From positions 1 through 64,000 of the forward strand of contig JAURHD010000009.1 in the NCBI GenBank assembly GCA_030833445.1: DNA of 64,000 nt. The letters are read 5' to 3'. Position numbers and translations under genes: made by a program. The stretch's first letter is position 1, and every line of letters begins with the position of its first letter. Positions 1 through 64,000 of the stretch are shown one piece after another. The notes under the pieces are model-generated. The model searched no databases. It was not told where the DNA came from and saw nothing but the letters and a program-made list of their open reading frames with translations. This stretch comes from Cephaloticoccus sp. (GTDB taxonomy: Bacteria > Verrucomicrobiota > Verrucomicrobiia > Opitutales > Opitutaceae).

Positions 1-138
1 AACCGCAATCCAGATACAACCCATAACAAGCTCCCAGACTAACACTCGGGGTGGCTCGAAAACTTGAGGCCGGTCACTGGGTCTGTAAGTCTACCGCTCT
101 CTAAAGAAGTTTGGGTTCGACCCCCACCCCGGGCACCA
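1..138 (+). ncRNA. 3' end of a tRNA-like RNA, possibly tmRNA (ssrA), partial
   Basis: The segment ends in a T-arm with loop TTCGACC (116-122), an acceptor-like strand CCCGGGC (128-134) and an encoded CCA (136-138). No canonical tRNA fold can be drawn: a weak 5' partner (44-50) pairs with one mismatch, the D-loop lacks GG, and no good anticodon stem exists. Upstream sequence is A-rich and contains longer pairings (CCCAG near 33 with CTGGG near 77), as in the pseudoknot region of tmRNA, whose 5' part would lie outside the window. The outer T-stem pair is mismatched. It could also be a degenerate class II tRNA copy. Confidence 0.45.
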
Positions 139-245
139 GCGGTGTGAGGCTGGGACCCCATCGGAATGACACGCTTAGCAAGTTACGGGCTGGAGCAGTT
201 CGATCGTAGGCCACGATGGGATCGCGAGGGCCTATGGCCCCAAAG

Positions 246-365
246 CTATTTCCTGAACAGGCCAATAGCTGTCACAATAACAGCAAGAACGGCAGCCACT
301 GCAGGCCACTTTTCGGCCACTGCAGATTTTTCTGCGGCCAAAGCAGCCCTTTGTGTGCGACGCAT
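246..365 (-). CDS. Small single-span membrane protein (39 aa)
   Basis: A short reading frame encodes 39 residues: a basic start (MRRTQRAALAAEK), a central hydrophobic stretch (WPAVAAVLAVIVTAIGLF) and a basic end (RK), so one transmembrane helix near the C-terminus. It begins 8 nt after the stop of the larger membrane protein gene upstream on the same strand, and an AGGTAA stretch overlapping that gene's last codons could serve as ribosome-binding site. The layout suggests translational coupling and a joint role. No family is recognised. The hydrophobic pattern and spacing are seen directly; that it is expressed is inference. Confidence 0.5.
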   Translation of the reverse strand: MRRTQRAALAAEKSAVAEKWPAVAAVLAVIVTAIGLFRK

Positions 366-373
366 TTCTTAGC

Positions 374-1186
374 TCATTTACCTATACGTAAAACGGAGCG
401 CAGCAGGTCTATAACTAGGTATGAGAAAACAAATCCCAAGTAGAGAGCCAGCGGCGCAAGCGCCGCAGCAAAGACCATGATGAGTCCTGAAAACATAGCT
501 ACGCCAGACTGCATCATGTATTCAAACTCGCCGCGCATAATCCTAATGATACTGTATGCGATAGAAAGGTTGCCGACCAACAAGCCGACGCCGAAAACTA
601 CCCGATGCAACTTAATGCTACTAGCGAGGCTGAAAACGTAGATGGACAAGGCATCATCTCCCGGGGATGAGGCGGGATTCTCGCCGATACCGACTAGTGC
701 AGGATTTAGGAGAAACCAGACTAGGAACAAGATAACGGTGGCATAGGCCAGCGGCACATAGAGTGGCTCCATCATGGAGATCTTGATCGCCATGTAGACG
801 CCGAAGAACAGCAGGGCGATAAAGCCAATGATGGCGAGCAGGGCGAGGGTGCGGAACAAGCCGTAACCAGAGATGTGCGAGGAACTGTTGGCGATTGCGA
901 GGTCGCAGTTGGACATCAGCGCCCGGCCACACAAGTGGGCCACGTAAAACGCGATGATCGCGCCGAGGCTCGCAGCGAAAGCCATGAAACTATCAGTCTT
1001 GATAGCCCCAAAGATACCCATGATGAGCAAAAGCAACGCCGTGACCGGCGCCATCATGTTGCCGACGACTCCGAGCCGGGCATCAAGACGAGTAAATCGC
1101 TCAGGAGTAAGCAAAGAGGCAGTCAGCGAAAGAAGACCGGAGAAAATACCCGCTATCTTCTGATTTATGGATTCAAGTAGTTGCAT
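374..1186 (-). CDS. Polytopic membrane protein of unknown function
   Basis: This 270-residue protein has about six hydrophobic segments (roughly residues 47-62, 68-88, 112-132, 140-162, 197-215 and 225-262) and no catalytic motif that I recognise. It is followed at 8 nt by a 39-residue membrane ORF, probably in the same transcript. The gene and its flanks are visibly richer in A and T than the ara genes next to it, and it lies directly behind a tRNA-like 3' end, a usual insertion place for mobile islands, so it may be acquired DNA. Function cannot be assigned. Confidence 0.7.
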   Translation of the reverse strand: MQLLESINQKIAGIFSGLLSLTASLLTPERFTRLDARLGVVGNMMAPVTALLLLIMGIFGAIKTDSFMAFAASLGAIIAFYVAHLCGRALMSNCDLAIANSSSHISGYGLFRTLALLAIIGFIALLFFGVYMAIKISMMEPLYVPLAYATVILFLVWFLLNPALVGIGENPASSPGDDALSIYVFSLASSIKLHRVVFGVGLLVGNLSIAYSIIRIMRGEFEYMMQSGVAMFSGLIMVFAAALAPLALYLGFVFSYLVIDLLRSVLRIGK

Positions 1187-1523
1187 GTTATCTTTTTTCG
1201 TTTTGGTATACGGGGTGCACAGAAATTACTGGGTCTAATTTCCTGGGAGTACAGCAATGCCGGGCTATCCTGACTTGAAGACGCTAACACTTGTCTAGGC
1301 GCTTCGCGCTGTCGATTCATTTTTGCTGGATAAATACTTCCTCTACTGAGGCATATACCTCACCAGTCCAATATCAGCTGTGCCCTTCGGTGAGCTACCT
1401 GTCCTAGCAATCATCTGCAGGATAAGTTCCTTGAAGGCTCTAGCCATACCACGATGGTAGCTGCGAACCGGTGAAATGCGGTGAGTCCGAAGGGTTTCCG
1501 CGGGTGAACCCCGGGGCGCTTTT
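1187..1523. other. Intergenic region without recognisable gene
   Basis: This stretch of about 340 bases between the membrane protein gene and araD holds no convincing reading frame. It contains imperfect hairpins, for example around 1441-1461 (pairing of CATACCA-like and TGGTAG sequences) and GGGTT/AACCC near 1491-1510, and a T-run at 1520-1525 on the plus strand. I do not recognise an RNA family. The right end may hold the 3' untranslated region of the ara operon. Confidence 0.4.
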
Positions 1524-2225
1524 TTATTTCCCTTTTTTCTGGCCGTAGTAGGCGCTGGGACCGTGCTTGCGATTGAAGTGCTTCGCCAATAAAGCAGATT
1601 CTATAACCTTCAATCTGGGAGCTAGTTGCAGCGACATCAAGGCCATGTCGGCGATGCATTCCAAGGCCACGGCGGCTTCGACGGCCTTGCCTACGGTTGG
1701 TCCCCAAGCGAAGGGACCGTGGCGATTTACCAACACCCCGGGGAAATCGAGTGGATCCCGGGTTTTGAACGTCTCGACGATGACATTGCCGGTCTCCCAC
1801 TCGTAGGCGCCGCCGGAAATTTCCGCCTTGGTCATCTTTCGGGTGATCGGCACTTCTCCATTGAAGTAATCGGCGTGGGTGGTGCCAAAGATCGGGATGT
1901 GCCGACCTGCTTGGGCAAAAGCGGTGGCGTGAGTGGAGTGAGTGTGCACGACCCCGGCAATTTCCTGAAATGCGATGAAGAGGCACCGATGCGTAGGCGT
2001 ATCCGAGGAGGGATTGAGTTTCCCTTCCACGCGTTGGCCCTCGAGATCGACCAGAACCATGTCACTTGCCTTGAGATCGGCATATTCAACTCCGCTGGGT
2101 TTGATCGCAAAGATACCCTTGGCGCGATCAAGCGCACTGGCATTACCAAACGTCAGGTTAATCAACCCGTGCCGGGGGAGAGCGACATTGGCTTCGTAAG
2201 CCTCTCGTTTGAGTTCGGTCAACAT
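1524..2225 (-). CDS. araD: L-ribulose-5-phosphate 4-epimerase
   Basis: AraD converts L-ribulose 5-phosphate to D-xylulose 5-phosphate, the last step of the L-arabinose pathway, feeding the pentose phosphate pathway in the cytoplasm. The 233 residues match the usual length (E. coli 231). The N-terminal GLINLTFGNAS region, the SSDTPTH stretch (73-79) with Asp75, zinc ligands His94 and His96 in HTHSTH, and His169 in NRHGPFAWG are all present at the family's positions. It starts 7 nt after araA, so it is the third gene of an araB-araA-araD operon. Identification is firm. Confidence 0.96.
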   Translation of the reverse strand: MLTELKREAYEANVALPRHGLINLTFGNASALDRAKGIFAIKPSGVEYADLKASDMVLVDLEGQRVEGKLNPSSDTPTHRCLFIAFQEIAGVVHTHSTHATAFAQAGRHIPIFGTTHADYFNGEVPITRKMTKAEISGGAYEWETGNVIVETFKTRDPLDFPGVLVNRHGPFAWGPTVGKAVEAAVALECIADMALMSLQLAPRLKVIESALLAKHFNRKHGPSAYYGQKKGK

Positions 2226-2232
2226 GGTTGTT

Positions 2233-3741
2233 TCAGGCCCGGAAGCCTTGGTTGAGGTGATAGTATACCTCGTTGTTACGCAAATCCTGCTTCAAAGCGG
2301 ACAGGGTGGTCTCAGCGTTAATGACCACGGTTTCCAAGCCCGCAATGGTGGCGAAGTCTTCCAGCATTTCGGTGGTAACCGAGTAACTGTAGCCAGTGTG
2401 GTGGGCGCCCCCGGCATAAATCCACGCGGCGCAAGCGGTCTTGAAGCCGGGTTTGCATTCCCACACGGCGCGAGCCACGGGCAGCTTTGGCAACTTGGGC
2501 GGTTTGACCGCCTTTACCTCGTTCACAATGAGCCGGAAGCGGTTGCCGAGATCGACCAGCGAAGCGTTGAGCGCGTTTCCGGCCGGGGCGTCGAATACCA
2601 TGCGCACGGGATCCTCTTTGCCACCGATCCCGAGCGGGTGAATTTCAACCGACGGTTTGGCTCCCGCAATCGACGGGCAGATTTCCAACATATGCGCCCC
2701 CAGGACTTGATGACCCTTGGGCGAGAGGTGATAGGTGTAATCTTCCATGAACGAAGTCCCACCCGGCAGACCGGCATTCATGACCTTCATCGCCCGCACG
2801 AGGGCCGAGGTTTTCCAATCGCCTTCACCGCCGAAGCCGTAACCGGCATCCATCAAACGCTGGGTGGCCATGCCGGGGAGCTGACGCAGTCCGTGCAGGT
2901 CCTCAAAAGTATCGGTGAAACCCTTGTAGCCGCCGGCTTCGAGAAACTGACCCATGCCGAGTTCGAGGCGTGCACTGTAACGCAGTTCGTCGTGGCGTTT
3001 GCCGCCTTTTTTCAAGGCCGGCGCGACGCGGTAGACTTTTTCATATTCAGTGCAAAGGGCGGAGATGTCTTGATCCTTTACCGCATCCACCACGGCGACG
3101 AGATCGCCAACGCCATGGGTGTTCACGGCGAATCCGAGTTTCATCTCGGCGGATACCTTGTCTCCTTCGGTAACGGCGACCTGCCGCATGTTGTCGCCGA
3201 AACGGACAAATTTGGCTCCCTGCCAGTCGGTCCAGGCGCGCACCGCCCGCATCCATGCCGCTATACGTTCATGCACTTCGGGGTCGGCCCAATGCCCAAC
3301 CACCACTTTCCGGCCGAGCCGCATGCGGGTGTGAATGAATCCTGCCTCGCGGTCGCCATGCGCCGCTTGGTTGAGATTCATGAAATCCATGTCGATCGTG
3401 CCCCAAGGCAGATCGCGGTTGAACTGAGTGTGCAGATGGAGAAAGGGCTTCTTGAGGATGTTGAGCCCACGGATCCACATCTTCGAAGGAGAGAAGGTGT
3501 GCATCCACAAGATAAGTCCGCCGCAATTTGCATCTGCGTTGGCCTCGATCATCAGATTGGTGATCTCGTCCGAAGTGGTGAGCAGCCTTTTGTAGATAAC
3601 CTTGAGCGGAAGATTTTTCGATTTGGCCAAACCGGCGGCCACTGCTTGGGCATTGGCGGCCACTTGTTTGAGCGGGCCGGGTCCGTAAAGATGTTGGGAG
3701 CCGCAGACAAACCAGATTTCGGGCGAAGGGAGAAGTTTCAT
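2233..3741 (-). CDS. araA: L-arabinose isomerase
   Basis: AraA isomerises L-arabinose to L-ribulose with a manganese-dependent active site. The 502-residue length equals the family norm (about 500). The N-terminus ([13 protein letters not shown]) is typical, and the [13 protein letters not shown] and [11 protein letters not shown] stretches carry the two metal-binding glutamates, with HMLEICPS supplying the following histidine and a later GGAHHTGYS the last one. It lies between araB and araD; the 106-nt gap to araB holds a purine-rich imperfect hairpin (around 3791-3850), which may set relative expression. Identification is firm. Confidence 0.97.
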
Positions 3742-3847
3742 GGGGAGAGTAGTGGGGAGTGAGTAGTGGGTGGTGGGTAGATCGGACTTCGAATCTTTCT
3801 CCTGATCGGTCCAAGAGAAAGAGCACGATAAAGATGTAGAGAAAGAA

Positions 3848-5512
3848 TCAGTTAGTGTGTGCGGATTCCTTGAGGGTAAGGAGATCTTTCATCACGCCGG
3901 AAAGATCGGCTGTCTTGTTGACGCCGCCGAGGGCATCATGCAACTGGCGATAGAGACGGTAAAGTTGGTCATAGGTATTGCGGGCCGCAGCCTTGGGCTT
4001 GTAGGCAACCTTTTTCAGCGACGTCATTTTGCGCTGCGCGGTTGGGAAATCGGCATGTGCCCTCGCCAAGACCGCCGCACTCACGGCTGAGCCAAGCGCA
4101 CAGGCCTGGGAGGAACCGGCCACGAGCATGGTGCAACCGGTGACGTCGGCGTAGATTTGCATCAGCATGGGATTCTTTTCCGCGATGCCCCCGGCACAGA
4201 CTATGCGATCAATCGGCACACTGTATTCCTTGAAACGTTCGATGATGGCCCGGGCGCCGAAGGCCGTGGCCTCGATCAAGGCACGGTAAATTTCCGCGGG
4301 GGTGGTGCCGAGGGTTTGGCCCAGCAGCAAACCGGTAAGACGTTGATCCACCAGAATGGTGCGGTTGCCGTTGTTCCAATCCAGCGCGAGCAGGCCGCTT
4401 TGCCCGGGTTTTTGTTTGGCCGCTTCCTTGGTGAGCTTGGCGTGGAGTTTTTCGTCCTGCAGTACGCCTTCGACATACCATTTGAAAATATCACCCACGG
4501 CGGATTGGCCCGCCTCGAGACCATAGAATCCCGGGAGAATGGCGCCTTTCACGATGCCGCAGATGCCGGGAATGTCCGGCACGGTTTTGCTGGCGGAAAC
4601 CACCCCGCAATCGCAAGTGGAGGTTCCAATCACTTTGACCAGAGTGCCTTCTTTTACTCCGCAGCCAATCGCACCATAGTGGACATCAAATTCACCGATG
4701 GCGATGGGGATGCCGGCAGGAAGTCCGAGTTTCTTCGCCCAAGTGGCGGAGAGTTGCCCGGCCGCCACGGATGCATCGTGAGCTTGGGTATAAAGGCGGT
4801 CACGCAGATCGGCCAAGCGGGGATCCAGTAGCTTCAGGAATTTTTTATCCGGCAAACCATTCCAGTCCTCGCTATAGAGCGCCTTGTGGCCCGCCGCACA
4901 GACGCCGCGTTTCACTGCCAGTGGATCCGTAACACCAGCCAATACAGCAGGGACCCAATCACAAAGTTCCACCCACGAATAGGCGGCCTCGAATACCTTG
5001 GGGGCCACTTGGGCGCAGTGCCAGATCTTGGCCCAGAACCATTCGGAAGAATAGGTGTTACCACATTTGGCGATGTATTGCGGCCGATGCTTGGCTGCGA
5101 GAGTAGTGATCCGGGCGGCTTCGCGCCAACTGGTGTGATCCTTCCATAACCAGCATTGGGCATCCAGATTTTTGCGCCACTTGGCCGACATCGCGAGAGG
5201 CACGTTGTTTTTGTCCACCGGAATCGGACTTGAGCCAGTGGTGTCCACGCCGAGGCCGATGACCCTCTTGGCATCGAAGCCCGGTTGCTTTTTGGCCTGC
5301 GCCAATGCGGCCTTCACGCTTTTTTCGAGACCGTGGAGGTAGTCGGCAGGATTTTGCCGGGCGACATTGTGATCGCGCGAATCCAGTAGCACGCCTTGCT
5401 GGCCGCTCGGGTAATTGACGACGGCCGTGCCAAATTCTTTGCCGTCTGCGCAGCGCACCACGAGTGCGCGAACTGAATTGGTGCCGTAATCAATGCCGAG
5501 AGTGAAGCTCAT
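3848..5512 (-). CDS. araB: Ribulokinase
   Basis: AraB phosphorylates L-ribulose to L-ribulose 5-phosphate using ATP. The 554-residue protein begins with the FGGY-kinase phosphate loop ([14 protein letters not shown]), has [12 protein letters not shown] in the first domain, the catalytic aspartate within [12 protein letters not shown] near residue 275, and the ATP-binding [18 protein letters not shown] in the C-terminal domain. It is the promoter-proximal gene of araBAD, with a palindromic operator candidate 42-69 nt upstream. No AraC-type regulator or arabinose transporter is seen nearby. Confidence 0.97.
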
Positions 5513-5553
5513 GGGGTATGGAGGGTAGGTGATGACAACTGCGGTAGAAGCCG

Positions 5554-5581
5554 GGTAACGGTCAACCGGTTGAACGTTACC
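5554..5581. promoter_or_regulatory. Palindromic operator candidate upstream of araB
   Basis: A 28-bp near-perfect inverted repeat reads GGTAACG at its left and CGTTACC at its right around a perfect 12-bp core TCAACCGGTTGA (5562-5573). The AACCGGTT core with central CpG is the style of operator bound by LacI/GalR-family repressors. It lies between araB and the divergent Gfo/Idh gene and could control either. A second small inverted repeat (CCAAGT cca ACTTGG, 5598-5612) follows. The repressor is not in this window next to it. Confidence 0.6.
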
Positions 5582-5690
5582 GTCAGAGCGGGAGTCGCCA
5601 AGTCCAACTTGGAAATATTACACAACTACCTGTGGGGTGCACAGGCCATCCTTGCGCAAAGCCGTCCTCCCCGTTTTCGTGTTACTGCGC

Positions 5691-6725
5691 ATGAAAACCT
5701 ACAATGTCGGCGTCATTGGCTATGGGTGGGCGGCCACGGCCCATATTGATGCCATCAATGGTGGCACAGGTGGTAAAGTGACGGCGGTATGTTCTTCTCG
5801 GCCACTCTCGGCCGATGAACTTGCGGCCAAGCACGGTGCTCCGGTTCGGATTTATGCGAGCCTGGAGGATTTGTTGGCAGATCCCACGATCGATGTGGTC
5901 AGTATCACCAGTTATCCATGGGAGCACGCGACCCAAGCCATCGCTGCCGCTCAGGCGGGTAAACATATCATTCTCGAAAAACCCATGGTGCTCACGCTGG
6001 ACGATCTGAGGCGCGTGGAGGCGGCCGTTTGTGATGCGGGCGTAGGTTTTTGTCTTTGTTTTGAATGTCGATGGTCGAGCCAGTTTCTAGGAATCAAGAC
6101 AATGCTTGAGGCAGGTAAGATCGGCCGCGTGCATTATGGCGAAGTGGATTATTACCACGGCTCCGGCCCGTGGTATGGTCAGTATCGCTGGAACATCAGG
6201 AAGTTGGGGGGCGGCTCGAGCCTGCTCTCAGCCGGCTGCCACGCCCTGGATGCGCTGCTGCTATGCATGGACGGTGAGGTGGATGAGGTGATGACTTATG
6301 CGGCGCAGTCCGCGAATCCAGATTTCCAGAAATACGAATACCCCACGACCAGTGTCACTTTGTTGAAGTTCAAGGATGGCCGGGTGGGGAAGTGCACCTC
6401 GGTGATCGATTGTGTGCAACCCTACTACTTTCACACTCATTTGGTGGGGAGCGGGGGCAGCATCCTCGATCAGAAATTCTCGCTCAACACTCCCGACTAC
6501 GACCGGAAACATTGGACCGTTTCCGACATGAAGCCGATCGATTCGGGCGACGTGGCTGATCATCCCTATCGCGCGCAGTTCGATGCATTTTTCAAAGCTC
6601 TGTCCGCGGGGCGGTCGATGCCACTGACCGGTTTGACCGAGGCGGTGGCCACCCATGAGGTCATCTTCGCGGCCGATCGGTCTTTGACTGAGAATCGACC
6701 TGTTAAGTTGGCGGAAATCCGTTAG
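5691..6725 (+). CDS. Gfo/Idh/MocA family oxidoreductase
   Basis: This 344-residue protein has an N-terminal Rossmann fold with GVIGYGWAATAH (about residues 6-17) for NAD(P) binding, the family EKP motif in HIILEKPMVL (about residue 97) and a C-terminal dimerisation/substrate domain with GGGSSLLSAGCHALD, whose His and Asp fit the usual catalytic HxxD pattern. Members oxidise or reduce sugars and inositols; the substrate is unknown. The ATG at 5691 is chosen because the fold begins directly after it; upstream in-frame codons lack conserved sequence. It is divergent from the ara operon and 9 nt before the next gene. Confidence 0.88.
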   Translation: MKTYNVGVIGYGWAATAHIDAINGGTGGKVTAVCSSRPLSADELAAKHGAPVRIYASLEDLLADPTIDVVSITSYPWEHATQAIAAAQAGKHIILEKPMVLTLDDLRRVEAAVCDAGVGFCLCFECRWSSQFLGIKTMLEAGKIGRVHYGEVDYYHGSGPWYGQYRWNIRKLGGGSSLLSAGCHALDALLLCMDGEVDEVMTYAAQSANPDFQKYEYPTTSVTLLKFKDGRVGKCTSVIDCVQPYYFHTHLVGSGGSILDQKFSLNTPDYDRKHWTVSDMKPIDSGDVADHPYRAQFDAFFKALSAGRSMPLTGLTEAVATHEVIFAADRSLTENRPVKLAEIR

Positions 6726-6734
6726 ACCCACCCC

Positions 6735-7415
6735 ATGCAAGCCGCCGATTTCTACACCCTCCCCAAGTCACTCGCACTGTTTGCGGAAAGTTTTGGGGCC
6801 ACGGCGCAGCCATGGGAGTGGATTAAGAAAATAGCCCAGGCTTTGGCGGCACATCAGTTTGAGGCCGCACTGCCCAAGGTGCCACCGGGGGTGCATTTGG
6901 AGGGATTTGTGCACATCGATCCCACGGTCAAATTGCCGCCCTATGCGACGATCGTCGGTCCGGTCTGGATTGGTGCCCGCACGGAAATCCGCCCGGGCGC
7001 TTACATTCGGGGCAATGTGATTGTCGGTGAGGACTGCGTGCTGGGAAACGCCTGCGAGTTTAAGAACTGCCTGCTGATGGACCGCGTGCAAGTGCCGCAT
7101 TTCAGTTACGTGGGCGATTCGATTCTGGGGAATGACTCACATCTGGGGGCCGGGGTGGTCTGCTCGAATCTGCGGCTCGATCAAACTGAAATCATTCTGA
7201 GTATTGCCGGAGCGGCTGTCGCCACGGGTCTGCGTAAATTTGGTGCGATTCTCGGGGAAAAAGCTGAAGTCGGATGCAACGCCGTGTTGATGCCCGGCAC
7301 CCTGCTGGGCCGGCGAGCCATCGTGATGCCTCTTACTCCCTTCGGTGGCATCTTGGCCGATGGCATGATTGCCCGGGACCGTCCCGCCATGAGCCAGGTG
7401 CCGCGCCGAGATTAG
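6735..7415 (+). CDS. Left-handed beta-helix (hexapeptide repeat) protein, GlmU-acyltransferase-like
   Basis: The 226-residue protein has an N-terminal helical part (1-65) and then consecutive hexapeptide-type turns (VHIDPTVKLPPYATIVGPVWIG, about 55-76, onwards through GAYIRGNVIVGEDCVLGN and VGDSILGNDSHLGAGVV), the signature of a left-handed beta-helix as in the C-terminal half of GlmU and related sugar nucleotidyltransferase-like proteins. No nucleotidyltransferase domain is present. It starts 9 nt after the Gfo/Idh gene, so the two are likely cotranscribed. Role: acyltransferase or regulatory sugar-binding protein, not resolved. Confidence 0.8.
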   Translation: MQAADFYTLPKSLALFAESFGATAQPWEWIKKIAQALAAHQFEAALPKVPPGVHLEGFVHIDPTVKLPPYATIVGPVWIGARTEIRPGAYIRGNVIVGEDCVLGNACEFKNCLLMDRVQVPHFSYVGDSILGNDSHLGAGVVCSNLRLDQTEIILSIAGAAVATGLRKFGAILGEKAEVGCNAVLMPGTLLGRRAIVMPLTPFGGILADGMIARDRPAMSQVPRRD

Positions 7416-7417
7416 AA

Positions 7418-7491
7418 ATTCTTTCTCGTTCTCTTTATCTTTCTCGTTCTCTCTTTGAACTCCTTGGCGAAAGATAAAGAGAACAAAGAAT
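7418..7491. repeat. Long perfect hairpin just before trpS
   Basis: The left arm (7418-7443) and right arm (7469-7491) form a 23-bp stem, perfect apart from a 3-nt CTC bulge in the left arm (7425-7427). The right arm contains GATAAAGAGAACAAAG. The loop is 25 nt. It ends 15 nt before the trpS start and just behind the stop of the preceding gene. There is no T-run after it, so it is not a standard terminator; an attenuator, an mRNA-stabilising 3' end or a translational control hairpin are possible. Confidence 0.6.
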
Positions 7492-7506
7492 GATAACGAC
7501 CCATTA

Positions 7507-8472
7507 ATGAGAACGCTAACCGGCATCCAGCCCTCGGGCACCCTGCATATCGGCAATTATTTTGGCGCGATGCTGCCGGCTATCCAGGCCCAGTCCCGCG
7601 GCGAATGTTTCTATTTTATCGCGGACTATCATTCCATGACGTCGCTCACCGACCCCGTCGAGCGCCGGACCAACACGCGGGATGTCGCGTTGGATTGGTT
7701 GGCATGCGGATTGGACCCCCAGCACAGTGTCTTTTGGAAACAGAGTGATGTGCCCGAGGTATGTGAACTCACCTGGATTCTGGGCACCCTGACCCCGATG
7801 GGGCTGTTGGAACGAGCACACAGTTACAAGGACAAGACGGCCAAGGGTATAGCGGCGAACTTCGGCTTGTTCGCCTATCCTGTGCTGATGGCGGCAGACA
7901 TCCTGCTCTACAACTCTGAGCGCGTGCCGGTCGGCAAAGACCAAAAGCAGCACGTGGAGATGACCCGCGATATCGCGATTAAATTCAACCAGACCTACGG
8001 CGAGACCTTTGTGGTGCCGGAAGAGGAGATTCGCGAAGGCGTGGCCACGGTGCCGGGCCTCGATGGCCAGAAGATGAGTAAGAGCTACGGCAATACCATC
8101 GACATCTTCGGCGAAGAAAAAGCCATCAGGAAAAGAATCATGGGCATTGTCATGGACAGCCGCACCCCCGATGAACCCAAGCCGGATGCCGATAAGAATG
8201 TCGCGATTCAAATGCTCAAACTCGTGGCTTCACCCGAAGTTGCGGCAGAAACGGAGACTCGTCTACGCGCGGGTGGATTGGGTTACGGGGATCTGAAGAA
8301 AACATTGTTCGAGCACACTTGGAATTACTTTGCGCCGTTCCGCGCCAAGCGCGCCGAACTCGCTGCGGATCCGGGTTACGTGGACGGCGTGCTGGCGACC
8401 GGCGCCACCCGCGCCCGGGCGGTGGCCAGTGATGTGTTGCAGCGAGCCCGTCACGCCTGCGGGCTGGTTTAA
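7507..8472 (+). CDS. trpS: Tryptophan-tRNA ligase
   Basis: TrpRS charges tRNA-Trp with tryptophan. The 321-residue class I synthetase starts with LTGIQPSGTLHIGNYFG, holding the HIGH-like motif (HIGN, 14-17), and has the KMSKS loop as QKMSKSYGNTIDIF near residue 195. PVGKDQKQHVEMTRDIA is the conserved tryptophan/ATP site. Length fits the bacterial family (about 330). It follows a strong hairpin upstream and is followed by a terminator hairpin. Identification is firm. Confidence 0.97.
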   Translation: MRTLTGIQPSGTLHIGNYFGAMLPAIQAQSRGECFYFIADYHSMTSLTDPVERRTNTRDVALDWLACGLDPQHSVFWKQSDVPEVCELTWILGTLTPMGLLERAHSYKDKTAKGIAANFGLFAYPVLMAADILLYNSERVPVGKDQKQHVEMTRDIAIKFNQTYGETFVVPEEEIREGVATVPGLDGQKMSKSYGNTIDIFGEEKAIRKRIMGIVMDSRTPDEPKPDADKNVAIQMLKLVASPEVAAETETRLRAGGLGYGDLKKTLFEHTWNYFAPFRAKRAELAADPGYVDGVLATGATRARAVASDVLQRARHACGLV

Positions 8473-8483
8473 GCATAAGGCAA

Positions 8484-8513
8484 AGCGACTCCACCACCGA
8501 AGGCGGAGTCGCT
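8484..8513. terminator. Terminator-like hairpin between trpS and the TonB-like gene
   Basis: AGCGACTCC (8484-8492) pairs perfectly with GGAGTCGCT (8505-8513) over a 12-nt loop, lying between two convergent genes. A T-run is weak on both strands (GGATTTGCTTG on plus), so termination may be bidirectional and not purely intrinsic. Confidence 0.6.
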
Positions 8514-8539
8514 GGATTTGCTTGTAAGCCTGATTGCGA

Positions 8540-8896
8540 TTACAAGGCGGGAGCCTTGAGCTCGAGGGGCAGCACCACTTCTTGAGTGACCGGTTTACCG
8601 TTCACTTGCATCGGGGTGAAGCGCCACTGGGCCATGGCCGGCACGATGGATTTGGCCAAGTAAGCACTGGCGGGCGATACGACCCGGATGTTGCTGGGGT
8701 AGCCATTCTCGTCGAGGGTCATGCCGATGCGCACCGTGGTGTTGACGTAGTTGCGCGGCACATTGTCGGGGGCGACGACCACGACAGGCTTGGGTAGATT
8801 TTTATCGGAGGAATTCGCGACGGCCGAAGCGACGCCGAGACCGGAGAACAGAATGCACGACAGGGTGGTGCAGAACAGAAGAGATGACTTTTTCAT
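8540..8896 (-). CDS. Secreted TonB C-terminal-domain protein
   Basis: A signal peptide (MKKSSLLFCTTLSCILFSGLGVASA, first 25 residues) precedes a TonB C-terminal-like domain of about 75 residues: TVRIGMTLDENGYPSNIRVV, SIVPAMAQWRFTPMQVNGKPV and a final beta strand. The family TonB_C couples inner-membrane energy to outer-membrane receptors, but this 118-residue protein lacks the transmembrane anchor and proline-rich spacer of true TonB, so it is a free periplasmic version. The start at 8896 is chosen for the signal peptide; a longer in-frame start at 8962 has none. Confidence 0.8.
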   Translation of the reverse strand: MKKSSLLFCTTLSCILFSGLGVASAVANSSDKNLPKPVVVVAPDNVPRNYVNTTVRIGMTLDENGYPSNIRVVSPASAYLAKSIVPAMAQWRFTPMQVNGKPVTQEVVLPLELKAPAL

Positions 8897-9033
8897 TTTT
8901 GGAAATCCGCGTGAGCGGGACAGGAGGTTAACGATTGAGTTAGTTGCCTCGTGTTGTGCCAAGGTCAGGTAAAGAACCCGGCAATTTCCCAGAAGTTACA
9001 AAAAAGAATTCCCGCCGTGCGATAGTCGCACAT

Positions 9034-9693
9034 TCAAATCACGCGATAGCCCGGCTTGGTCAGTTGGGTGATATGTTCGAATATGCGCGTGCTGGCTATT
9101 TGGTAGCGCTCCTTGCCCGCCGCTGGGTCATCATAAACAGCCGGAGGTATTGGTTCACCAAATACGATGGTCACCGGTGTGCCCAGACGCAGCGGCTGTC
9201 CCTTGCCATAGGCTTCGAAGGATCCGAAGATCCTCGCCGGCACGACCGGCACTTGCGCGCGGCACGCTATGAGCCCAACGCCGGCCTTGGGCTCCTGCAG
9301 GCAACCATTTGAAGTGCGGGTGCCTTCCGGAAAGAGAATGAGACCCTTGTCTTCCTTGAGGGCCTTCAGCACGCGTTTGATGGCACTGACATCCTGGCCG
9401 CCATCGCGATCGACCGGGATGGTGCCCACCTCGTCGAGCCACCAGGAAGCAAATCCGCCGACCCACAGCGTCTTGCGCGCAAAGTAGGCAATCTGGCGCG
9501 GGACCTGACTGCCGATCAATGGAGGGTCGAGGAAACTGGCATGATTGGCGGCGATCAGGAATGAACCTTTTGCGGGCAGGTGATGCAGCCCCACGATGTC
9601 GCCCCGGAAAAACATGCCATACACCACCGTGGCCAGGTAATGGAAAAATCCATAGACCCGTTGCATTTCAACTTGGCGAAAAGATTGGCTCAT
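9034..9693 (-). CDS. plsC: 1-acyl-sn-glycerol-3-phosphate acyltransferase
   Basis: PlsC-type enzymes acylate lysophosphatidic acid at the inner membrane. The 219-residue protein has the catalytic HX4D motif as NHASFLD (His51, Asp56), the glycerol-phosphate-binding FPEGTRT near residue 120, and VPVVPARIFGSFEAYGK as the later conserved block. Its start codon overlaps the stop of cmk by 4 nt (ATGA), so it is the last gene of the tyrA-aroA-cmk-plsC operon. Confidence 0.9.
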   Translation of the reverse strand: MSQSFRQVEMQRVYGFFHYLATVVYGMFFRGDIVGLHHLPAKGSFLIAANHASFLDPPLIGSQVPRQIAYFARKTLWVGGFASWWLDEVGTIPVDRDGGQDVSAIKRVLKALKEDKGLILFPEGTRTSNGCLQEPKAGVGLIACRAQVPVVPARIFGSFEAYGKGQPLRLGTPVTIVFGEPIPPAVYDDPAAGKERYQIASTRIFEHITQLTKPGYRVI

Positions 9694-10361
9694 GCCGGGG
9701 TAAGCTTGGTGGCGATTAGGGACGACATTACGGCGACCACTTGGTCCAAGGATTGGTGGGTGCTGTCGATATCAATGGCACCGTTGGGACACACGAGTGG
9801 TGATGTTTTGCGGGAGCTATCAAGCCGATCACGCTCGGCAATTGAGTCCTGCCGACCCTCCGCGGCACGGCGCTTGGCCCGCTCCACCGGGTCCGCATGC
9901 AGGAAGAAGCGGAAATCAGCCGCGGGGAAAATTACCGAGCCAATATCACGGCCTTCCATGACCAGACCTTGGAAGTGGTGTGCTTCGGCGACTCCGACCT
10001 GACCGCGCTGATACGCCAGCAACGTTTGGCGCACCTCGGGAATCGCCGCGTAGTGTGAGACATGTTCGTTGACGCGCTGATCGCGGATTTCATCCCCGGC
10101 AGGTTGGCCATCAATCAGCATTTGGGCGGAACGACCGGCCAGTCTCGTGGAAAATTGCAGGGTGGCCAAGGCAACTTTAAGCGCGGCGAGATCGGTCGCG
10201 GGAACTGCCCGGCGCAACAATTCGGCCGTGATGTGCCGGTAAAATGAACCGGTGTCGACGTGCAACAGGTTAAACTTGTCCGCCAGAATACACGATGAGG
10301 ATGACTTGCCCGAGGCTGCTCCGCCATCAATGGCGATAATGATCAAGGATGCTTTGGACAT
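9690..10361 (-). CDS. cmk: (d)CMP kinase
   Basis: Cytidylate kinase phosphorylates CMP and dCMP. The 223-residue protein starts with IIIAIDGGAASGKSSSS, a P-loop with Gly in place of the common Pro, then HVDTGSFYRHITAELLRR and VMEGRDIGSVIFPAADFRFF (CMP-binding and catalytic region), and later LDSSRKTSPL with the substrate arginine. The ATG at 10361 is chosen because it overlaps the aroA stop (TGATG on the coding strand); the preceding in-frame region belongs to aroA in another frame. It overlaps plsC by 4 nt at its end. Confidence 0.93.
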   Translation of the reverse strand: MSKASLIIIAIDGGAASGKSSSSCILADKFNLLHVDTGSFYRHITAELLRRAVPATDLAALKVALATLQFSTRLAGRSAQMLIDGQPAGDEIRDQRVNEHVSHYAAIPEVRQTLLAYQRGQVGVAEAHHFQGLVMEGRDIGSVIFPAADFRFFLHADPVERAKRRAAEGRQDSIAERDRLDSSRKTSPLVCPNGAIDIDSTHQSLDQVVAVMSSLIATKLTPA

Positions 10362-11623
10362 CAGGGGTGTAGGGAATTTTGCCGGACTGATTCCAGCACT
10401 TCGAAGAATGCCGGAAAGGTTTTGGCGCAGCAGGCCGGGTCCTTGATGGAGAGCCATGACCGTCCGTCACCATGCAAGTCGTGACAGCCGAGGATCGCAA
10501 AACTCATGGCGAACCGATGGTCGTGGTAAGTCTCAATGATCTGACCGCTTTGCAGGGGACGCGGATGGATTTCGAGCGAATCTTCCTCCTCGATCACATG
10601 CTGACCCAGCTTTCGGAGTTCCCGGGCCATGCCAGCCACGCGGTCCGTCTCCTGCTTTCGCGTATGGGCAATCCCCGTGATCTTGGTCGGACCATCGAGC
10701 AGGGGTGCGATTGCGGCCAAACTCAGAAAGGTATCAGAGAATTCCCGGAAGTTTTGCATGATACCCATGAACTTGGTTCCGCGTTCCGCCGAATAGGATG
10801 GGGGTTCATCCGGATCGCCAGCTTGCAGTCCAATGGTTTCAAGCACCTCGGAGTATTTGACGTCACCCTGCAGGCTGCCGCCATAATTCGGCAGGGTGAT
10901 TGAGCCACCTGATACAAGAGGCAGGCTCAGAAAGTAGCTGGCAGCCGAAGCGTCGCCTTCGATGTCATAAGTCGTGGGACATGCTTCAAACTGGCCGATC
11001 ATGCGCTCGGTCATCTTGACGAAAGGTCGGGAACCGGGGGCCTTGGACAAGCTGATGCGGAAGGGTGTCTGGGCATGCGAACCGACCATCAACAACGCGG
11101 ACAGCATCTGGCTGCTTTCAGATGCGTCCAATTCCACCAAACCTCCCGGCAGGCCGGCGGTCTTGAGGGTGAAGGGAAATTTGCGGGCATTGGAGATTGC
11201 TCCCTGAGAACTGAGCGCGTCCAACAGGGCTCCGATTGGTCGCTCACGCATCGCCGCATCCCCGTCGAAATGAAAAAGCCCATCGTCGCACAGGCAGACC
11301 AAGGCGGTGACAAAACGGGCGACATTGCCGGCATTGCCTACGTCGATCGAGGCCTCACGTTTGGGGATGACGCCGTCCCGTCCGCTGATCGTGATGGTGG
11401 CGGATGATTCGTCGGTTTCCACCGTAAAGCCCAGGGCGCGCAAGGCTGCGACCATAAGATACGAATCCCGGCTGAACAAAGCTCCCTGCAGCGTGACGGT
11501 TTCCCGGCCGAGTGCGCCTAATATCAGTGCGCGGTTGGTGATGCTCTTGGACCCGGGTAACACCACCGTGCCCTTGGCGGGGCGGGTGAAAGGGTTGATG
11601 GGCAGAGGATCGATCAGAGACAT
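10361..11623 (-). CDS. aroA: 3-phosphoshikimate 1-carboxyvinyltransferase (EPSP synthase)
   Basis: AroA joins shikimate 3-phosphate with phosphoenolpyruvate in chorismate synthesis. The 420-residue form begins MSLIDPLPINPF and then has the signature VLPGSKSITNRALILGAL (about 20-37), VGNAGNVARFV, RERPIGALLDALSSQGA, and near the end GIAHTRKQETDRVAGMARELRKLG and DHRFAMSFAILG. A GTG codon at 11674 is an in-frame alternative that would add 17 residues without conserved sequence. It lies between tyrA and cmk and overlaps the latter. Confidence 0.95.
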   Translation of the reverse strand: MSLIDPLPINPFTRPAKGTVVLPGSKSITNRALILGALGRETVTLQGALFSRDSYLMVAALRALGFTVETDESSATITISGRDGVIPKREASIDVGNAGNVARFVTALVCLCDDGLFHFDGDAAMRERPIGALLDALSSQGAISNARKFPFTLKTAGLPGGLVELDASESSQMLSALLMVGSHAQTPFRISLSKAPGSRPFVKMTERMIGQFEACPTTYDIEGDASAASYFLSLPLVSGGSITLPNYGGSLQGDVKYSEVLETIGLQAGDPDEPPSYSAERGTKFMGIMQNFREFSDTFLSLAAIAPLLDGPTKITGIAHTRKQETDRVAGMARELRKLGQHVIEEEDSLEIHPRPLQSGQIIETYHDHRFAMSFAILGCHDLHGDGRSWLSIKDPACCAKTFPAFFEVLESVRQNSLHP

Positions 11624-11737
11624 GCGAAACGACAGCGTCGTGAAGGTCCGACTCCGCGCCAAGTTGTTTTTCACTCATCCCCGGTAGAAAAATGGCGGCG
11701 GACCGATTTACTCCTCCTGATAACCCGCCCAGTTAAC

Positions 11738-12586
11738 TCAGGGGCGAAATTCCCGGCGGTAGGCCCGGCCTCGTTCCAGTCGGGCCGTCACATCAATGAG
11801 GTCACGATTGGAAAGCGCGGCGTGAAAAGCCTGTAGTTCATCCTGAAATTCGCGGAGTGCCCGCAACACTTCGTCGCGGTTTTGCTCCAAGATCGTGCGC
11901 CAAAGCTGGGGGTCGCTGCCGGCAATACGGGTCGTATCACGCAGACCGCCTCCGGCATAGTTGCGCCAAGTCAGATCCTTGCGGTTGAGATAGGCGCATA
12001 ACATCGAGGCGATCACCTGGGGCAGGTGACTGATATTTGCCACTACTTCATCGTGTTGATCTGGGGCCATGGTGACCACATCACTGCCGAGATTATGCCA
12101 GAAGCGCGCCACGGTATCCAAGGCAGTGGGATCAGTTTCCGGCAGGGGCGTGACAAAACAGGTGCGTTTTTCGAATAGTTTGGCGTCACCATGTTCCCAG
12201 CCGGTTTTCTCTGATCCTGCCATGGGATGTGACCCGACAAAATGTCCACGGGGACCCAGTGCGGCTTGCCCCAGCCGGCTGATCTCACCTTTGACGCTAC
12301 CTACATCCGTCACCACGGTCCCGGGTGAGAGATGCGGCGCAATTTCTTGGGCCAATCCGATAATATGCGTCACCGGCGCAGCAATTATCACCATGTTGGA
12401 ACCGGTGACTGCCTTGGCTAGGCTGGTGGGAGCGTCCGTGCACCACGGTTGCTCTGCGATTTGGAGTCGGACTTCCGGTCGTCGAGCCCAGATAATAATT
12501 CTCTTGGCCAGTCCGCGATCATAGGCGGCCCGAGCCACGGAGGCGCCGAGTAAACCGGGAGCGATAATGGTCAACTGATCGGGCAT
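11738..12586 (-). CDS. tyrA: Prephenate dehydrogenase
   Basis: TyrA oxidatively decarboxylates prephenate to 4-hydroxyphenylpyruvate for tyrosine. The 282-residue protein has a Rossmann start (TIIAPGLLGASVARAAYDRG), PVTHIIGLAQEIAP, TVVTDVGSVKGEI with the conserved DVGSVK, and GSHPMAGSEKTGWEHGD containing the HPMAG catalytic/substrate motif. ATG at 12586 has an AAAGAG stretch in front; an ATG 12 nt upstream is possible. It heads the tyrA-aroA-cmk-plsC operon with a 114-nt gap to aroA. Confidence 0.93.
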   Translation of the reverse strand: MPDQLTIIAPGLLGASVARAAYDRGLAKRIIIWARRPEVRLQIAEQPWCTDAPTSLAKAVTGSNMVIIAAPVTHIIGLAQEIAPHLSPGTVVTDVGSVKGEISRLGQAALGPRGHFVGSHPMAGSEKTGWEHGDAKLFEKRTCFVTPLPETDPTALDTVARFWHNLGSDVVTMAPDQHDEVVANISHLPQVIASMLCAYLNRKDLTWRNYAGGGLRDTTRIAGSDPQLWRTILEQNRDEVLRALREFQDELQAFHAALSNRDLIDVTARLERGRAYRREFRP

Positions 12587-12692
12587 TACTCTTTGCAATG
12601 GTGAAACCGTGCCGGTGTCGAGTCACTACCATGTGTCAACTGTGAGGCGAACGCATTGCCTTTTGCTCGCCGACCTTAAAATTGAGCGGGTT

Positions 12693-14339
12693 ATGCCAAT
12701 GGAAGAACCGCGCAGTTGGTTGGGTTTGAGTGCACGCGCTTGGGTCAGCGCCGCGGTGGCTATTGGTCTGTTGGCGTGGCTGACGGATTTCCTTATCGAT
12801 CAAGGCCCCAAAAAAGTGGACTTATCCCCGATTTCGGAGGGATTAACAGGGGAACAATGGCAGATTGCCCATGAAATTGACGACATCGAAAAACGTTACC
12901 GGGAATGGCCGACGGATAAACTGCCTCCGACCGGAATTGAAGACGACCTGGCACGGGCCATCCGGTGGCAGGAGCAACTTTTGGCGGCAAATCCGAGGGC
13001 AGGCAAAGAACAGACAATGCGCCTAGATCGACTGCAGACCGCACGGGACACGGTGCTGGCACAGCGCCAGTGGGACCGGGTTTTGGCTTTGGAACTTACA
13101 CTGAAAAACGACCCGACGACGGAAAGCCGGATCGAACGGCTGGAAGAACTCTTGAAATTGCGCCAGACGATTAATCGCAGTCGGGCCGAACCGCGTTACA
13201 AGAATCTTGTGCGGGAAACGGATTTGGATCGTGAGCTAGAGCGCTTGCAGGTCGTGCCACTCCGGGAGGAGGCAGATGCTTTGGCCACAAAGGCCAAGGA
13301 AGCAGCGGATGGTAAAGATTGGATAGCGGCGTTGCAGCACTACACCCGCGCACGTGAAATCATGGAAGAAATAAACCGGCAGTATGCCCGATCAAAGTTT
13401 GCCGACCTGGCCTTGCGGAATAGATTGTTTAATCAAGAGACTTCCCTCCAAGGCGCGCGAGAGGCAGCTGAGATCACGCTCTTGATCACCGGTGGTGACG
13501 CGGCCGCTAACGATCGCCCGGAGATTGCGGCGGAGTATTTCACTCAGGCGATGAGCCTGCAAAAAAAGTTGAATAAGCAATGGCCGCTAAGCCGCTTTGT
13601 GTCGACCAACCGACTGGATCAGCTGGAGGTAAAACGGCAGACCGTGTCTTCGAACCTTCTGATTGCGCAGATGCTCGAGCAGGATCGTGAACTGACCGAA
13701 TCGTTGACCGCCCGGCAAACATGGGTCTCCAAGCAAAAGCTCGCTGAGTTGCAGGCCATGGCCCTTCAGTTGGCCGAAAATTTCCCCCGAAGTCAGAACA
13801 GTGATCAAGGTCTAGGCCGAAAATATGCCTATCTAATCTCATTGGGTGACCAATTACGCCAGATTCAGGATGGGATTTACGATCAACTGGTGCCCTTGGC
13901 CGGACGGGCTGGCCAGATGCTGTTGCGGGACGAGGTTTCGCAGGAACTCTATACCGCCATTATGAAATTCAATCCCAGTCGCGAACCCGCTACGCAGCAA
14001 GCCGTCGAGTCCGTGTCTTTGGAAGATGCCACTGAGTTCTGTCGACGGTTGGGTTGGATCCTCGGGCAGGCCGTGCGGCTGCCCAGCCGTGAAGTCATGC
14101 AATCCGCCCTGAATGACCGCGGCGCCGTGGACCCGGCCAAATCCGATACTCGCGATGCCTACCTTAATTTAGTCGGCGGTGTCTCCGAGTGGCTCGCGGC
14201 CGAGCCGAGTGACTCAGAAGCAGAGATTTTTACCGGGGAAACGGGAGGTGACTTGACGGTTCGCCGGAAGGACACCCGTTCCCGAGCGATCGGCTTCCGG
14301 GTTTTGCTGGAATCAGGGAACGTCAGTCGGTCCGACTAA
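12693..14339 (+). CDS. Membrane-anchored coiled-coil protein with degenerate formylglycine-generating-enzyme-like C-terminus
   Basis: The 548-residue protein has one N-terminal transmembrane helix (about 14-32), then long charged helices likely forming coiled coils (50-390). From about residue 415 it shows the skeleton of the SUMF1/FGE fold: AVESVSLEDATEFCRRLG (437 onward), RLPSREVMQSAL in place of RLPTEAEWE, GGVSEWLA in place of the NVWEW motif, and a terminal GFRVLLE. The acidic and tryptophan residues of RLPTEAEWE are lost, so enzymatic activity is unlikely. The start at 12693 is chosen because upstream codons do not resemble protein. Function unknown; it overlaps the convergent EVE gene by 17 bp. 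Confidence 0.7.
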   Translation: MPMEEPRSWLGLSARAWVSAAVAIGLLAWLTDFLIDQGPKKVDLSPISEGLTGEQWQIAHEIDDIEKRYREWPTDKLPPTGIEDDLARAIRWQEQLLAANPRAGKEQTMRLDRLQTARDTVLAQRQWDRVLALELTLKNDPTTESRIERLEELLKLRQTINRSRAEPRYKNLVRETDLDRELERLQVVPLREEADALATKAKEAADGKDWIAALQHYTRAREIMEEINRQYARSKFADLALRNRLFNQETSLQGAREAAEITLLITGGDAAANDRPEIAAEYFTQAMSLQKKLNKQWPLSRFVSTNRLDQLEVKRQTVSSNLLIAQMLEQDRELTESLTARQTWVSKQKLAELQAMALQLAENFPRSQNSDQGLGRKYAYLISLGDQLRQIQDGIYDQLVPLAGRAGQMLLRDEVSQELYTAIMKFNPSREPATQQAVESVSLEDATEFCRRLGWILGQAVRLPSREVMQSALNDRGAVDPAKSDTRDAYLNLVGGVSEWLAAEPSDSEAEIFTGETGGDLTVRRKDTRSRAIGFRVLLESGNVSRSD

Positions 14340-14739
14340 GCGCAACGATCTGATCAAATTCCGCCTTGGCCAAGGGCATGACGGAAAGACGGCTCTGTCG
14401 CAGCAACGCGATGCCGGCCAAGGACGATTCCGCTTTGATACGGGCAAGACTGACTGGGTGGGTGAGGGGCTTGATCGTCTTGATTTCGACTGCTACCCAA
14501 CCTGGCTCCAGTGCGGTCTCGTCCGGAAATGCGGGTTTCGTCACTTCCGCCATGCCGACCACCGCCTTCGTCTTGACGCTCTCATAAAAGAAGACCCGAT
14601 CACCCTTTCGCATGGCATTCAGGTGAATCCGGGCTTGGTAATTACGGACCCCGGTCCAAGCCGTGTGCTTATCCTGCACTAGGTTGGCCCACGAGTAGGC
14701 TTCGGGTTCGGATTTAACCAGCCAGTATTGCTTTGTCAT
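14323..14739 (-). CDS. EVE domain-containing protein
   Basis: The 138-residue protein is a complete EVE domain: KQYWLVKSEPEAYSWANL at the start, then WTGVRNYQARIHLNAMRKGDRVFFYES and VVGMAEVTKPAFPDE. EVE folds are related to PUA and YTH domains and bind modified bases in DNA or RNA; stand-alone bacterial copies such as this one have no fixed role. Its last 17 bp overlap the convergent upstream gene. The family call is firm, function is not. Confidence 0.92.
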   Translation of the reverse strand: MTKQYWLVKSEPEAYSWANLVQDKHTAWTGVRNYQARIHLNAMRKGDRVFFYESVKTKAVVGMAEVTKPAFPDETALEPGWVAVEIKTIKPLTHPVSLARIKAESSLAGIALLRQSRLSVMPLAKAEFDQIVALSRTD

Positions 14740-14768
14740 GAATCGAGATACGGTGAAACTTAACCATT

Positions 14769-14882
14769 ATGAACATGGATGTGGCTGAAAAGGCAAAAGC
14801 CCGGCGGACGATCCGGTTTATTTATGCCTTGATGGTGTTATTGATCGCGGGTCCCATCCTGATCTACATCCTGACTCACTGA
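14769..14882 (+). CDS. Small membrane protein (37 aa)
   Basis: A 37-residue frame encodes a basic N-terminus (MNMDVAEKAKARRTIRF) followed by one hydrophobic helix (IYALMVLLIAGPILIYIL) and TH. It ends 5 nt before the GTG start of the PIN/TRAM gene, so the two are probably cotranslated. The alternative start is Met3. The charge pattern (positive-inside) fits a single-span inner-membrane protein. No family recognised; the evidence is spacing, hydrophobicity and the absence of another gene in this gap. Confidence 0.55.
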   Translation: MNMDVAEKAKARRTIRFIYALMVLLIAGPILIYILTH

Positions 14883-14887
14883 TCTCA

Positions 14888-15895
14888 GTGCTAAACAAAA
14901 CCCTATTTTCCATCCGGCTGGTCTTTATCGCGCTCTGCACCACGGGCGGCTGGCTGGTCTGCTATGCCGTAAGTGACTGGGATGACCACCGTGCCCTCGC
15001 GATCCTCGTGGGTTTTATGATCGGTGCCTTGGTGGTGCTGGTGGATATCCTGTTGAAAGGCTTTTCGCTGCGCGGATTGTCGGCTATTTCCTTCGGTTTG
15101 GCGGTTGGCGCCCTGATCGCCTTCCTCCTCAGCACCTCGCCTCTTTTTGACCGGGCGGACGAGCAGAATATCTATATCGCCCGCCTCGTATTGTTTCTGG
15201 TCTGCACCTACTTGTGCACCGTGATCGCCTTGCGGGGCAAAGATGAGTTCAACCTCGTCATCCCGTATGTGCGCTTTGTGCCCCACGAGGTGGATGTGCC
15301 CTTGGTGGTGGTCGATACCAGTGCCCTGATCGATGGCCGGATATCCTGGGTCTGCGAGGCAGGATTCCTGACCGGAGCCCTGGTGATTCCCCGATTTGTG
15401 CTGGCCGATCTCAATGCCGTGGCCGATGCGACCGATCCGCAAAAAAAGGCCCGGGGACGGCGAGGGTTGGAGGTGCTCAATGAATTGCGGCGTATCAAGC
15501 ATATCGATATCCGTATACCGGAAAGCGAAGTTTCCAAGCGGGAGGATGTGGATGCCAAACTCGTGTTTCTGGCCCAATCGATGAAGGCCAAATTAATCAC
15601 CACAGATTTCAATTTGGCCAAAATGGCGGAATTTCACGGCGTTTCCTGCCTTGATCTCAATCAACTCGCGAAATCCTTGCGACCTGAGTTGATGATGGGC
15701 GAATTGCTTACCATTGAACTGGCTAAATCAGGCAAGGAGCCGAGCCAAGGCGTGGGTTATTTGGCCGATGGCTCAATGGTGGTAGTGGAAGGTGGCTACG
15801 AATACATCGGTCAGCGCGTGCAGGCTGAGGTCACCAGTGTGCTGCCCACCGTGGGTGGCAAGATGGTCTTCGCCCGCTTTATGAATCTTACCTGA
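14888..15895 (+). CDS. PIN/TRAM domain membrane protein (YacL-like)
   Basis: The 335-residue protein has about four N-terminal transmembrane helices (7-29, 36-56, 62-81, 91-112), a PIN nuclease domain beginning VPLVVVDTSALIDGRI (acidic residue in DTSALIDGR near 141) and continuing to LITTDFNLAKMAEF, and a C-terminal TRAM domain (about 280-335, GVGYLADGSMVVVEGG). The same order occurs in Bacillus YacL. PIN domains are metal-dependent RNases. The start is a GTG at 14888, set by the small ORF ending just before. Confidence 0.9.
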   Translation: MLNKTLFSIRLVFIALCTTGGWLVCYAVSDWDDHRALAILVGFMIGALVVLVDILLKGFSLRGLSAISFGLAVGALIAFLLSTSPLFDRADEQNIYIARLVLFLVCTYLCTVIALRGKDEFNLVIPYVRFVPHEVDVPLVVVDTSALIDGRISWVCEAGFLTGALVIPRFVLADLNAVADATDPQKKARGRRGLEVLNELRRIKHIDIRIPESEVSKREDVDAKLVFLAQSMKAKLITTDFNLAKMAEFHGVSCLDLNQLAKSLRPELMMGELLTIELAKSGKEPSQGVGYLADGSMVVVEGGYEYIGQRVQAEVTSVLPTVGGKMVFARFMNLT

Positions 15896-15920
15896 GTCCG
15901 GTTTGTTCGGTAAACAAAAG

Positions 15921-15941
15921 GCCTCCGAATGAATCGGAGGC
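15921..15941. terminator. Terminator hairpin after the PIN/TRAM gene
   Basis: GCCTCCGA (15921-15928) pairs with TCGGAGGC (15934-15941) over a short loop, between the PIN/TRAM stop and the convergent tRNA-Asp 3' end. On the minus strand it is followed by a T-rich stretch (CTTTTGTTT), so it can terminate the tRNA transcript as well. Confidence 0.7.
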
Positions 15942-15946
15942 TAAAA

Positions 15947-16023
15947 TGGCGGGATGGACGGGACTCGAACCCGCGACCTTCTGCGTGACAGGCAGACGCT
16001 CTAACCAACTGAGCTACCACCCC
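15947..16023 (-). tRNA. tRNA-Asp (GTC)
   Basis: A 77-nt cloverleaf with acceptor GGGGTGG/CCATCCC, D-arm GCTC/GAGC, anticodon loop CTGTCAC (anticodon GTC), T-loop TTCGAGT, discriminator G and encoded CCA. It reads on the minus strand and is divergent from tRNA-Arg. Confidence 0.97.
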
Positions 16024-16043
16024 GTTAAAGGGGAAAGAGGCGG

Positions 16044-16071
16044 AACGTAGAATCCACCCTAGTCAAGTCAA
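16044..16071 (-). promoter_or_regulatory. Candidate promoter of tRNA-Asp
   Basis: On the minus strand TTGACT (16071-16066) is followed after 16 nt by TACGTT (16049-16044), 20 nt before the mature tRNA 5' end. The -35 fits the sigma70 consensus well; the -10 deviates but a similar ACGTT hexamer precedes two other tRNAs in this window. Confidence 0.5.
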
Positions 16072-16129
16072 GTGTGGTTTTCCGCTTGTCGAAAAATGTC
16101 CCTCCCGATACCCGTGCATGCACTGACAA

Positions 16130-16206
16130 GCGGTGGTAGCTCAACTGGATAGAGCATCGGTTTTCTAAACCGACGGTCGTGGGTTCGAGTCCCGCCCACC
16201 GCGCCA
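16130..16206 (+). tRNA. tRNA-Arg (TCT)
   Basis: A 77-nt cloverleaf with acceptor GCGGTGG/CCACCGC, D-arm GCTC/GAGC, anticodon stem TCGGT/ACCGA, loop TTTCTAA (anticodon TCT), T-loop TTCGAGT, discriminator G and CCA. Its last 16 nt are repeated 54 nt downstream. Confidence 0.97.
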
Positions 16207-16260
16207 GTCTCACCCACGCGGGTCGTTGGTGTCAGGCCAGGTGCGTTGCACCTAGATTAG

Positions 16261-16316
16261 CCCGCCCACCGCGCCATGCTTCGCTCGTTCGAGCTTCGCA
16301 TGGCACGGCCAGCTTC
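16261..16316 (+). repeat. Duplicated tRNA-Arg 3' end followed by hairpin element (copy 1)
   Basis: Bases 16261-16276 repeat exactly the last 16 nt of tRNA-Arg (16191-16206). They run into a 32-nt hairpin (16273-16304): GCCATGC, TTC, GCTCG, TT, CGAGC, TTC, GCATGGC, that is two stems separated by a symmetrical TTC/TTC internal loop, followed by ACGGCCAGCTTCTAA. The same hairpin of equal length and the same trailing sequence stand behind tRNA-Ser at 61811-61856. Between the tRNA and the copy lies a small hairpin AGGTGC gtt GCACCT. It looks like the scar of an element that targets tRNA 3' ends. Confidence 0.65.
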
Positions 16317-16329
16317 TAACGGACGTCGA

Positions 16330-16866
16330 TTAGGGGTTGATGGCTGCTAGCACCGATTGCCAGAGGGTGGTTTCGCCCGGGTGGCCGTGGGCATCCAGGT
16401 ATCCAGCGATTTTTTCGAGAGTGGGTTCTTCCACCTCGTGCTTGGGGTCACCCGGCCATTCGGGTCTGGCGGCACAGGCCAAAGCCCAACAAGCCCAGGC
16501 CCGGGCGCGTCGTTGATCCCGTCGAGGTTCGCGCAACCGGTCGGCGTAATGTTGAAAATGCACCCGGGGATTGCCGATGAACACATCCGATGGGGTATGT
16601 GTCATGAACCATACCATGGCGGCATAAGGCATGGGCCATTGCGCCAGCACGGGCTCGGCGCCGTGCAGTTCTGCGCCCATGGCGCGGTCGAGACAGAGCA
16701 TGGCGCGTGCGGCGAGTCCGCGTGACCACAGGGAATGCCCATATTCCAAGCAAGCGTGGTAGAAATCCGGTCCGCGAGTATCGCCGCGAAAGACATGCAG
16801 GGTTCGCCAATCCAGGCCTGCACGTGGAATCGGCAGGTGAGGGCAGGGTGGAAATGGTGCGGCCAT
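16330..16866 (-). CDS. Conserved-looking hypothetical protein
   Basis: This 178-residue frame encodes a soluble protein rich in Trp, Arg and His, with no signal peptide, membrane segment or motif I recognise. Residues such as DFYHACLEYGHSLWSRGLAARAMLCLDRAM resemble a helical-repeat (TPR-like) hairpin. It starts 8 nt from the divergent acyltransferase start region and ends near the tRNA-Arg repeat. Real-gene status is supported by length and even composition, function is open. Confidence 0.6.
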   Translation of the reverse strand: MAAPFPPCPHLPIPRAGLDWRTLHVFRGDTRGPDFYHACLEYGHSLWSRGLAARAMLCLDRAMGAELHGAEPVLAQWPMPYAAMVWFMTHTPSDVFIGNPRVHFQHYADRLREPRRDQRRARAWACWALACAARPEWPGDPKHEVEEPTLEKIAGYLDAHGHPGETTLWQSVLAAINP

Positions 16867-16874
16867 GAATCGGT

Positions 16875-17639
16875 TTGGTGAGGGCGATGCTTCGCGGCGT
16901 CAACCGGAACGCATCGGTTTCGCGCTTGGCGCATGGCCGACTATCGCCAAGAACACAGGTCCTGAAATCGAATCCGACAGCCTCCGACGGACAGGCCGCC
17001 ATCCAAGGTATCACTGGCTGGCGCCGTTTGGTGCTGTGGCCGTTTGGGATGCTGTTACGTTTGTGGGGCATGTCGTTGCGCTTTGAGGAATCCGCGGAAG
17101 ATCTGCGTAACTACACCAAAAACGACGAGCCGGTTTCGATGGTGCTTTGGCACAACCGCCTGTTTCTGGCGGCGGAAATATTCCGGCGTTACCGCCAGCC
17201 AAGACCGATGTATGCGCTGGTCAGTCCGAGTCAGGACGGCGCGTGGCTGACCGCCTTTTTCAGTTTGATCGGTCTGCGTGCCGTGCGGGGTTCGAGTAGC
17301 AATCTGGGCCGCGAGGCGGCGAGTGCGCTCGTCAGTGCCCTGCGCGCGGGCAACGACTTGGGGATCACGCCCGACGGACCGCGTGGACCGCGCTATGTGT
17401 TTAAACCCGGGGCCTTGATTGTTGCCCGACGCACCAAGACGCCCCTGCTGCTGATCGGAGCCGATTTTGAGTCAGCCTGGCGATTCAACAAGGCATGGGA
17501 TCGGTTTTACCTGCCCAAACCATTCTCCAAGGTGCGCATGCGTTGTGAATTGGTCACAGCGGAGCAACTGGCCGACCGCGATGGCGCTCTCGACCAACTG
17601 CAGGCACGTTTGGTGGAATTGAATCCCGACCGGAATTAA
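16875..17639 (+). CDS. Lysophospholipid/lipid A-type acyltransferase (DUF374 family)
   Basis: The C-terminal 190 residues match the DUF374 acyltransferase family: MVLWHNRLFLAAEIFR with the catalytic-type histidine, LVSPSQDGAWLTAFFSLIGL, AVRGSSSNLGREAA, and GNDLGITPDGPRGPRYVFKPG. These inner-membrane enzymes transfer acyl chains to lipid precursors. The 254-residue length includes an uncertain N-terminal 55 residues; the start is a GTG at 16875 or a later codon. It diverges from the hypothetical gene before it. Confidence 0.82.
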   Translation: MVRAMLRGVNRNASVSRLAHGRLSPRTQVLKSNPTASDGQAAIQGITGWRRLVLWPFGMLLRLWGMSLRFEESAEDLRNYTKNDEPVSMVLWHNRLFLAAEIFRRYRQPRPMYALVSPSQDGAWLTAFFSLIGLRAVRGSSSNLGREAASALVSALRAGNDLGITPDGPRGPRYVFKPGALIVARRTKTPLLLIGADFESAWRFNKAWDRFYLPKPFSKVRMRCELVTAEQLADRDGALDQLQARLVELNPDRN

Positions 17640-17656
17640 GTGAATCCCACGTGGGA

Positions 17657-18049
17657 TTAAAACTCAGGGGCGAAGGTGCCCACTTTGCCGGGAGCGAGGG
17701 TGTAGTCCTCACCGACGCACCAAGTTTCGTCATTGAGGAGAAACTTGAAGGTCAATGGACTCTTGGCCCCGCTGAGATTTACGCTCCATTCGGTATCGGC
17801 GACGCAATTGAGCAGCAGGCCCTTTTCCCAGTTCAGCCCCGGGCCTTCGCCGCGGAGAAACAGGGCATTGCCAAAGCCGACATCGATTTGAGCGGTAATT
17901 GTGGTGATCGAGACCTTGGGAGCCGCGGGTTTCTTCGCGACGGTCTTCGCCTTTTTGGCGGCTGGGGCGGCCGCGGATTTCTTAACGACGGGCTTTGCAG
18001 CCGTCTTTTTCGCCGGGGTGAGCGCCTTGGTTTTAGTGGTCTTTTTCAT
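17657..18049 (-). CDS. Lys/Ala-rich (H1-like) tail joined to a starch-binding-like beta-sandwich domain
   Basis: The 130-residue protein has a low-complexity basic N-terminus (1-50: repeated KKT, AAKP, AKK units as in histone H1-like bacterial proteins) and then a compact domain (51-130) with ITAQIDVGFGNALFLRGEGP, LNWEKGLLLNCV and LTFKFLLNDETW. This pattern (x-LFLRG-x-LxW-x-G-x-L, then a hydrophobic FKF strand) resembles CBM20/CBM48-type carbohydrate-binding domains. Start at 18049 is chosen because the basic tail begins there. Combination suggests a nucleic acid or polyanion tail on a glycan-binding domain; role unknown. Confidence 0.68.
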   Translation of the reverse strand: MKKTTKTKALTPAKKTAAKPVVKKSAAAPAAKKAKTVAKKPAAPKVSITTITAQIDVGFGNALFLRGEGPGLNWEKGLLLNCVADTEWSVNLSGAKSPLTFKFLLNDETWCVGEDYTLAPGKVGTFAPEF

Positions 18050-18222
18050 GACGGAAATGGATGAATTGTTATGTCTGCCAAACAGGGTGGCTGGTTCCGT
18101 GTCCATAGCAAATCCGGGACCAAGTTGCCTCGTAACGGATAATTTGCCGGTCTGTAACGGGTTCAGGGCAAAAAATGATGTTTACTCAGTCCCGTGGTTT
18201 CCGCAAAACCACACCTCCTTTC

Positions 18223-18298
<76 letters not shown>

Positions 18299-18324
18299 CT
18301 TTTTTCCAATGTGGATAGAAATGT

Positions 18325-18353
18325 GCCCGCCGAAGCTAAGGGCAAAGGCGGGC
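18325..18353. terminator. Hairpin between tRNA-Ala and the convergent SDR gene
   Basis: GCCCGCC (18325-18331) pairs perfectly with GGCGGGC (18347-18353) over 15 nt. No T-run follows on either strand, so its use as a terminator is inferred from position only. Confidence 0.45.
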
Positions 18354-18367
18354 CACCAAGCGGATGG

Positions 18368-19105
18368 TCAAAGCGGTTCGACTGGCTGAATGGACGGCCA
18401 GAGGACCATTTCCTGCACGAAGAGATGCGAAGGTAGGGCGCAGATGTCGGCGACGATTTTGCCGAGTTCAGCTGGTTGAATACTTTTTTTGCGCACGGCC
18501 GCGGCCTGTTTGTCCAGTTTGGCGGCCGCGCCAAATTCGGTCGCGCCCCATGAAGGCGCAAGCGAGGTTACGCGCAGTCCTTGTTCGCGGTGTTCGAGGT
18601 AGAGGCACTTGGCAAATTGTTCGAGCCCGGCCTTAGCGGCGGAATACGTGCTCCAACCAGCCCAAGCCTGCCGCGCGCACACACTGCTGATATTGACGAT
18701 GGTGCCGCCGCCGGCCATCACGATGCGCGGAGCCGCTCGTCGGCAGCCGTAGAGGGCGCCATTCAAATTCACGGCGAGGGCGAGATCCATGTCGGCATCA
18801 GATTGCTCGACGGCCGGGGCGATGTGAATACCGGCACCGGCATTGTTGACCAGCACCTCAAACTTACCCGGGGCTTGATCGATCACGGCGAACACGCGGT
18901 CCCAGTCGGCGGTTGAAGTCACATCGGCTTGGATGGCGGTGGCGCCTAACTTGCTTGCGGCGCGATTCAGCGCTTTCGTGTCACGTCCGGTGATCCAGAC
19001 TTGGTAACCGGCCTGCACGAGGGCTTGGGTGATGCCGAGACCATAACCTTTGGCTCCACCGGTGACGAGTGCCTTGCGAATTTTACGGGACTTTTTCTGG
19101 GGCAT
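18368..19105 (-). CDS. Short-chain dehydrogenase/reductase
   Basis: A 245-residue classical SDR: cofactor motif [14 protein letters not shown] (TGxxxGxG), NNAGAGIH as the NNAG motif, [15 protein letters not shown] with the catalytic Ser, and [13 protein letters not shown] as YxxxK. The start at 19105 places the cofactor motif near residue 13; a longer frame to 19204 adds unconserved sequence. Substrate unknown; no operon partners. Confidence 0.9.
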
Positions 19106-19217
19106 AACCAAACCCAACCACCAATTACCCCATCGTGTCGAGTTTGACACGGAACTTACGGTTCCGATTACCCTGTTTACCGGTTGCGAAATCGACGGAC
19201 CCATTTAGCGATAGGGG

Positions 19218-19637
19218 ATGGTCAAGAGCACCGGCATTTATCGCGGCGAACTGAATTGCGAACTTACCCATGGCCCTTCCGGGCAGGTGATCTCCACCGA
19301 TGCGCCGGTGGATAATCAGGGAAGGGGGCAGGCTTTTTCACCGACCGATCTGACCGCCGCCTCGCTGGGTTCATGCATTGTGACGACCATGGCGATCTCA
19401 GCCCGCAGCAAGTTGGGCTTTGATATCCCCGGTGTGCGTTGGGTGGTGACCAAGGAAATGTCCACCGATGCACCGCGCCGGATTGTGCGCATCGGCACGG
19501 AGGTCTGGCTGCCGATTCCCAAGTCAAAGGATCCGACTGGATCGCTTGAACGGGTGGCCTTGGGTTGCCCGGTGCATCGCAGTCTGCACCCAGATATCGA
19601 CAAGCCGATCGTGTTTCACTGGGCCGACGAGGCCTGA
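19218..19637 (+). CDS. OsmC family peroxiredoxin-like protein
   Basis: The 139-residue protein has the OsmC/YhfA layout: GRGQAFSPTDLTAASLGSCI with the first reactive cysteine (Cys53) and ERVALGCPVHRSL with the second (Cys117). OsmC proteins reduce organic hydroperoxides with these two cysteines. Its end overlaps the convergent exported-protein gene by 22 bp. Family assignment is firm; the physiological substrate is not known. Confidence 0.93.
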   Translation: MVKSTGIYRGELNCELTHGPSGQVISTDAPVDNQGRGQAFSPTDLTAASLGSCIVTTMAISARSKLGFDIPGVRWVVTKEMSTDAPRRIVRIGTEVWLPIPKSKDPTGSLERVALGCPVHRSLHPDIDKPIVFHWADEA

Positions 19638-20089
19638 TACGAAACCGTGCTCAAGTTATACGTACCGTTGAAAATCAGTTCCGTATCGTCGACGCCAATG
19701 CGCACCTTGATTTTCCCCGTGGCATCACCCGCCGGATCAGCATAACCAGTCACGTGGCGGGGTTTGTTTTTGTGATTCATGGCCTCGCCGGTGAACTCAC
19801 AGCGTTCTCCGCGTTTCAGTTTCAAGAAATCCTCATGGGTGATCTTGATGGTGATCCGGCCGGTTTCATTCCAAAAAATCCACGGAAACACCTTGGCGCT
19901 GTAAGTGGCGGTAAACTGGTCGTCCTCACTTTTAAAGGCACTGGTCTGGAGGGTGACGCTGCCGACGTAGATCGAGGTTTTCATCGATCCCACCTCAACG
20001 CGGTTCCATTCTGGCTGCGCGAGCGGGGCCGCAAAAAGTGGGCTCAACCACAACAGGCCTAACAGGGGCAACAGGCGGGACAATCGCAT
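19616..20089 (-). CDS. Exported protein of unknown function
   Basis: A 157-residue protein with a clear signal peptide ([20 protein letters not shown], first 20 residues) and a mature part rich in beta strands ([40 protein letters not shown]). No motif recognised. The start at 20089 is preferred over 20101 because it opens the signal peptide. It is convergent with the OsmC gene and divergent from argH. Confidence 0.75.
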
Positions 20090-20186
20090 GGCAGGAACCA
20101 TGATCTGCTCAGACCATTGCGCAAACGGGAAGTTCAGCCGTAATTTCTCATTGCGCGTCGGGTCAGCCCGGCGTCAGCTAAAACCC

Positions 20187-21599
20187 ATGGCCAAGAAGCA
20201 CAAACAAGTCACCTGGGGCGGCCGGTTTTCCGCCGGTCCCGCCGAACTGATGCTGAAATTCAGCGAGTCGGTGTCGTTTGATCATCGCTTGGCCCCGTTT
20301 GATATCGCCGGCAGCAAAGCGCACTCGGCGATGCTCGCCCACGTGGGTTTGATCACCACCCGGGAGCGGGATGCGATACACTCCGGACTTGATGCCATTC
20401 TGCAGGAGATCTCGGCCGGCAAGTTCAAATGGGACGCGCAGCTGGAAGATGTGCACATGAACATCGAACAGGCTTTGACCAAGAAGGTCCCGGCGGCGGC
20501 CAAGTTGCACACGGCCCGGAGTCGCAATGACCAAGTGGCGACGGATATGCGGCTTTGGTTCAAGCATGCCTGCGGAGAACTCGCGGCAAAATTGCTCTCC
20601 GCCCAGCAGGCTTTGTTGGCGGTTGCGACGGCCAATCGCGAAGTGCTCATCCCGGGTTACACGCATTTGCAGCGGGCGCAGCCAGTCTATCTCGCGCACC
20701 ATCTTTTTGCCTGGTTGGAAATGTTGGAGCGGGACCGTCTGCGGTTTGAGCATGTCGCCGCGCAGGCCAACTGGTGTCCATTAGGCTCCGGAGCCATCGC
20801 CGGCACTACGTTGCCAATTGATCGGGAGTTTACCGCCAAGCAACTTGGTTTCGTGGATGCGAAAGGCCGGCCGCAGGTCACGCAAAATTCCATGGATACC
20901 GTGGCGGATCGCGACGTCTTCATTGAATTTGCCCAAGCTTGTGCGCTGGTTGGCGTGCATTTTTCCCGGATGGCCGAGGATCTGATTTTGTGGAGTAGCG
21001 CGGAATTCAAATTCGTCGAATTACCGGATGCATTTTGCACCGGTTCCTCCCTGATGCCGCAGAAGAAGAATCCCGATTCGTGCGAACTGCTCCGGGGCAA
21101 GTCCGCGCGGTTGCAGGGAAATCTGCATACGCTGCTGACTCTCGCGAAGGGCCTGCCGATGACCTACAATCGTGACCTGCAGGAGGACAAGCCGCCGGTG
21201 TTCGACAGCTACGATCAGACCGCGCTGTGTGCCGACGTGTTTGCCGGCACGGTTGGCGGGATGACCGTGCACACCGACAAATGTGCGGCTGCAGTGGCCG
21301 ATCCGGCTTTGCTCGCCACCGACCTCGCAGACTACCTCGTCGAACGGGGGGTGCCTTTTCGCGAGGCCCACCATGCGGTCGGGGCCGTGGTGCAATTGGC
21401 CGAGAAAAATGCCATGCAATTGGATCATCTGCCGACCGAGGAAGTGATGAAGTTGCACAAGGGCTTTGGAGCCGATTGGGCCGAGGTATTTGATTTACAA
21501 CGTGCCATGGCCAAGCGCCAAGGCACGGGGATGCCCGGACCCAAACAGCTCAATCGTCAGATGCAACGTTGGCAGAAACGTCTTGGTGGCAAGGTCTGA
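20187..21599 (+). CDS. argH: Argininosuccinate lyase
   Basis: ArgH cleaves argininosuccinate to arginine and fumarate. The 470-residue protein starts [27 protein letters not shown] and contains the fumarase/aspartase superfamily signature [35 protein letters not shown] and [16 protein letters not shown] with catalytic His. The ATG at 20187 begins the conserved sequence; 33 preceding codons in frame are not conserved. No other arg genes are nearby. Confidence 0.97.
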
Positions 21600-21655
21600 G
21601 GATGATGGCCGGTTACGCAGGACCAAACGCCCGTGTTGGAGGCGGAGCTTGAGCC

Positions 21656-23065
21656 ATGGCGACATTGTTTCCCACGGAGAAGTCCGATCCTGAACTGGTC
21701 CCATATCGGGCCGGATTGTTCTTTGGTTTTTTCAACGCACTGGTTTGGCAGATTGCGATCGGCACCCCCATGGTGCTGTTTGCCGAGCGACTTGGCGCGA
21801 GTTCCCTGCAAGTCGGGATGGCCTATTCCTTCGTGTTTCTGCAGACGCCGTTGCTGGTTTTTGCGACCGCGCTCCTGCCGCGCTTCGGCTTCAAACGCAT
21901 GGCGATGGGAGGGTGGGCTGCCCGGAGTGTGTTTCTGGCGATTCCACTTTATCTGGCGATTCTGGCACCGGACATCGGCCGCCCTTGGATGATCAGCGCA
22001 TTTATCGGGAGTGTATTTTTCTTTAGTTTTTTCCGGACCGTTGGGGCTTCAGCGATGACTCCATGGTTTTTCGGTTTGTTGCCGTCCAAGGTGAGGGGCC
22101 GTTTTTTTGCGAATGACCAAATGCTCTCAGGTATTTCCGGTGTCGGAACGTTGGTGGCCTGTGCGTCGTTATTTGCATTTATGCCGATCTACACAGCGCT
22201 GCTGATCCAATACGGTATTGCGGTCATCGGTTCGGTTTTGAGTTATGGCGCGCTCGATCGCCTGCCGGATATCGCCAAGCCGACGACGATCAGTCTGGCA
22301 TCTGTGCTGCGCGATACGCCGCGTCACATCCTGAAACCGTCACCCTTCCGGCATTACCTTTGGCTGGCGGCGTGGTATGCCGGCACAATTACATCGATCC
22401 CGCCCTTCTCGGCTTATTTTTTGAAAGTAGATGTGCACCTGAGTTCGGGTCGCATCATGCTCTTTGAGGTGTTGCGCTTTATCGGGGTGATCGTGGGTGC
22501 CTGGTTGTTACGTCGGCGAATCGACCACACCGGGGCCAAACCGTTTTTCCTGCTCTCGCTGCTGCTTTATGCCCTTGTGGCGGTATTTTGGTGGTTGTAT
22601 CTGCGCGGCCTCATGGGCGGTGGGGCGGTGCTGTTTGGTATCTACTTTGTGGTCGGGCTGGGGGCCGTGTGCTGGAATGTGGCCAACTTGAATTACCTGC
22701 CCAAGGTGGTGCCATCGGCGGAACGACCCTTGTATATTTCCATCCATGCCGCGGTCACGGCATTTTTGGGTGGCTGTGCGCCCATCATCTGGGGCTTGTT
22801 TCTCAAGGAGACCAATGCGGATGGGTCCCCCGGTATCAATGCCACGGTATTTGAGTGGTTTTTCGTCTGCCTGCTGGTGAGCTTCAGCATCCTTTCGATG
22901 CTCGTGGCCCGGCTGAAGGAGGACAACAAAACGTCTGTCGAACCGTTGATCATGGGCAATGCATTGCTCCGCCCATTCCGGGCGGCGAGTTACATGGTAA
23001 ATTTGATCGATTTGCCCGGGGCGGCCCGGGGTCGGGAAAAACCGGCCAATTCCCCGGGGGAGTAA
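21656..23065 (+). CDS. MFS transporter
   Basis: The 469-residue protein shows about 12 hydrophobic segments: LFFGFFNALVWQIAIGTPMV, LQVGMAYSFVFLQTPLLVFATALL, FLAIPLYLAILAPDIG and so on, with a central hydrophilic loop near residues 200-230, as in the major facilitator superfamily. No substrate-specific signature is visible. It follows argH by 56 nt and precedes mutL, without an obvious functional link. Confidence 0.8.
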   Translation: MATLFPTEKSDPELVPYRAGLFFGFFNALVWQIAIGTPMVLFAERLGASSLQVGMAYSFVFLQTPLLVFATALLPRFGFKRMAMGGWAARSVFLAIPLYLAILAPDIGRPWMISAFIGSVFFFSFFRTVGASAMTPWFFGLLPSKVRGRFFANDQMLSGISGVGTLVACASLFAFMPIYTALLIQYGIAVIGSVLSYGALDRLPDIAKPTTISLASVLRDTPRHILKPSPFRHYLWLAAWYAGTITSIPPFSAYFLKVDVHLSSGRIMLFEVLRFIGVIVGAWLLRRRIDHTGAKPFFLLSLLLYALVAVFWWLYLRGLMGGGAVLFGIYFVVGLGAVCWNVANLNYLPKVVPSAERPLYISIHAAVTAFLGGCAPIIWGLFLKETNADGSPGINATVFEWFFVCLLVSFSILSMLVARLKEDNKTSVEPLIMGNALLRPFRAASYMVNLIDLPGAARGREKPANSPGE

Positions 23066-23112
23066 TTCCGCGCTTCCGTCCGGCCGGGTTTCCGTGATTG
23101 GCTGACCCTTCC

Positions 23113-24912
23113 ATGGCCACTGTTCGAATCCTGCCCGACCAGGTTGCTAATCAAATCGCCGCCGGAGAGGTGATTGAGCGGCCAGCTGCGGTCATCAAGG
23201 AACTGGTGGAAAATGCGTTGGATGCCGGAGCGACCCGCATCGAAGTGGAATTTCGGCACGGCGGCCGTTCCCTGATGCGGATCGAGGATAATGGCTATGG
23301 GATGAGCAAGGATGACGCCTTGATGGCCCTTGAACGGCATGCGACCAGCAAGATCGCCGAAGCTGCCGATTTGGACCGGCTCGCCAGTTATGGTTTTCGG
23401 GGCGAGGCCCTGCCGTCGATTGCGAGCGTGTCACGCTTTGAATTGCAGACGCGGGAGGCCGACCGCGATGTCGGCACGGAGATTCTCGTCAATGGTGGCA
23501 AGCTCCTGCATGTGCGCGATTGTGGCCGACCGGTCGGCACCCGAATCGTGGTGACCCATTTGTTCAACTCGGTGCCAGCGCGTCGAAAGTTTCTCAAAAC
23601 GGATCAGACCGAGGCGGCGCATATCATCCAGTGCGTCCGATTCTACGCCCTGGCTAGTCCGCAGGCGGCGTTTACCCTGATTGAGAACGGCCGCGTGATA
23701 TTCCGCTCGCCGGAGTGTTCCACGTTGGCAGAGCGCGTCGCGGAAATATTTGGGCGGCAGACGGCGGAATCTCTGCTGCCGATTCAGGCGGAGGAGGATG
23801 GCATGCGCTTGAGTGGTCTGATCGGCCGACCCGGAGTGGGGCGGGCGACCCGGCATGAAATGGTGGTCTTCGTCAACCAACGGCCGGTGGACAGCCGCAC
23901 ACTCAATTATGCCTTGATCGAGAGCTATCACGAATCCCTGCCGAAAGGCCGTTACCCTCTCGCGTTTGTTTTCTTCGAATGTGAGCCGGCCCAAGTGGAC
24001 GTGAATGTGCATCCGGCGAAACGCGAAGTGCGGTTTCGCAGCGAGCCGGCTGTGCGTGCTTTTGTGATTCGCAGTGTGCTCGGTCGACTGCGCGAATACA
24101 CGGTCGGCACCGGCCCCGTGGTCGCCGTTACGCCACCGACAAAACCGACGAATTCACCGGTCGTTGCGCCGCCGGTTTCAACGCCGGTTTACCGGCCAAC
24201 ATCAGGCACGACGCCGAGCCCACCAGCACCAGATACTTCGAGGGTTTTGACTCCGAGTCCAGCGGCCCCCGTCAAACCCGTGGCTGACCATCAGCCGGCT
24301 CCGGTTACATCGGCTAAGCCGAATTCACCTACGCCGGACTGGCGTTTCGTTGGGCTGGCGCATGGTAATTTTGCGTTGTTCGAAACCGCTGCGGGACTCG
24401 TTTTACTGGATCGGCGCGCGGCGCATGAGCGGATTTGGTTTGAGCGGTTGCAGGAGCAATTCCGTTCGGGCCAAGTGCCGAGTCAGCGTTTGTTACTCCC
24501 CGTGCCAATGGAGTTGGATCCGATTGCCTCCGCCTTGCTGCTGGATCGGTTGGATTTTCTGTCCGCGCACGGTTTTGAAGTGTCGGAATTCGGCCGAAAT
24601 TTCTTTCGCGTAGAGGCCTTGCCGGCCTGGATGGAACCAGGAGATGTGGAAGGGTTTATGCGGGATTTACTCGGCCTGTTGCGGGACGGACGTCTGCAGG
24701 GCAAAAATGTGGATTTGGCGCGGGAAGAATTGGCCCGTTTGGCCGTAGCCAAGGCCGTGCGTTTGCCGGAAATTGCCCGCGAAACCGAGATTCGGGCGCT
24801 CCTCGGCCAGTTATTGGCGACCAGTCATCCACTTACGAACCCCGCGGGCCGTCCCACATATATCGAGCTCAACCACGCCGAACTTGCCCGTCGTTTCCAA
24901 AAATTGACATGA
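23113..24912 (+). CDS. mutL: DNA mismatch repair protein MutL, endonuclease motifs degenerate
   Basis: MutL is the ATPase that links mismatch recognition to strand removal. The 599-residue protein has the complete GHKL ATPase: NQIAAGEVIERPAAVIKELVENALDAGAT (split here as NQIAAGEVIERP and LVENALDAGAT), DNGYGM, ATSKI and GFRGEALPSI, then a proline/threonine-rich linker (about 345-400). In the C-terminal domain the endonuclease motif DQHA(X)2E(X)4E is DRRAAHERIWFE (433-444), and CPHGRP is NPAGRP (576-581), so metal and Zn ligands are lost. The ATG at 23113 begins conserved sequence; a TTG 15 nt upstream is in frame. Confidence 0.95.
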   Translation: MATVRILPDQVANQIAAGEVIERPAAVIKELVENALDAGATRIEVEFRHGGRSLMRIEDNGYGMSKDDALMALERHATSKIAEAADLDRLASYGFRGEALPSIASVSRFELQTREADRDVGTEILVNGGKLLHVRDCGRPVGTRIVVTHLFNSVPARRKFLKTDQTEAAHIIQCVRFYALASPQAAFTLIENGRVIFRSPECSTLAERVAEIFGRQTAESLLPIQAEEDGMRLSGLIGRPGVGRATRHEMVVFVNQRPVDSRTLNYALIESYHESLPKGRYPLAFVFFECEPAQVDVNVHPAKREVRFRSEPAVRAFVIRSVLGRLREYTVGTGPVVAVTPPTKPTNSPVVAPPVSTPVYRPTSGTTPSPPAPDTSRVLTPSPAAPVKPVADHQPAPVTSAKPNSPTPDWRFVGLAHGNFALFETAAGLVLLDRRAAHERIWFERLQEQFRSGQVPSQRLLLPVPMELDPIASALLLDRLDFLSAHGFEVSEFGRNFFRVEALPAWMEPGDVEGFMRDLLGLLRDGRLQGKNVDLAREELARLAVAKAVRLPEIARETEIRALLGQLLATSHPLTNPAGRPTYIELNHAELARRFQKLT

Positions 24913-24960
24913 CCACAGCTTCCATGTGGCACGATTCATGTTAGCTTCCATTTTCCAAAG

Positions 24961-27459
24961 ATGCCAAAAACCAAAAAAGTAACGTCTACAAAAGTCACGA
25001 CCGCCCCACCGTCCACGGATACGCCTGAGGAGGTGATGCGCTCGTTGATTTTGCGTCACTTGACCTCAACGCTGGCGCGGCATCAGGCTGGGGCCACCGC
25101 ACGGGACTGGTGGGTGGCGACCGCCTTGGCGGTGCGGGACGGCATCCATCATCGCATGATTGCGACCCAAGGCGTGCATGCGGAAAAGAACGTCCGCCGC
25201 CTCTACTACTTTTCGATGGAGTATTTGATGGGCCGCTTGTTTGAGAGCAACCTGCACGCGACCGATCAATTGGAGACGGCCCGCGGGGCCCTCGCCGGAC
25301 TTGGCATCGACTTTGATGAAATTCGGGAATCCGAACTCGATATGGGTTTGGGCAACGGTGGTCTCGGCCGTCTGGCAGCATGTTTCCTCGATTCACTATC
25401 CACCTTGGATTACCCGGCGCTGGGTTACGGCATCTATTACGAATTCGGTTTGTTTAAGCAGGAATTTGTCAAAGGCCATCAAGTGGAGCATCCGGACCGG
25501 TGGCGGGTGTTCGGCAGTCCGTGGGAAGTCATGCACCCGGATTACACCCAGAAGATCCCACTCTACGGCCGGGTGGAAAATGTTTTCGATGACCGGGGCA
25601 ATTACCGGCCGCGCTGGGTAGACACCAAGGAAATGCTGGGTGTGCCGCACGATATTCCAATCGCGGGTTATGGCACGAAGACCGTGAATCTCCTGCGCCT
25701 CTGGTCATCCCATGCAACGGAGGACTTCGACCTCGCGGCATTTAATTCCGGTGGGTATGAGGAGGCGGTGAAGGAAAAAGCCGCCGGCGAGACCATCTCG
25801 AAGGTGCTATACCCGAACGACAAGACCGAGAACGGCAAGGAACTGCGGCTCGTGCAGCAGTATTTCTTCGTGGCCTGTTCTTTGCGCGATCTGATCCGGC
25901 GTCATTTCCGCGACAAGTCGAACTCTTGGGGAAATTTCTCCGCCAAAGTGGCGATCCAGCTCAACGATACGCACCCGGCCATCGCGGTGGTCGAGCTCAT
26001 GCGCATCCTGCTTGATGAACATGACCAGAGCTGGAACGACGCCTGGACCATTGTCGCGAAGACCTTTGCCTACACAAACCACACGCTCCTTCCCGAAGCC
26101 TTGGAAAAATGGGGCGTGCCACTTTTTGAGCGCGTATTGCCCCGCCATCTGCAGATCATCTTTGAGATCAATTCCCGGCTGATGAAGACCTGCGCCGAGA
26201 AGTGGCCGGAAGATCACGACAAGATGCGGGTCTGCTCCCTCATTGAGGAAAACGGCGGCAAGATGGTCCGGATGGCGAATCTGGCGGTGGCCGGTTCGCA
26301 TACGGTCAACGGCGTGGCGGCCCTGCATACCGTGCTGTTGCGCAAACATCTCTTCCCCGAATTCGACGCCCTCTATCCTGGCAAATTCCAAAACAAGACC
26401 AATGGGATCACACCGCGTCGTTGGTTGCTCCAGTGCAATCCCTTGCTGTCCGCTTTCATTACCGAAACCCTCGGCCACAAACGGTGGGTGCGGAATCTCG
26501 ACCTGCTGCAGGAGCTGGCCAAGTCGGCCAAGAAACCGGCCGCCCAGAAAAAATTCATGGCGATCAAGCGCGCCAACAAAGTGGAGCTGGCTGCCGTCAT
26601 CAAGCATGCTTGCGGCGTGGAGGTTTCACCCGACGCGCTGTTTGATGTGCAAATCAAACGACTGCACGAATACAAGCGCCAGCATTTGAATTTGCTGCAC
26701 ATTCTCGCGCTCTACCGCCGCTTGCTGCAAAATCCTTCACTCGACATCGTGCCGCGTGTCTTCGTCTTTGCGGCCAAGGCAGCCCCCGGCTATGACCTCG
26801 CGAAGAACATCATCCGGGCGATCAATATTATTGGGGCACGGATCAATGCGGATGAACGGATCGGCAGCAAACTGAAGGTAGCCTTTCTGCCCAACTACCG
26901 GGTTTCCCTGGCCGAGAAAATCATCCCGGCGGCGGATCTTTCCGAACAGATTTCCACCGCGGGTAAGGAAGCTTCCGGCACCGGCAACATGAAACTCTCC
27001 CTCAACGGAGCCCTCACGATCGGCACGCTGGACGGGGCGAACGTTGAAATCGGCGAAGAAGTGGGTGACGATAATATCTTCATCTTTGGCATGACGGTGG
27101 AGGAGGTGGAAGCCCTCCGCGCTCGTGGCTACAACCCGATTGATTTCTACGAACGCGATGAAGAACTGCGCGCCATCGTGGACTGGATCGGCAGCGACTA
27201 TTTCACGCCCGGTGAACACAATGCCTTCGCGGCCTTGCATCACAGTCTGTTGCATGGCGGGGATCCCTTCATGGTTCTGGCCGACTTCCGGGCTTACAGC
27301 GATGCCCAGCTGAAGGTTGATGCGGCTTACCGCGATCAGGCGAAATGGGCGGAGATGGCGATCTTGAACACGGCCCGCGTTGGCAAGTTTTCCAGCGATC
27401 GCACCATCCGCGAATACGCCGAGCAAATCTGGGTTCTGCCGGCGGTCGCCGTGCCCTGA
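24961..27459 (+). CDS. glgP: Glycogen/starch/alpha-glucan phosphorylase
   Basis: GlgP releases glucose 1-phosphate from glycogen and maltodextrins using pyridoxal phosphate. The 832 residues match the family size (about 815-850). Seen: [55 protein letters not shown]-like region, and the PLP lysine block [20 protein letters not shown] followed by TLDGANVEI. The N-terminal 25 residues are a low-complexity Thr/Pro/Lys extension. It abuts the convergent ketosynthase gene at 27459/27460. Confidence 0.97.
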
Positions 27460-28722
27460 TCAGGCACCTTGAAAGATTAGCGCAACATTACTGCCGCCGA
27501 AACCGCTGCTGGTGCTGAGCACCGCTCCGGGATTTTGCGGTAGGGTTTCGTGGGGTAATTCCAGTCCCGCACAGGCGTCATCTGCGGTGACCAGATGTGC
27601 ATTGCCCGGGACAAAGCCGTCCTTGATGGCCAGTGAACAGAAGGCGGCTTCCATCACCCCGGCCATGGATAGCGGATGGCCGGTCAGACCCTTGGTGCTG
27701 CTGACGAAGGGTTTGGCCCCGACTTCAGTAAAAGTTTTTTGCAACGCAATGGCTTCGGAGCGATCACCAGCCGGAGTCGAAGTAGCGTGTGCATTGATAT
27801 AGCCGATTTGCGCGGTATTGAGCTGAGCATCCGCTAAGGCCCGTCGCATAGCGTCCACCAACCCGGTGCCCTCAGGGTGGGATATAGCGATGTTGTAACC
27901 GTCGGCCGCCTGGCCCCAGCCGGAAAATTCGGCGTAGACCGGTGCTCCGCGTTGGGTGGCGTATTCGGCTTCTTCGATAATCATCGCGACAGCTCCACCA
28001 GAACCAACAAAGCCATCCCGATTCACATCAAAAGGCCGGGAAGCCGTAGCCGGGTCCGGATTAGTGGACAGCGCACGCATGGCCGCAAATGGGAGGATGC
28101 TTTCCGCCGTGGCCTCTTCGGCACCCACCACGAGCATGCGTTTTTGCCGTCCGAGTCGAATGTCGTCCAGCGCACAACCGAGTGCGTGACTGGATGAAGC
28201 ACACGCGGCGACGAAACCGCCCACGGCACCTCGGATACCGAAATGGGCCGCTAGATTGAAATTCAAAGTGCCGGCAATGGATGAAACCACACTCAATGGC
28301 CCGCAGCGTTCGCCGCGGGTTTCCAGCAGTCGGGTCAGATGGTAATTGGCGAGCAAGGTGGATCCGGCCGAGGCGCAATAAAGTCCGGTATCCCCGTTGC
28401 GGATATCCGCCGCGCTCAAATGGGCGTCGGTCAGAGCCTGTTCAATGGCACAGAGGGCAAACAAGCCGTGGGGGGAAAGTCCACGCAGGGCCTCGCGGGG
28501 AATGGCATAATTCGATGGGTAGCTCCAGTCGCGCCAATTGGGAGAACCGGCGACAAAGTCCTTGATCGTGCCGACGACTTTGACCGCCAGGTTGGGGTTG
28601 TTTAGAAACTCAACGGTCTCGATGCCGTGCAACCCTGCGCGCAAACTTTGAGTGACCGCCGCGCGGGTATTGCCGATTGGGGTGATGAATCCGAGGCCGG
28701 TAACGAGGGCTTGGCGCGGCAT
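27460..28722 (-). CDS. 3-oxoacyl-ACP synthase (KAS II-like)
   Basis: A 420-residue thiolase-fold condensing enzyme with the Cys-His-His triad: active-site Cys174 in FVAACASSSHALG, His312 in YINAHATSTPAGD and His349 after Lys344 in STKGLTGHPLSMAG. It elongates acyl chains on ACP. It follows a 125-residue ACP gene by 15 nt, and no other fab gene is adjacent, so the pair is a separate elongation or special lipid/polyketide unit and not the main fabF locus. Stop codon abuts that of glgP. Confidence 0.88.
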   Translation of the reverse strand: MPRQALVTGLGFITPIGNTRAAVTQSLRAGLHGIETVEFLNNPNLAVKVVGTIKDFVAGSPNWRDWSYPSNYAIPREALRGLSPHGLFALCAIEQALTDAHLSAADIRNGDTGLYCASAGSTLLANYHLTRLLETRGERCGPLSVVSSIAGTLNFNLAAHFGIRGAVGGFVAACASSSHALGCALDDIRLGRQKRMLVVGAEEATAESILPFAAMRALSTNPDPATASRPFDVNRDGFVGSGGAVAMIIEEAEYATQRGAPVYAEFSGWGQAADGYNIAISHPEGTGLVDAMRRALADAQLNTAQIGYINAHATSTPAGDRSEAIALQKTFTEVGAKPFVSSTKGLTGHPLSMAGVMEAAFCSLAIKDGFVPGNAHLVTADDACAGLELPHETLPQNPGAVLSTSSGFGGSNVALIFQGA

Positions 28723-28737
28723 GCCGGTAGAATTTCC

Positions 28738-29115
28738 TCAGGCTGAGTTCTTGGCGAGCTTGCTTCTGAGAAATACCTTCAAATCGCCGATGGTGCGCAG
28801 TTTGGCCAGATCTTGGTTCGAGATGTTTACATCAAAAACATCTTCCAAAACATAGAGGGCATCTGCGATTGAAACTGAGTCGATGCCCAGATCGCCTACC
28901 AAGGTAGAGGAGTCGGTGAGGTTGGCGGGGATGTGCGCCACTCGCTTGGCCGGCACATGATCCTTGATGATCGCCAGCACCACTTCATCAGCGGCATCAA
29001 CGTCGCCAGTGGTGGCAAAACGTTGGTAAGCCTTTAAGACCCGGTCAGGCAGGTGCTTCAACAATTCGGTGGGAATTGGCGCAGTGTAATTTTCTGATGA
29101 GGGTTTGGAATCCAT
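28738..29115 (-). CDS. Acyl carrier protein with N-terminal extension
   Basis: The 125-residue protein has a carrier domain from about residue 45: GDLGIDSVSIADAL carries the phosphopantetheine serine (Ser80), and DVNISNQDLAKLRTIGDLKVF is the usual helix IV. Standard ACPs have about 78 residues, so the first 40 or so residues (TELLKHLPDRVLKAYQRFATTG) are an added helical region. The gene directly precedes the ketosynthase on the same strand, implying a dedicated pair. Start at 29115 is chosen; 29139 is possible. Confidence 0.85.
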   Translation of the reverse strand: MDSKPSSENYTAPIPTELLKHLPDRVLKAYQRFATTGDVDAADEVVLAIIKDHVPAKRVAHIPANLTDSSTLVGDLGIDSVSIADALYVLEDVFDVNISNQDLAKLRTIGDLKVFLRSKLAKNSA

Positions 29116-29190
29116 CGATGAAGTTGTGCATGCGGACAACCGGCGCTATCCGCAAGCTGTCCGCAGCAAAATGGCCTGACTGCGGCGTGC

Positions 29191-29219
29191 GATGTTAATT
29201 TTTAGAAACTTTTAACATC
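29191..29219. promoter_or_regulatory. Inverted repeat between the ACP and ydbH genes
   Basis: GATGTTAA (29191-29198) and TTAACATC (29212-29219) form perfect 8-bp arms around a 13-bp A/T-rich centre, in the divergent promoter region of the acyl-carrier pair and the ydbH operon. The A/T-rich content and spacing suggest a regulator or promoter site shared by both. The binding protein is unknown. Nothing else is evident in 29116-29338. Confidence 0.4.
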
Positions 29220-29338
29220 ACCTTGCAGGTCAATTGCATGTGTATGAGCGCATTCATTACATGATGAAGCGTTGTTTTGCAACCGGATGCGGCGGAAACA
29301 GGCTAGCAACCTTTCCGCGAATCACGAATCTAAGCCCA

Positions 29339-30577
29339 ATGCGCTTCGTGTCATTTATCATCTGCCTGACCCTATTTGGTCCGTCACTTGGTGCATTCAC
29401 TTTGCCTCCACTGACCGGTGATTTGTCCGGCCGACTGGTTCTGCAGAGTTGGGGAAAATTGCCAGATATAGATTGGCAAATCCGGGCACGGCCAACGAAT
29501 ACCGGTGAAAATCAGTTGATGGCGGAGCTCAATGCGCACGGGTTGAAGGCGGTGATGGATCTCCAATTGGCGCAAAAAGAAGGGACGATATCGTGGCAAA
29601 TCCGTAGTGCGGAGATTGACCTGAGTGTCTGGGGGCCTCCGTTGGCGGCCAACTTTGGTGGGACGTCCGTCCCGGCTGATATTTTGGTAACCGGCCTATT
29701 GAAATTTTCTGGAAGCGGCACCCTGAATGGAAGCGACCTGGCCGGAAATCTCATCGCAACACTGGCGGATGGCAGTGCACACAGTGTTCAACAAAACTGG
29801 AACCTGAATCGCCTCGATTTGGAAGCGAAGGTGGACCTAGCTTCGGGGGGGGCTCTGCTACAATCCCTGCAACTGCATGTGAATGAAGCGAATGCAGTCG
29901 GGATGACAGCGACTGAGATAGCAGTCTATGCTGCTGGTGATCCACAGCATCGGTTGCTTATTCAACAAGCCGAATTGTCCATGCTGGGAGGACGCATAAA
30001 CCTGCGGCCATTCATGCTTGATCTCGGTAATCCTGTCATTGATACGACGGCTGATTTGGATGGCGTGGACATGTCGGCATTGGCTGCATTTGTCCCAGAG
30101 GCTTTGAGTGAGGCTAAAGGACGGGTCAGTGGGCGAATTGCGGTGCGTTGGAGTTCCAAATTGGGCATCCAGCCCGGTGACGGATTATTGACGGTTTCAC
30201 CCGATACCCCCGCCAGCATCCGTTTGACGTCCACGCCGGGTTTTCTAACGCAACATACCACGGAGCGCATTCAATTTCTGCCTGATAGCTTTGGGCGTTT
30301 TGGGAAGTGGTTGTCCGTGGAAAATCCCGCGTATGATACCCTCCGCCGCATAGAGCTCGGCGAACTCCCCTTGGTCGTGGAAAAATTACGGGTCGAATTG
30401 TATCCCGACGGACCAAGTGGCCCGCGTTCAGCCACGGCGGTGGTGCAAGCCAGACCTGCAGACGGGAGTGCAGTCGGCCTCGTTTCGTTTCAGGTCAACG
30501 TCTCCGGTCCGCTGGATGAAGTGCTTAAGCTGGGCACCAATGATAAGGTAAAATTTCGCGTCGATACGAAACCATGA
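29339..30577 (+). CDS. YdbH-like (AsmA-family) inter-membrane lipid transport protein
   Basis: The 412-residue protein has a signal peptide (MRFVSFIICLTLFGPSLGA), a long beta-strand-rich body and a C-terminal half resembling the dicarboxylate-transport/YdbH domain (NYGG-like strands, VDMSALAAFVPEALSEAKGRVSGRIAVRW, FLTQHTTERIQFLP, NPAYDTLRRIELGELPLVVEKLRVEL). In E. coli YdbH (879 residues) works with the small lipoprotein YnbE to bridge inner and outer membrane for phospholipid transport; here the length is about half. The following two genes are YnbE- and YdbL-like, which supports the call. The start at 29339 gives the signal peptide. Confidence 0.72.
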   Translation: MRFVSFIICLTLFGPSLGAFTLPPLTGDLSGRLVLQSWGKLPDIDWQIRARPTNTGENQLMAELNAHGLKAVMDLQLAQKEGTISWQIRSAEIDLSVWGPPLAANFGGTSVPADILVTGLLKFSGSGTLNGSDLAGNLIATLADGSAHSVQQNWNLNRLDLEAKVDLASGGALLQSLQLHVNEANAVGMTATEIAVYAAGDPQHRLLIQQAELSMLGGRINLRPFMLDLGNPVIDTTADLDGVDMSALAAFVPEALSEAKGRVSGRIAVRWSSKLGIQPGDGLLTVSPDTPASIRLTSTPGFLTQHTTERIQFLPDSFGRFGKWLSVENPAYDTLRRIELGELPLVVEKLRVELYPDGPSGPRSATAVVQARPADGSAVGLVSFQVNVSGPLDEVLKLGTNDKVKFRVDTKP

Positions 30578-30619
30578 AACCCGGATTGCGCTTCGCGGTC
30601 CAAAGCCTCTGATTAACCT

Positions 30620-30805
30620 ATGCGTCCATCCGTCCTCCTCCTTCTTATGTTCCCGGTTCTGGGCGGCTGTATCCACGTCAAGATGGATCCCATCGAAGTC
30701 CACGCCACGGTGGATGTGAATGTGAAGGTGGATCGGGCCCTCGATGATTTCTTTGGCGATCTCGACAAGAAATCCACCACCATCACTTACGAAAACTCCA
30801 ACTGA
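30620..30805 (+). CDS. YnbE-like outer-membrane lipoprotein
   Basis: The 61-residue protein has a lipoprotein signal with lipobox VLGGC (Cys17) and a mature part of about 45 residues with the alternating pattern VHATVDVNVKVDRALDDFFGDLD. E. coli YnbE is the same size with a similar VNMNVKIEHEI-type strand and is partner of YdbH. Position between YdbH- and YdbL-like genes makes the identification convincing in spite of its small size. Confidence 0.78.
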   Translation: MRPSVLLLLMFPVLGGCIHVKMDPIEVHATVDVNVKVDRALDDFFGDLDKKSTTITYENSN

Positions 30806-30812
30806 TCTCGTC

Positions 30813-31187
30813 ATGAAAAAGCTTTTCCTCTCTTCCTTCCTGATCCTGACCGCCATGGTCCTGACTGCACCGATGAGTCGGGCAGAAGACCTCAATACCA
30901 TCCGCGCCCGCATGGAACAGCGCATCGGGCGAATCGATACCCTCAAGAGCAGTGGAGCGGTGGGCGAAAACAACCGGGGTTTGCTGGAAGTGCGGGATGG
31001 CGGTGGTGATGCCGCTTTGGTAGTGGCGGCCGAGAACAGTGATCGTGTAACGGTCTATGCCGAATTGGCGCGGAAGACAGGCTCCAGTGCCGATTTGGTC
31101 GGTCGGGCGCGGGCCCGCCAGATTGCCAACAACAGTGCGGCGGGAGTCTGGCTGCAGGATGAAAGCGGCCGCTGGTATAAAAAGTAA
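30813..31187 (+). CDS. YdbL family protein (DUF1318)
   Basis: The 124-residue protein has a signal peptide (MKKLFLSSFLILTAMVLTAPMSRA), then the DUF1318 body: DLNTIRARMEQRIGRIDTLKSSGAVGENNRGLLEVR and RKTGSSADLVGRARARQIANNSAAGVWLQDESGRWYKK. YdbL is the third member of the ydbH-ynbE-ydbL set, a periplasmic protein that assists YdbH-YnbE. The start 30813 is 8 nt after the ynbE stop. The domain call is good. Confidence 0.85.
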   Translation: MKKLFLSSFLILTAMVLTAPMSRAEDLNTIRARMEQRIGRIDTLKSSGAVGENNRGLLEVRDGGGDAALVVAAENSDRVTVYAELARKTGSSADLVGRARARQIANNSAAGVWLQDESGRWYKK

Positions 31188-31212
31188 ATTTGTTTGATGC
31201 CCGAGAACTCAA

Positions 31213-33123
31213 CTAGAGTTGCAGGCATCTGACGACCCATTCGCTGGCGAAGTAGAAAGTGCCTTGATGGATGGGGCCAACCACACTGAGGGGATGGCCG
31301 GAAATCTTGGTCACTACTTCGGTTTCGACTGTGCCGGGCTTGATGCGAAAAACGGTTTCGGTCGTGGCACCGTAGAGTGTGCCATCGGTGTCTGTTCGCA
31401 GGATATGCCCGGATTCAAATGGCAGTTTGCCGTAAGCTTCCGGCAGTAAGGTTGACTGCAGCACTTTGCGCTTTGCGGGATCGATCAAGCAAAGCCGGCT
31501 GGGCGCAGGAGTGCATTCGTAGTGAGTCACCAACCGCGGATTGCGGCCCGTAAGCGTATAGACCAAGCCGTTGCCAGCATCAATCAAAGAGCAGACATCG
31601 ACGAGATTGGGATCGTCAAAATCGCCGATATAAGCGGCGGAGTTCTTGGCCGGATCCCAAAGCGCATAGCCCCCTTGCTGATGTTTGGCCGAAACACCCG
31701 TGCCGGGTTCACTATTGAATCCAATCAGGATCTGCTTGAGTGCCGGCAACCAGTGCAGGACGAACGGGGTGCGGTCAGGCATGATGCCACGAGTGCTGCC
31801 GCGCTTGGCGGTCGCCGGATCAAACCACGCCAGTGAACCATCATTCAATCCGTAGTCCGCGGCTGATCCGATCCAAAGTTTTCCATCAGGGGTCGTGATC
31901 ATTGCATGCGGCCGTGTGCTGAGATCATCGGCCGGACCGACGTCGAGCGGATTGGCCCCGGGACCGGTGCCGAACTTGTAGGGCAGAGCAGGATCGTATA
32001 GCGAGATACGCGACGCCGGGTAGGAACCGATGGCTAGTTTCCCTTGATAGTTGACCATGGAATAAGCCTCGCCACCCGAGACACTACACTGGCCGTGGTT
32101 GACCATGTTACTACCATCCAATTCGCAAGAGAAGAGGTGTTCCGGCAACATACTGGAACCGTAGAGCTTTTGGTCGGGACCGAGATGAAGGGTCCACAAA
32201 GCTGTGCCACTGCCTGTCCAATCGAGTTTGAGTTCGCGGGTGGGTGTGCCGTCAGCGGCCGTGATTTGCAGACGACGGAACTCAAAGCTATGGTCGTCGT
32301 TGAAGGTGGCGATGGAGCCGTCGGGGAAAGGCCGGATCTGCTGGTAGCCGTGCTTGTAGGTGGCGTGCACGCCGGGCATCTGTGCCGGGATTTGAGTCAC
32401 TGGCGTGGCAGTGCCGTTGGTGAGATGAAAAGCGCCTTCATAGCTGTCGAGATAGAGTTGGCCGTCGGTGCCCTTGAAAAACTCGTAGCGTTTTGGGTTG
32501 GTGGGCGGTGATTCTAGCACGGGCCCGATGCGGGTGGCTTGGCCCGTGGTGGTATCGATGGAAATCATCCGGTAGGTCGCCATCTTGACCTGGGCGAAGA
32601 GTTGACCGTCGTCCGAGGCGAGGGGGTAGAGATATTTGTCCACCGGATCCATGCGGCCGAAACGGGTGAACTCACCGGTAGTGGGATTGAAGCGCGTCAG
32701 ACTGCAGCCTGGATAGGCGCCGACCCAGATCATGCCGTCGGGTGTTTCGGTGATGCCGGTGGGGAAGGTGGCGAGTTCCGGATCGAGGCGGCCGAGATTT
32801 TCCAGACCGCGCTCGGGATGGGCGGGATCGTAGCGGTGCAGATGTCCCTGCCAGGCGGTGCCGACCCAGAGAATGCCCGTGCGCAGACTGCGCATTGACG
32901 CCGTGGGTGCTTCAGCGCCCGGACACTGCACGGGAAACTGTCGGCAGTGGCCGGTGGCCAAATCGATATCAATCACGAATGGTCCGCCGTTGTTCTGGCC
33001 CATTGAGCCCAGCAGGGAGCCATTGCCATCGGCGGTTAGACCGGGATGGAGGCGCACCCAATTGATGGCTTTGACGGGAATGCCGAGATCGCGAATGGCG
33101 GAATTGGATTCAGGGGAGGACAT
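31213..33123 (-). CDS. Large beta-propeller-like protein, paralogue 1
   Basis: The 636-residue protein repeats short motifs typical of propeller blades, e.g. LRTGILWVGTAWQGHLHRYDP, GITETPDGMIWVGAYPGCSL, MITTPDGKLWIGSAADYGLN and LRTDTDGTLYGATTETVFRI, similar in style to SMP-30/Vgb-type repeats (TPDG-x-I/L-W-I/V-G). No signal peptide is visible. It closely resembles the protein at 34012-36027, and both flank a PhyH dioxygenase in one transcript with gaps of about 32 nt. It may sense or bind ligand or act as lactonase/lyase; function unknown. Confidence 0.72.
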   Translation of the reverse strand: MSSPESNSAIRDLGIPVKAINWVRLHPGLTADGNGSLLGSMGQNNGGPFVIDIDLATGHCRQFPVQCPGAEAPTASMRSLRTGILWVGTAWQGHLHRYDPAHPERGLENLGRLDPELATFPTGITETPDGMIWVGAYPGCSLTRFNPTTGEFTRFGRMDPVDKYLYPLASDDGQLFAQVKMATYRMISIDTTTGQATRIGPVLESPPTNPKRYEFFKGTDGQLYLDSYEGAFHLTNGTATPVTQIPAQMPGVHATYKHGYQQIRPFPDGSIATFNDDHSFEFRRLQITAADGTPTRELKLDWTGSGTALWTLHLGPDQKLYGSSMLPEHLFSCELDGSNMVNHGQCSVSGGEAYSMVNYQGKLAIGSYPASRISLYDPALPYKFGTGPGANPLDVGPADDLSTRPHAMITTPDGKLWIGSAADYGLNDGSLAWFDPATAKRGSTRGIMPDRTPFVLHWLPALKQILIGFNSEPGTGVSAKHQQGGYALWDPAKNSAAYIGDFDDPNLVDVCSLIDAGNGLVYTLTGRNPRLVTHYECTPAPSRLCLIDPAKRKVLQSTLLPEAYGKLPFESGHILRTDTDGTLYGATTETVFRIKPGTVETEVVTKISGHPLSVVGPIHQGTFYFASEWVVRCLQL

Positions 33124-33155
33124 GAAAATGGGAGTGCGGTTGTTTCAGGGCAGGA

Positions 33156-33980
33156 TTACTGCAGTCCAGCCGCGCGATAACAAACGGGGCAACCCTGCGG
33201 ATCAGCGAAATCATTCAAGTAATTCACATCCCGCCAGTTAATCCCTTCGCGCAGCCCGGATTTGTCGGTGCGCAAGTGGATCGCAAAACTGACCCGTGCT
33301 GCCGTGCTCAAGTTGGGACCGCTGCCATGCACCGTGAGATTGTGATGAAAACTGACGGCTCCCGGCGGCATCACGGCGGCCACTTCCTGCCAGGAGTTTC
33401 GGTCGCTTTTTTCGCGGATGCTATATTTCAAGGCATCGAGGTTGCTGCTGAAAAAATCACCTGAATTCAAGAGGCCCCAATGTTGGGAGCCCCGCACAAA
33501 ACGCATCGGCCCGGAATTCTCCGTGACTTCACTGATCGCTACCCAAGCCGTGAACAGTTCCCCCTCCAACGCAGGGTTCCAGTATTCTTGATCCTGATGC
33601 CAGCCGACACTGACTTGGCCTTCTGGTAGCGGGGGCTTGATTAAGAGTTGGGTGGCGAAGACCTGCACGAATTTAGCGGAAGTCAGCGCGGAAGCCCATT
33701 GCCCGATCGCGGGATGGCTTATGAGTTCGAGAATCGTCCGGTCCGAGCGATGAGCATTATCAATTTTGACGAGTGCGGTTGGCGGTTGAGTGCGTTTGGG
33801 CGGAGGGCCGAGGGGAGGGATGCCCGTCTCATAGTTGCCGGCATAGACGGCGTCGATCCGAGTGCGCACCCGGGCGAGCAACTCCGCGGGGATGAGGGGT
33901 GGCGCAATCCAAAATCCATCGCGGGCGAAATCCGCGGCGGCGGTGTGCTGATCAGATTCTGACAAAAGGGAAGCAGTCAT
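33156..33980 (-). CDS. Phytanoyl-CoA dioxygenase (PhyH) family protein
   Basis: A 274-residue Fe(II)/2-oxoglutarate-dependent oxygenase: metal triad His128-x-Asp130 (VGWHQDQEYW) and His218 (HHNLTVHGSGPN), with Arg229 in the usual position for 2-oxoglutarate. GPMRFVRGSQHWG is a typical conserved strand. Substrate unknown. It lies between two paralogous propeller genes on the same strand with short gaps, so the three are likely one operon. Confidence 0.88.
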   Translation of the reverse strand: MTASLLSESDQHTAAADFARDGFWIAPPLIPAELLARVRTRIDAVYAGNYETGIPPLGPPPKRTQPPTALVKIDNAHRSDRTILELISHPAIGQWASALTSAKFVQVFATQLLIKPPLPEGQVSVGWHQDQEYWNPALEGELFTAWVAISEVTENSGPMRFVRGSQHWGLLNSGDFFSSNLDALKYSIREKSDRNSWQEVAAVMPPGAVSFHHNLTVHGSGPNLSTAARVSFAIHLRTDKSGLREGINWRDVNYLNDFADPQGCPVCYRAAGLQ

Positions 33981-34011
33981 CAGGAGATTGGTTTCTTGAC
34001 GATCAGGGAAA

Positions 34012-36027
34012 TTAATCGAGTGTCAGCACGCGCAGCCGCCAGCCCGTGGAGAAGTAGAATTGGTTGCCGATGATCGGGCCGACGACATCGATGGCATCGG
34101 GCGTGGAGTGGGTGAGCCAGACGGGATCTTCACGCGGAGGCGGCGGTTGGTCGTTTTGCCAGACGCGTTCCACTTCGCAGGTGCCGGGCTTGATCCGAAA
34201 AACACAGTAGCCCGTGGCACCGTAAACCGTGCCACCGGGGCCGACCCTCAGGGAAAAATGGCCGTGCCACGCGATCGGACCGAAGTCCTCCGGCAGCCAC
34301 GCGATGGAAATGAGTTTCCGCTGGGCGGGGTCGATCAGCGCAATGCGCGGGCGAATTGCTGGAGCGCCGGCACTGAGAATCTGATCGCCGCGGCCGATGA
34401 GCACATAAACCAAACCGTCGACGGTCGGGGTGAAGGCCACGGGGTCGGCCATATCCTCAATCCCGAGATCACCGGACCAGATGAGTTTGTCTGCCGTTGG
34501 ATCCCATAAAGCAAACGCACCCTCGTTACGTCGCACGGTGGCGCCGGTGCCGACTTCGATGCTGAGGCCGACCAGAATCTGCTTAAGATTTGGCAGATAC
34601 AATAAGGCTGAAGGTGTAGTATCAGGGAGGAGGGAGCGGTGGGTCTTGGATTCGCCAGATGCCGGATCATACCAAACGAGCGTGCCACCGTGCAGCCCGT
34701 AATCGGGTGCGGAGCCCATCCACAACCGTTTGTCGGGGGTCGCAATGAGGGCGTTGGGGCGAAAACTAACGTTGTCCAATCGTCCGAGATCGCGTGGGTT
34801 GTCGGTAGGCTCGGTGCCGTAGTGGAGCGGGAGCGTGGGATCGTAAACCGTGAGGTGTGAACCGGGGTAGGAGGCGAGGTAGAGTTTGCCGTCGAGGTTG
34901 ACGAGCGAGTAGGCCTGCCCGCCGGCGAAACTGTGTTTTCCCAGATCCTCAATCACACTGCCGTCCGGCTTGGCGTGAAAGAGGCGGTTGGGCAGATAGC
35001 TCGATCCGTAGAGATCGCCGTCAGGTCCGACCCCGATGACGTGCAAATTGTTGCCGCCGCCAACCCAATCGAGGCGCAGGTGGCGCGGGGCGATCGCCGG
35101 GTCGCGATTGGTTAGGACGAGATCGCGCGGTGCACCGGTGCCGTTCATGTCTGCATCGGTAAATTCCGCGGTCCAACCACCCGGCATATCGAGCGGGTCC
35201 TGATAGTTGTGTTGGTAGGTGGCGGCAATGCCCGGCCGGGGTGGCGGGGCTTGATCCACCGGTTCAGCGGCCATTCCTGAAATACGCCAGGTCCCTGCAT
35301 GCGATTCCAAGTAGAGGCTCTCATCCGTCCCGCGATAAAGTTTGAGAAATTGGGTCTCGTCAGTCGGGTCGGTGATGATGGGACCTATCGGCTGCGATTC
35401 ACCGGTGAGTGGATCGATCAACCTCACGCGTGGGCGGTTGGATTTGATGAATACCGCGAGTGAACCGTCGCCCCCGGCCACGGGATAGAGGTATTTATCA
35501 TCATCCACGATGCCTCCGAAACGGGTGAACTCGCCGGTGGTCGGATTGAAGCGTGTGAGGGTGGCTCCGGGGTAAGCGCCGATCCAAATCATTCCGTCAG
35601 GAGTCTCAGTGATGCCGTTGCCGAATGTGGCAATTTCATCAACGCGACCGAGATCCTCGATTCTTTTTTCCGGATGATTGGCGTCAAAGCGGTGCAGATG
35701 GCCATCCCAGGCCGAGCATACATAAAGGATGCCTGTCAGCAGGGAGCGGTAGGAAGCGGGTGAAAAGGTGGAACGTTTGGGGGCCTCGGTGTAAAACTGA
35801 GTGCAATGGCCGGTTTCGAGATCGATATCACTGACGAAAAATCCGTCGTTGTTCTGACTCATGGTTGCGAGGAGGGAAGCTTGCCCATCGGCTGTCTGGC
35901 CGGGGTGCAGCCGGGTCCAACTCACTCCTTTGACGGGAATGCCAAGATCGCGAACGCTGGGGGGTAGGGCAGTCATGATCACGGGGAGACTCACCCACAA
36001 CCAGCTCAGGCGGAGGGGCAGATGCAT
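34012..36027 (-). CDS. Large beta-propeller-like protein, paralogue 2
   Basis: The 671-residue protein aligns along its length with the one at 31213-33123: both begin with RDLGIPVK, have ITETPDGMIWIGAYPG (V in the other), RFNPTTGEFTRFGG, GSAPDYGLHGGTLVWYD and end in a FYF-W strand. It starts with an uncharged hydrophobic stretch (LSWLWVSLPVIM) that may be a signal sequence; an in-frame start at 35976 would remove it and match the paralogue. It is first in the three-gene transcript with the PhyH gene. Function unknown. Confidence 0.72.
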   Translation of the reverse strand: MHLPLRLSWLWVSLPVIMTALPPSVRDLGIPVKGVSWTRLHPGQTADGQASLLATMSQNNDGFFVSDIDLETGHCTQFYTEAPKRSTFSPASYRSLLTGILYVCSAWDGHLHRFDANHPEKRIEDLGRVDEIATFGNGITETPDGMIWIGAYPGATLTRFNPTTGEFTRFGGIVDDDKYLYPVAGGDGSLAVFIKSNRPRVRLIDPLTGESQPIGPIITDPTDETQFLKLYRGTDESLYLESHAGTWRISGMAAEPVDQAPPPRPGIAATYQHNYQDPLDMPGGWTAEFTDADMNGTGAPRDLVLTNRDPAIAPRHLRLDWVGGGNNLHVIGVGPDGDLYGSSYLPNRLFHAKPDGSVIEDLGKHSFAGGQAYSLVNLDGKLYLASYPGSHLTVYDPTLPLHYGTEPTDNPRDLGRLDNVSFRPNALIATPDKRLWMGSAPDYGLHGGTLVWYDPASGESKTHRSLLPDTTPSALLYLPNLKQILVGLSIEVGTGATVRRNEGAFALWDPTADKLIWSGDLGIEDMADPVAFTPTVDGLVYVLIGRGDQILSAGAPAIRPRIALIDPAQRKLISIAWLPEDFGPIAWHGHFSLRVGPGGTVYGATGYCVFRIKPGTCEVERVWQNDQPPPPREDPVWLTHSTPDAIDVVGPIIGNQFYFSTGWRLRVLTLD

Positions 36028-36125
36028 GGCCGGCGATTAAAGGTGGAGCGAGGTTACACTGCAACGTGCTTTTCTGAGTTTATGCATCACAGCACGCTTG
36101 CGGCAGCGGAGGATTTTGTTGAAGC

Positions 36126-37373
36126 ATGCCGGGGATGTCAGACTCGCTCCGCCCCCGTCCCGTCCCCGGCCTTGGTTCCAATGCCATTGGCAAGGAAGAA
36201 GAAGAACTCGTGCTCGATGTGCTGCGGCGCAAAGAGCCATTTCGTTACTACGGTCTGGATCCCAAGTCACCGCCGCCGATGGTCGCGACCTTGGAAAGGG
36301 AAATGCAGGCGTATATCGGCATTGAATATGCCTTGGCCGTATCGAGCGGGACCGCCGCCCTTGAAGTCGCTTATGCCGCCATTGGGCTGGGGCCCGGTGA
36401 TGAAGTCATCGTGCCAGCATGGAGCTGGGTTTCCTGTTTCACTGCCATCGTGCGGGTGGGGGCCAGGCCAGTGTTGTGTGAAATCGACGACACTTTGAAT
36501 TTTGATCCGAGCGAAATCGACCGATTGGTCACCCCGCGGACAAAGGCGGTTTCGGTCATTCATTACCAAGGGGTGGCTGTCGAAATGGACAAGATCGTGT
36601 TAGCGGCGCATCGCAAAGGACTTTTTGTGGTGGAGGACTGTGCCCAATCACTTGGCACGACCTATCGTGGCCGGCAGATCGGCAGTTGGGGCGACGTGGC
36701 GATCTACAGCTTCCAATACAACAAAACCGCCACTTGTGGCGAAGGCGGCTTGGTGGCGACCCGTGATCAGCGCATCTACGAACGGGCGGTCCGGCTCAGC
36801 GATCTCGGCAACTACCGGCCTTACCACGCCGGCATCGTAACCCCAAAGGAGCCGGCGTTTGTGGGTGGACAGTATCGCATGAGTGAACTGGCCGCGGCGG
36901 TTGCGTTGGCGCAGTTGCGGAAAATAAACATGATCCGCGAACATTGTCGCAAATTGCAGTCCCGGGTCTTGCAGAAGGTAACCGGACTCAAAGGGATCAA
37001 CTTGCGCCGCGTGCCGGATTCGACCGGTGACTTTGGTTTCGAAATTTACCTGATGTTTGAAAACCTCGAACAGGTTGCGCCCTTCCACGAAAAGTTAAAC
37101 GCCCTCAACGTGAACTGCGGGGCCCGCACCGGGACCTATCCCCAATACAACCGCGACTATGTGAAGACTGGGTTGGCGCACCATCCAGCTCTCTCTCCGT
37201 TCAAGGATTTCAAGGAGTGGCCGGCCCCAGGTTACCGGGCGCAGGATTTCCCACGCACCGAAGACCTGACCAAGCGTTACATCGCCTTGCCGATCGGCTG
37301 GCTCTACACGGAGGAGGACGCGGATTACATCGGGGATTCGGTGGTGAAGATTCACCGCGAAGTCTGCGGTTGA
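36126..37373 (+). CDS. DegT/DnrJ/EryC1 family aminotransferase
   Basis: A 415-residue PLP-dependent enzyme of the sugar aminotransferase family: SSGTAALEVAYAAIGLGPGD, VIVPAWSWVSCFTAI, VEDCAQSLGTTYRG and the PLP-lysine stretch IYSFQYNKTATCGEGG. The N-terminal GLGSNAIGKEEEELV is the usual start. Substrates are keto-sugars or related ketones, unidentified here. Start 36126 is preceded at 13 nt by GGAGG; 36135 is an alternative. Divergent from the propeller/PhyH operon. Confidence 0.88.
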   Translation: MPGMSDSLRPRPVPGLGSNAIGKEEEELVLDVLRRKEPFRYYGLDPKSPPPMVATLEREMQAYIGIEYALAVSSGTAALEVAYAAIGLGPGDEVIVPAWSWVSCFTAIVRVGARPVLCEIDDTLNFDPSEIDRLVTPRTKAVSVIHYQGVAVEMDKIVLAAHRKGLFVVEDCAQSLGTTYRGRQIGSWGDVAIYSFQYNKTATCGEGGLVATRDQRIYERAVRLSDLGNYRPYHAGIVTPKEPAFVGGQYRMSELAAAVALAQLRKINMIREHCRKLQSRVLQKVTGLKGINLRRVPDSTGDFGFEIYLMFENLEQVAPFHEKLNALNVNCGARTGTYPQYNRDYVKTGLAHHPALSPFKDFKEWPAPGYRAQDFPRTEDLTKRYIALPIGWLYTEEDADYIGDSVVKIHREVCG

Positions 37374-37414
37374 ACAGGCACGCTTCGCTGGTCCGGTAGT
37401 AAGCAGCCGCAAAA

Positions 37415-37440
37415 AAGCGCAACCCAGCCGGGTTGCGCTT
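37415..37440. terminator. Bidirectional terminator
   Basis: AAGCGCAACCC (37415-37425) pairs with GGGTTGCGCTT (37430-37440) over a 4-nt loop. On the minus strand it is followed by a T-run (TTTTTT), ending transcription of the helix-hairpin-helix gene; on the plus strand it follows the DegT gene. Confidence 0.85.
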
Positions 37441-37467
37441 GAAAGATTCAGGATTGGATTGTGGTGG

Positions 37468-37749
37468 TTATTCTTTCTCGGAGGAAACGTCTTCCGATCC
37501 GATGGTAGCGCCAGCATCCTTCAGTTTTTCGACGGTCTTTTTGCCAACGCCTTTGACGCGTTTGTCCAAGTCCTCGAAGCTGACAAATGGACCATTGGCA
37601 TCGCGTTCGGCTACGATGGCCTTGGCGGTCACTTTGCCAACACCCGGAAGCTTCACGAGGGTGGCTTCATCGGCAGTGTTCAAATCAACGGCGGCAAACG
37701 TGACGACGGCAAAGAGCAGGGCAACAAACAGGGCGAGTAATTTTTTCAT
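37468..37749 (-). CDS. Secreted helix-hairpin-helix DNA-binding protein (ComEA-like)
   Basis: The 93-residue protein has a signal peptide (MKKLLALFVALLFAVVTFAA) and one ComEA-type helix-hairpin-helix domain: VDLNTADEATLVKLPGVGKVTAKAIVAERDANGPF and RVKGVGKKTVEKLKDAG. In ComEA this domain binds DNA during uptake in the periplasm. The start 37749 opens the signal peptide. No competence gene is adjacent, so its role is inferred from the domain. Confidence 0.87.
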   Translation of the reverse strand: MKKLLALFVALLFAVVTFAAVDLNTADEATLVKLPGVGKVTAKAIVAERDANGPFVSFEDLDKRVKGVGKKTVEKLKDAGATIGSEDVSSEKE

Positions 37750-37830
37750 TCCGGCGTAACAGGTTGGATTGTGATGGAAGGAAGCCACAGCTTGGGATTC
37801 ATGGCCCAAAATTGCAATATTGGCTTTCGA

Positions 37831-38262
37831 TCAGTGGGCCTTGGAGAATTCTTCTGGTGTGATGCAGAGCTGCACTACTTTAAAGTATTCCAACACAACT
37901 TCCTGCTGCTCATCCCAAGCAACACGTATCCGGCGACATTCTGCGGCGAAGTATGCCAAATGCACCCGCTGCCAGTAAGCCAGTGACTTGTCACCCTCGC
38001 CTTCGATGGCGGCATAAGTCGCATCCACATCGCAATAGCGACGGATTTCCACCCTGGTGACTTCGATGATGGCGATATCGCGGCCCCGGCTGTCTTGAAC
38101 CATGCTGCGGTTTCCGATTTGGGGCAGAGGTTCGTGATCGTGCCGGTAGGAGGCGTGCAGACCGGTGGTGGCGCGTTTATCTCCTTGGAGCACCTCCAGT
38201 GCCGTGGAATCCATGTCCACGGCGCTGAGCCCAAACTGCGTGATGGGTAAATCGTGTTTCAC
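37831..38262 (-). CDS. ASCH domain protein
   Basis: The 143-residue protein (start GTG at 38262, overlapping the VF530 stop as GTGA) has the ASCH fold: [22 protein letters not shown], then [48 protein letters not shown], with [10 protein letters not shown] typical of the family. ASCH domains are related to PUA and bind RNA or modified nucleosides. The overlap implies translational coupling to the VF530 gene. Confidence 0.82.
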
Positions 38263-38477
38263 GACCGCTCCAGATGCCGCACGTAAAGTTGCTCCACCTT
38301 GGCCCGGGCCCACGGCGTTCGCCGAAGAAATTGCAGGCTGGATTTGATACTAGGGTCGAATTTGAAACAGCGCACGTTCACATCAAGCGCCAAGGCTTCC
38401 CACCCGTAGTTATCCACCAATTCGGTCAGGAGTTTTTCAAGGGTTACCCCATGCAATGGATCTTGGGACTGACTCAT
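38259..38477 (-). CDS. VF530 family small DNA-binding-like protein
   Basis: The 72-residue protein reads [34 protein letters not shown] then [27 protein letters not shown], the VF530/DUF2132 pattern of two short helices with the conserved [18 protein letters not shown] block. The family has a structure with a DNA-binding-like fold, without known cellular role. The start at 38477 is taken because it opens the conserved part; the longer upstream reading frame is antisense to other sequence. It overlaps the ASCH gene by 4 nt. Confidence 0.88.
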
Positions 38478-38524
38478 ACCGCGATAGTGACACCGGGGCG
38501 CTGTCGGTCGAGCCTGCGCGTCAA

Positions 38525-39316
38525 TCAACCGTAAGCCCCGATGGCGTGGAGGCCGAGCAGGCGTTTGCGCCGTGGGTTGGCTCGGTCGAGTATCTCCTGC
38601 GGCATCCGGTAATTGATGAACGGATAAAACCGCTGCGCGATGTAGCGCTTGGCGTAAGGGGCTTGGATGACCCAGCGGATGCGTCCGTTGGAAGTGTTGC
38701 GTCCACCTTGGTGCCAAGTTTGGTCATTCCAGAGCACGGCGGTGCCGGCCTTGCCACAGGCTTTGACCATGTGCTGGCCGTCATAAACTGGATTGCCGTT
38801 GGCGTCGTTGTCTTCGGGCGTGGGGTGACGTCCGGCCCGGTGACTGCCTGGGATGAATTCCGTGGGACCGAGTTCCTCGTCCACGTCGCACAGGTAGTAA
38901 TTGAGATTGATGTTGAGTGTGGGGACGGTGACACGTGGATCCCACGGCACATCGGCTGGTCGCGGGAAGCGCACTTCGTCGTCCACATGCCAGAATGTGA
39001 TGGTTTTTCCGGGCGAGGTGCGCAGCGCGCTGTTGGCGATGAGGTGGCAATTCTCACCGAGGATTGTCTCAATGAGCGGGATGATGTTGGGATGATCGAC
39101 GAGAGCCTCGAACTCGGGACCATGCTCAAACATCTTGGGTCGCCAGATTTCCTGCATGCCGTAGAGATCGGCTTCGGGACAGTGTTTGGCAAAGGCCCGT
39201 TCGACGCCCGCTTTCAAGGTTGCGACGTCCGTGGACGACAGCGCATCCGGGAGGACGAGGAAGCCGTCGCGTTGATACTGGGCTAACAACTCCGGGGTGG
39301 GGGTGATTACACTCAT
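38525..39316 (-). CDS. Phytanoyl-CoA dioxygenase (PhyH) family protein
   Basis: A 263-residue PhyH protein: His110-x-Asp112 in [13 protein letters not shown], His202 in [11 protein letters not shown], with [16 protein letters not shown] (151-165) as the conserved strand. The start at 39316 begins the domain; the longer in-frame start at 39361 adds 15 residues. It differs from the other two PhyH proteins in the window, so it is a different subfamily. Substrate unknown. Confidence 0.88.
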
Positions 39317-39385
39317 GGGATGACGGGATCCACGTGAAGCCAAGTGTGCCCCGCAAGTCACGGGGAAAATCAGCGAATTGACCGA

Positions 39386-39982
39386 TTATTCAGCGTCCGC
39401 ACATGCCCACTTGCGGATAAATTCATCCAACGCATCGACGTAGGCGTTGTCGGTGCTCTCGTCTTCGGTTGCCACCCGTTTGGCATCCTCCTCCGACAAG
39501 GTCTGGCCCCGGGGGTTATAGGCATAACTCTGGGTGACCACGCCGTCAGTGTAAACGCGTTCACTGCGCATTTTCCCATCGGGATAATAGGTCAACACGC
39601 TGCCGGCCCACATGCCGTCGTCGAAGGAACCGCGGAATTTGATTTTGCCCCGGATACGGGGACCGGCCGAGGTGTCATACCACATGGTGACTGCACCAGT
39701 GAAAGTGCCTAATTGGTAGTTGAACTCGACGATCTTGGTCCCGGATTCATCCCAGAAAGTCCAAGTCCCGTCCGGCTCACCGTTGGCAAAACCACCCGCG
39801 GCCTGTTTGACGGTTGGGGTCGACCAGATTTCCACCTTGCCATCGTAAACACCGTTTACCTTGGTGCCGCGGACCTCGGGGTCCGGCTTGCTGGTGGTTT
39901 CGTCCGCCTGCAACCACGACACTGCGCTGAGGCAAATGAAAGTGGTGACACTGCACAGAAACCGCTTGGGGAAAAATCTCAT
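39386..39982 (-). CDS. Secreted MORN-repeat-like protein
   Basis: A 198-residue protein with a signal peptide (MRFFPKRFLCSVTTFICLSAVSW) and repeated MORN-type units such as YDGKVEIWSTPTVKQAAGGFANGEPDGTWTFWDESG and GVVTMWYDTSAG, YYPDGKMRSERVYTDG, as in YwqK-like proteins. Such repeats form beta hairpins at membranes or in toxin-antitoxin-associated proteins; no toxin partner is visible here. Function unknown. Confidence 0.7.
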   Translation of the reverse strand: MRFFPKRFLCSVTTFICLSAVSWLQADETTSKPDPEVRGTKVNGVYDGKVEIWSTPTVKQAAGGFANGEPDGTWTFWDESGTKIVEFNYQLGTFTGAVTMWYDTSAGPRIRGKIKFRGSFDDGMWAGSVLTYYPDGKMRSERVYTDGVVTQSYAYNPRGQTLSEEDAKRVATEDESTDNAYVDALDEFIRKWACADAE

Positions 39983-40028
39983 GCGCCGGAAAGTGACTGC
40001 ACCTACTTACCCGGGCAAGGCACGATCC

Positions 40029-40472
40029 CTAGGGTATATTCCTTGCCGAGTAGGATTCACGCACGGAATCCCGCATGAGCACAATGATTGTGAAGACACC
40101 GAGTGCAGTGCCAAAGGGTATTTGGATGCAATTTATCCCTGCAATGATAATGGAGAAGAGCCGGTTTACCCGTCTCCGGATGAATAAACCGGACAACAAA
40201 TTGGCTGTGCCCATCGACAGAAGGAGGCCGCCGCCGATCCAGTAAAACCATCGCAACAGGGCAAAAATTTGCTCCGGCGGCGGACCGTCCTTTTGCTTTT
40301 GCACCATCTCTGGATTGGTAAGCACGTAATGCATCACTCCGTAGTGGAGGGCCAGAAAACCGAGGCCCACGAGGGCCAATCCCGCCAGGATATAATGAAA
40401 TATCTGCAATAGCCGCATGTGTTCGGCGTCAACTATCGACTGATCGCGAAGCACGGGCGGAGTTAGGCTCAT
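40029..40472 (-). CDS. Integral membrane protein of unknown function
   Basis: The 147-residue protein has about four hydrophobic segments (roughly 23-48, 74-90, 98-117 and 115-132), a central hydrophilic loop (QKQKDGPPPEQIF) and no catalytic motif. It begins 12 nt after the DegT gene stop, so it is probably the last cistron of the amidohydrolase-DegT transcript. No family recognised. Confidence 0.65.
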   Translation of the reverse strand: MSLTPPVLRDQSIVDAEHMRLLQIFHYILAGLALVGLGFLALHYGVMHYVLTNPEMVQKQKDGPPPEQIFALLRWFYWIGGGLLLSMGTANLLSGLFIRRRVNRLFSIIIAGINCIQIPFGTALGVFTIIVLMRDSVRESYSARNIP

Positions 40473-40484
40473 GAAGTGATTTGG

Positions 40485-41711
40485 TTATTTCCGATGGTTG
40501 TTCGCGACGTGCCGCACGGCCTGCGCGACTTTGTCGATGTAGCTATCGGTCATGGCTTCATTAAGCGGCAACACGACGCAGTCCTGCAGAATGGCTTCAG
40601 CGACCGGGCAGTCGACTTTGGTGTAGTCCATGGTGGTCGCGCCCATGAGGCGGGCCGGCCATGTGCCGCCAAAGAAATTGTGATTCTGGAATACTTTATA
40701 GCGGTAAACCGGGCAGGGTAGATACGCCCCATTGGCATTGGCCCCTTGCGCTCGCAGTGCTTCGACAAATTCGTCGCGCGTGCATTTGAGCGCATCGAGT
40801 TCAAGGCGGAACAGGAAAAACCAATAACTATGCGTGTCACCTGAACGCGTGACCGGCGGCAGGACGCCGGGGAGGTCTGCCAGCAGTCCGGCCAGCCGGG
40901 TGCCGTTGTGCACGCGACGGGAGACAATGCTATCCAACTTGGTCAGTTGGGCGGCCCCGATGGCAGCGAGCGGTTCGCTCATGCGGTAATTCGGGGCCAG
41001 TTCGGCGGGGTCACGGGTGCCGGCCACACGGTCATAGCATTTGTCGCCCCATTTGGAGAGGCCCGCGCCAAAGTCATCGCGATTGGTGCCTACCATGCCA
41101 CCGTCGCCGCAGGATACGTGCTTGAAATCGTTGAACGAATAACAGCCGAAGTCCCCCATCAGTCCCACTAGAGTGCCTTGATGACGGGACCCCCAGGATT
41201 GCGCACAGTCTTCAATCACCACCAAGTTGTGTGCTTTGGCGATCGCCATGATAGCCGTCATATCACATGCGTTGCCGGCGAGGTGGATGGCCATAATCGC
41301 GCGAGTCTTGGGGGTAATCGCCGCCCGGATATTGTCGGGGGTCAGGTTATAGGTGCGGGGATCGAGATCGGCGAAAACCGGGACACCTTGCTGATATAGA
41401 ATGCCAATCACGGAGCCCATGTCCGTGATCGGTGACACGATCACTTCTTCACCGGGCTTCAGCCGCAACGCAGCGATCGCGATGTGCAACGCGGCCGTTC
41501 CAGACGAACAAGGGAAAACTTGTTTGAGGGGATAGTGGCGGCGAAATTCGCCGAGCAGATCCTCGGTCTGGGGTCCTTTCCAATAGAATAGGGATCGCTG
41601 TTTTACCATCGCTTCCAACCGCGTGAGTTCGGCCTCACCCCACCGCGCCTGCTGGGGTTGGGGTTCGTCGACAATGGGTTTTAAGACGGGAGGTTGGGCG
41701 GTGATGCTCAT
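40485..41711 (-). CDS. DegT/DnrJ/EryC1 family aminotransferase
   Basis: A 408-residue PLP-dependent aminotransferase with SSGTAALHIAIAALRLKPGE, PITDMGSVIGILYQQG, VIEDCAQSWGSRHQG and CYSFNDFKHVSCGDGG, whose lysine binds PLP. It forms an operon with two upstream amidohydrolase genes (gaps of 8-12 nt). Compared with the gene at 36126 it is a distant paralogue. Its partner enzymes suggest amino sugar or related catabolism, not nucleotide-sugar synthesis, but this is inference. Confidence 0.86.
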   Translation of the reverse strand: MSITAQPPVLKPIVDEPQPQQARWGEAELTRLEAMVKQRSLFYWKGPQTEDLLGEFRRHYPLKQVFPCSSGTAALHIAIAALRLKPGEEVIVSPITDMGSVIGILYQQGVPVFADLDPRTYNLTPDNIRAAITPKTRAIMAIHLAGNACDMTAIMAIAKAHNLVVIEDCAQSWGSRHQGTLVGLMGDFGCYSFNDFKHVSCGDGGMVGTNRDDFGAGLSKWGDKCYDRVAGTRDPAELAPNYRMSEPLAAIGAAQLTKLDSIVSRRVHNGTRLAGLLADLPGVLPPVTRSGDTHSYWFFLFRLELDALKCTRDEFVEALRAQGANANGAYLPCPVYRYKVFQNHNFFGGTWPARLMGATTMDYTKVDCPVAEAILQDCVVLPLNEAMTDSYIDKVAQAVRHVANNHRK

Positions 41712-41720
41712 GGTGACGGA

Positions 41721-42473
41721 TCAGAGTTTGAAGAAACGAATGGCGTTGGCGGAACCGATGAGGGCCTTGGTTTTCACGGGAAGATGGGCACAGCGCAGTT
41801 TATCCACTTCACCACGAGTGGAGAGCATGGGAGTGCAGGTGCCGAGCATGAGCCGGCGGGCCGGGATGACCTTCAGCAAATCCTCCAGGGTATTGTGCCA
41901 CTCGCAGAAGGAGATCTCGGCGGAAAAATTGGCGCAGGCTTTGGCGAGTTCCTTGAGTTCGGGGCGATAGATGCCGGCGAGCAAGGGATTGAGCTTGGGC
42001 TGCCGTTGGAGCAGGGCCTGCACATCCGCCACCGGGGTGCCTTTCACATTGAGGCCGAAGTAGCGGTGGCGTTCGTCTTCATACCGAAAATTGATTACGA
42101 GACGCAGCTTGGTTTTGGCCAAGGTGGCGACGAACTCATCAACGGCGGGTGCAGCCAGGTTGTAGTTGTGAAAATTGGGCAGCAGCTTCACGGCCTTTGC
42201 TTTGGCCGCAACACAGGCCTCGAGTTGTTCCCGCCAATTGGCGAGCCGCAGATTGACGACCGGCACCGGCACGAGCGCTGGAGTCCGTTTGACCGCCGCG
42301 AATAAAGTGCGATTGCTGGGCATCGGGTCCGGCTGAAACACGGCCCCCAGATGTGACACCAATGCGCGACTGATGCCACTCGCCCGTAAATGTTTGAGGA
42401 GTTCGGCGGCGGTGCGATCTGGCGTGAAAGTGAAAGGCCACACGCCAAGTTGGGTGTTGGTATCGATGAGCAT
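41721..42473 (-). CDS. Amidohydrolase-related TIM-barrel protein
   Basis: A 250-residue protein starting MLIDTNTQLGVWPF with TIM-barrel strands such as ALVPVPVVNLRLANWREQ, AVKLLPNFHNYNL and LMLGTCTPMLS, resembling amidohydrolase-2 family proteins. The usual HxH metal motif at strand 1 is DTN here, so it may be catalytically altered. It is 9 nt behind the second amidohydrolase and 9 nt ahead of the DegT gene in the same operon. Confidence 0.75.
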   Translation of the reverse strand: MLIDTNTQLGVWPFTFTPDRTAAELLKHLRASGISRALVSHLGAVFQPDPMPSNRTLFAAVKRTPALVPVPVVNLRLANWREQLEACVAAKAKAVKLLPNFHNYNLAAPAVDEFVATLAKTKLRLVINFRYEDERHRYFGLNVKGTPVADVQALLQRQPKLNPLLAGIYRPELKELAKACANFSAEISFCEWHNTLEDLLKVIPARRLMLGTCTPMLSTRGEVDKLRCAHLPVKTKALIGSANAIRFFKL

Positions 42474-42481
42474 GAGAATGG

Positions 42482-43255
42482 TCAGTAGAGTTGCAGCAGA
42501 CGGGCGGTATTGGAAAATAGAATCTTGTGCTTCGCAGTGGCGGACAGCCGACCGCCGAGCACCGAGCCCAGTTTGACGCTGCATTCGCGGATCGGTAGAT
42601 CCGTGCCGAAGAGCACATTGTCAGCACCAAGGTGTTCCACGGCGTATTCGACCAAACCGTCCTCGGGATAAGCCCCGGAAGTGTCGACGAAGATATTCGG
42701 CAGGCCCTTCGCGGCGAGCACCCCCCGATATCCTATACCCACGAGGTGGGCCATGATGATGTTTACATCGGGATTGCGGCGCGCGAGTCCGGCCGTGTCA
42801 TCCGGATCGCTGTGATCCTTCATGTCGGGTCCCATGTTCACAGTGCTCCAGCTGTGCTGCAGGACCGGAATATTGAACGTGCGGGCGGCTTTCATGACAT
42901 GACGCATGCAGGGATCGGAGGCATTGTTAGCGATCTCCAGCTTGATGCCTTTGAAGCCGAACTTGGTCACGCAACGTTCGGCTTCTTTCATGACTGCCCG
43001 CTCGCCGAGCAAGGGATTGAGGTAGCAAAAGCCGATAAAGTAGTCCGGATGCAGTTGTTGGAGGCGGCCGTTCTCGTTGTTCAGTTTGACCAACTGTTTT
43101 TCATCGGGCCGCGCGCCGTAGCGCAGGACATCCCCGAGAGCGATCATCCGCTCGATGCCCAAGGTGCGACCGTGGGTCACGAGTTGATTAACGGCCGTTT
43201 CCTTGCGGCCGTCGCCGAAAAAAATGGGGTGAGTATGAACGTCAATAATGCGCAT
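42482..43255 (-). CDS. Amidohydrolase-2 family protein
   Basis: The 257-residue protein has the family's metal-binding start RIIDVHTHPIFFGD (HTH motif, residues 7-9), a GIKLEIANNASDP strand, HSWSTVN, MAHLVGIGYRG and the strand-8 region NVLFGTDLPIRE with Asp near residue 219. Such enzymes are zinc-dependent hydrolases or decarboxylases. It starts the operon with a second amidohydrolase and a DegT aminotransferase; divergent from the TetR gene. Confidence 0.86.
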   Translation of the reverse strand: MRIIDVHTHPIFFGDGRKETAVNQLVTHGRTLGIERMIALGDVLRYGARPDEKQLVKLNNENGRLQQLHPDYFIGFCYLNPLLGERAVMKEAERCVTKFGFKGIKLEIANNASDPCMRHVMKAARTFNIPVLQHSWSTVNMGPDMKDHSDPDDTAGLARRNPDVNIIMAHLVGIGYRGVLAAKGLPNIFVDTSGAYPEDGLVEYAVEHLGADNVLFGTDLPIRECSVKLGSVLGGRLSATAKHKILFSNTARLLQLY

Positions 43256-43330
43256 GATGGGCGAATGAAGAAATTAGCGGCGGGAGTTCATCGTGACAAG
43301 CGCGGGTTGTTCACCTAAGTGTGGGGCACG

Positions 43331-43966
43331 ATGCCTCGAATCGCCAAAACGAAACTCCCGGAACCCCTGCCGGTCCGCACGCGATTGTTGCAGGCAGCGA
43401 CGCGGCTGTTCGCCCAAACGGGCTACCGGGGGACGACGGTCGACGAGATTGTGGCGGAGGCGAAGGTCAACAAGCGGATGGTCTACCATTATTTCGGAGA
43501 TAAAGAGCGGCTGTATCATGCCGTGCTCACGGAAGCTTACCGAGGATTGGAAACAGTCGAAGTGGAGGCGCTTTCTCATACCCAGAATATAGACGAACTG
43601 ACCGGGGCGATGGTGCGTTCGTATTTTGATTTTTTGTCCGCGCACCCTGAATTTGTGCGCTTGTTGTTGTTTGAGAACCTCAACGATGGCCGCGGGTTGG
43701 CCAAGGCGGACTCCAAGCTGAGCAAGGACCCCGCGCTGACTGCGCTTAACCGCCTGTTGAGGGTGGGGATTGCCGCGAAGCGCATCCGGCCCGACATGGA
43801 TGCGCGCCACCTCCTGATCAGTATCATCGGTCTTTGTCTGATCTACAGTTCCAACCGCTATACCCTGTCGCAGGCTTTGCGGATGGATTTGGGCAGCCCC
43901 CGGGTGCGGGCGAAGGGGATCGAACATGTCACCCGTCTCTTGCTCGACGGAATCAAGATTCGCTAA
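43331..43966 (+). CDS. TetR family transcriptional regulator
   Basis: A 211-residue regulator with N-terminal helix-turn-helix TRLFAQTGYRGTTVDEIVAEAKVNKRMVYHYF (about 21-52), typical of TetR, and a C-terminal helical ligand domain. It is divergent from the amidohydrolase operon and lies upstream of a seven-gene catabolic operon in the same direction. An inverted repeat at 44025-44044 in the promoter of that operon is a candidate operator. Ligand unknown. Confidence 0.88.
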   Translation: MPRIAKTKLPEPLPVRTRLLQAATRLFAQTGYRGTTVDEIVAEAKVNKRMVYHYFGDKERLYHAVLTEAYRGLETVEVEALSHTQNIDELTGAMVRSYFDFLSAHPEFVRLLLFENLNDGRGLAKADSKLSKDPALTALNRLLRVGIAAKRIRPDMDARHLLISIIGLCLIYSSNRYTLSQALRMDLGSPRVRAKGIEHVTRLLLDGIKIR

Positions 43967-44024
43967 AGCCCGGAATGGTCGCATGACATACAAACTGGCG
44001 TGAAATGGGGGTGGGTCGAGCTCC

Positions 44025-44044
44025 AAGTAACTAAAAAGTTACTT
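44025..44044. promoter_or_regulatory. Inverted repeat upstream of the catabolic operon
   Basis: AAGTAACT (44025-44032) and AGTTACTT (44037-44044) form perfect 8-bp arms around AAAA, 70 nt before the epimerase start and 59 nt after the TetR gene. Its place and symmetry suggest a TetR-type operator or the binding site of another regulator of the 44114-51380 operon. Confidence 0.5.
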
Positions 44045-44113
44045 CGGGTTTGACCGCGCGTATGCGTGTGTTTGGCTGCGGGCGGTCAGTAGTGCATCAT
44101 CACTCCTAATATC

Positions 44114-45139
44114 ATGACTCAAGCCAAGACCGACTACGATATCGAACAACTGCTTTCCCAGCCGACCGCCGGAGCGGTGGCCACAGTCAAGGGCCTGAAA
44201 GGAGACTTCATGGTGCTGGGCGTCGGTGGTAAGATGGGCACTTCCCTGGCGGTCATGTTGCGCCGCGCCTTGGATGAGGCGGGTAGTGCGGCCAAGGTTT
44301 ACGGTGTTTCACGCTTCAGCCGGCCCGAAGCCAAGGCCGATCTGGAGAAATTCGGGATCATTCCGGTGGCCTGTGATCTGGCTGATCCCGAGCAGGTGGC
44401 CGCTTTGCCCGAAGTGGCGAATGTGCAATATCTGGCGGGCCAGAAATTTGGCACGGCCGGCGCACCGGATGAGACGTGGATTCAGAACACGATCGTGCCC
44501 TCGCTGGTGGCGCGTAAATTCCGCAAGTCCAAGATCGTGGTTTTTTCCACCGGATGCGTTTACCCCTTTGTGCCGATCAGCGGACCGGGCGCGGACGAAT
44601 CTACTCCCGTCGCATTTCTCGGTGAGTATGCCAGCACCTGCGTGGGCCGCGAACGGGTCTTCACCCATTACTCGCGGAAATACGGCACGCCGCAGTTGAT
44701 CTATCGGCTCAACTATTCGGTCGAGTTGCGCTACGGCGTGTTGGTGGACATCGCTATGAAAGTGCTGAAGGGTGAGGCGGTTGATGTGACGATGGGATCC
44801 TTTAATTTGATCTGGCAGGGTGATGCCTGCGCCCGGGCGATCCAGTGCTTAGACCACGTGGCCAGTCCGCCGAAACTCCTCAATGTGACTGGATCGGAAA
44901 AGATATCGATCCGGTCAGTGGCCGAGAAATTCGGCGAATTGCTGGGTAAACCCGCGATTATCACTGGCACCGAGGCGGAATCCGCCTGGATCGCCGACGC
45001 ACGTGAATCGATCCGACTTTTCGGTCCGGTGGAGACCTCCTTGGAATCAATCATGAAAATGGTGGCTGACCACCAGTTGGCAGGTGGCAAGCTGCTTGGC
45101 AAACCCACCCACTTCGAAACCCGCGACGGAAAATTCTAA
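44114..45139 (+). CDS. NAD-dependent epimerase/dehydratase family protein
   Basis: A 341-residue extended SDR-like protein: FMVLGVGGKMGTSLAVMLRRAL provides the nucleotide motif, VACDLADPEQVAAL is a typical strand, and IVVFSTGCVYPFVPISGP then ACARAIQCLDH lie in the substrate part. The canonical YxxxK is not obvious, so it may be an atypical member. It opens the catabolic operon, 2 nt before the DapA-like gene. Confidence 0.82.
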   Translation: MTQAKTDYDIEQLLSQPTAGAVATVKGLKGDFMVLGVGGKMGTSLAVMLRRALDEAGSAAKVYGVSRFSRPEAKADLEKFGIIPVACDLADPEQVAALPEVANVQYLAGQKFGTAGAPDETWIQNTIVPSLVARKFRKSKIVVFSTGCVYPFVPISGPGADESTPVAFLGEYASTCVGRERVFTHYSRKYGTPQLIYRLNYSVELRYGVLVDIAMKVLKGEAVDVTMGSFNLIWQGDACARAIQCLDHVASPPKLLNVTGSEKISIRSVAEKFGELLGKPAIITGTEAESAWIADARESIRLFGPVETSLESIMKMVADHQLAGGKLLGKPTHFETRDGKF

Positions 45140-45141
45140 CC

Positions 45142-46188
45142 GTGGATCTGCGTAAACATCTCCAAGCCGGCCATGTCATCCCGGCGCAACCACTGGCCTT
45201 GGATGACCAGCGTAAGTTCTCCGAGCGCCATCAGCGTGCGATCACCCGATATTACATGGCCTCCGGCGTCGGTGGTCTCGCGGTCGGCGTGCATTCCACG
45301 CAGTTCGAAATCCGCGAACCGCAACACGGTTTATTCAAACCGGTCTTGGAACTCGCCTCGCGCACCATCGATGAAGAGTTGGCCCGTGCGCCGCGCCCGT
45401 TTATCAAGATTGCTGGTTTGTGCGGACGCACCGAACAGGCCCTGAGTGAAGCGGAGACCGCCCTCGGCTACGGTTATCAAGCCGGCCTGCTAAGTCTCGG
45501 TGCTTACAAGAATGATACCGAGGAAGCCATGCTCGCGCATTGCGCCCGGGTCGCTGAGACGATTCCGGTGATTGGGTTTTATCTGCAACCTTCAGTGGGA
45601 GGTCGGTTGTTGGGTTACAGCTTCTGGCGTAAATTTGCCGAGATCCCCAATGTGATCGCGATCAAGATGGCACCGTTCAATCGTTATCAGACGATTGATG
45701 TAGTGCGGGCCGTGACCGAGAGTGGCCGGGATGATATCATTCTCTACACGGGTAATGATGATAACATCGTGGTCGATCTCTTCACGCCGTTTACCTTCGA
45801 CGTGCAGGGCAAATCGGTGACTCGGCGGATCGAAGGTGGCCTGCTCGGGCACTGGGGCGTTTGGACGCATGCTTCGGTAAAGCTGCTGGAGGAGATCAAG
45901 ACCGCGCGCAAGAGCAGCTCGATCGATGCGGCGTGGCTGGACAAGGCGATCGCCGTCACTGACATGAATGCGGCTTTGTTCGATTCGGCGAACAAGTTTG
46001 CCGGCTGTATCCCGGGCATCCTTGAGGTGCTTCGCCGCCAGGGACTCGTGCCATCGATCAACTGTCTGAATCCGCATGAAGTGCTGTCACCCGGGCAAGC
46101 CGAGGAACTGGACCGGGTCTGCCGCGCTTATCCTTCGCTGATTGACGACGCCTTTATTGCGGCGCACCGCGATTCGTGGTTGGCTTGA
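45142..46188 (+). CDS. Dihydrodipicolinate synthase/N-acetylneuraminate lyase family protein
   Basis: A 348-residue TIM-barrel aldolase. The Schiff-base lysine is Lys175 in VIAIKMAPF and the catalytic tyrosine Tyr147 in GFYLQPS, the same relative positions as in DapA/NanA. The N-terminal barrel strand GVGGLAVGVHSTQFEI lacks the usual GTTGE, so the substrate is not dihydrodipicolinate and more likely a keto-acid sugar. Starts with GTG directly after the epimerase gene (2-nt gap). Confidence 0.85.
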   Translation: MDLRKHLQAGHVIPAQPLALDDQRKFSERHQRAITRYYMASGVGGLAVGVHSTQFEIREPQHGLFKPVLELASRTIDEELARAPRPFIKIAGLCGRTEQALSEAETALGYGYQAGLLSLGAYKNDTEEAMLAHCARVAETIPVIGFYLQPSVGGRLLGYSFWRKFAEIPNVIAIKMAPFNRYQTIDVVRAVTESGRDDIILYTGNDDNIVVDLFTPFTFDVQGKSVTRRIEGGLLGHWGVWTHASVKLLEEIKTARKSSSIDAAWLDKAIAVTDMNAALFDSANKFAGCIPGILEVLRRQGLVPSINCLNPHEVLSPGQAEELDRVCRAYPSLIDDAFIAAHRDSWLA

Positions 46189-46192
46189 TTCC

Positions 46193-47347
46193 ATGAGCAC
46201 ACGCACCACCGATCTGCCGCAATCCTGCGAGGAGTTGCTGGCCCAGATGATTTCATTTGAAACGGTCAATCCAATGTTTGGCGGACCGGTCGGCGGCGAA
46301 GAAAAACTGGTGGGGCATTTGGAAAAGCTCGCGATGGCATGGGGACTGCAAACCCGGCGGATGCCAGTTTCGACCGGACGTGATAATCTATTCATCTCCG
46401 TGGTCGTTAATCCCGATGCCCCCTGGCTGCTATTCGAGAGCCATGTGGACACCGTGAGCACGGTCGGGATGACGGTGGATCCCTTGATGGTGAAAGTGGT
46501 GGAGGGCCGCGTCTATGGGCGAGGGGCCTGTGATACCAAGGGGTCGGGCGCGGCGATGTTTTGGGCTTTGCAAAATTACTCCCGGCAAGTGCATCAGCCG
46601 CATAATGTCGGGCTGATCTTTGCCTTGGATGAGGAAGCCCGCATGACGGGCGCGAAGGCCTTTGCCGCGAATGAGCTGAAGGAATTTTTACCCAACCTGC
46701 GCGGCATGATTGTGGGCGAACCTACGCTGATGCGACCGGTAGTCGCCACAAACGGAGTGATTCGTTGGAAGACGATTACGCGGGGACGGGCGGCACATTC
46801 GTCCATGCCGGCCAAAGGCGATTCTGCGATCACCAAGATGCTGCGCGTGGTGGATGCGCTCGAATCGCGTTATGTGCCATCGGTCACTAAAAAACATCCG
46901 ATGACCGGCTCGTCGGCCATGAGCGTGAATGTCATTCGCGGCGGCACCCAAGTGAATATTATCCCGGAATATTGTGAAATCGAATGCGACCGCCGCACGG
47001 TTCCGGGTGAGACCGAGGAACAGATTTGGGCGGAGCGTGACGCCGTGCTGACCGGTTTGGAGGTCGAGCACACGGCCCCCTATGTCGTGCCGGCGATGGG
47101 CGACGAATTGTCGCATGACTTCATGGCTGTGCTGCAGCCGATCTTAAAATCTCATAATCTGGATGCGAACGGGCGAGGGGAGCCCTATGTTACGGATGCC
47201 AGTCATTTCGGGGCCGTGGGTGCTCCAACGATTGTGATCGGCCCGGGCGATCTCGCCCAGGCTCACACCAAGGATGAATGGGTGACACAGGACCAACTCG
47301 CTCTTGCGGTTGAGGTTTACGGCGAAGTGATGGCGGCACCCCTTTGA
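46193..47347 (+). CDS. M20 family metallopeptidase (ArgE/DapE-like)
   Basis: A 384-residue zinc hydrolase: LLFESHVDTVSTVG with His84 and Asp86, GRGACDTKGSGAAM with Asp114, FALDEEAR with the catalytic/metal glutamates (147, 148) and GEPTLMRPVV. Members hydrolyse N-acyl amino compounds. It follows the lyase gene by 4 nt and precedes the epimerase gene by 3 nt. The start is set by the short gap and the motif position. Probable role is deacylation of an N-acyl intermediate. Confidence 0.87.
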   Translation: MSTRTTDLPQSCEELLAQMISFETVNPMFGGPVGGEEKLVGHLEKLAMAWGLQTRRMPVSTGRDNLFISVVVNPDAPWLLFESHVDTVSTVGMTVDPLMVKVVEGRVYGRGACDTKGSGAAMFWALQNYSRQVHQPHNVGLIFALDEEARMTGAKAFAANELKEFLPNLRGMIVGEPTLMRPVVATNGVIRWKTITRGRAAHSSMPAKGDSAITKMLRVVDALESRYVPSVTKKHPMTGSSAMSVNVIRGGTQVNIIPEYCEIECDRRTVPGETEEQIWAERDAVLTGLEVEHTAPYVVPAMGDELSHDFMAVLQPILKSHNLDANGRGEPYVTDASHFGAVGAPTIVIGPGDLAQAHTKDEWVTQDQLALAVEVYGEVMAAPL

Positions 47348-47350
47348 GTC

Positions 47351-48598
47351 ATGGCCCGGCCCACCCAGTCTGAATCCACGACTGCAATTAAGCAGGCCCT
47401 GGCTGCGGCCCGCCAAAGCAACGAAGTCGAACTGACGGCTTGGCTCCGACATCACCTACTCGAGCATGTGATGCCGTTTTGGGAACGTCATTCTACGGAT
47501 GAATTTGGCGGCATCGTAAACTGCCTGAGTGATACCGGTGAAGTGATGCTCACGGAAAAATGGCTGTGGAGCCAGTGGCGCGCGGTGTGGGTTTTCAGCC
47601 GGCTCTACAACACGATTGATCGCAATCCCAAGTGGCTGGAACGGGCACGGGGCATCGCGGAGTTTTGTCTCCAAAACGGTTGGCTCGAGCAGGAGCAAGG
47701 GTGGGCCTTGTTACTCGCTCAGGATGGCAAGATCCTGCGTCGGCACGAAAGTATCTATACCGATGGGTTCGCGGTTTACGGTTTGGCGGAACTCTTTCGG
47801 GCCACCAAGTCGCCACACTATCGTGAATGGGCCATTCGCACGGCAGATGCGGCCATGGCCAAAATCAAATCACCTTACGATCAACTTCCGCACTTTCCCT
47901 ATCCCATTCCTAGTGGCGCCAAGGTCCATGGCGTGCCGATGATCTGGTCGCAGGTTCTGGCCGATGCAGGCGAGCAGCTCGGCGAACCGCGGTATCTGGG
48001 AGCGGCGCGGAAATTTTCAGAGGAAATCTTCCGCGATTTCTATCAGGCAGAAATCGATCGTGTCGTGGAGTTTGTGCCGGAAAGCGGCGGGGTTTATCCG
48101 GGTCTGCAGGGAGCCGCAACGGTGCCGGGTCACGTGATTGAAGATATGTGGTTTCAATGGCATATTTTTCGGCAAACCGGCTGGAAGGATGCGCCGCGGG
48201 ACCTCGCGCTACGTTTGATTTTGCGCCATCTTGAATTGGGTTGGGATTCCAAGCATGGCGGCATTCTACTCGCAATTGATCGCGAGGGCCGCGACGAGGT
48301 CGGCTGGAAATTTGCCGACACCAAATTGTGGTGGCCACAGACCGAGGCCTTGTATGCGACCCTGCTCGGTTGGTGTGAAACGGGTGATTCCGCCTATTTC
48401 GATTGGTATGAGAAACTGTGGCAGCTTTGCCTCAATCACTACGTGGATTGGGATAATGGCGAATGGCGGCAGAAGCTGAATAATGATCTGACACCCATGA
48501 GAGGGGTCGTCGCCCTGCCGGTGAAAGATCCATTTCATCTGCCACGTGCATTGATCCTGCAAATCGAATTGCTTGAAGCGCGCCAGCGACAACAGTGA
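47351..48598 (+). CDS. AGE family (N-acylglucosamine 2-epimerase-like) sugar epimerase
   Basis: The 415-residue protein has an (alpha/alpha)6 barrel pattern: GGIVNCLSDTGEVMLTEKWLWSQWRAVWVFSRLYN, HESIYTDGFAVYGLAELFRAT, VIEDMWFQWHIFRQ and KLWWPQTEALYATLLGW, as in N-acylglucosamine 2-epimerase and cellobiose 2-epimerase. It interconverts sugars at C2. In the same operon lie an NAL-type lyase and a NagA-like deacetylase, which together resemble amino-sugar or nonulosonate degradation. Confidence 0.88.
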   Translation: MARPTQSESTTAIKQALAAARQSNEVELTAWLRHHLLEHVMPFWERHSTDEFGGIVNCLSDTGEVMLTEKWLWSQWRAVWVFSRLYNTIDRNPKWLERARGIAEFCLQNGWLEQEQGWALLLAQDGKILRRHESIYTDGFAVYGLAELFRATKSPHYREWAIRTADAAMAKIKSPYDQLPHFPYPIPSGAKVHGVPMIWSQVLADAGEQLGEPRYLGAARKFSEEIFRDFYQAEIDRVVEFVPESGGVYPGLQGAATVPGHVIEDMWFQWHIFRQTGWKDAPRDLALRLILRHLELGWDSKHGGILLAIDREGRDEVGWKFADTKLWWPQTEALYATLLGWCETGDSAYFDWYEKLWQLCLNHYVDWDNGEWRQKLNNDLTPMRGVVALPVKDPFHLPRALILQIELLEARQRQQ

Positions 48599-48608
48599 GT
48601 CCCTGCGC

Positions 48609-49691
48609 ATGAAACTCGGACTCGGCCTCTACCGTCACCAACTCAACGACGAACATTTTCGCTTTGCGGCCCAGGCGGGCTGCACAGCGCTGGTCATCCA
48701 CATGGTGGATTACTTCAACCAAGCCAAGGCCAACAAGGTCGGCGACCAACCTACCGGCGACCTCCACGGCTGGGGGCGGGCGGGGGACCCGGACCAACTT
48801 TGGGAGCAGGGCTTTCTCGAAGACGTCGTCAAGCGGGCCAAGGCCCACGGATTGGAAATCGCAGCGATTGAGAACTTCGATCCCGCCCACTGGCATGACG
48901 TATTGCTCGATGGTCCGCGCAAGGCGGAACAGTTGGAAAATATCAAGACCATGATTCGTCGCGTAGGCGCGGCGGGGATCCCATGCATCGGTTATAATTT
49001 CAGTCTGGCCGGGGTGGCCGGTCGCACCCGGGGAACCTATGCGCGCGGTCAAGCCGAGGCGGTGGGGATGGAAGGTCCGGTTGATGATCCGGTTCCCACC
49101 GGTTTGGTCTGGAACATGCAGGTGGCGGAGCAGCTCGGCCCCGGCACGATGCCGCCGTGCACGCATGATCAGCTGTGGGCGCGATTGAATGATTTTCTGA
49201 CTGCGGTGCTCCCGGTTGCCGAAGCTAGTGGGGTAACACTGGCAGCCCATCCCGACGATCCACCGATGCCGACGATCCGAGGCACCCCACGCTTGGTTTA
49301 TCAGCCGCAGCTATACCAGAAGCTGATTGATCTGGTGCCGAGCCCGTCGAACCAACTGGAGTATTGCCTTGGCTCACTCGCCGAGATGACCGAGGGCGAT
49401 ATTTACGACTGCACCGACAGCTATGCGGGGCAGGGGAAACTCGCCTATGTGCATTTTCGCAACGTCCGCGGCAAGGTGCCGCATTACAAGGAAACCTTTG
49501 TCGATGATGGTGAAATCGACATGCTCCAGATCGTGCGCATCCTGCACCGTAATCATTTCAAAGGAGTATTGATTCCCGATCATGCGCCCCAGATGACCTG
49601 CGACGCTCCATGGCATGCCGGCATGGCTTTTGCCCTCGGCTATATGCGCGCATTGCTCCAACAGGTAACCCGCGAAGCAAACCAAACATGA
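48609..49691 (+). CDS. UxuA-like (mannonate dehydratase family) TIM-barrel protein
   Basis: The 360-residue protein starts MKLGLGLYRHQLNDEHFRF, has a TIM barrel with GIPCIGYNFSLAGVAG, TLAAHPDDPPMPTIRG and VHFRNVRG, PDHAPQMTCDAPWHAGMAFALGYMRALL at the end, all found in UxuA-type mannonate dehydratases. UxuA makes 2-keto-3-deoxygluconate from mannonate with Mn/Fe. Its stop overlaps the next ATG by 4 nt (ATGA). The start 48609 begins the conserved sequence. Substrate could be a related aldonate. Confidence 0.83.
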   Translation: MKLGLGLYRHQLNDEHFRFAAQAGCTALVIHMVDYFNQAKANKVGDQPTGDLHGWGRAGDPDQLWEQGFLEDVVKRAKAHGLEIAAIENFDPAHWHDVLLDGPRKAEQLENIKTMIRRVGAAGIPCIGYNFSLAGVAGRTRGTYARGQAEAVGMEGPVDDPVPTGLVWNMQVAEQLGPGTMPPCTHDQLWARLNDFLTAVLPVAEASGVTLAAHPDDPPMPTIRGTPRLVYQPQLYQKLIDLVPSPSNQLEYCLGSLAEMTEGDIYDCTDSYAGQGKLAYVHFRNVRGKVPHYKETFVDDGEIDMLQIVRILHRNHFKGVLIPDHAPQMTCDAPWHAGMAFALGYMRALLQQVTREANQT

Positions 49692-50449
49692 CACCTACGC
49701 CCTTTTCACTTTCCGGCCGCACGGCCCTCATTACCGGTGGTGGCTCCGGTATTGGACTTGCCACGGCCAAATGTCTGGCGGCCTGCGGCGCAAAGGTGAT
49801 CTTGGCTGGTCGCCGTGAAAAAGAACTCAACGATGCGGTGGCTGAGATCGGCCGCTCAGCGGTGGCTCAAGTGATGGATGTGACTGATACGGCCTCATTG
49901 CCGGGGCTCGCTGAGTCACTCAAGGCTGCGCATGGTCCGATTGGGATTCTGATCAACAACGCTGGTATCAATGCCAAGAAGGCATTTGTCGATACGACGG
50001 AAGAAGATCTTCTCCGGATTTTTCAGACCAATGTGGTCGGCGGACTTGCCCTGACCCGAGCCTTGCATCCGCAGTTAAAAGCGAGCGGCACAGGCTCGGT
50101 GGTGTTTATCAGCTCAATGGCCGCGTTGTTTGGTATCCCATGGGTGTCGGCTTATTCGATTTCCAAGTCCGCCTTGACCGGTGCCGTGCGCACCCTCGCG
50201 ATAGAATTCGGGCCAGATAAAATCCGGGTGAATGCCGTGGCCCCGGGTTGGATTGACACGGCCATGTCGCGCAAGGCCTTCGAAAGTGATCCGCAGCGGA
50301 AGCAAAAAATATTGAGTCGCACCCCGCTGGGCGAACTCGGCGATACTTCCGATATTGGCTGGTCGGTGGCCTATCTTTGTTCACCCGCCGCCAAGTTTAT
50401 CACCGGAACCATTGTGCCAGTGGATGGTGGCGTGAGTATTGGATTCTGA
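49688..50449 (+). CDS. SDR family oxidoreductase
   Basis: A 253-residue classical SDR: ALITGGGSGIGLATAK, NNAGINAKKAFVD, VVFISSMAALFGIPWVSAYSISKSALTGAVR with Ser, Tyr and Lys, and FITGTIVPVDGGVSIGF at the end. In uronate pathways an SDR often reduces a keto acid near mannonate dehydratase, which matches its place directly after the UxuA-like gene. It overlaps that gene by 4 nt and ends 1 nt before the NagA-like start. Confidence 0.9.
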   Translation: MTPTPFSLSGRTALITGGGSGIGLATAKCLAACGAKVILAGRREKELNDAVAEIGRSAVAQVMDVTDTASLPGLAESLKAAHGPIGILINNAGINAKKAFVDTTEEDLLRIFQTNVVGGLALTRALHPQLKASGTGSVVFISSMAALFGIPWVSAYSISKSALTGAVRTLAIEFGPDKIRVNAVAPGWIDTAMSRKAFESDPQRKQKILSRTPLGELGDTSDIGWSVAYLCSPAAKFITGTIVPVDGGVSIGF

Positions 50450-50450
50450 A

Positions 50451-51380
50451 ATGAGTGCCGAACCTTACACGCAATTTTTCGATTTGCAGGTCAACGGTTT
50501 TGCCGGCGTGGACTTTCAACAACCCGGTATTGATCACGCAGCTTTGACCAAGGCCGTGGATGGTTTGTTGGCTCATCGGACCGACCGGATTCTCTTTACG
50601 CTCATTACGGATCGCATCGATTCGCTTTGCGCCAAGCTCGCCAACATTGAAAAGCTATGTGCCGCCGATCCGAAATTGCGCCGGATGATTGTGGGTTATC
50701 ACATCGAGGGTCCCTACATGAGCCCCAAGCCCGGTTACCACGGAGCGCATGATCCGGCTTTGATGAAGGCCCCCGACACAGCCGAGTTTGATCGGCTGCA
50801 AGACGCGGCCAACGGGAATATCCGCTTGATCACGCTCGCGCTGGAACAACCGAATTCGGCGGAGTTCATTCGGCACATTACGCAGCGGAATGTCGTGGCC
50901 TCGATCGGCCATTCGGAGGCAGACGATAAGCAGATTGACGAGGCGATTGCCGCCGGACTCACGATGTGCACGCACCTCGGCAACGGGATTCCGGTGCAGT
51001 TGCCCCGTCACGACAACGTGATGCAACGCCTGCTCGCGCGCGATGAACTTTATGCGGCGTTTATTCCCGACGGAATTCATATTCCCGGTTCCATTCTGCA
51101 GAATTTCGTGCGCGCCAAGCCGCGGGAGAAAGTGATTTTCACGACGGATTGCATGTCGGCGGCCGGGGCGGGGCAGGGCCGTTTTCGCATCGGCCGTTTC
51201 GAGGTGGATGTGGGGGCGGACGGTGTCGTGCGCGAGCCGGGAAAACCCAATTTCGCGGGCTCATCGCTGACGATGGACGCGAGTCTGATCAATATTCAAA
51301 AGTTCCTGGGTTGGTCGGAAGCCGAGGCTCGTGAGGCCAGCGGTGTCCGCGTGGCTCGCAGTTTGGGACTGGCGAAGTAG
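50451..51380 (+). CDS. nagA: N-acetylglucosamine-6-phosphate deacetylase-like amidohydrolase
   Basis: A 309-residue protein of the NagA family: FFDLQVNGFAGVDFQ, GYHIEGPYMSPKPGYHGAHD with Glu86, SIGHSEADDKQ with His154, THLGNGIP with His175 and IFTTDCMSAAGAG with Asp233, the catalytic residue. NagA removes acetyl from GlcNAc-6-P. It is shorter than E. coli NagA (382), lacking the first strand and some C-terminus. No kinase is present in the operon, so the phosphorylated substrate is doubtful. Confidence 0.78.
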   Translation: MSAEPYTQFFDLQVNGFAGVDFQQPGIDHAALTKAVDGLLAHRTDRILFTLITDRIDSLCAKLANIEKLCAADPKLRRMIVGYHIEGPYMSPKPGYHGAHDPALMKAPDTAEFDRLQDAANGNIRLITLALEQPNSAEFIRHITQRNVVASIGHSEADDKQIDEAIAAGLTMCTHLGNGIPVQLPRHDNVMQRLLARDELYAAFIPDGIHIPGSILQNFVRAKPREKVIFTTDCMSAAGAGQGRFRIGRFEVDVGADGVVREPGKPNFAGSSLTMDASLINIQKFLGWSEAEAREASGVRVARSLGLAK

Positions 51381-51430
51381 GGGCGAAAATTCGGCTAGAC
51401 GGGAGTCAGGTCCAACAGATATCGGCGGGA

Positions 51431-51450
51431 CTGCGCAATGCATTGCGCAG
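51431..51450. promoter_or_regulatory. Perfect 20-bp palindrome upstream of the symporter gene
   Basis: CTGCGCAATGCATTGCGCAG is its own reverse complement. It lies between the NagA-like gene and the symporter gene, 87 nt before the symporter start, and the LacI-type regulator is encoded downstream of that symporter, so it is a likely operator for autoregulation. Confidence 0.6.
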
Positions 51451-51536
51451 CAACCAGCTTTTGGTCATGCCTGCACTGGGCATGCTGCAATGGTGCCACC
51501 CGGTTCAATTCCCCCATTGATTCTGAGCCATAGGGC

Positions 51537-53297
51537 ATGGCGACTACCCCCACAATGACTATAGAATACTTCACGCTCGCGTGCTATTTTGGGCTCCTGA
51601 TTCTCATTGGCGGCATATTTGCCCGGTTTAACCGAAACTTAAGCGATTTCACGCGCGGCGGCGCCCAGTGTTCGTGGTGGCTGGTGGGCGTGAGTTCGTT
51701 GATGGCGGGAATCAGCGCATTCACGTTCACGGGTAACGGCTCGGCAGCCTATGATGCCGGTCCGACGTTTTTGATCATCTATTTGGCGAACATCCTTGGC
51801 TATGCGATCGGGGCCTTTTACCTAGCGCGGCGTTACCGGCAGTCGCGGGCTCTGACCTCGGCCGACGTGGTGCGCGCACGATTCGGTCCCGGCGTGGAAA
51901 AAATCTACATCGGCGTGAGCGTGCTGCAGGCGCCTTTTGGTGCGGCGGTGCAATTGTGGTCGCTGGCGGTGTTTGTGCACGCGGTGTTCGGATTGCCGTT
52001 GTTGCCGTTGATCGTGGTGATCGGATTAGTCACGATTTTTTATTCCGCTTCGGGTGGGATGTGGGGGGTGATGGCTACAGATGTGTTACAGGGCACAGTG
52101 TTGTTTGGCGTCACCTTGCTGGTGGCTGCACTCTCGTTGCATGCGGTCGGTGGCTGGGCGGGATTTTTCGAGCATTGGAGTGATCCGGCAGTGGCGGAGG
52201 ACTTTCGCTGGATTAAGGCGGAAGGTCAGTTTCCCCAAAATCGGTTTACGGGCCCATGGATGATCGTGGTGTTTATCATGCAACTGGTCGGGCAGATTCA
52301 CCTCGGTGCTTCGAGCAAGTTTTTGTCGGCCAAAGACGGACGCGAGGCATCAAAGGCGGCGGCATTTGCGATGGGGTTGATGGCGCTGGGCAGCGTGATT
52401 TGGTTCGTGCCGCCGATGGTTGCCCGTTTTATTTACGAACCCCTGGTGGGCGCGATCGCGATCAAGGACCCAGCGACGGCCGCCTATGCGGTGGCGGCGC
52501 GGGAGCTGCTGCCGAAGGGGCTGATGGGAGTGATGATCGCGGCCATGTTTTCCGCGACGATGAGCAGCATGGACATGGGGATGAACCATTTGACGGGCAT
52601 TATCGTGCGCAATTTGGTGCCGGGGCTCAGGTCACGACTTGGTTGGGCGCCCTTGAGCGAGCAGCGACAAGTGTGGTGGTGCCGTGGCATCACGACGTTG
52701 CTCGGGGTGCTTATCATCGGATTGAGCCTGATGCTCGCGCAGCAAAGCCGGTTCATCCTGTTTGACGCGTATTTGTTTTTTGCGTCGATCGTGAATTTTC
52801 CGGTGTTTCTGCCTTTGCTGGCCGGGATATTCATCCGGCATCTGCCTCGGTGGGGGTTTTTGTTCATGATGATGACAGCGGCTGTGCCTGGCATCGTCTC
52901 GTTGGCGCAGGAGCATTTGGGCGGCCCGGCGTGGACGATCCAGGAGCGGGGGGGCTGGGGATTGCTTTGTTTCATCGTGGCGTTGGTGATATGCTTGGTG
53001 ATGGCGCGAAGATCCCCGGCGGGGTATCGGGCGCGAGAGGATGAATTTTTTGCCACTATTAACCGGCCCGTCGATTTCGCCAAGGAGGTAGGCAAGGATC
53101 GCGATGCAGAGCAGGCCTCACTGATCGGTTGGGTGATTTGCGGCAGTGGCGCGTTGTTCTTGTTGTTCCTGATCCCTGGCAACCCGTTCGTGCAGCGACT
53201 GGCGATCGCGGCCTTGGCGACCTTCATCTGTGGGATCGGCGGGTTGCTCGTGTGGACGGCGCGACAGGCGCGCGCCCGCGGCGCCGCGGGGTCTTGA
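51537..53297 (+). CDS. Sodium:solute symporter (SSS family)
   Basis: A 586-residue membrane protein with about 13-14 hydrophobic segments. The SSS pattern is visible: GGAQCSWWLVGVSSLMAGISAFTFTGNG, AYDAGPTFLIIYLANILGYAIGAFYLA, LTSADVVRARFG, and MGLMALGSVIWFVPPMVARF and AAMFSATMSSMDMGMNH. These transporters import sugars or organic acids with sodium. The gene follows the catabolic operon and precedes the LacI regulator, consistent with uptake of the operon's substrate. Confidence 0.9.
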   Translation: MATTPTMTIEYFTLACYFGLLILIGGIFARFNRNLSDFTRGGAQCSWWLVGVSSLMAGISAFTFTGNGSAAYDAGPTFLIIYLANILGYAIGAFYLARRYRQSRALTSADVVRARFGPGVEKIYIGVSVLQAPFGAAVQLWSLAVFVHAVFGLPLLPLIVVIGLVTIFYSASGGMWGVMATDVLQGTVLFGVTLLVAALSLHAVGGWAGFFEHWSDPAVAEDFRWIKAEGQFPQNRFTGPWMIVVFIMQLVGQIHLGASSKFLSAKDGREASKAAAFAMGLMALGSVIWFVPPMVARFIYEPLVGAIAIKDPATAAYAVAARELLPKGLMGVMIAAMFSATMSSMDMGMNHLTGIIVRNLVPGLRSRLGWAPLSEQRQVWWCRGITTLLGVLIIGLSLMLAQQSRFILFDAYLFFASIVNFPVFLPLLAGIFIRHLPRWGFLFMMMTAAVPGIVSLAQEHLGGPAWTIQERGGWGLLCFIVALVICLVMARRSPAGYRAREDEFFATINRPVDFAKEVGKDRDAEQASLIGWVICGSGALFLLFLIPGNPFVQRLAIAALATFICGIGGLLVWTARQARARGAAGS

Positions 53298-53341
53298 GGA
53301 TGCTCTTGCCCTTGCAAACGACCCGGTCAGGCTCGTTTCCG

Positions 53342-54424
53342 ATGCATCGTGTGACCCTCAAGGCGGTGGCGCAAGCCGCGGGTGTAAACCCCTCGACCGC
53401 ATCGCTGGCATTGCGCAACTGCTCAAGGATATCGCAGGCGACCAGAGACCGTGTGATGGATGTGGCGCGGCGAATGGGGTATCGTCCGGATCCGGTGTTG
53501 GCGGCGCTCAATGCCTACCGGCTGGGTTTGCAAGCTCCGGTGGCGGGAGTGGCCACATTGGGTTGGCTGGAGATGCACCAAGGACCGCGACCGGCCTTTG
53601 TCTCCCGCTATCTTGCCGGGGCGAAAGGGCGGGCGCGGGAGTTGGGCTTTACGGTGGATGAGATCGCCTTGGACGGCACGCCGGTGGGGCAGCAGCGGGC
53701 GGCGCGCATCCTGCTCGCGCGGGGAATCCGCGGATTAATCATCCCGCCGGTCAGTCATGGCATGGTGTTGTCGGATTTTCCCTGGGATAAGTTCTCATCG
53801 GTTTCTTTCGGTTACTCACTGGCGAAACCTGAGCTCACGCGGGTGACCTTTGATCACGTGAGCGGCATGTCGCACCTGTTGATGGAATTGCAGTTGCTCG
53901 GCTACCGGCGCGTGGGACTGCATATCACGAATGACAGCGATGCGACGGAGCGCACCGGGCAGGTGCAGATCCCGCGTATCTTGGAGGGAGCATATCTGTC
54001 CGAATACCGTCGGTTATTCGGGCCGCCGCCGCCGGTTTTTTATCAAACCGGCGCCCAGGCCCGGCAGGCATACTTGCAATGGGTGAATAAGCAGGGGCTG
54101 GATGCCATTGTGCTGCACGGGAAGACGGGTCTCGAGGATGCATGCGCGAGCGGGCTGCGCATCCCCGAGGACATCGGGGTGGCCGTGAGTATTTTCAACC
54201 CCGAGGTGCCGTTCTTCGCGGGAATTGATCAGAACGATCACGCCGTGGGCCAGCAAGCGGTGGACACGCTCGATGGTTTGCTGCGGCACAATACCTGCGG
54301 CGAGCCGGTGAATCGGATACGCGTGCTCGTCTGCGGGCGTTGGCAATCGGGGGAATCCGTAACCTGGCAAAAGCAAACCCAGGAGCGGGCGCTTTTGCGC
54401 CGGGCCGCACCGGCACGGCGGTGA
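53342..54424 (+). CDS. LacI family transcriptional regulator
   Basis: A 360-residue regulator with a LacI HTH at the start: TLKAVAQAAGVNPSTASLALRNCSRI and the hinge YRPDPVLAAL, then a periplasmic-binding-like domain (about 75-350). The start at 53342 is the ATG just before the HTH, 44 nt after the symporter stop. The palindrome at 51431-51450 in front of the symporter is the best operator candidate. The effector is not known. Confidence 0.9.
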   Translation: MHRVTLKAVAQAAGVNPSTASLALRNCSRISQATRDRVMDVARRMGYRPDPVLAALNAYRLGLQAPVAGVATLGWLEMHQGPRPAFVSRYLAGAKGRARELGFTVDEIALDGTPVGQQRAARILLARGIRGLIIPPVSHGMVLSDFPWDKFSSVSFGYSLAKPELTRVTFDHVSGMSHLLMELQLLGYRRVGLHITNDSDATERTGQVQIPRILEGAYLSEYRRLFGPPPPVFYQTGAQARQAYLQWVNKQGLDAIVLHGKTGLEDACASGLRIPEDIGVAVSIFNPEVPFFAGIDQNDHAVGQQAVDTLDGLLRHNTCGEPVNRIRVLVCGRWQSGESVTWQKQTQERALLRRAAPARR

Positions 54425-54431
54425 AACCGGA

Positions 54432-55835
54432 TTAAATCGCCGGGAAAGGATCGTTGTGGCGTTGCATCCACTCGTCCAGCAGGCGGCGGTGTTCGTCCAG
54501 CACGGCGGCGTGGTTGAAGTCGTTTTTAAGGTCGCGCATTTCGCCCGGATCGAGATCGAGGTCGAAAAGCTGTTCGGAATTTTTCCCGCTTGAGTAGCGA
54601 ATGTATTTGTAGCGCTCGGTGCGGAGCATGCGGCCGCGCACACCGCCGGACTCGCCGAAAACGGGGGCGAGGTCGTTTTGGCTGACCACGAAGGGATGGC
54701 CGCGCGCAGCGGGCCGGCGCTCCACAAGAGGCCGAACGCTGCGGCCCGCGAAATCGACGGGCTGGGGAATACCGGCGTAGTCATAGACCGTGGCAAAGAA
54801 ATCGAGGTTGGTGCACACGAGATTGCGGGCGTCACGCCGGCCGCCGGCAAAGCCGCCGGGAGGGCGCACGATGAAGGGCACGCGGACGACTTCGTCGTAG
54901 AACAGCGTCTTTTGATTCCACTGGTGCGCGGCCGAACCATCGCCGTGATCGCTGCTGAAAATGATCAGCGTATCGCGGTCCTGCCCGGTTTCATCCAACG
55001 TCGCGAGCACCCGACCGAGGGTGGCATCGGCCATTTCGATCAAACGATAATAACCCCAGAGGTATTGACGCCAGCGACCTTCGTCCCAGCCGCGAGTGGG
55101 GTAGGTGCGCATAGAAGCGAGGGATTGAAGCTGGCGAATCACTTCGGGCTCTCCGTCGGGGATGGCAAAGTTTGCGGGTAAGGGAGGGCAATCTTCTGGC
55201 GGCGGCGGCGCGGACAAGGCACCGTTGGGCAGAGTTTCATCCAAGCCATTCAGCCGGCGCGCCCATTCGCATACGTCATGGGGATTGACCAATGAGGCCA
55301 CGAGGAAGAATGGCTGTTCGTGCTTCTGGCGCAGAAATTTTTCGCAAGCCGCAGGCAGGGCGGGATCAGTGCCTTTGGGTGCAACGTTCTCGACATAGTC
55401 AAAACCATGCCATGCCCCATCGTGCGGGTCGTGCGGAATGTGCCATTTGCCCACGTAGCCAGTGGTGTAGCCGTCATGGCGCAATTGCGGACTGAGTGGC
55501 ACCGCTCCGATGGGGTGCTGGCGGGTATTGTAGGTGACCGTGGTCTCGTGTGGCATGCGGCCGGTGATCCAACTGGTGCGCGAAGGCACGCAGATGGGGT
55601 TGGTGCAATAGGCGCGATCGAAGGTTACGCCTTCGCGCGCAAGCCGGTCCATGGCGGGAGTGCTGAGCCAGGGATTACCGGCATTACTCATGGCCGCGGC
55701 CGATTGTTGATCGGTCCAGAGGTAAAGAATGTTGGGTCGAGGGGCGGCCTGGGGTTGCCCGGTTGTGATTCGGGGAATCAGGGTTGAAGCTAGGGCACCG
55801 GCGGCGGTGGAGCGGATGAAGTGGCGACGGTTCAT
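54432..55835 (-). CDS. Type I sulfatase (Cys-type), Tat signal
   Basis: A 467-residue sulfatase with a twin-arginine signal (RRHFIRSTAAGALASTL), PNILYLWTDQQ with metal-binding Asp, and the sulfatase signature CTNPICVPSRTSWITGRM, whose Cys82 (C-x-P-S-R) must be oxidised to formylglycine. LIIFSSDHGDGSAAH supplies the second metal site. It removes sulfate from carbohydrates in the periplasm. Start 55835 opens the Tat signal. Last gene of the receptor-dehydrogenase-sulfatase operon. Confidence 0.93.
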   Translation of the reverse strand: MNRRHFIRSTAAGALASTLIPRITTGQPQAAPRPNILYLWTDQQSAAAMSNAGNPWLSTPAMDRLAREGVTFDRAYCTNPICVPSRTSWITGRMPHETTVTYNTRQHPIGAVPLSPQLRHDGYTTGYVGKWHIPHDPHDGAWHGFDYVENVAPKGTDPALPAACEKFLRQKHEQPFFLVASLVNPHDVCEWARRLNGLDETLPNGALSAPPPPEDCPPLPANFAIPDGEPEVIRQLQSLASMRTYPTRGWDEGRWRQYLWGYYRLIEMADATLGRVLATLDETGQDRDTLIIFSSDHGDGSAAHQWNQKTLFYDEVVRVPFIVRPPGGFAGGRRDARNLVCTNLDFFATVYDYAGIPQPVDFAGRSVRPLVERRPAARGHPFVVSQNDLAPVFGESGGVRGRMLRTERYKYIRYSSGKNSEQLFDLDLDPGEMRDLKNDFNHAAVLDEHRRLLDEWMQRHNDPFPAI

Positions 55836-55851
55836 GGCAAAAATACACAAC

Positions 55852-56868
55852 TCAGGCCATGTGCATGGCCCGGACCTCGGTCACGCCATGTTGCAGCGGT
55901 TTTCCGATTCGAAAGCGATGAAACTCTGCGATCATCAACGCGCCCAGTCGGCGGCGTTCCGGACCGAGCGAACCAGCAATGTGCGGGGTGAGCACGACAT
56001 TGGGCAGGGTGTATAGTGGAGAGTCGGCCAAAGGCGGCTCGGGATCGGTCACGTCGAGCACGGCCTGCAAGTCTGGGCGCGCGCCGAGCACGGCGCACAG
56101 CTCGCCTTCCTTCACCAAGGCGCCGCGCGAAGTGTTAATGAACGTGGCCCCGGGACGCATACTGGCGAGCAAACGACCGTTGATCAGTCCGAGGGTCTCG
56201 GGTAGTCGAGGAGCATGGAGACTAACGACGCTGGAAGTGGCGAACAGTTCCTCTAACGAGAGCGATCTGATACCCAGCGCAGCGGCGTCAGCAGCAGAGA
56301 CAAATGGATCGTAGGCAGCGATCTCGACTTCGAACGGGCGTAAACGATCGACGACCAGACGGCCGATGGCGCCGAGAGATACGAGGCCCACGCGCGATTG
56401 ATAAGCGCCATCGGCGACGATGGCGCCACGGTCAAACGACTTGGTCTCCCGGGTGCGACGGGCGGTGGCCCACACCCGTTTGAGTCCCATGAAAATAGCG
56501 GCGATCGTGTATTCCGCCACGGGCACCGCATTGGCCGCAGCAGCGGAACTCAGTGTGATGCCTCGCTGCCAGAATGCCGGTGTAACGAAGTGGCGCACGC
56601 TGCCCGCCGCATAGAATACCGCGCGGAGCCGAGGGAAACGCGCCAACATGGACTCATTCAACACCGGAGCCCGCCAACTGGTGAATAGCACATCGACCTC
56701 ACACGTCCACGGATGGTCTGCGCCCAGCAACTCATCTGCGGAGAGCGGGGGGTGGGCGAGCCGGGCATGGCGATTGACCTCGGCCACGGCGGCGGCCCCG
56801 TAAACCTCGTCCAGAATATCGGAAGGAACGACAAAAGCCGCGGTCAAGGCTGTCGTTGAATCGGACAT
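55852..56868 (-). CDS. D-isomer-specific 2-hydroxyacid dehydrogenase
   Basis: A 338-residue protein with the NAD-binding Rossmann motif VGLVSLGAIGRLVVDRL, FINTSRGALVKEGEL with catalytic Arg, DVTDPEPPLADSPL with Glu, and VVLTPHIAGS with His. It oxidises or reduces 2-hydroxy acids. Start 56868 is used, as upstream in-frame codons are not conserved. It lies 53 nt behind the receptor gene and 16 nt ahead of the sulfatase in the same direction. Confidence 0.9.
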   Translation of the reverse strand: MSDSTTALTAAFVVPSDILDEVYGAAAVAEVNRHARLAHPPLSADELLGADHPWTCEVDVLFTSWRAPVLNESMLARFPRLRAVFYAAGSVRHFVTPAFWQRGITLSSAAAANAVPVAEYTIAAIFMGLKRVWATARRTRETKSFDRGAIVADGAYQSRVGLVSLGAIGRLVVDRLRPFEVEIAAYDPFVSAADAAALGIRSLSLEELFATSSVVSLHAPRLPETLGLINGRLLASMRPGATFINTSRGALVKEGELCAVLGARPDLQAVLDVTDPEPPLADSPLYTLPNVVLTPHIAGSLGPERRRLGALMIAEFHRFRIGKPLQHGVTEVRAMHMA

Positions 56869-56921
56869 GGGAGATGATGACCCCTGGGCAGCGGTGACGC
56901 CCCGGGAATACGGTTGCCCAA

Positions 56922-59015
56922 TCAGAACCGATACCGCAGCCGGGCGAGGAAGGAAGCGGGGGCACCGGGGCGCACAGATGTGCGCGAGCTGACCGCCTCG
57001 ATATAGTCTTCGTTCAAGGCATTGCGGATGATGAGGTCCGTTGACCAATTGCGGTGGCTGTAACCGAGGCTCAGATCAACCCGCGTGTAGCCGGGGACGA
57101 TGAAGGAATTGTTGGCGTCGCCGGTGCGGTCGGTGGCATTGATGACGCCAAGACCGAACCCCATACCTTTGAGTTTGCCGCCTTGGAGGGTATACTTGTT
57201 CCAAAGTGAAAACGTCCTGTCGGGAGTGTTGGGCAGGCGCAGACCGATACGCGCGGGATTCGCATCGCCGCTGACCTCGGCGGTAATGAAGGACGCGGCC
57301 CCAAGAATCTGCCAGCCAGGCAGCGGATTGGCGGTCAGGTCCAGTTCCACGCCCTTGCTGGAACTTTCACCTGATTGGATGCGAAAGCCTTGTCGATTGG
57401 GATCTTCTTGCAGAACGTTGCGCTGCACCAAGTCGAAGTAGCTGACCGTAAGGGCCACACGTTTTTGGGCGAATTCGAAGCGCGAGCCGACCTCGAAGAG
57501 CTCTGATTGCACCGGGTCGAAGGTGGTGCCGTCCGGATCAGCCGTGGTTGAGGGCACTTGGATTTCTGAACTCACGGCGTAGAGCGAGACACCTTCGCGC
57601 GGAAGCCATACGAGGCCGTAGCGAGGATTTGGAGCTCGACCGCCTTCGCGACTGGAGGAGCCGTTGCGGTAGTTGCGGCTGTAGGAATCAAAATCGGCCC
57701 AGCGCGCGCCTGCAATCACGGACAGTTTTTCGTCGAAGAAGAAGGCCTGCTCCTGCACGTAATAGTCGCGATACCATGTGTCGGTTGCGTTGTTGGAGAA
57801 GGGGCTGAAAGTGCCGGGCAGGGCGACGCCACGCATGGGGTTTTGAACCGAGATGGCGGCGAGGCTTGCACGATCGACTGCGCCACCGGTGAGGTTCCAA
57901 CCGTATTCGAAACCGACCAGCAGTTTGTGGCGGATGTTGGTCGTTTGGAAATCGAAGAGCAGGTCGGTCTGGAAATATTGGTTATCAACGTAGTTGTCCT
58001 GTCGCGATACGCGTCGGTTGACGGACTGGCCATTGGCGGTGACGCCGGTCTGGTTGACGATATCGCCGATTTCATCGGTGCGATTGTCGCGGAAGGCGAC
58101 CCGGGCGGAAAAATGCGAGCCGCGAGTGTAAAGTGCCTCATAACGTTGAGTGAGCGACTCCACGTCATTGTAGGCGAAGGGCTCGCCGTAGTAAGTCTCA
58201 GGGCCGACGTTGAGCGGCGCGGTGCCGTAGGCCAAGATGCCATCGTAGGGGCGGCGTTCGTCCCGGATGTATTCCCATTCGGCGAGTAGTCGTAGCTCGG
58301 GCGTGACCTGGAAGCTCACGATCGGCGAGGCGAAAGTGCGCTGGATGTAAAAGGTGTCGATATAGGAGCCGGAGTCCTGCCACGCGCCGGTGAGGCGATA
58401 GTTGAGGCTGGTGCCGCCGAGCGGTCCAGTGGTGTCTAGCACTGCGCGTTTAAAGTCATCTGCGCCCACTTGGGCTTCTAGCTCGGTGGCGGCCGTGGGC
58501 AGGGGCAACTTGGAGAGAATGTTCATCGCGCCGCCCGGAGACGTGCGGCTCATGATGACGGAGGCCGGGCCTTTGGCCACCTCGATGCGATCAATATTGG
58601 CTGTATCGCGTGGTGCACGGCCAGTGTCACGAAAGCCGTTTTTGAAGGGGATGCCCGTGGTGAATCCGCGCATTTCGAAACGATCACCACGAGAATTGTT
58701 GCCCTCGGTGACTCCGCTGGTGTAACGCAGTGCATCAGCCATGACGAGGGCCTGCTGGTCGGAGATGAAGGAATTGTTGACGACTTGGATGGACTGGGGC
58801 GTCTTGCGAATCTCAGTGTTGGTCTTGGTGCCGGACACAGAGTTCTCAGCGCGGTAGCCTTCGTCGAAGTTAGAGGAAACCGTGAAAGGCGATAATTGCA
58901 TGACCTCGGAGGAGGCCGATTCGGTTTGGTTGATCGTGGTCTGCGCTGACAAGCTGACGCTGGCCAAAGCAAAAAGCGCAATATCGGCCGTGCAACGAGC
59001 AAGGTAGGTTTTCAT
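56922..59015 (-). CDS. TonB-dependent outer-membrane receptor
   Basis: A 697-residue receptor: signal peptide (first 28 residues), VMQLSPFTVSSNFDEGY at the mature start, plug domain with KTPQSIQVV, RFEMRGF and RIEVAKGPASVIMSR, and a long beta barrel ending in FLARLRYRF, the terminal Phe required for BAM assembly. Genus-typical receptors of Verrucomicrobiota share the LSPFxV segment. It heads an operon with a dehydrogenase and a sulfatase, implying import of a sulfated carbohydrate or similar compound. Confidence 0.9.
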   Translation of the reverse strand: MKTYLARCTADIALFALASVSLSAQTTINQTESASSEVMQLSPFTVSSNFDEGYRAENSVSGTKTNTEIRKTPQSIQVVNNSFISDQQALVMADALRYTSGVTEGNNSRGDRFEMRGFTTGIPFKNGFRDTGRAPRDTANIDRIEVAKGPASVIMSRTSPGGAMNILSKLPLPTAATELEAQVGADDFKRAVLDTTGPLGGTSLNYRLTGAWQDSGSYIDTFYIQRTFASPIVSFQVTPELRLLAEWEYIRDERRPYDGILAYGTAPLNVGPETYYGEPFAYNDVESLTQRYEALYTRGSHFSARVAFRDNRTDEIGDIVNQTGVTANGQSVNRRVSRQDNYVDNQYFQTDLLFDFQTTNIRHKLLVGFEYGWNLTGGAVDRASLAAISVQNPMRGVALPGTFSPFSNNATDTWYRDYYVQEQAFFFDEKLSVIAGARWADFDSYSRNYRNGSSSREGGRAPNPRYGLVWLPREGVSLYAVSSEIQVPSTTADPDGTTFDPVQSELFEVGSRFEFAQKRVALTVSYFDLVQRNVLQEDPNRQGFRIQSGESSSKGVELDLTANPLPGWQILGAASFITAEVSGDANPARIGLRLPNTPDRTFSLWNKYTLQGGKLKGMGFGLGVINATDRTGDANNSFIVPGYTRVDLSLGYSHRNWSTDLIIRNALNEDYIEAVSSRTSVRPGAPASFLARLRYRF

Positions 59016-59380
59016 GGGTGGGGTTGGTTTAGGGTGGGGGGACTTCCACCGGGGTGGATTCAAGAGCACGGGTTGTGAAGGCTACTCTGGCGGAATTAAA
59101 GCCCCTCCTCGTTCACTCTATTGCGCAAAACCGAGATTCATGCGTGCGTTCAACGTGTTGTCGCGGCATCGCCTACTTCCTCAAGGGCACTGTCACGCTG
59201 GGTAGTGGCGGCCTACTGATTCCGACTAGCTTGGATTGTCATGCTTGGAAGCAAGTCCACAACTAGGCAACTAGGGATCAACGAAGCGCGAAATTCTCGC
59301 ATTTGCTTTTTAAAAGTTCGTTGATCGAAGGTGGCAGGTCCGCTCTGTATTTATACATAGTCGGCAAAACGGCCAACAAA
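59016..59380. promoter_or_regulatory. Receptor operon promoter region with inverted repeat
   Basis: About 365 bp without a gene. The visible structure is an inverted repeat GATCAACGAA (59276-59285) and TTCGTTGATC (59317-59326), 10-bp perfect arms with a 31-nt spacer, close to the tRNA-fMet terminator and far upstream of the receptor start. No promoter can be called with certainty. Confidence 0.35.
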
Positions 59381-59412
59381 AAAGCCCCGCAAGTCATTGC
59401 TTACGAGGCTTT
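59381..59412 (-). terminator. Terminator of tRNA-fMet
   Basis: On the minus strand the sequence after the tRNA forms AAAGCC/GGCTTT outer pairs with an imperfect inner stem (GTAAG.../...CTTGC) and is followed by TTTTTT, the pattern of an intrinsic terminator for the tRNA-fMet transcript. Confidence 0.6.
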
Positions 59413-59418
59413 AAAAAT

Positions 59419-59495
<77 letters not shown>

Positions 59496-59509
59496 TCAAA
59501 GGGAGGGGA

Positions 59510-59539
59510 AACGTGCTCAGGGGAATGTTACGTGTCAAT
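59510..59539 (-). promoter_or_regulatory. Candidate promoter of tRNA-fMet
   Basis: On the minus strand a consensus TTGACA (59539-59534) is followed after 18 nt by CACGTT (59515-59510), 14 nt before the tRNA 5' end. The -35 is perfect; the -10 is weak but resembles that of tRNA-Asp and tRNA-Ser here. Confidence 0.4.
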
Positions 59540-59696
59540 GGCTTTTTGAGGGTTTCCCGAATTCACGCTTGCCAGAGGCGGGTCGGGTCTCTGTTTTTGA
59601 CCGCTCTGTCAGTAAAACCAACAAACTAAAACCATTAGATCGATCGCAAGGCGGCCCATTGGCCGGCCTGTGTTATCGTCAGGATACATAGATCAT

Positions 59697-60575
<879 letters not shown>

Positions 60576-60598
60576 TCCACAGATTTCGAAACGATCCA

Positions 60599-61192
60599 AT
60601 GAGTAATCCCATCACCGCGAAAATGGTCAATGACCTGCGCGTCGCCACCGGCGCCGGGCTTCTTGACTGCAAAAAAGCGCTCACCGAGGCGAACGGCAAC
60701 ATTGAGGAGGCGAGCACAATTCTGCGTAAGAAAGGCGCCGCCTCCGCTGCCAAAAAGGCCGACCGTGACACCAAGGAAGGTCTCATCGAGAGCTACATTC
60801 ACGTTGGCGGCAAAGTCGGCGTGTTGATCGAGGTCAACTGCGAGACGGACTTCGTGGCCCGTAACGAGGACTTCAAGGCCTTCGTCAAGGACCTCTGCCT
60901 GCAGATCGCCGCGGCCAGCCCGCGCGTTGTGACCCGCGAAGAGATGCCCGAGGACGAAGTGGCCAAGGAGCGCGAAATCGCCATGGCCCAAGTCGCCGGT
61001 AAACCTCCCGCCGCAGTCCAAAAGATCGTCGAAGGCAAACTCGAGAAATACTACTCCACCGTGGTTCTCCTTGATCAGCCCTTCGTCAAGCAGCCCGAGA
61101 AAACGATCAAGGAAATGCTCACCGAGCGTATCACCAAAATCGGCGAGAATATCCAAATCCGCCGTTTCGTCCGGTTTCAGCTCGGCGCCTGA
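60599..61192 (+). CDS. tsf: Elongation factor Ts
   Basis: EF-Ts exchanges GDP on EF-Tu. The 197-residue protein starts with the UBA-like NDLRVATGAGLLDCKKALTEANGNIEEA and has GVLIEVNCETDFVARNEDF, the family's core motif. It is shorter than E. coli EF-Ts (283), of the compact Thermus-like size. It follows rpsB and is closed by a strong terminator at 61222-61248. Confidence 0.97.
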   Translation: MSNPITAKMVNDLRVATGAGLLDCKKALTEANGNIEEASTILRKKGAASAAKKADRDTKEGLIESYIHVGGKVGVLIEVNCETDFVARNEDFKAFVKDLCLQIAAASPRVVTREEMPEDEVAKEREIAMAQVAGKPPAAVQKIVEGKLEKYYSTVVLLDQPFVKQPEKTIKEMLTERITKIGENIQIRRFVRFQLGA

Positions 61193-61221
61193 TTCCGCGA
61201 TCAACGTTGCGATTCTTTCCC

Positions 61222-61248
61222 AACGCTCCACTCATTGAGTGGAGCGTT
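61222..61248 (+). terminator. Intrinsic terminator after rpsB-tsf
   Basis: AACGCTCCACTCA (61222-61234) pairs over 13 positions with TGAGTGGAGCGTT (61236-61248) around one central T, and is followed by TTTTATTT. The hairpin ends only 7 nt before the start of the next gene. Confidence 0.9.
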
Positions 61249-61255
61249 TTTATTT

Positions 61256-61663
61256 ATGAAAGTTACCCGCATCCAAATCATCCAGCGCGGCCTGAGCAAC
61301 CGTTGTCCCAATTGCGGCGAACACACCTTGTTCAAGAAGGGCACCTTTTTTGAAACCAATTCAGAATGCCCAAACTGCGGGCTCAAAATTGAGCGGGATG
61401 AAGGGTTCTTCCTGGGATCGTTGTCCCTGAATTATGGCGTGACCCTGGTGTGCTTCCTGACGCCGGTCATGTTACTGGCCTATTTCAAGATTATTGGGGT
61501 GACACTTGCGATCGTCCTCGCGGGGGTAGGGGCAATCGGGTTTCCCGCCTTGTTTTACCGTTCTTCGCGCAGTTGGTGGCTGATGAACTACTATCTGTTC
61601 CTGCCGCATCACTTGCCGGCGAATCAGCGACCGGTGGCGGAAGATGAGGACGAGAATACGTGA
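61256..61663 (+). CDS. DUF983 family protein with zinc-ribbon-like N-terminus
   Basis: The 135-residue protein starts MKVTRIQIIQRGLSNRCPNCGEHTLFKKGTFFETNSECPNCGLKIER (two CPNCG knuckles, a zinc-binding-type pair) and then two hydrophobic segments (about 57-80 and 82-104), the layout of DUF983. The start lies in the T-tail of the tsf terminator without Shine-Dalgarno, so it may rely on readthrough or a leaderless transcript. Function unknown. Confidence 0.85.
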   Translation: MKVTRIQIIQRGLSNRCPNCGEHTLFKKGTFFETNSECPNCGLKIERDEGFFLGSLSLNYGVTLVCFLTPVMLLAYFKIIGVTLAIVLAGVGAIGFPALFYRSSRSWWLMNYYLFLPHHLPANQRPVAEDEDENT

Positions 61664-61724
61664 GACTTGCCGATTTTCGGCTTCCGTTTTGAGGCATGGG
61701 CCCTACGTTTCGACCTTCCTGAAC

Positions 61725-61814
61725 GGAGAGGTGGCAGAGTGGTCGAACGCGCCTGACTCGAAATCAGGTTTACCCGCAAGGGTAACGAGGGTTCGAATCC
61801 CTCCCTCTCCGCCA
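61725..61814 (+). tRNA. tRNA-Ser (CGA)
   Basis: A 90-nt class II tRNA with acceptor GGAGAGG/CCTCTCC, anticodon loop CTCGAAA (anticodon CGA), long variable arm TTTACCCGCAAGGGTAAC, T-arm GAGGG/CCCTC, discriminator G and CCA. A TACGTT hexamer at 61704-61709 is a likely -10. Its last 19 nt and the following bases are repeated at 61955-61977. Confidence 0.97.
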
Positions 61815-61856
61815 TGCTACGCTCCAAGCAGCTTCGCATGGCACAGCCAGTTCTAA
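61811..61856 (+). repeat. Hairpin element directly after tRNA-Ser (copy 2)
   Basis: The 32-nt hairpin (61811-61842) GCCATGC ... GCATGGC, with inner GCT/AGC pairing and overlapping the CCA of the tRNA, is followed by ACAGCCAGTTCTAA. It has the same length and the same outer stems as the one behind the tRNA-Arg repeat (16273-16304), and similar trailing sequence, so the two share origin. Confidence 0.65.
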
Positions 61857-61936
61857 GTGGGATGAGAACCCGGGTTCGACGGAATCCTGCGGCAGCTGGA
61901 TGGAGAAGGTGCGCGCAGAGCGCGAGTGCATAACAC

Positions 61937-62040
61937 CCGGACTTAAGTCCGGCCAATCCCTCCCTCTCCGCCATGCTTCCATCTACGCCAAGGCCATGGC
62001 GGACAAGACGCTCCAAGCAGCTTCGCAAGGCACGGCCATT
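61937..62040 (+). repeat. Duplicated tRNA-Ser 3' end with palindrome and hairpin element (copy 3)
   Basis: A perfect 16-bp palindrome CCGGACTTAAGTCCGG (61937-61952) is followed by a 23-bp exact repeat of the tRNA-Ser end (61955-61977 equals 61796-61818), then by the hairpin-element sequence interrupted by about 30 nt (from 61978) and continuing as ACGCTCCAAGCAGCTTCGCA and GGCACGGCCA. Thus the tRNA end, a hairpin and the element occur a second time within 160 bp. Confidence 0.6.
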
Positions 62041-62044
62041 TGTC

Positions 62045-62875
62045 CTAGGGCTTCCAATCTGGAACGATGCCGGTGTAACCCTCGAGGAGTGTTTGCTGGT
62101 GTGCGGGTAAGCGGGCCTTGAGTCGTTCAACCGACTCGGGCAAGGCCCACGGCACGTCAATTTGGACGGTCTTGGGCCGGAATGCCATGCCGCAAGAGTA
62201 GCGGCGTTCGTTGGTCGGCAGATTGACGTGGATTGTCATGGCGGCGAACAGGAGGAGGTCGCCGGGCTCACTGATGAGCGGAACGTATCCAGGGATGTCG
62301 GACTGGTTAAAGGGAGTTTCCTCACCGTCCCGGTATAAGAATATGCGGTCCTGATCCATGTGAAATCCCTCGGGCGGCTGCCAATCCGGGGTGTGGGAAT
62401 ATTCGATCACGGCGAGTCCGCTGCGATCGGGGTGGCTGCCATTAAGATAAAACCAACCGCCACTGGGCATGGAATAAAGATTCAGAAAATCATTGGCACT
62501 GGTTGGAGGACCCTTGCGATGACCGCGATGATCGGAATGCCATGCGCCCATTGGATCGCCGGGAGTGCGGAGAATGGCTGCTGAGCGGTGTAGGCAAAGT
62601 TGGCGGTCACCGAGCAGGGCGGCGCACAGATTCATATAGTCAGAATTGTCCACCAAGTCCCAGAGCGCGTGGGATTCTTCCGCAAAAGTCAGATGAAACT
62701 TGCCGTTGGCGGGTGGCAGGGTGCGTTCAGGATCGAGGGCCAGATCGATTTCTCCTTTAAGGCGGTCGATGAGGTCGGGACGGATCACGTTGCGGGCCAC
62801 GCAGTAACCATAGGTGGCAAGGGCGTTTAGAACTCCTTCGTGGTCGGTCTTCTCAAAATAGATGTTATAGCTCAT
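62045..62875 (-). CDS. Phytanoyl-CoA dioxygenase (PhyH) family protein
   Basis: A 276-residue PhyH protein with His113-x-Asp115 in GAWHSDHRGHRKG, His216 in TIHVNLPTNERR and the strand GGWFYLNGSHPDRSG. The Fe(II)/2-oxoglutarate site is therefore complete. Its sequence differs from the other two PhyH genes in the window. It lies alone between the tRNA-Ser repeat region and the ABC transporter genes; substrate unknown. Confidence 0.88.
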   Translation of the reverse strand: MSYNIYFEKTDHEGVLNALATYGYCVARNVIRPDLIDRLKGEIDLALDPERTLPPANGKFHLTFAEESHALWDLVDNSDYMNLCAALLGDRQLCLHRSAAILRTPGDPMGAWHSDHRGHRKGPPTSANDFLNLYSMPSGGWFYLNGSHPDRSGLAVIEYSHTPDWQPPEGFHMDQDRIFLYRDGEETPFNQSDIPGYVPLISEPGDLLLFAAMTIHVNLPTNERRYSCGMAFRPKTVQIDVPWALPESVERLKARLPAHQQTLLEGYTGIVPDWKP

Positions 62876-62955
62876 CTTTGGCTGAATCGCGACGGGCTCT
62901 GGGTATCTGCACTGGGTCGATTGGGTTTAGAAACGAATAATCGACTCATACCGGT

Positions 62956-63939
62956 CTACAAATCGTAGTGACAGGCGACTTGCTGGCCAGTTTCACCGGC
63001 GGTCCTCAGCAAGGGCATCTCAGTCTTACAGCGATCCGTCGCATGCGGGCAGCGCGGATGAAACGGACATCCACTGGGCGGATTGATTGGCGAGGGCACA
63101 TCGCCTTGGAGCACGATGCGCTGCTTCTTGCGCTTGGGATCCGGTTCAGGAATCGCTGAGATCAATGCCCGGGTGTAAGGGTGCTTTGGCGCCCGGTAAA
63201 TCGTGTCGGCATCGGCCAGTTCGACGATCCGGCCGAGATACATGATGGCGATGCGGTCGGAGACATGTTTCACCACCGCGAGATTATGCGCGATGAAAAG
63301 ATAACTGAGCTTCATCTCACGCTGGAGATCGAGCATCAGGTTCAGCACTTGGCTCTGGATGGAAACATCCAAGGCACTGACTGGTTCGTCGCAGACGATC
63401 AACTTGGGCTCAAGGGCGATGGCGCGGGCAATGCCGATACGTTGACGCTGGCCGCCGGAAAATTCGAAAGGGAACCGTTCTGCTGCATTCGCGGGTAGGC
63501 CGACCTTCGCGAGGAGTTCACCCACGCGTTGCTTACGCCAGGCATCATCACCCATGCCGTGGATCACGAAAGGTTCCGCCACGATATCTCCGACGGTATG
63601 CCGTGAATTCAAGGATTCGACGGGGTCTTGAAATATCATCTGCAATTGCCGGCGATGAGCCTTTAGGGCCGCGCCTTTTTCGTGGGCCAGGTCCTGCCCT
63701 TGGAAAATGATCTTACCGTCGGTCGGTTTATGCAAACGCACGATCGATTTCCCGAGAGTGGATTTGCCGCAGCCGGATTCGCCGACCAGTCCGAGTGTTT
63801 CTCCCGGGGCCACGGTCAGATTCACACCGTCCACGGCGCGGCAACTTTTGCCGGCGCGTAAAAAGATGCCCTCCCGCACGGGGAAATGCATTTTCAGATC
63901 TATGACCTCGAGCAGCGGGGGTGTCTTTGGGTTGCTCAT
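62956..63939 (-). CDS. Oligopeptide/dipeptide ABC transporter ATP-binding protein (DppF/OppF type)
   Basis: The 327-residue ATPase has Walker A GESGCGKST, signature FSGGQRQR, Walker B LIVCDEPVSALD, a QMIFQDPVESLN Q-loop region and a C-terminal peptide-transporter extension with SGCPFHPRCPHATDRC, the cysteine cluster shared by Dpp/Opp ATPases. It energises import of peptides. It overlaps the previous gene of the operon by 4 nt (ATGA), whose end is at the window edge. Confidence 0.92.
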   Translation of the reverse strand: MSNPKTPPLLEVIDLKMHFPVREGIFLRAGKSCRAVDGVNLTVAPGETLGLVGESGCGKSTLGKSIVRLHKPTDGKIIFQGQDLAHEKGAALKAHRRQLQMIFQDPVESLNSRHTVGDIVAEPFVIHGMGDDAWRKQRVGELLAKVGLPANAAERFPFEFSGGQRQRIGIARAIALEPKLIVCDEPVSALDVSIQSQVLNLMLDLQREMKLSYLFIAHNLAVVKHVSDRIAIMYLGRIVELADADTIYRAPKHPYTRALISAIPEPDPKRKKQRIVLQGDVPSPINPPSGCPFHPRCPHATDRCKTEMPLLRTAGETGQQVACHYDL

Positions 63940-64000
63940 ACCTTAAAGGGAGGGAGTTCACGCCAACGGTGGCAGGCCACGCGATGGTCCGGGCCGACGG
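63936..64000 (-). CDS. Dipeptide ABC transporter ATP-binding protein (DppD-like), C-terminal fragment
   Basis: The last 20 codons before the stop read GPDHRVACHRWRELPPFKV, matching the end of DppD/OppD-type ATPases (GPGHRVACHLY). The stop TGA overlaps the ATG of the following gene. The gene continues beyond the window. The identity is inferred from this motif and the neighbouring DppF gene. Confidence 0.7.
   Translation of the reverse strand, partial: VGPDHRVACHRWRELPPFKV

Follow-up and report, generated by a model that had tools for sequence, protein, structure and literature searches.

The hairpins behind two tRNA genes in the window, the 64,000-nt stretch of Cephaloticoccus DNA analysed here (contig 72 of a 2.92-Mb draft assembly in 72 contigs), are probably gene-less copies from a family of small mobile elements that occupy the CCA ends of tRNA and tmRNA genes and whose nuclease is a GIY-YIG protein. 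That the elements are mobile is suggested by sequence comparison, which covers position, strand, structure, nuclease linkage, patchy occupancy, multiple element types per site and within-genome families. A first-pass annotation of the same DNA had read the hairpins as scars of an element that targets tRNA 3' ends and duplicates its target, and this interpretation is supported by the wider analysis.

Hairpins at tRNA-Arg and tRNA-Ser in the window

The targeted tRNA-Arg(tct) gene is intact (positions 16130–16206, plus strand; ARAGORN and RF00005). A 54-nt spacer (16207–16260, plus strand) separates it from an exact copy of its last 16 nt, ending in CCA, which a repeat search places at 16261–16276 on the same strand, as the first-pass annotation had it. 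The 32-nt hairpin described there, GCCATGC-TTC-GCTC-gttc-GAGC-TTC-GCATGGC with its TTC/TTC internal loop, is likewise found at 16273–16304. We refer to its form CCA TGC-TTC-GCTC gttc GAGC-TTC-GCA TGG (16274–16303, plus strand), where the CCA that ends the tail copy forms part of the outer stem, as H1. A covariance model of H1 matches 16274–16311 (E 4.9e-8 per genome, E-values being rough), and the trailer CACGGCCA that follows H1 (16304–16311, plus strand) is common to other copies.

The tRNA-Ser(cga) gene (61725–61814, plus strand; ARAGORN) is also an intact target. Here no tail copy precedes H1, whose first bases are the CCA of the tRNA itself (61812–61841, plus strand, by hairpin fit), and the model matches 61812–61849 (E 1.3e-4 per genome, again a rough value). 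The same hairpin and trailing sequence had been claimed for this site. The outer stems are indeed identical, but the left internal loop reads TAC instead of TTC, and the trailer is CACAGCCA (61842–61849, plus strand) compared with CACGGCCA behind the Arg copy. The earlier description lacked a copy of the tRNA-Ser tail; an exact 19-nt copy is present at 61955–61973 (plus strand, repeat search), and behind it stands a second H1 copy (61971–62038, plus strand) that is split by 30 nt (61978–62007). The second hairpin copy matches the first as a 34-nt repeat, 91% identical by repeat search. By eye, the window copies consist of H1 only.

No T-run follows the hairpin in the window, whereas several other tRNAs of the genome have, by eye, terminator-like hairpins with T-runs. 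We therefore rejected an intrinsic terminator as the main reading.

The second Ser hairpin copy is interrupted by a 29-nt repeat (CCATC..CGCCAAGGC...GGCGGAC.AG; 61979–62007) that is distinct from H1 and also occurs behind a tRNA-Leu(gag) gene (L046:1591). Apparently this is a second tRNA-linked hairpin repeat, nested in the H1 copy.

Anatomy of H1 and chance controls

The consensus of H1 is CCA-NNN-T(T/A)C-GC..GC-T(T/A)C-N'N'N'-TGG, its first three bases being the CCA of the tRNA. In a set of 60 distinct hairpins fitted to the ends of tRNA genes, the first of the N pairs is A-T in 3, C-G in 16, G-C in 21 and T-A in 20, and the second is C-G in 36, G-C in 19, A-T in 3, T-A in 1 and T-G in 1; TGG stands opposite CCA in 51 of the 60. 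Since these hairpins were chosen for pairing, comparison with other CCA triplets matters. The hairpin fits at 76 of 209 tRNA/tmRNA ends (67 with TGG), a set enriched through the choice of loci, as against 173 of 33,379 other CCA triplets (28 with TGG). A strict regular expression finds 23 motifs in 588 kb, 18 of them exactly at a tRNA or tmRNA CCA, and none in three mononucleotide shuffles. In 15 gap-free hairpins, also chosen for pairing, standard pairs fill all 150 pair cells, and covariation scores 0.41 where shuffles score 0.12; the number of pair types in these 15 is no higher than in shuffles (7 versus 7.5). The left arm of H1 returns in inverted orientation in 51 of 95 leaders (control mean 6.4), at a median of 135 nt from the CCA to the start of the match.

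The counts at control CCA triplets, together with the E-values of the covariance model, led us to reject a chance repeat. A known RNA family was rejected as well: at the Rfam gathering score, only tRNA, tmRNA and suhB (an sRNA, in L184) match in 10 loci.

Distribution of H1 across the order

The covariance model was built from 15 hairpins, holds the CCA and no other tRNA sequence, and was run on 132 genomes of the order with stricter filters that lose weak matches. It returned 132 matches with E up to 0.01, in 29 of the 132 genomes. Of the best 99 of these 132 matches, 54 lie at the CCA of a complete tRNA or tmRNA gene (4 of the 54 being among the model's training hairpins), 12 at a detached tail, defined by at most 2 mismatches in 15, and 33 elsewhere, one of which is unreadable, lying outside the examined DNA. 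Among the best 20 the corresponding numbers are 16, 3 and 1. The proposed targeting of tRNA 3' ends is supported by where the hairpins concentrate, although 33 of the 99 best matches lie off recognized tails. Some of these 33 are other dispersed repeats.

The 54 hairpins at complete genes are spread over 24 tRNA isoacceptors and tmRNA. In genome G084 the hairpin is present at 12 different tRNA/tmRNA genes and in G028 at 8; no genome of the 132 has more than 15 model matches. The window genome has 10, comprising 6 at complete tRNAs, 2 at tails (the Arg copy in the window and a tmRNA tail on contig C44) and 2 elsewhere, so that 6 of its 42 tRNA genes bear the hairpin. A crude motif scan found a GIY-YIG-like frame within 900 nt of 12 of the 66 tail-sited hairpins, one of them surely false; hence most tail-sited hairpins are gene-less.

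Dispersed hairpin repeats related to H1 also occur off recognized tails at L376–L380 and L395 (genomes G033 and G049) and at L417–L419 (G041).

A small GIY-YIG gene is linked to tRNA genes and to the hairpin

The first-pass annotation had hinted that such elements may carry GIY-YIG nucleases, adding that no such gene survives here. One does survive elsewhere in the genome. The window genome has two PF01541 matches, one UvrC-sized and one small (C44:77990, 83 codons), the second lying outside the window. No other small GIY-YIG gene is present in the genome. Its start lies about 148 nt past an orphan 27-nt copy of the tmRNA tail that carries the same hairpin (G000 C44:77815–77841; L048). The orphan tail lies 16.7 kb downstream of the tmRNA gene, which itself is without such a hairpin. 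The frames between the two look by eye like those of a TonB-dependent receptor, a peptidase and thioredoxin-like proteins. None of them was recognized by eye as an integrase, and a genomic island spanning the interval was rejected.

Of 83 listed non-UvrC PF01541 loci in the order, 48 have a complete same-strand tRNA or tmRNA gene within 600 nt upstream, 2 have one on the opposite strand upstream and 2 have a tRNA gene within 600 nt downstream. No complete same-strand tRNA lies within 600 nt upstream in 35 of the 83, and 4 of the 83 have less than 150 nt of upstream DNA. The set consists of the listed rows with frames up to 204 residues, plus L077 (304 residues) and L035; other frames of at least 300 residues (UvrC-size, several of 304–634) are excluded save for seven UvrC controls, and four rows inside loci already counted were not recounted. 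Linkage to a tRNA is seen at 0 of the 7 UvrC loci and at 0 of 9 UPF0213-like loci, the latter assigned by eye.

To reach beyond the order, named genomes were scanned with alignment A1, which comprises 12 genes, 10 behind a complete tRNA or tmRNA and 2 behind tails. Among the best 80 of 534 named relatives, 66 lie directly behind a same-strand tRNA/tmRNA gene and 1 behind one on the opposite strand. Of the 14 unlinked relatives, 8 have less than 450 nt upstream, and 8 have a plus-strand hairpin upstream of the gene by the model (L176, L177, L180, L196, L210, L218, L224 and L245). The hairpin fits at the CCA in 49 of the 66 linked relatives, 45 with TGG, and does not fit in the other 17. Of the 66 frames, 61 measure 75–110 residues; among the other five, two end prematurely, two are longer and one runs off its contig. 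Taxa with a linked gene include Bradyrhizobium, Rhizobium, Caulobacter, Desulfobacterales, Dependentiae, KSB1, Lentisphaerota, Kiritimatiellales, Tectomicrobia, Melioribacteraceae and Pelagicoccus. On viral contigs 3 related loci were found, none with a tRNA in the DNA examined.

Hairpin and gene also co-occur by genome. Counting tRNA-linked small GIY-YIG genes among the matches listed, 17 genomes have both, 12 the hairpin only, 8 the gene only and 95 neither (p 2.2e-8). With every small GIY-YIG gene among the matches listed, the numbers are 22, 7, 16 and 87 (p 1.9e-9).

Predicted fold of the nuclease

All 12 members of A1 match PF01541. An AlphaFold2 model of one tRNA-linked protein, L188, made with 53 relatives, has a mean pLDDT of 97.3 over 79 residues. 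Its best fold matches are HIGLE (VIA Z 8.4, r.m.s.d. 2.2 over 78 residues) and Slx1 (Z 8.2, 2.3 over 78), which are structure-specific nucleases; I-TevI (VIA Z 6.5, 3.7 over 74) and UvrC domains (Z 5.3 to 5.9) score lower. By sequence the closest solved structures are UPF0213 protein BH0048 (E 1.6e-11) and SLX1 entries (4e-7 to 1.8e-5). As to membership of UPF0213/YhbQ, the tRNA-linked protein is similar to 1zg2, and the NCBIfam models match 0 of 12. The tyrosines, arginine and glutamate that we take to be catalytic are invariant or more than 90% conserved in alignments A1 and A2. The 79-residue model comprises one GIY-YIG fold with no separate DNA-binding domain; a second domain would not fit into frames of about 80 residues.

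Occupancy of orthologous sites

Orthologous sites are occupied in some species and are empty, gene-less or filled by another element type in others. For tRNA-Tyr(gta) of Bradyrhizobium we hand-picked 28 loci with the same downstream flank (20 + 4 + 4), in which tRNA and flank are close together or fully matched, from 117 and 11 genomes searched. By reading, 7 of these hold a type A element with a GIY gene and 6 a type B element with a different GIY gene (frame integrity partly checked). The gene-less loci comprise 11 with type B hairpins (one tandem), 2 with type C, 1 with type D and 1 with a single hairpin. Elements at this site are 54 to 605 nt long. No wholly empty Tyr site was seen in 20 fetched regions, the shortest of which, L313, keeps one hairpin. 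Outside the 28 loci, the type A gene of L268 is decayed, and L269 holds a single hairpin next to a different flank.

In two Bradyrhizobium tRNA-Tyr loci, L270 and L271, the type B hairpin leader is tandemly duplicated upstream of the GIY-YIG gene.

At the tRNA-Arg(tct) site of the window, reading and model together place a hairpin at the CCA in 6 of 29 relatives (L150, L156, L157, L158, L160 and L170), and the model has no match in the other 23, L148 included. Where the same OsmC-like gene lies downstream, the hairpin is present in 1 of 7 (L158) and absent from L145, L146, L149, L151, L161 and L163. L165, which has the window's own downstream gene, is without the hairpin. The first-pass annotation had named a lack of tRNA-end repeats in close relatives at these sites as evidence against its reading, and such a lack is not what is seen.

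Arms and trailers of copies more than 2 kb apart in the same genome are on average 84.2% alike (176 pairs), compared with 79.1% for the same isoacceptor in different genomes (43 pairs) and 75.7% for different genomes at large. With near copies removed (63 copies), the within-genome value is 83.1%, which 0 of 2000 shuffles of the genome labels reached. As far as likeness between copies can tell, this points to hairpins spreading inside genomes and not merely being passed down with their individual tRNAs.

On a tree of 109 tRNA-linked GIY-YIG proteins, the tRNA isotype changes 47 times (78 on average in shuffles, 72 at the lowest) and the phylum group 22 times (48 on average in shuffles). The groups were set by hand from genome names, with unlisted names counted as Alphaproteobacteria and genomes of the order as Verrucomicrobiota. 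Within the hairpin clade, which has 90 proteins, the isotype changes 43 times, the shuffle mean being 62. Isotype changes are many but fewer than in shuffles, so that linkage to a given tRNA persists for a while and is often changed. The tree rests on 81 columns and excludes frames below 60 residues as well as L114, L124 and L129; 54 of its 105 inner branches are drawn open and many forks are unresolved.

Tail copies and sister GIY-YIG clades

Tail duplication, the other part of the earlier reading, is present at Arg and Ser but in no more than a minority of loci overall; as a rule H1 starts from the CCA of the tRNA itself. All fetched loci together yielded 24 tail-copy rows (27 listed, three of them not element tail copies), with tail-to-tail spacings of 70 to 751 nt. 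Exact tail matches of 16–21 nt occur at Ser, Arg, Gly, Gln and one Met locus and start in or just after the T-loop; the tail copy in L096 has a mismatch near the CCA, with about 20 nt matched, and the matches at Asn and the other Met loci are 15–42 nt long. The 16–21-nt copies are compatible with duplication of the target, with an integrase att site and with a point where copying starts. Tail duplication can also arise by tandem duplication, as in L148, or through an integrase.

A nuclease gene between two tRNA tails, which the first-pass annotation expected of some loci, is seen in L060, L076, L079, L085, L102, L116 and L118. All seven are members of sister clades that lack this hairpin; in L222, from the hairpin clade, a GIY-YIG gene likewise stands between the tRNA and a second tail. 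Separate GIY-YIG clades, by eye without H1, stand at Ser (7 of 8), Asn (7 of 7) and Met (3 of 3) tRNAs, and these look more like classical homing genes.

Some of these clades (L057, L068, L079, L060, L102, L100, L116 and L118) are confined in our sample to tRNA-Asn or tRNA-Met. Their genes, by eye without H1, have tail copies behind them and sometimes stand in tandem.

Proposed mechanism and alternatives

The left end alone of the element is defined, by the CCA, and the right end varies. On our reading, an element sits directly after the encoded CCA and leaves the tRNA or tmRNA gene intact. A full element comprises H1, in which CCA pairs with TGG, often an inverted H1 left arm with a second hairpin, H2, and, on the same strand as the tRNA, a single-domain GIY-YIG frame of about 80 residues; forms without the gene, with H1 alone or with H1 and H2, are found at such sites too. 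Most probably the Slx1-like nuclease, whether in cis or in trans, would recognize or cut the hairpin or a cruciform where the element meets the CCA, or else the 3' end of a tRNA gene that is still free. Repair of the break, for which the conserved tRNA tail would provide homology, could then copy the element to other tRNA genes, amounting to ectopic homing. The TGG opposite the CCA may help to choose the site, possibly as a guide by analogy with IS200/IS605 elements, which use guide sequences. The nuclease gene would be transcribed from the tRNA promoter, and targeting together with use of this promoter would account for the strand bias. Gene-less copies such as those in the window would either have decayed or have been moved in trans.

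A bolder generalization, to which we give slightly less than an even chance, is that these elements form a pan-bacterial transposable class, unrecognized so far, whose hairpin-ended DNA is carried from one tRNA/tmRNA 3' end to another by an Slx1-like GIY-YIG nuclease acting alone, gene-less copies moving in trans. The CCA of every tRNA gene would then be half of a recognition hairpin, pairing with the element's TGG, and every CCA-encoding tRNA gene would therefore offer a harmless landing site.

Other explanations account for parts of these data. GIY-YIG enzymes are classic homing nucleases, and free-standing homing endonuclease genes, each tied to one tRNA and capable of allelic homing only, with the hairpins as regulatory leaders, would suit the H1-less clades at Ser, Asn and Met and their tail copies. 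We consider this unlikely: the hairpin clade stands behind many isotypes (43 changes in 90 proteins, shuffle mean 62), hairpins occupy 12 tRNA/tmRNA genes in G084 alone, and the predicted fold comprises one GIY-YIG domain of 79 residues. A paired structure directly at the CCA, mostly on the tRNA strand, could equally serve the host as a tRNA trailer or a processing or termination signal, with the GIY-YIG protein a domesticated nuclease co-transcribed with the tRNA. Such a function is rather improbable given how patchy the hairpin is, both within its own genome (6 of 42 tRNA genes) and at the tRNA-Arg(tct) site (6 of 29 relatives), given that one site holds different types in different species, and given that the window hairpin lacks the T-run of several terminator-like hairpins by eye.

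Similar doubts attach to REP/REPIN-like repeats moved by a RAYT or an IS200/IS605-type HUH transposase, with the GIY-YIG gene a mere neighbour at a hot spot. Internal-loop hairpins, inverted left arms (51 of 95 leaders, control 6.4), gene-less copies and within-genome families are all as expected of such repeats; yet hairpin and GIY-YIG gene co-occur in several phyla, and by genome in the order, and the GTAG/CGTC tags of REP families, as given in the part of PMC3733652 consulted, are not found at the foot of H1, which makes this reading very unlikely. Tyrosine-integrase scars, in which the tail copies are attL and attR, are the most improbable of the explanations considered. Integrase att sites can begin in or just after the T-loop, as the 16–21-nt tail copies do, and an orphan tmRNA tail lies 16.7 kb from its gene, but tail-copy rows number 24 in all fetched loci with spacings of 70 to 751 nt, no integrase was recognized by eye between tmRNA and orphan tail, and neither the hairpin nor the GIY-YIG gene would be explained.

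Relation to known systems

The tRNA-end family resembles REP/REPIN-RAYT systems (REPtrons), described in the parts of PMC3116915 and PMC3733652 consulted as short imperfect hairpins in inverted pairs, with a gene-bearing unit and gene-less copies. Short imperfect hairpins, a gene-bearing unit and gene-less copies recur here; as to inverted pairs, the left arm of H1 returns inverted in 51 of 95 leaders, while the window copies have, by eye, H1 only. It differs in that the linked gene encodes a GIY-YIG protein (PF01541 in 12 of 12 A1 members) and not an HUH enzyme, in that the foot of H1 is CCA/TGG in 51 of 60 hairpins with no GTAG or CGTC tag, and in that copies concentrate at tRNA/tmRNA CCA ends, with at most 15 model matches per genome in 132 genomes. 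The REP families reviewed in the consulted part of PMC3733652 carry GTAG or CGTC tags. Its CGTC-tagged repeats also often end in CCA; identity with them was rejected because, in the same part of that source, their stems carry the CGTC tag and start with A-T pairs.

With I-TevI and SegB of phage T4 the proteins share the GIY-YIG catalytic fold with intact catalytic residues. SegB is reported, in the part of PMC13096335 consulted, to promote amplification of phage loci in a defence setting related to tRNA-Tyr. The present family differs from both: its protein is one domain of about 80 residues, its tRNA targets are many, it has a hairpin leader and derivatives without the gene, and it resides in bacterial chromosomes. 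Slx1 and HIGLE have the closest solved folds, and UPF0213 (COG2827/YhbQ) is closest by sequence. Slx1 joins its GIY-YIG domain to a C-terminal RING/PHD-type domain and works with an Slx4 partner, whereas no second domain is seen in frames of about 80 residues; the UPF0213-like proteins of the order differ in that none is tRNA-linked (0 of 9, assigned by eye). Tyrosine-recombinase integrative elements use tRNA/tmRNA 3' ends and can duplicate the tail. The present elements likewise use these ends and sometimes copy the tail, but no integrase is seen (by eye, in the C44 frames), elements at the Tyr site measure 54 to 605 nt and tail duplications are few.

In its working the family, as we read it, resembles both REP/RAYT and homing nucleases and is a member of neither, lacking defining features of each. 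A widespread family of tiny mobile elements at tRNA 3' ends is apparently undescribed: no description of GIY-YIG/hairpin elements behind bacterial tRNA genes was found in the open-access PMC literature, and one elsewhere in print is possible. Whether the family deserves a class of its own we judge to be about an even bet. Genes for tRNA are the best-known landing sites of bacterial mobile DNA, and the players described there are mostly large and integrase-bearing. If our reading is right, these elements of some 50–600 nt, which use the CCA end and one nuclease of 80 residues and range from Alphaproteobacteria to Dependentiae, would rank with the smallest known DNAs that spread by themselves. 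Repeats without a name and orphan GIY-YIG genes that lie behind genes for tRNA and tmRNA might be accounted for in this way, and the family would offer a compact nuclease with a built-in safe target. The tRNA-Tyr site of Bradyrhizobium exists in many states in related species, so that movement is directly testable there.

Behind the E. coli tyrT gene, 178-bp repeats with a tRNA tail (rtT RNA) form tandem copies of the tRNA 3' tail. Rfam, giving tRNA, tmRNA and suhB alone in 10 loci, sets the present elements apart from rtT RNA, and the tandem tail copies of L148 resemble the tyrT arrangement. In that locus (G160 C3:570429) a tRNA-Arg(tct) gene is followed by three extra tail copies at a spacing of about 118 nt, and its spacer and the 54-nt spacer in the window have GTGTCAGGCC in common.
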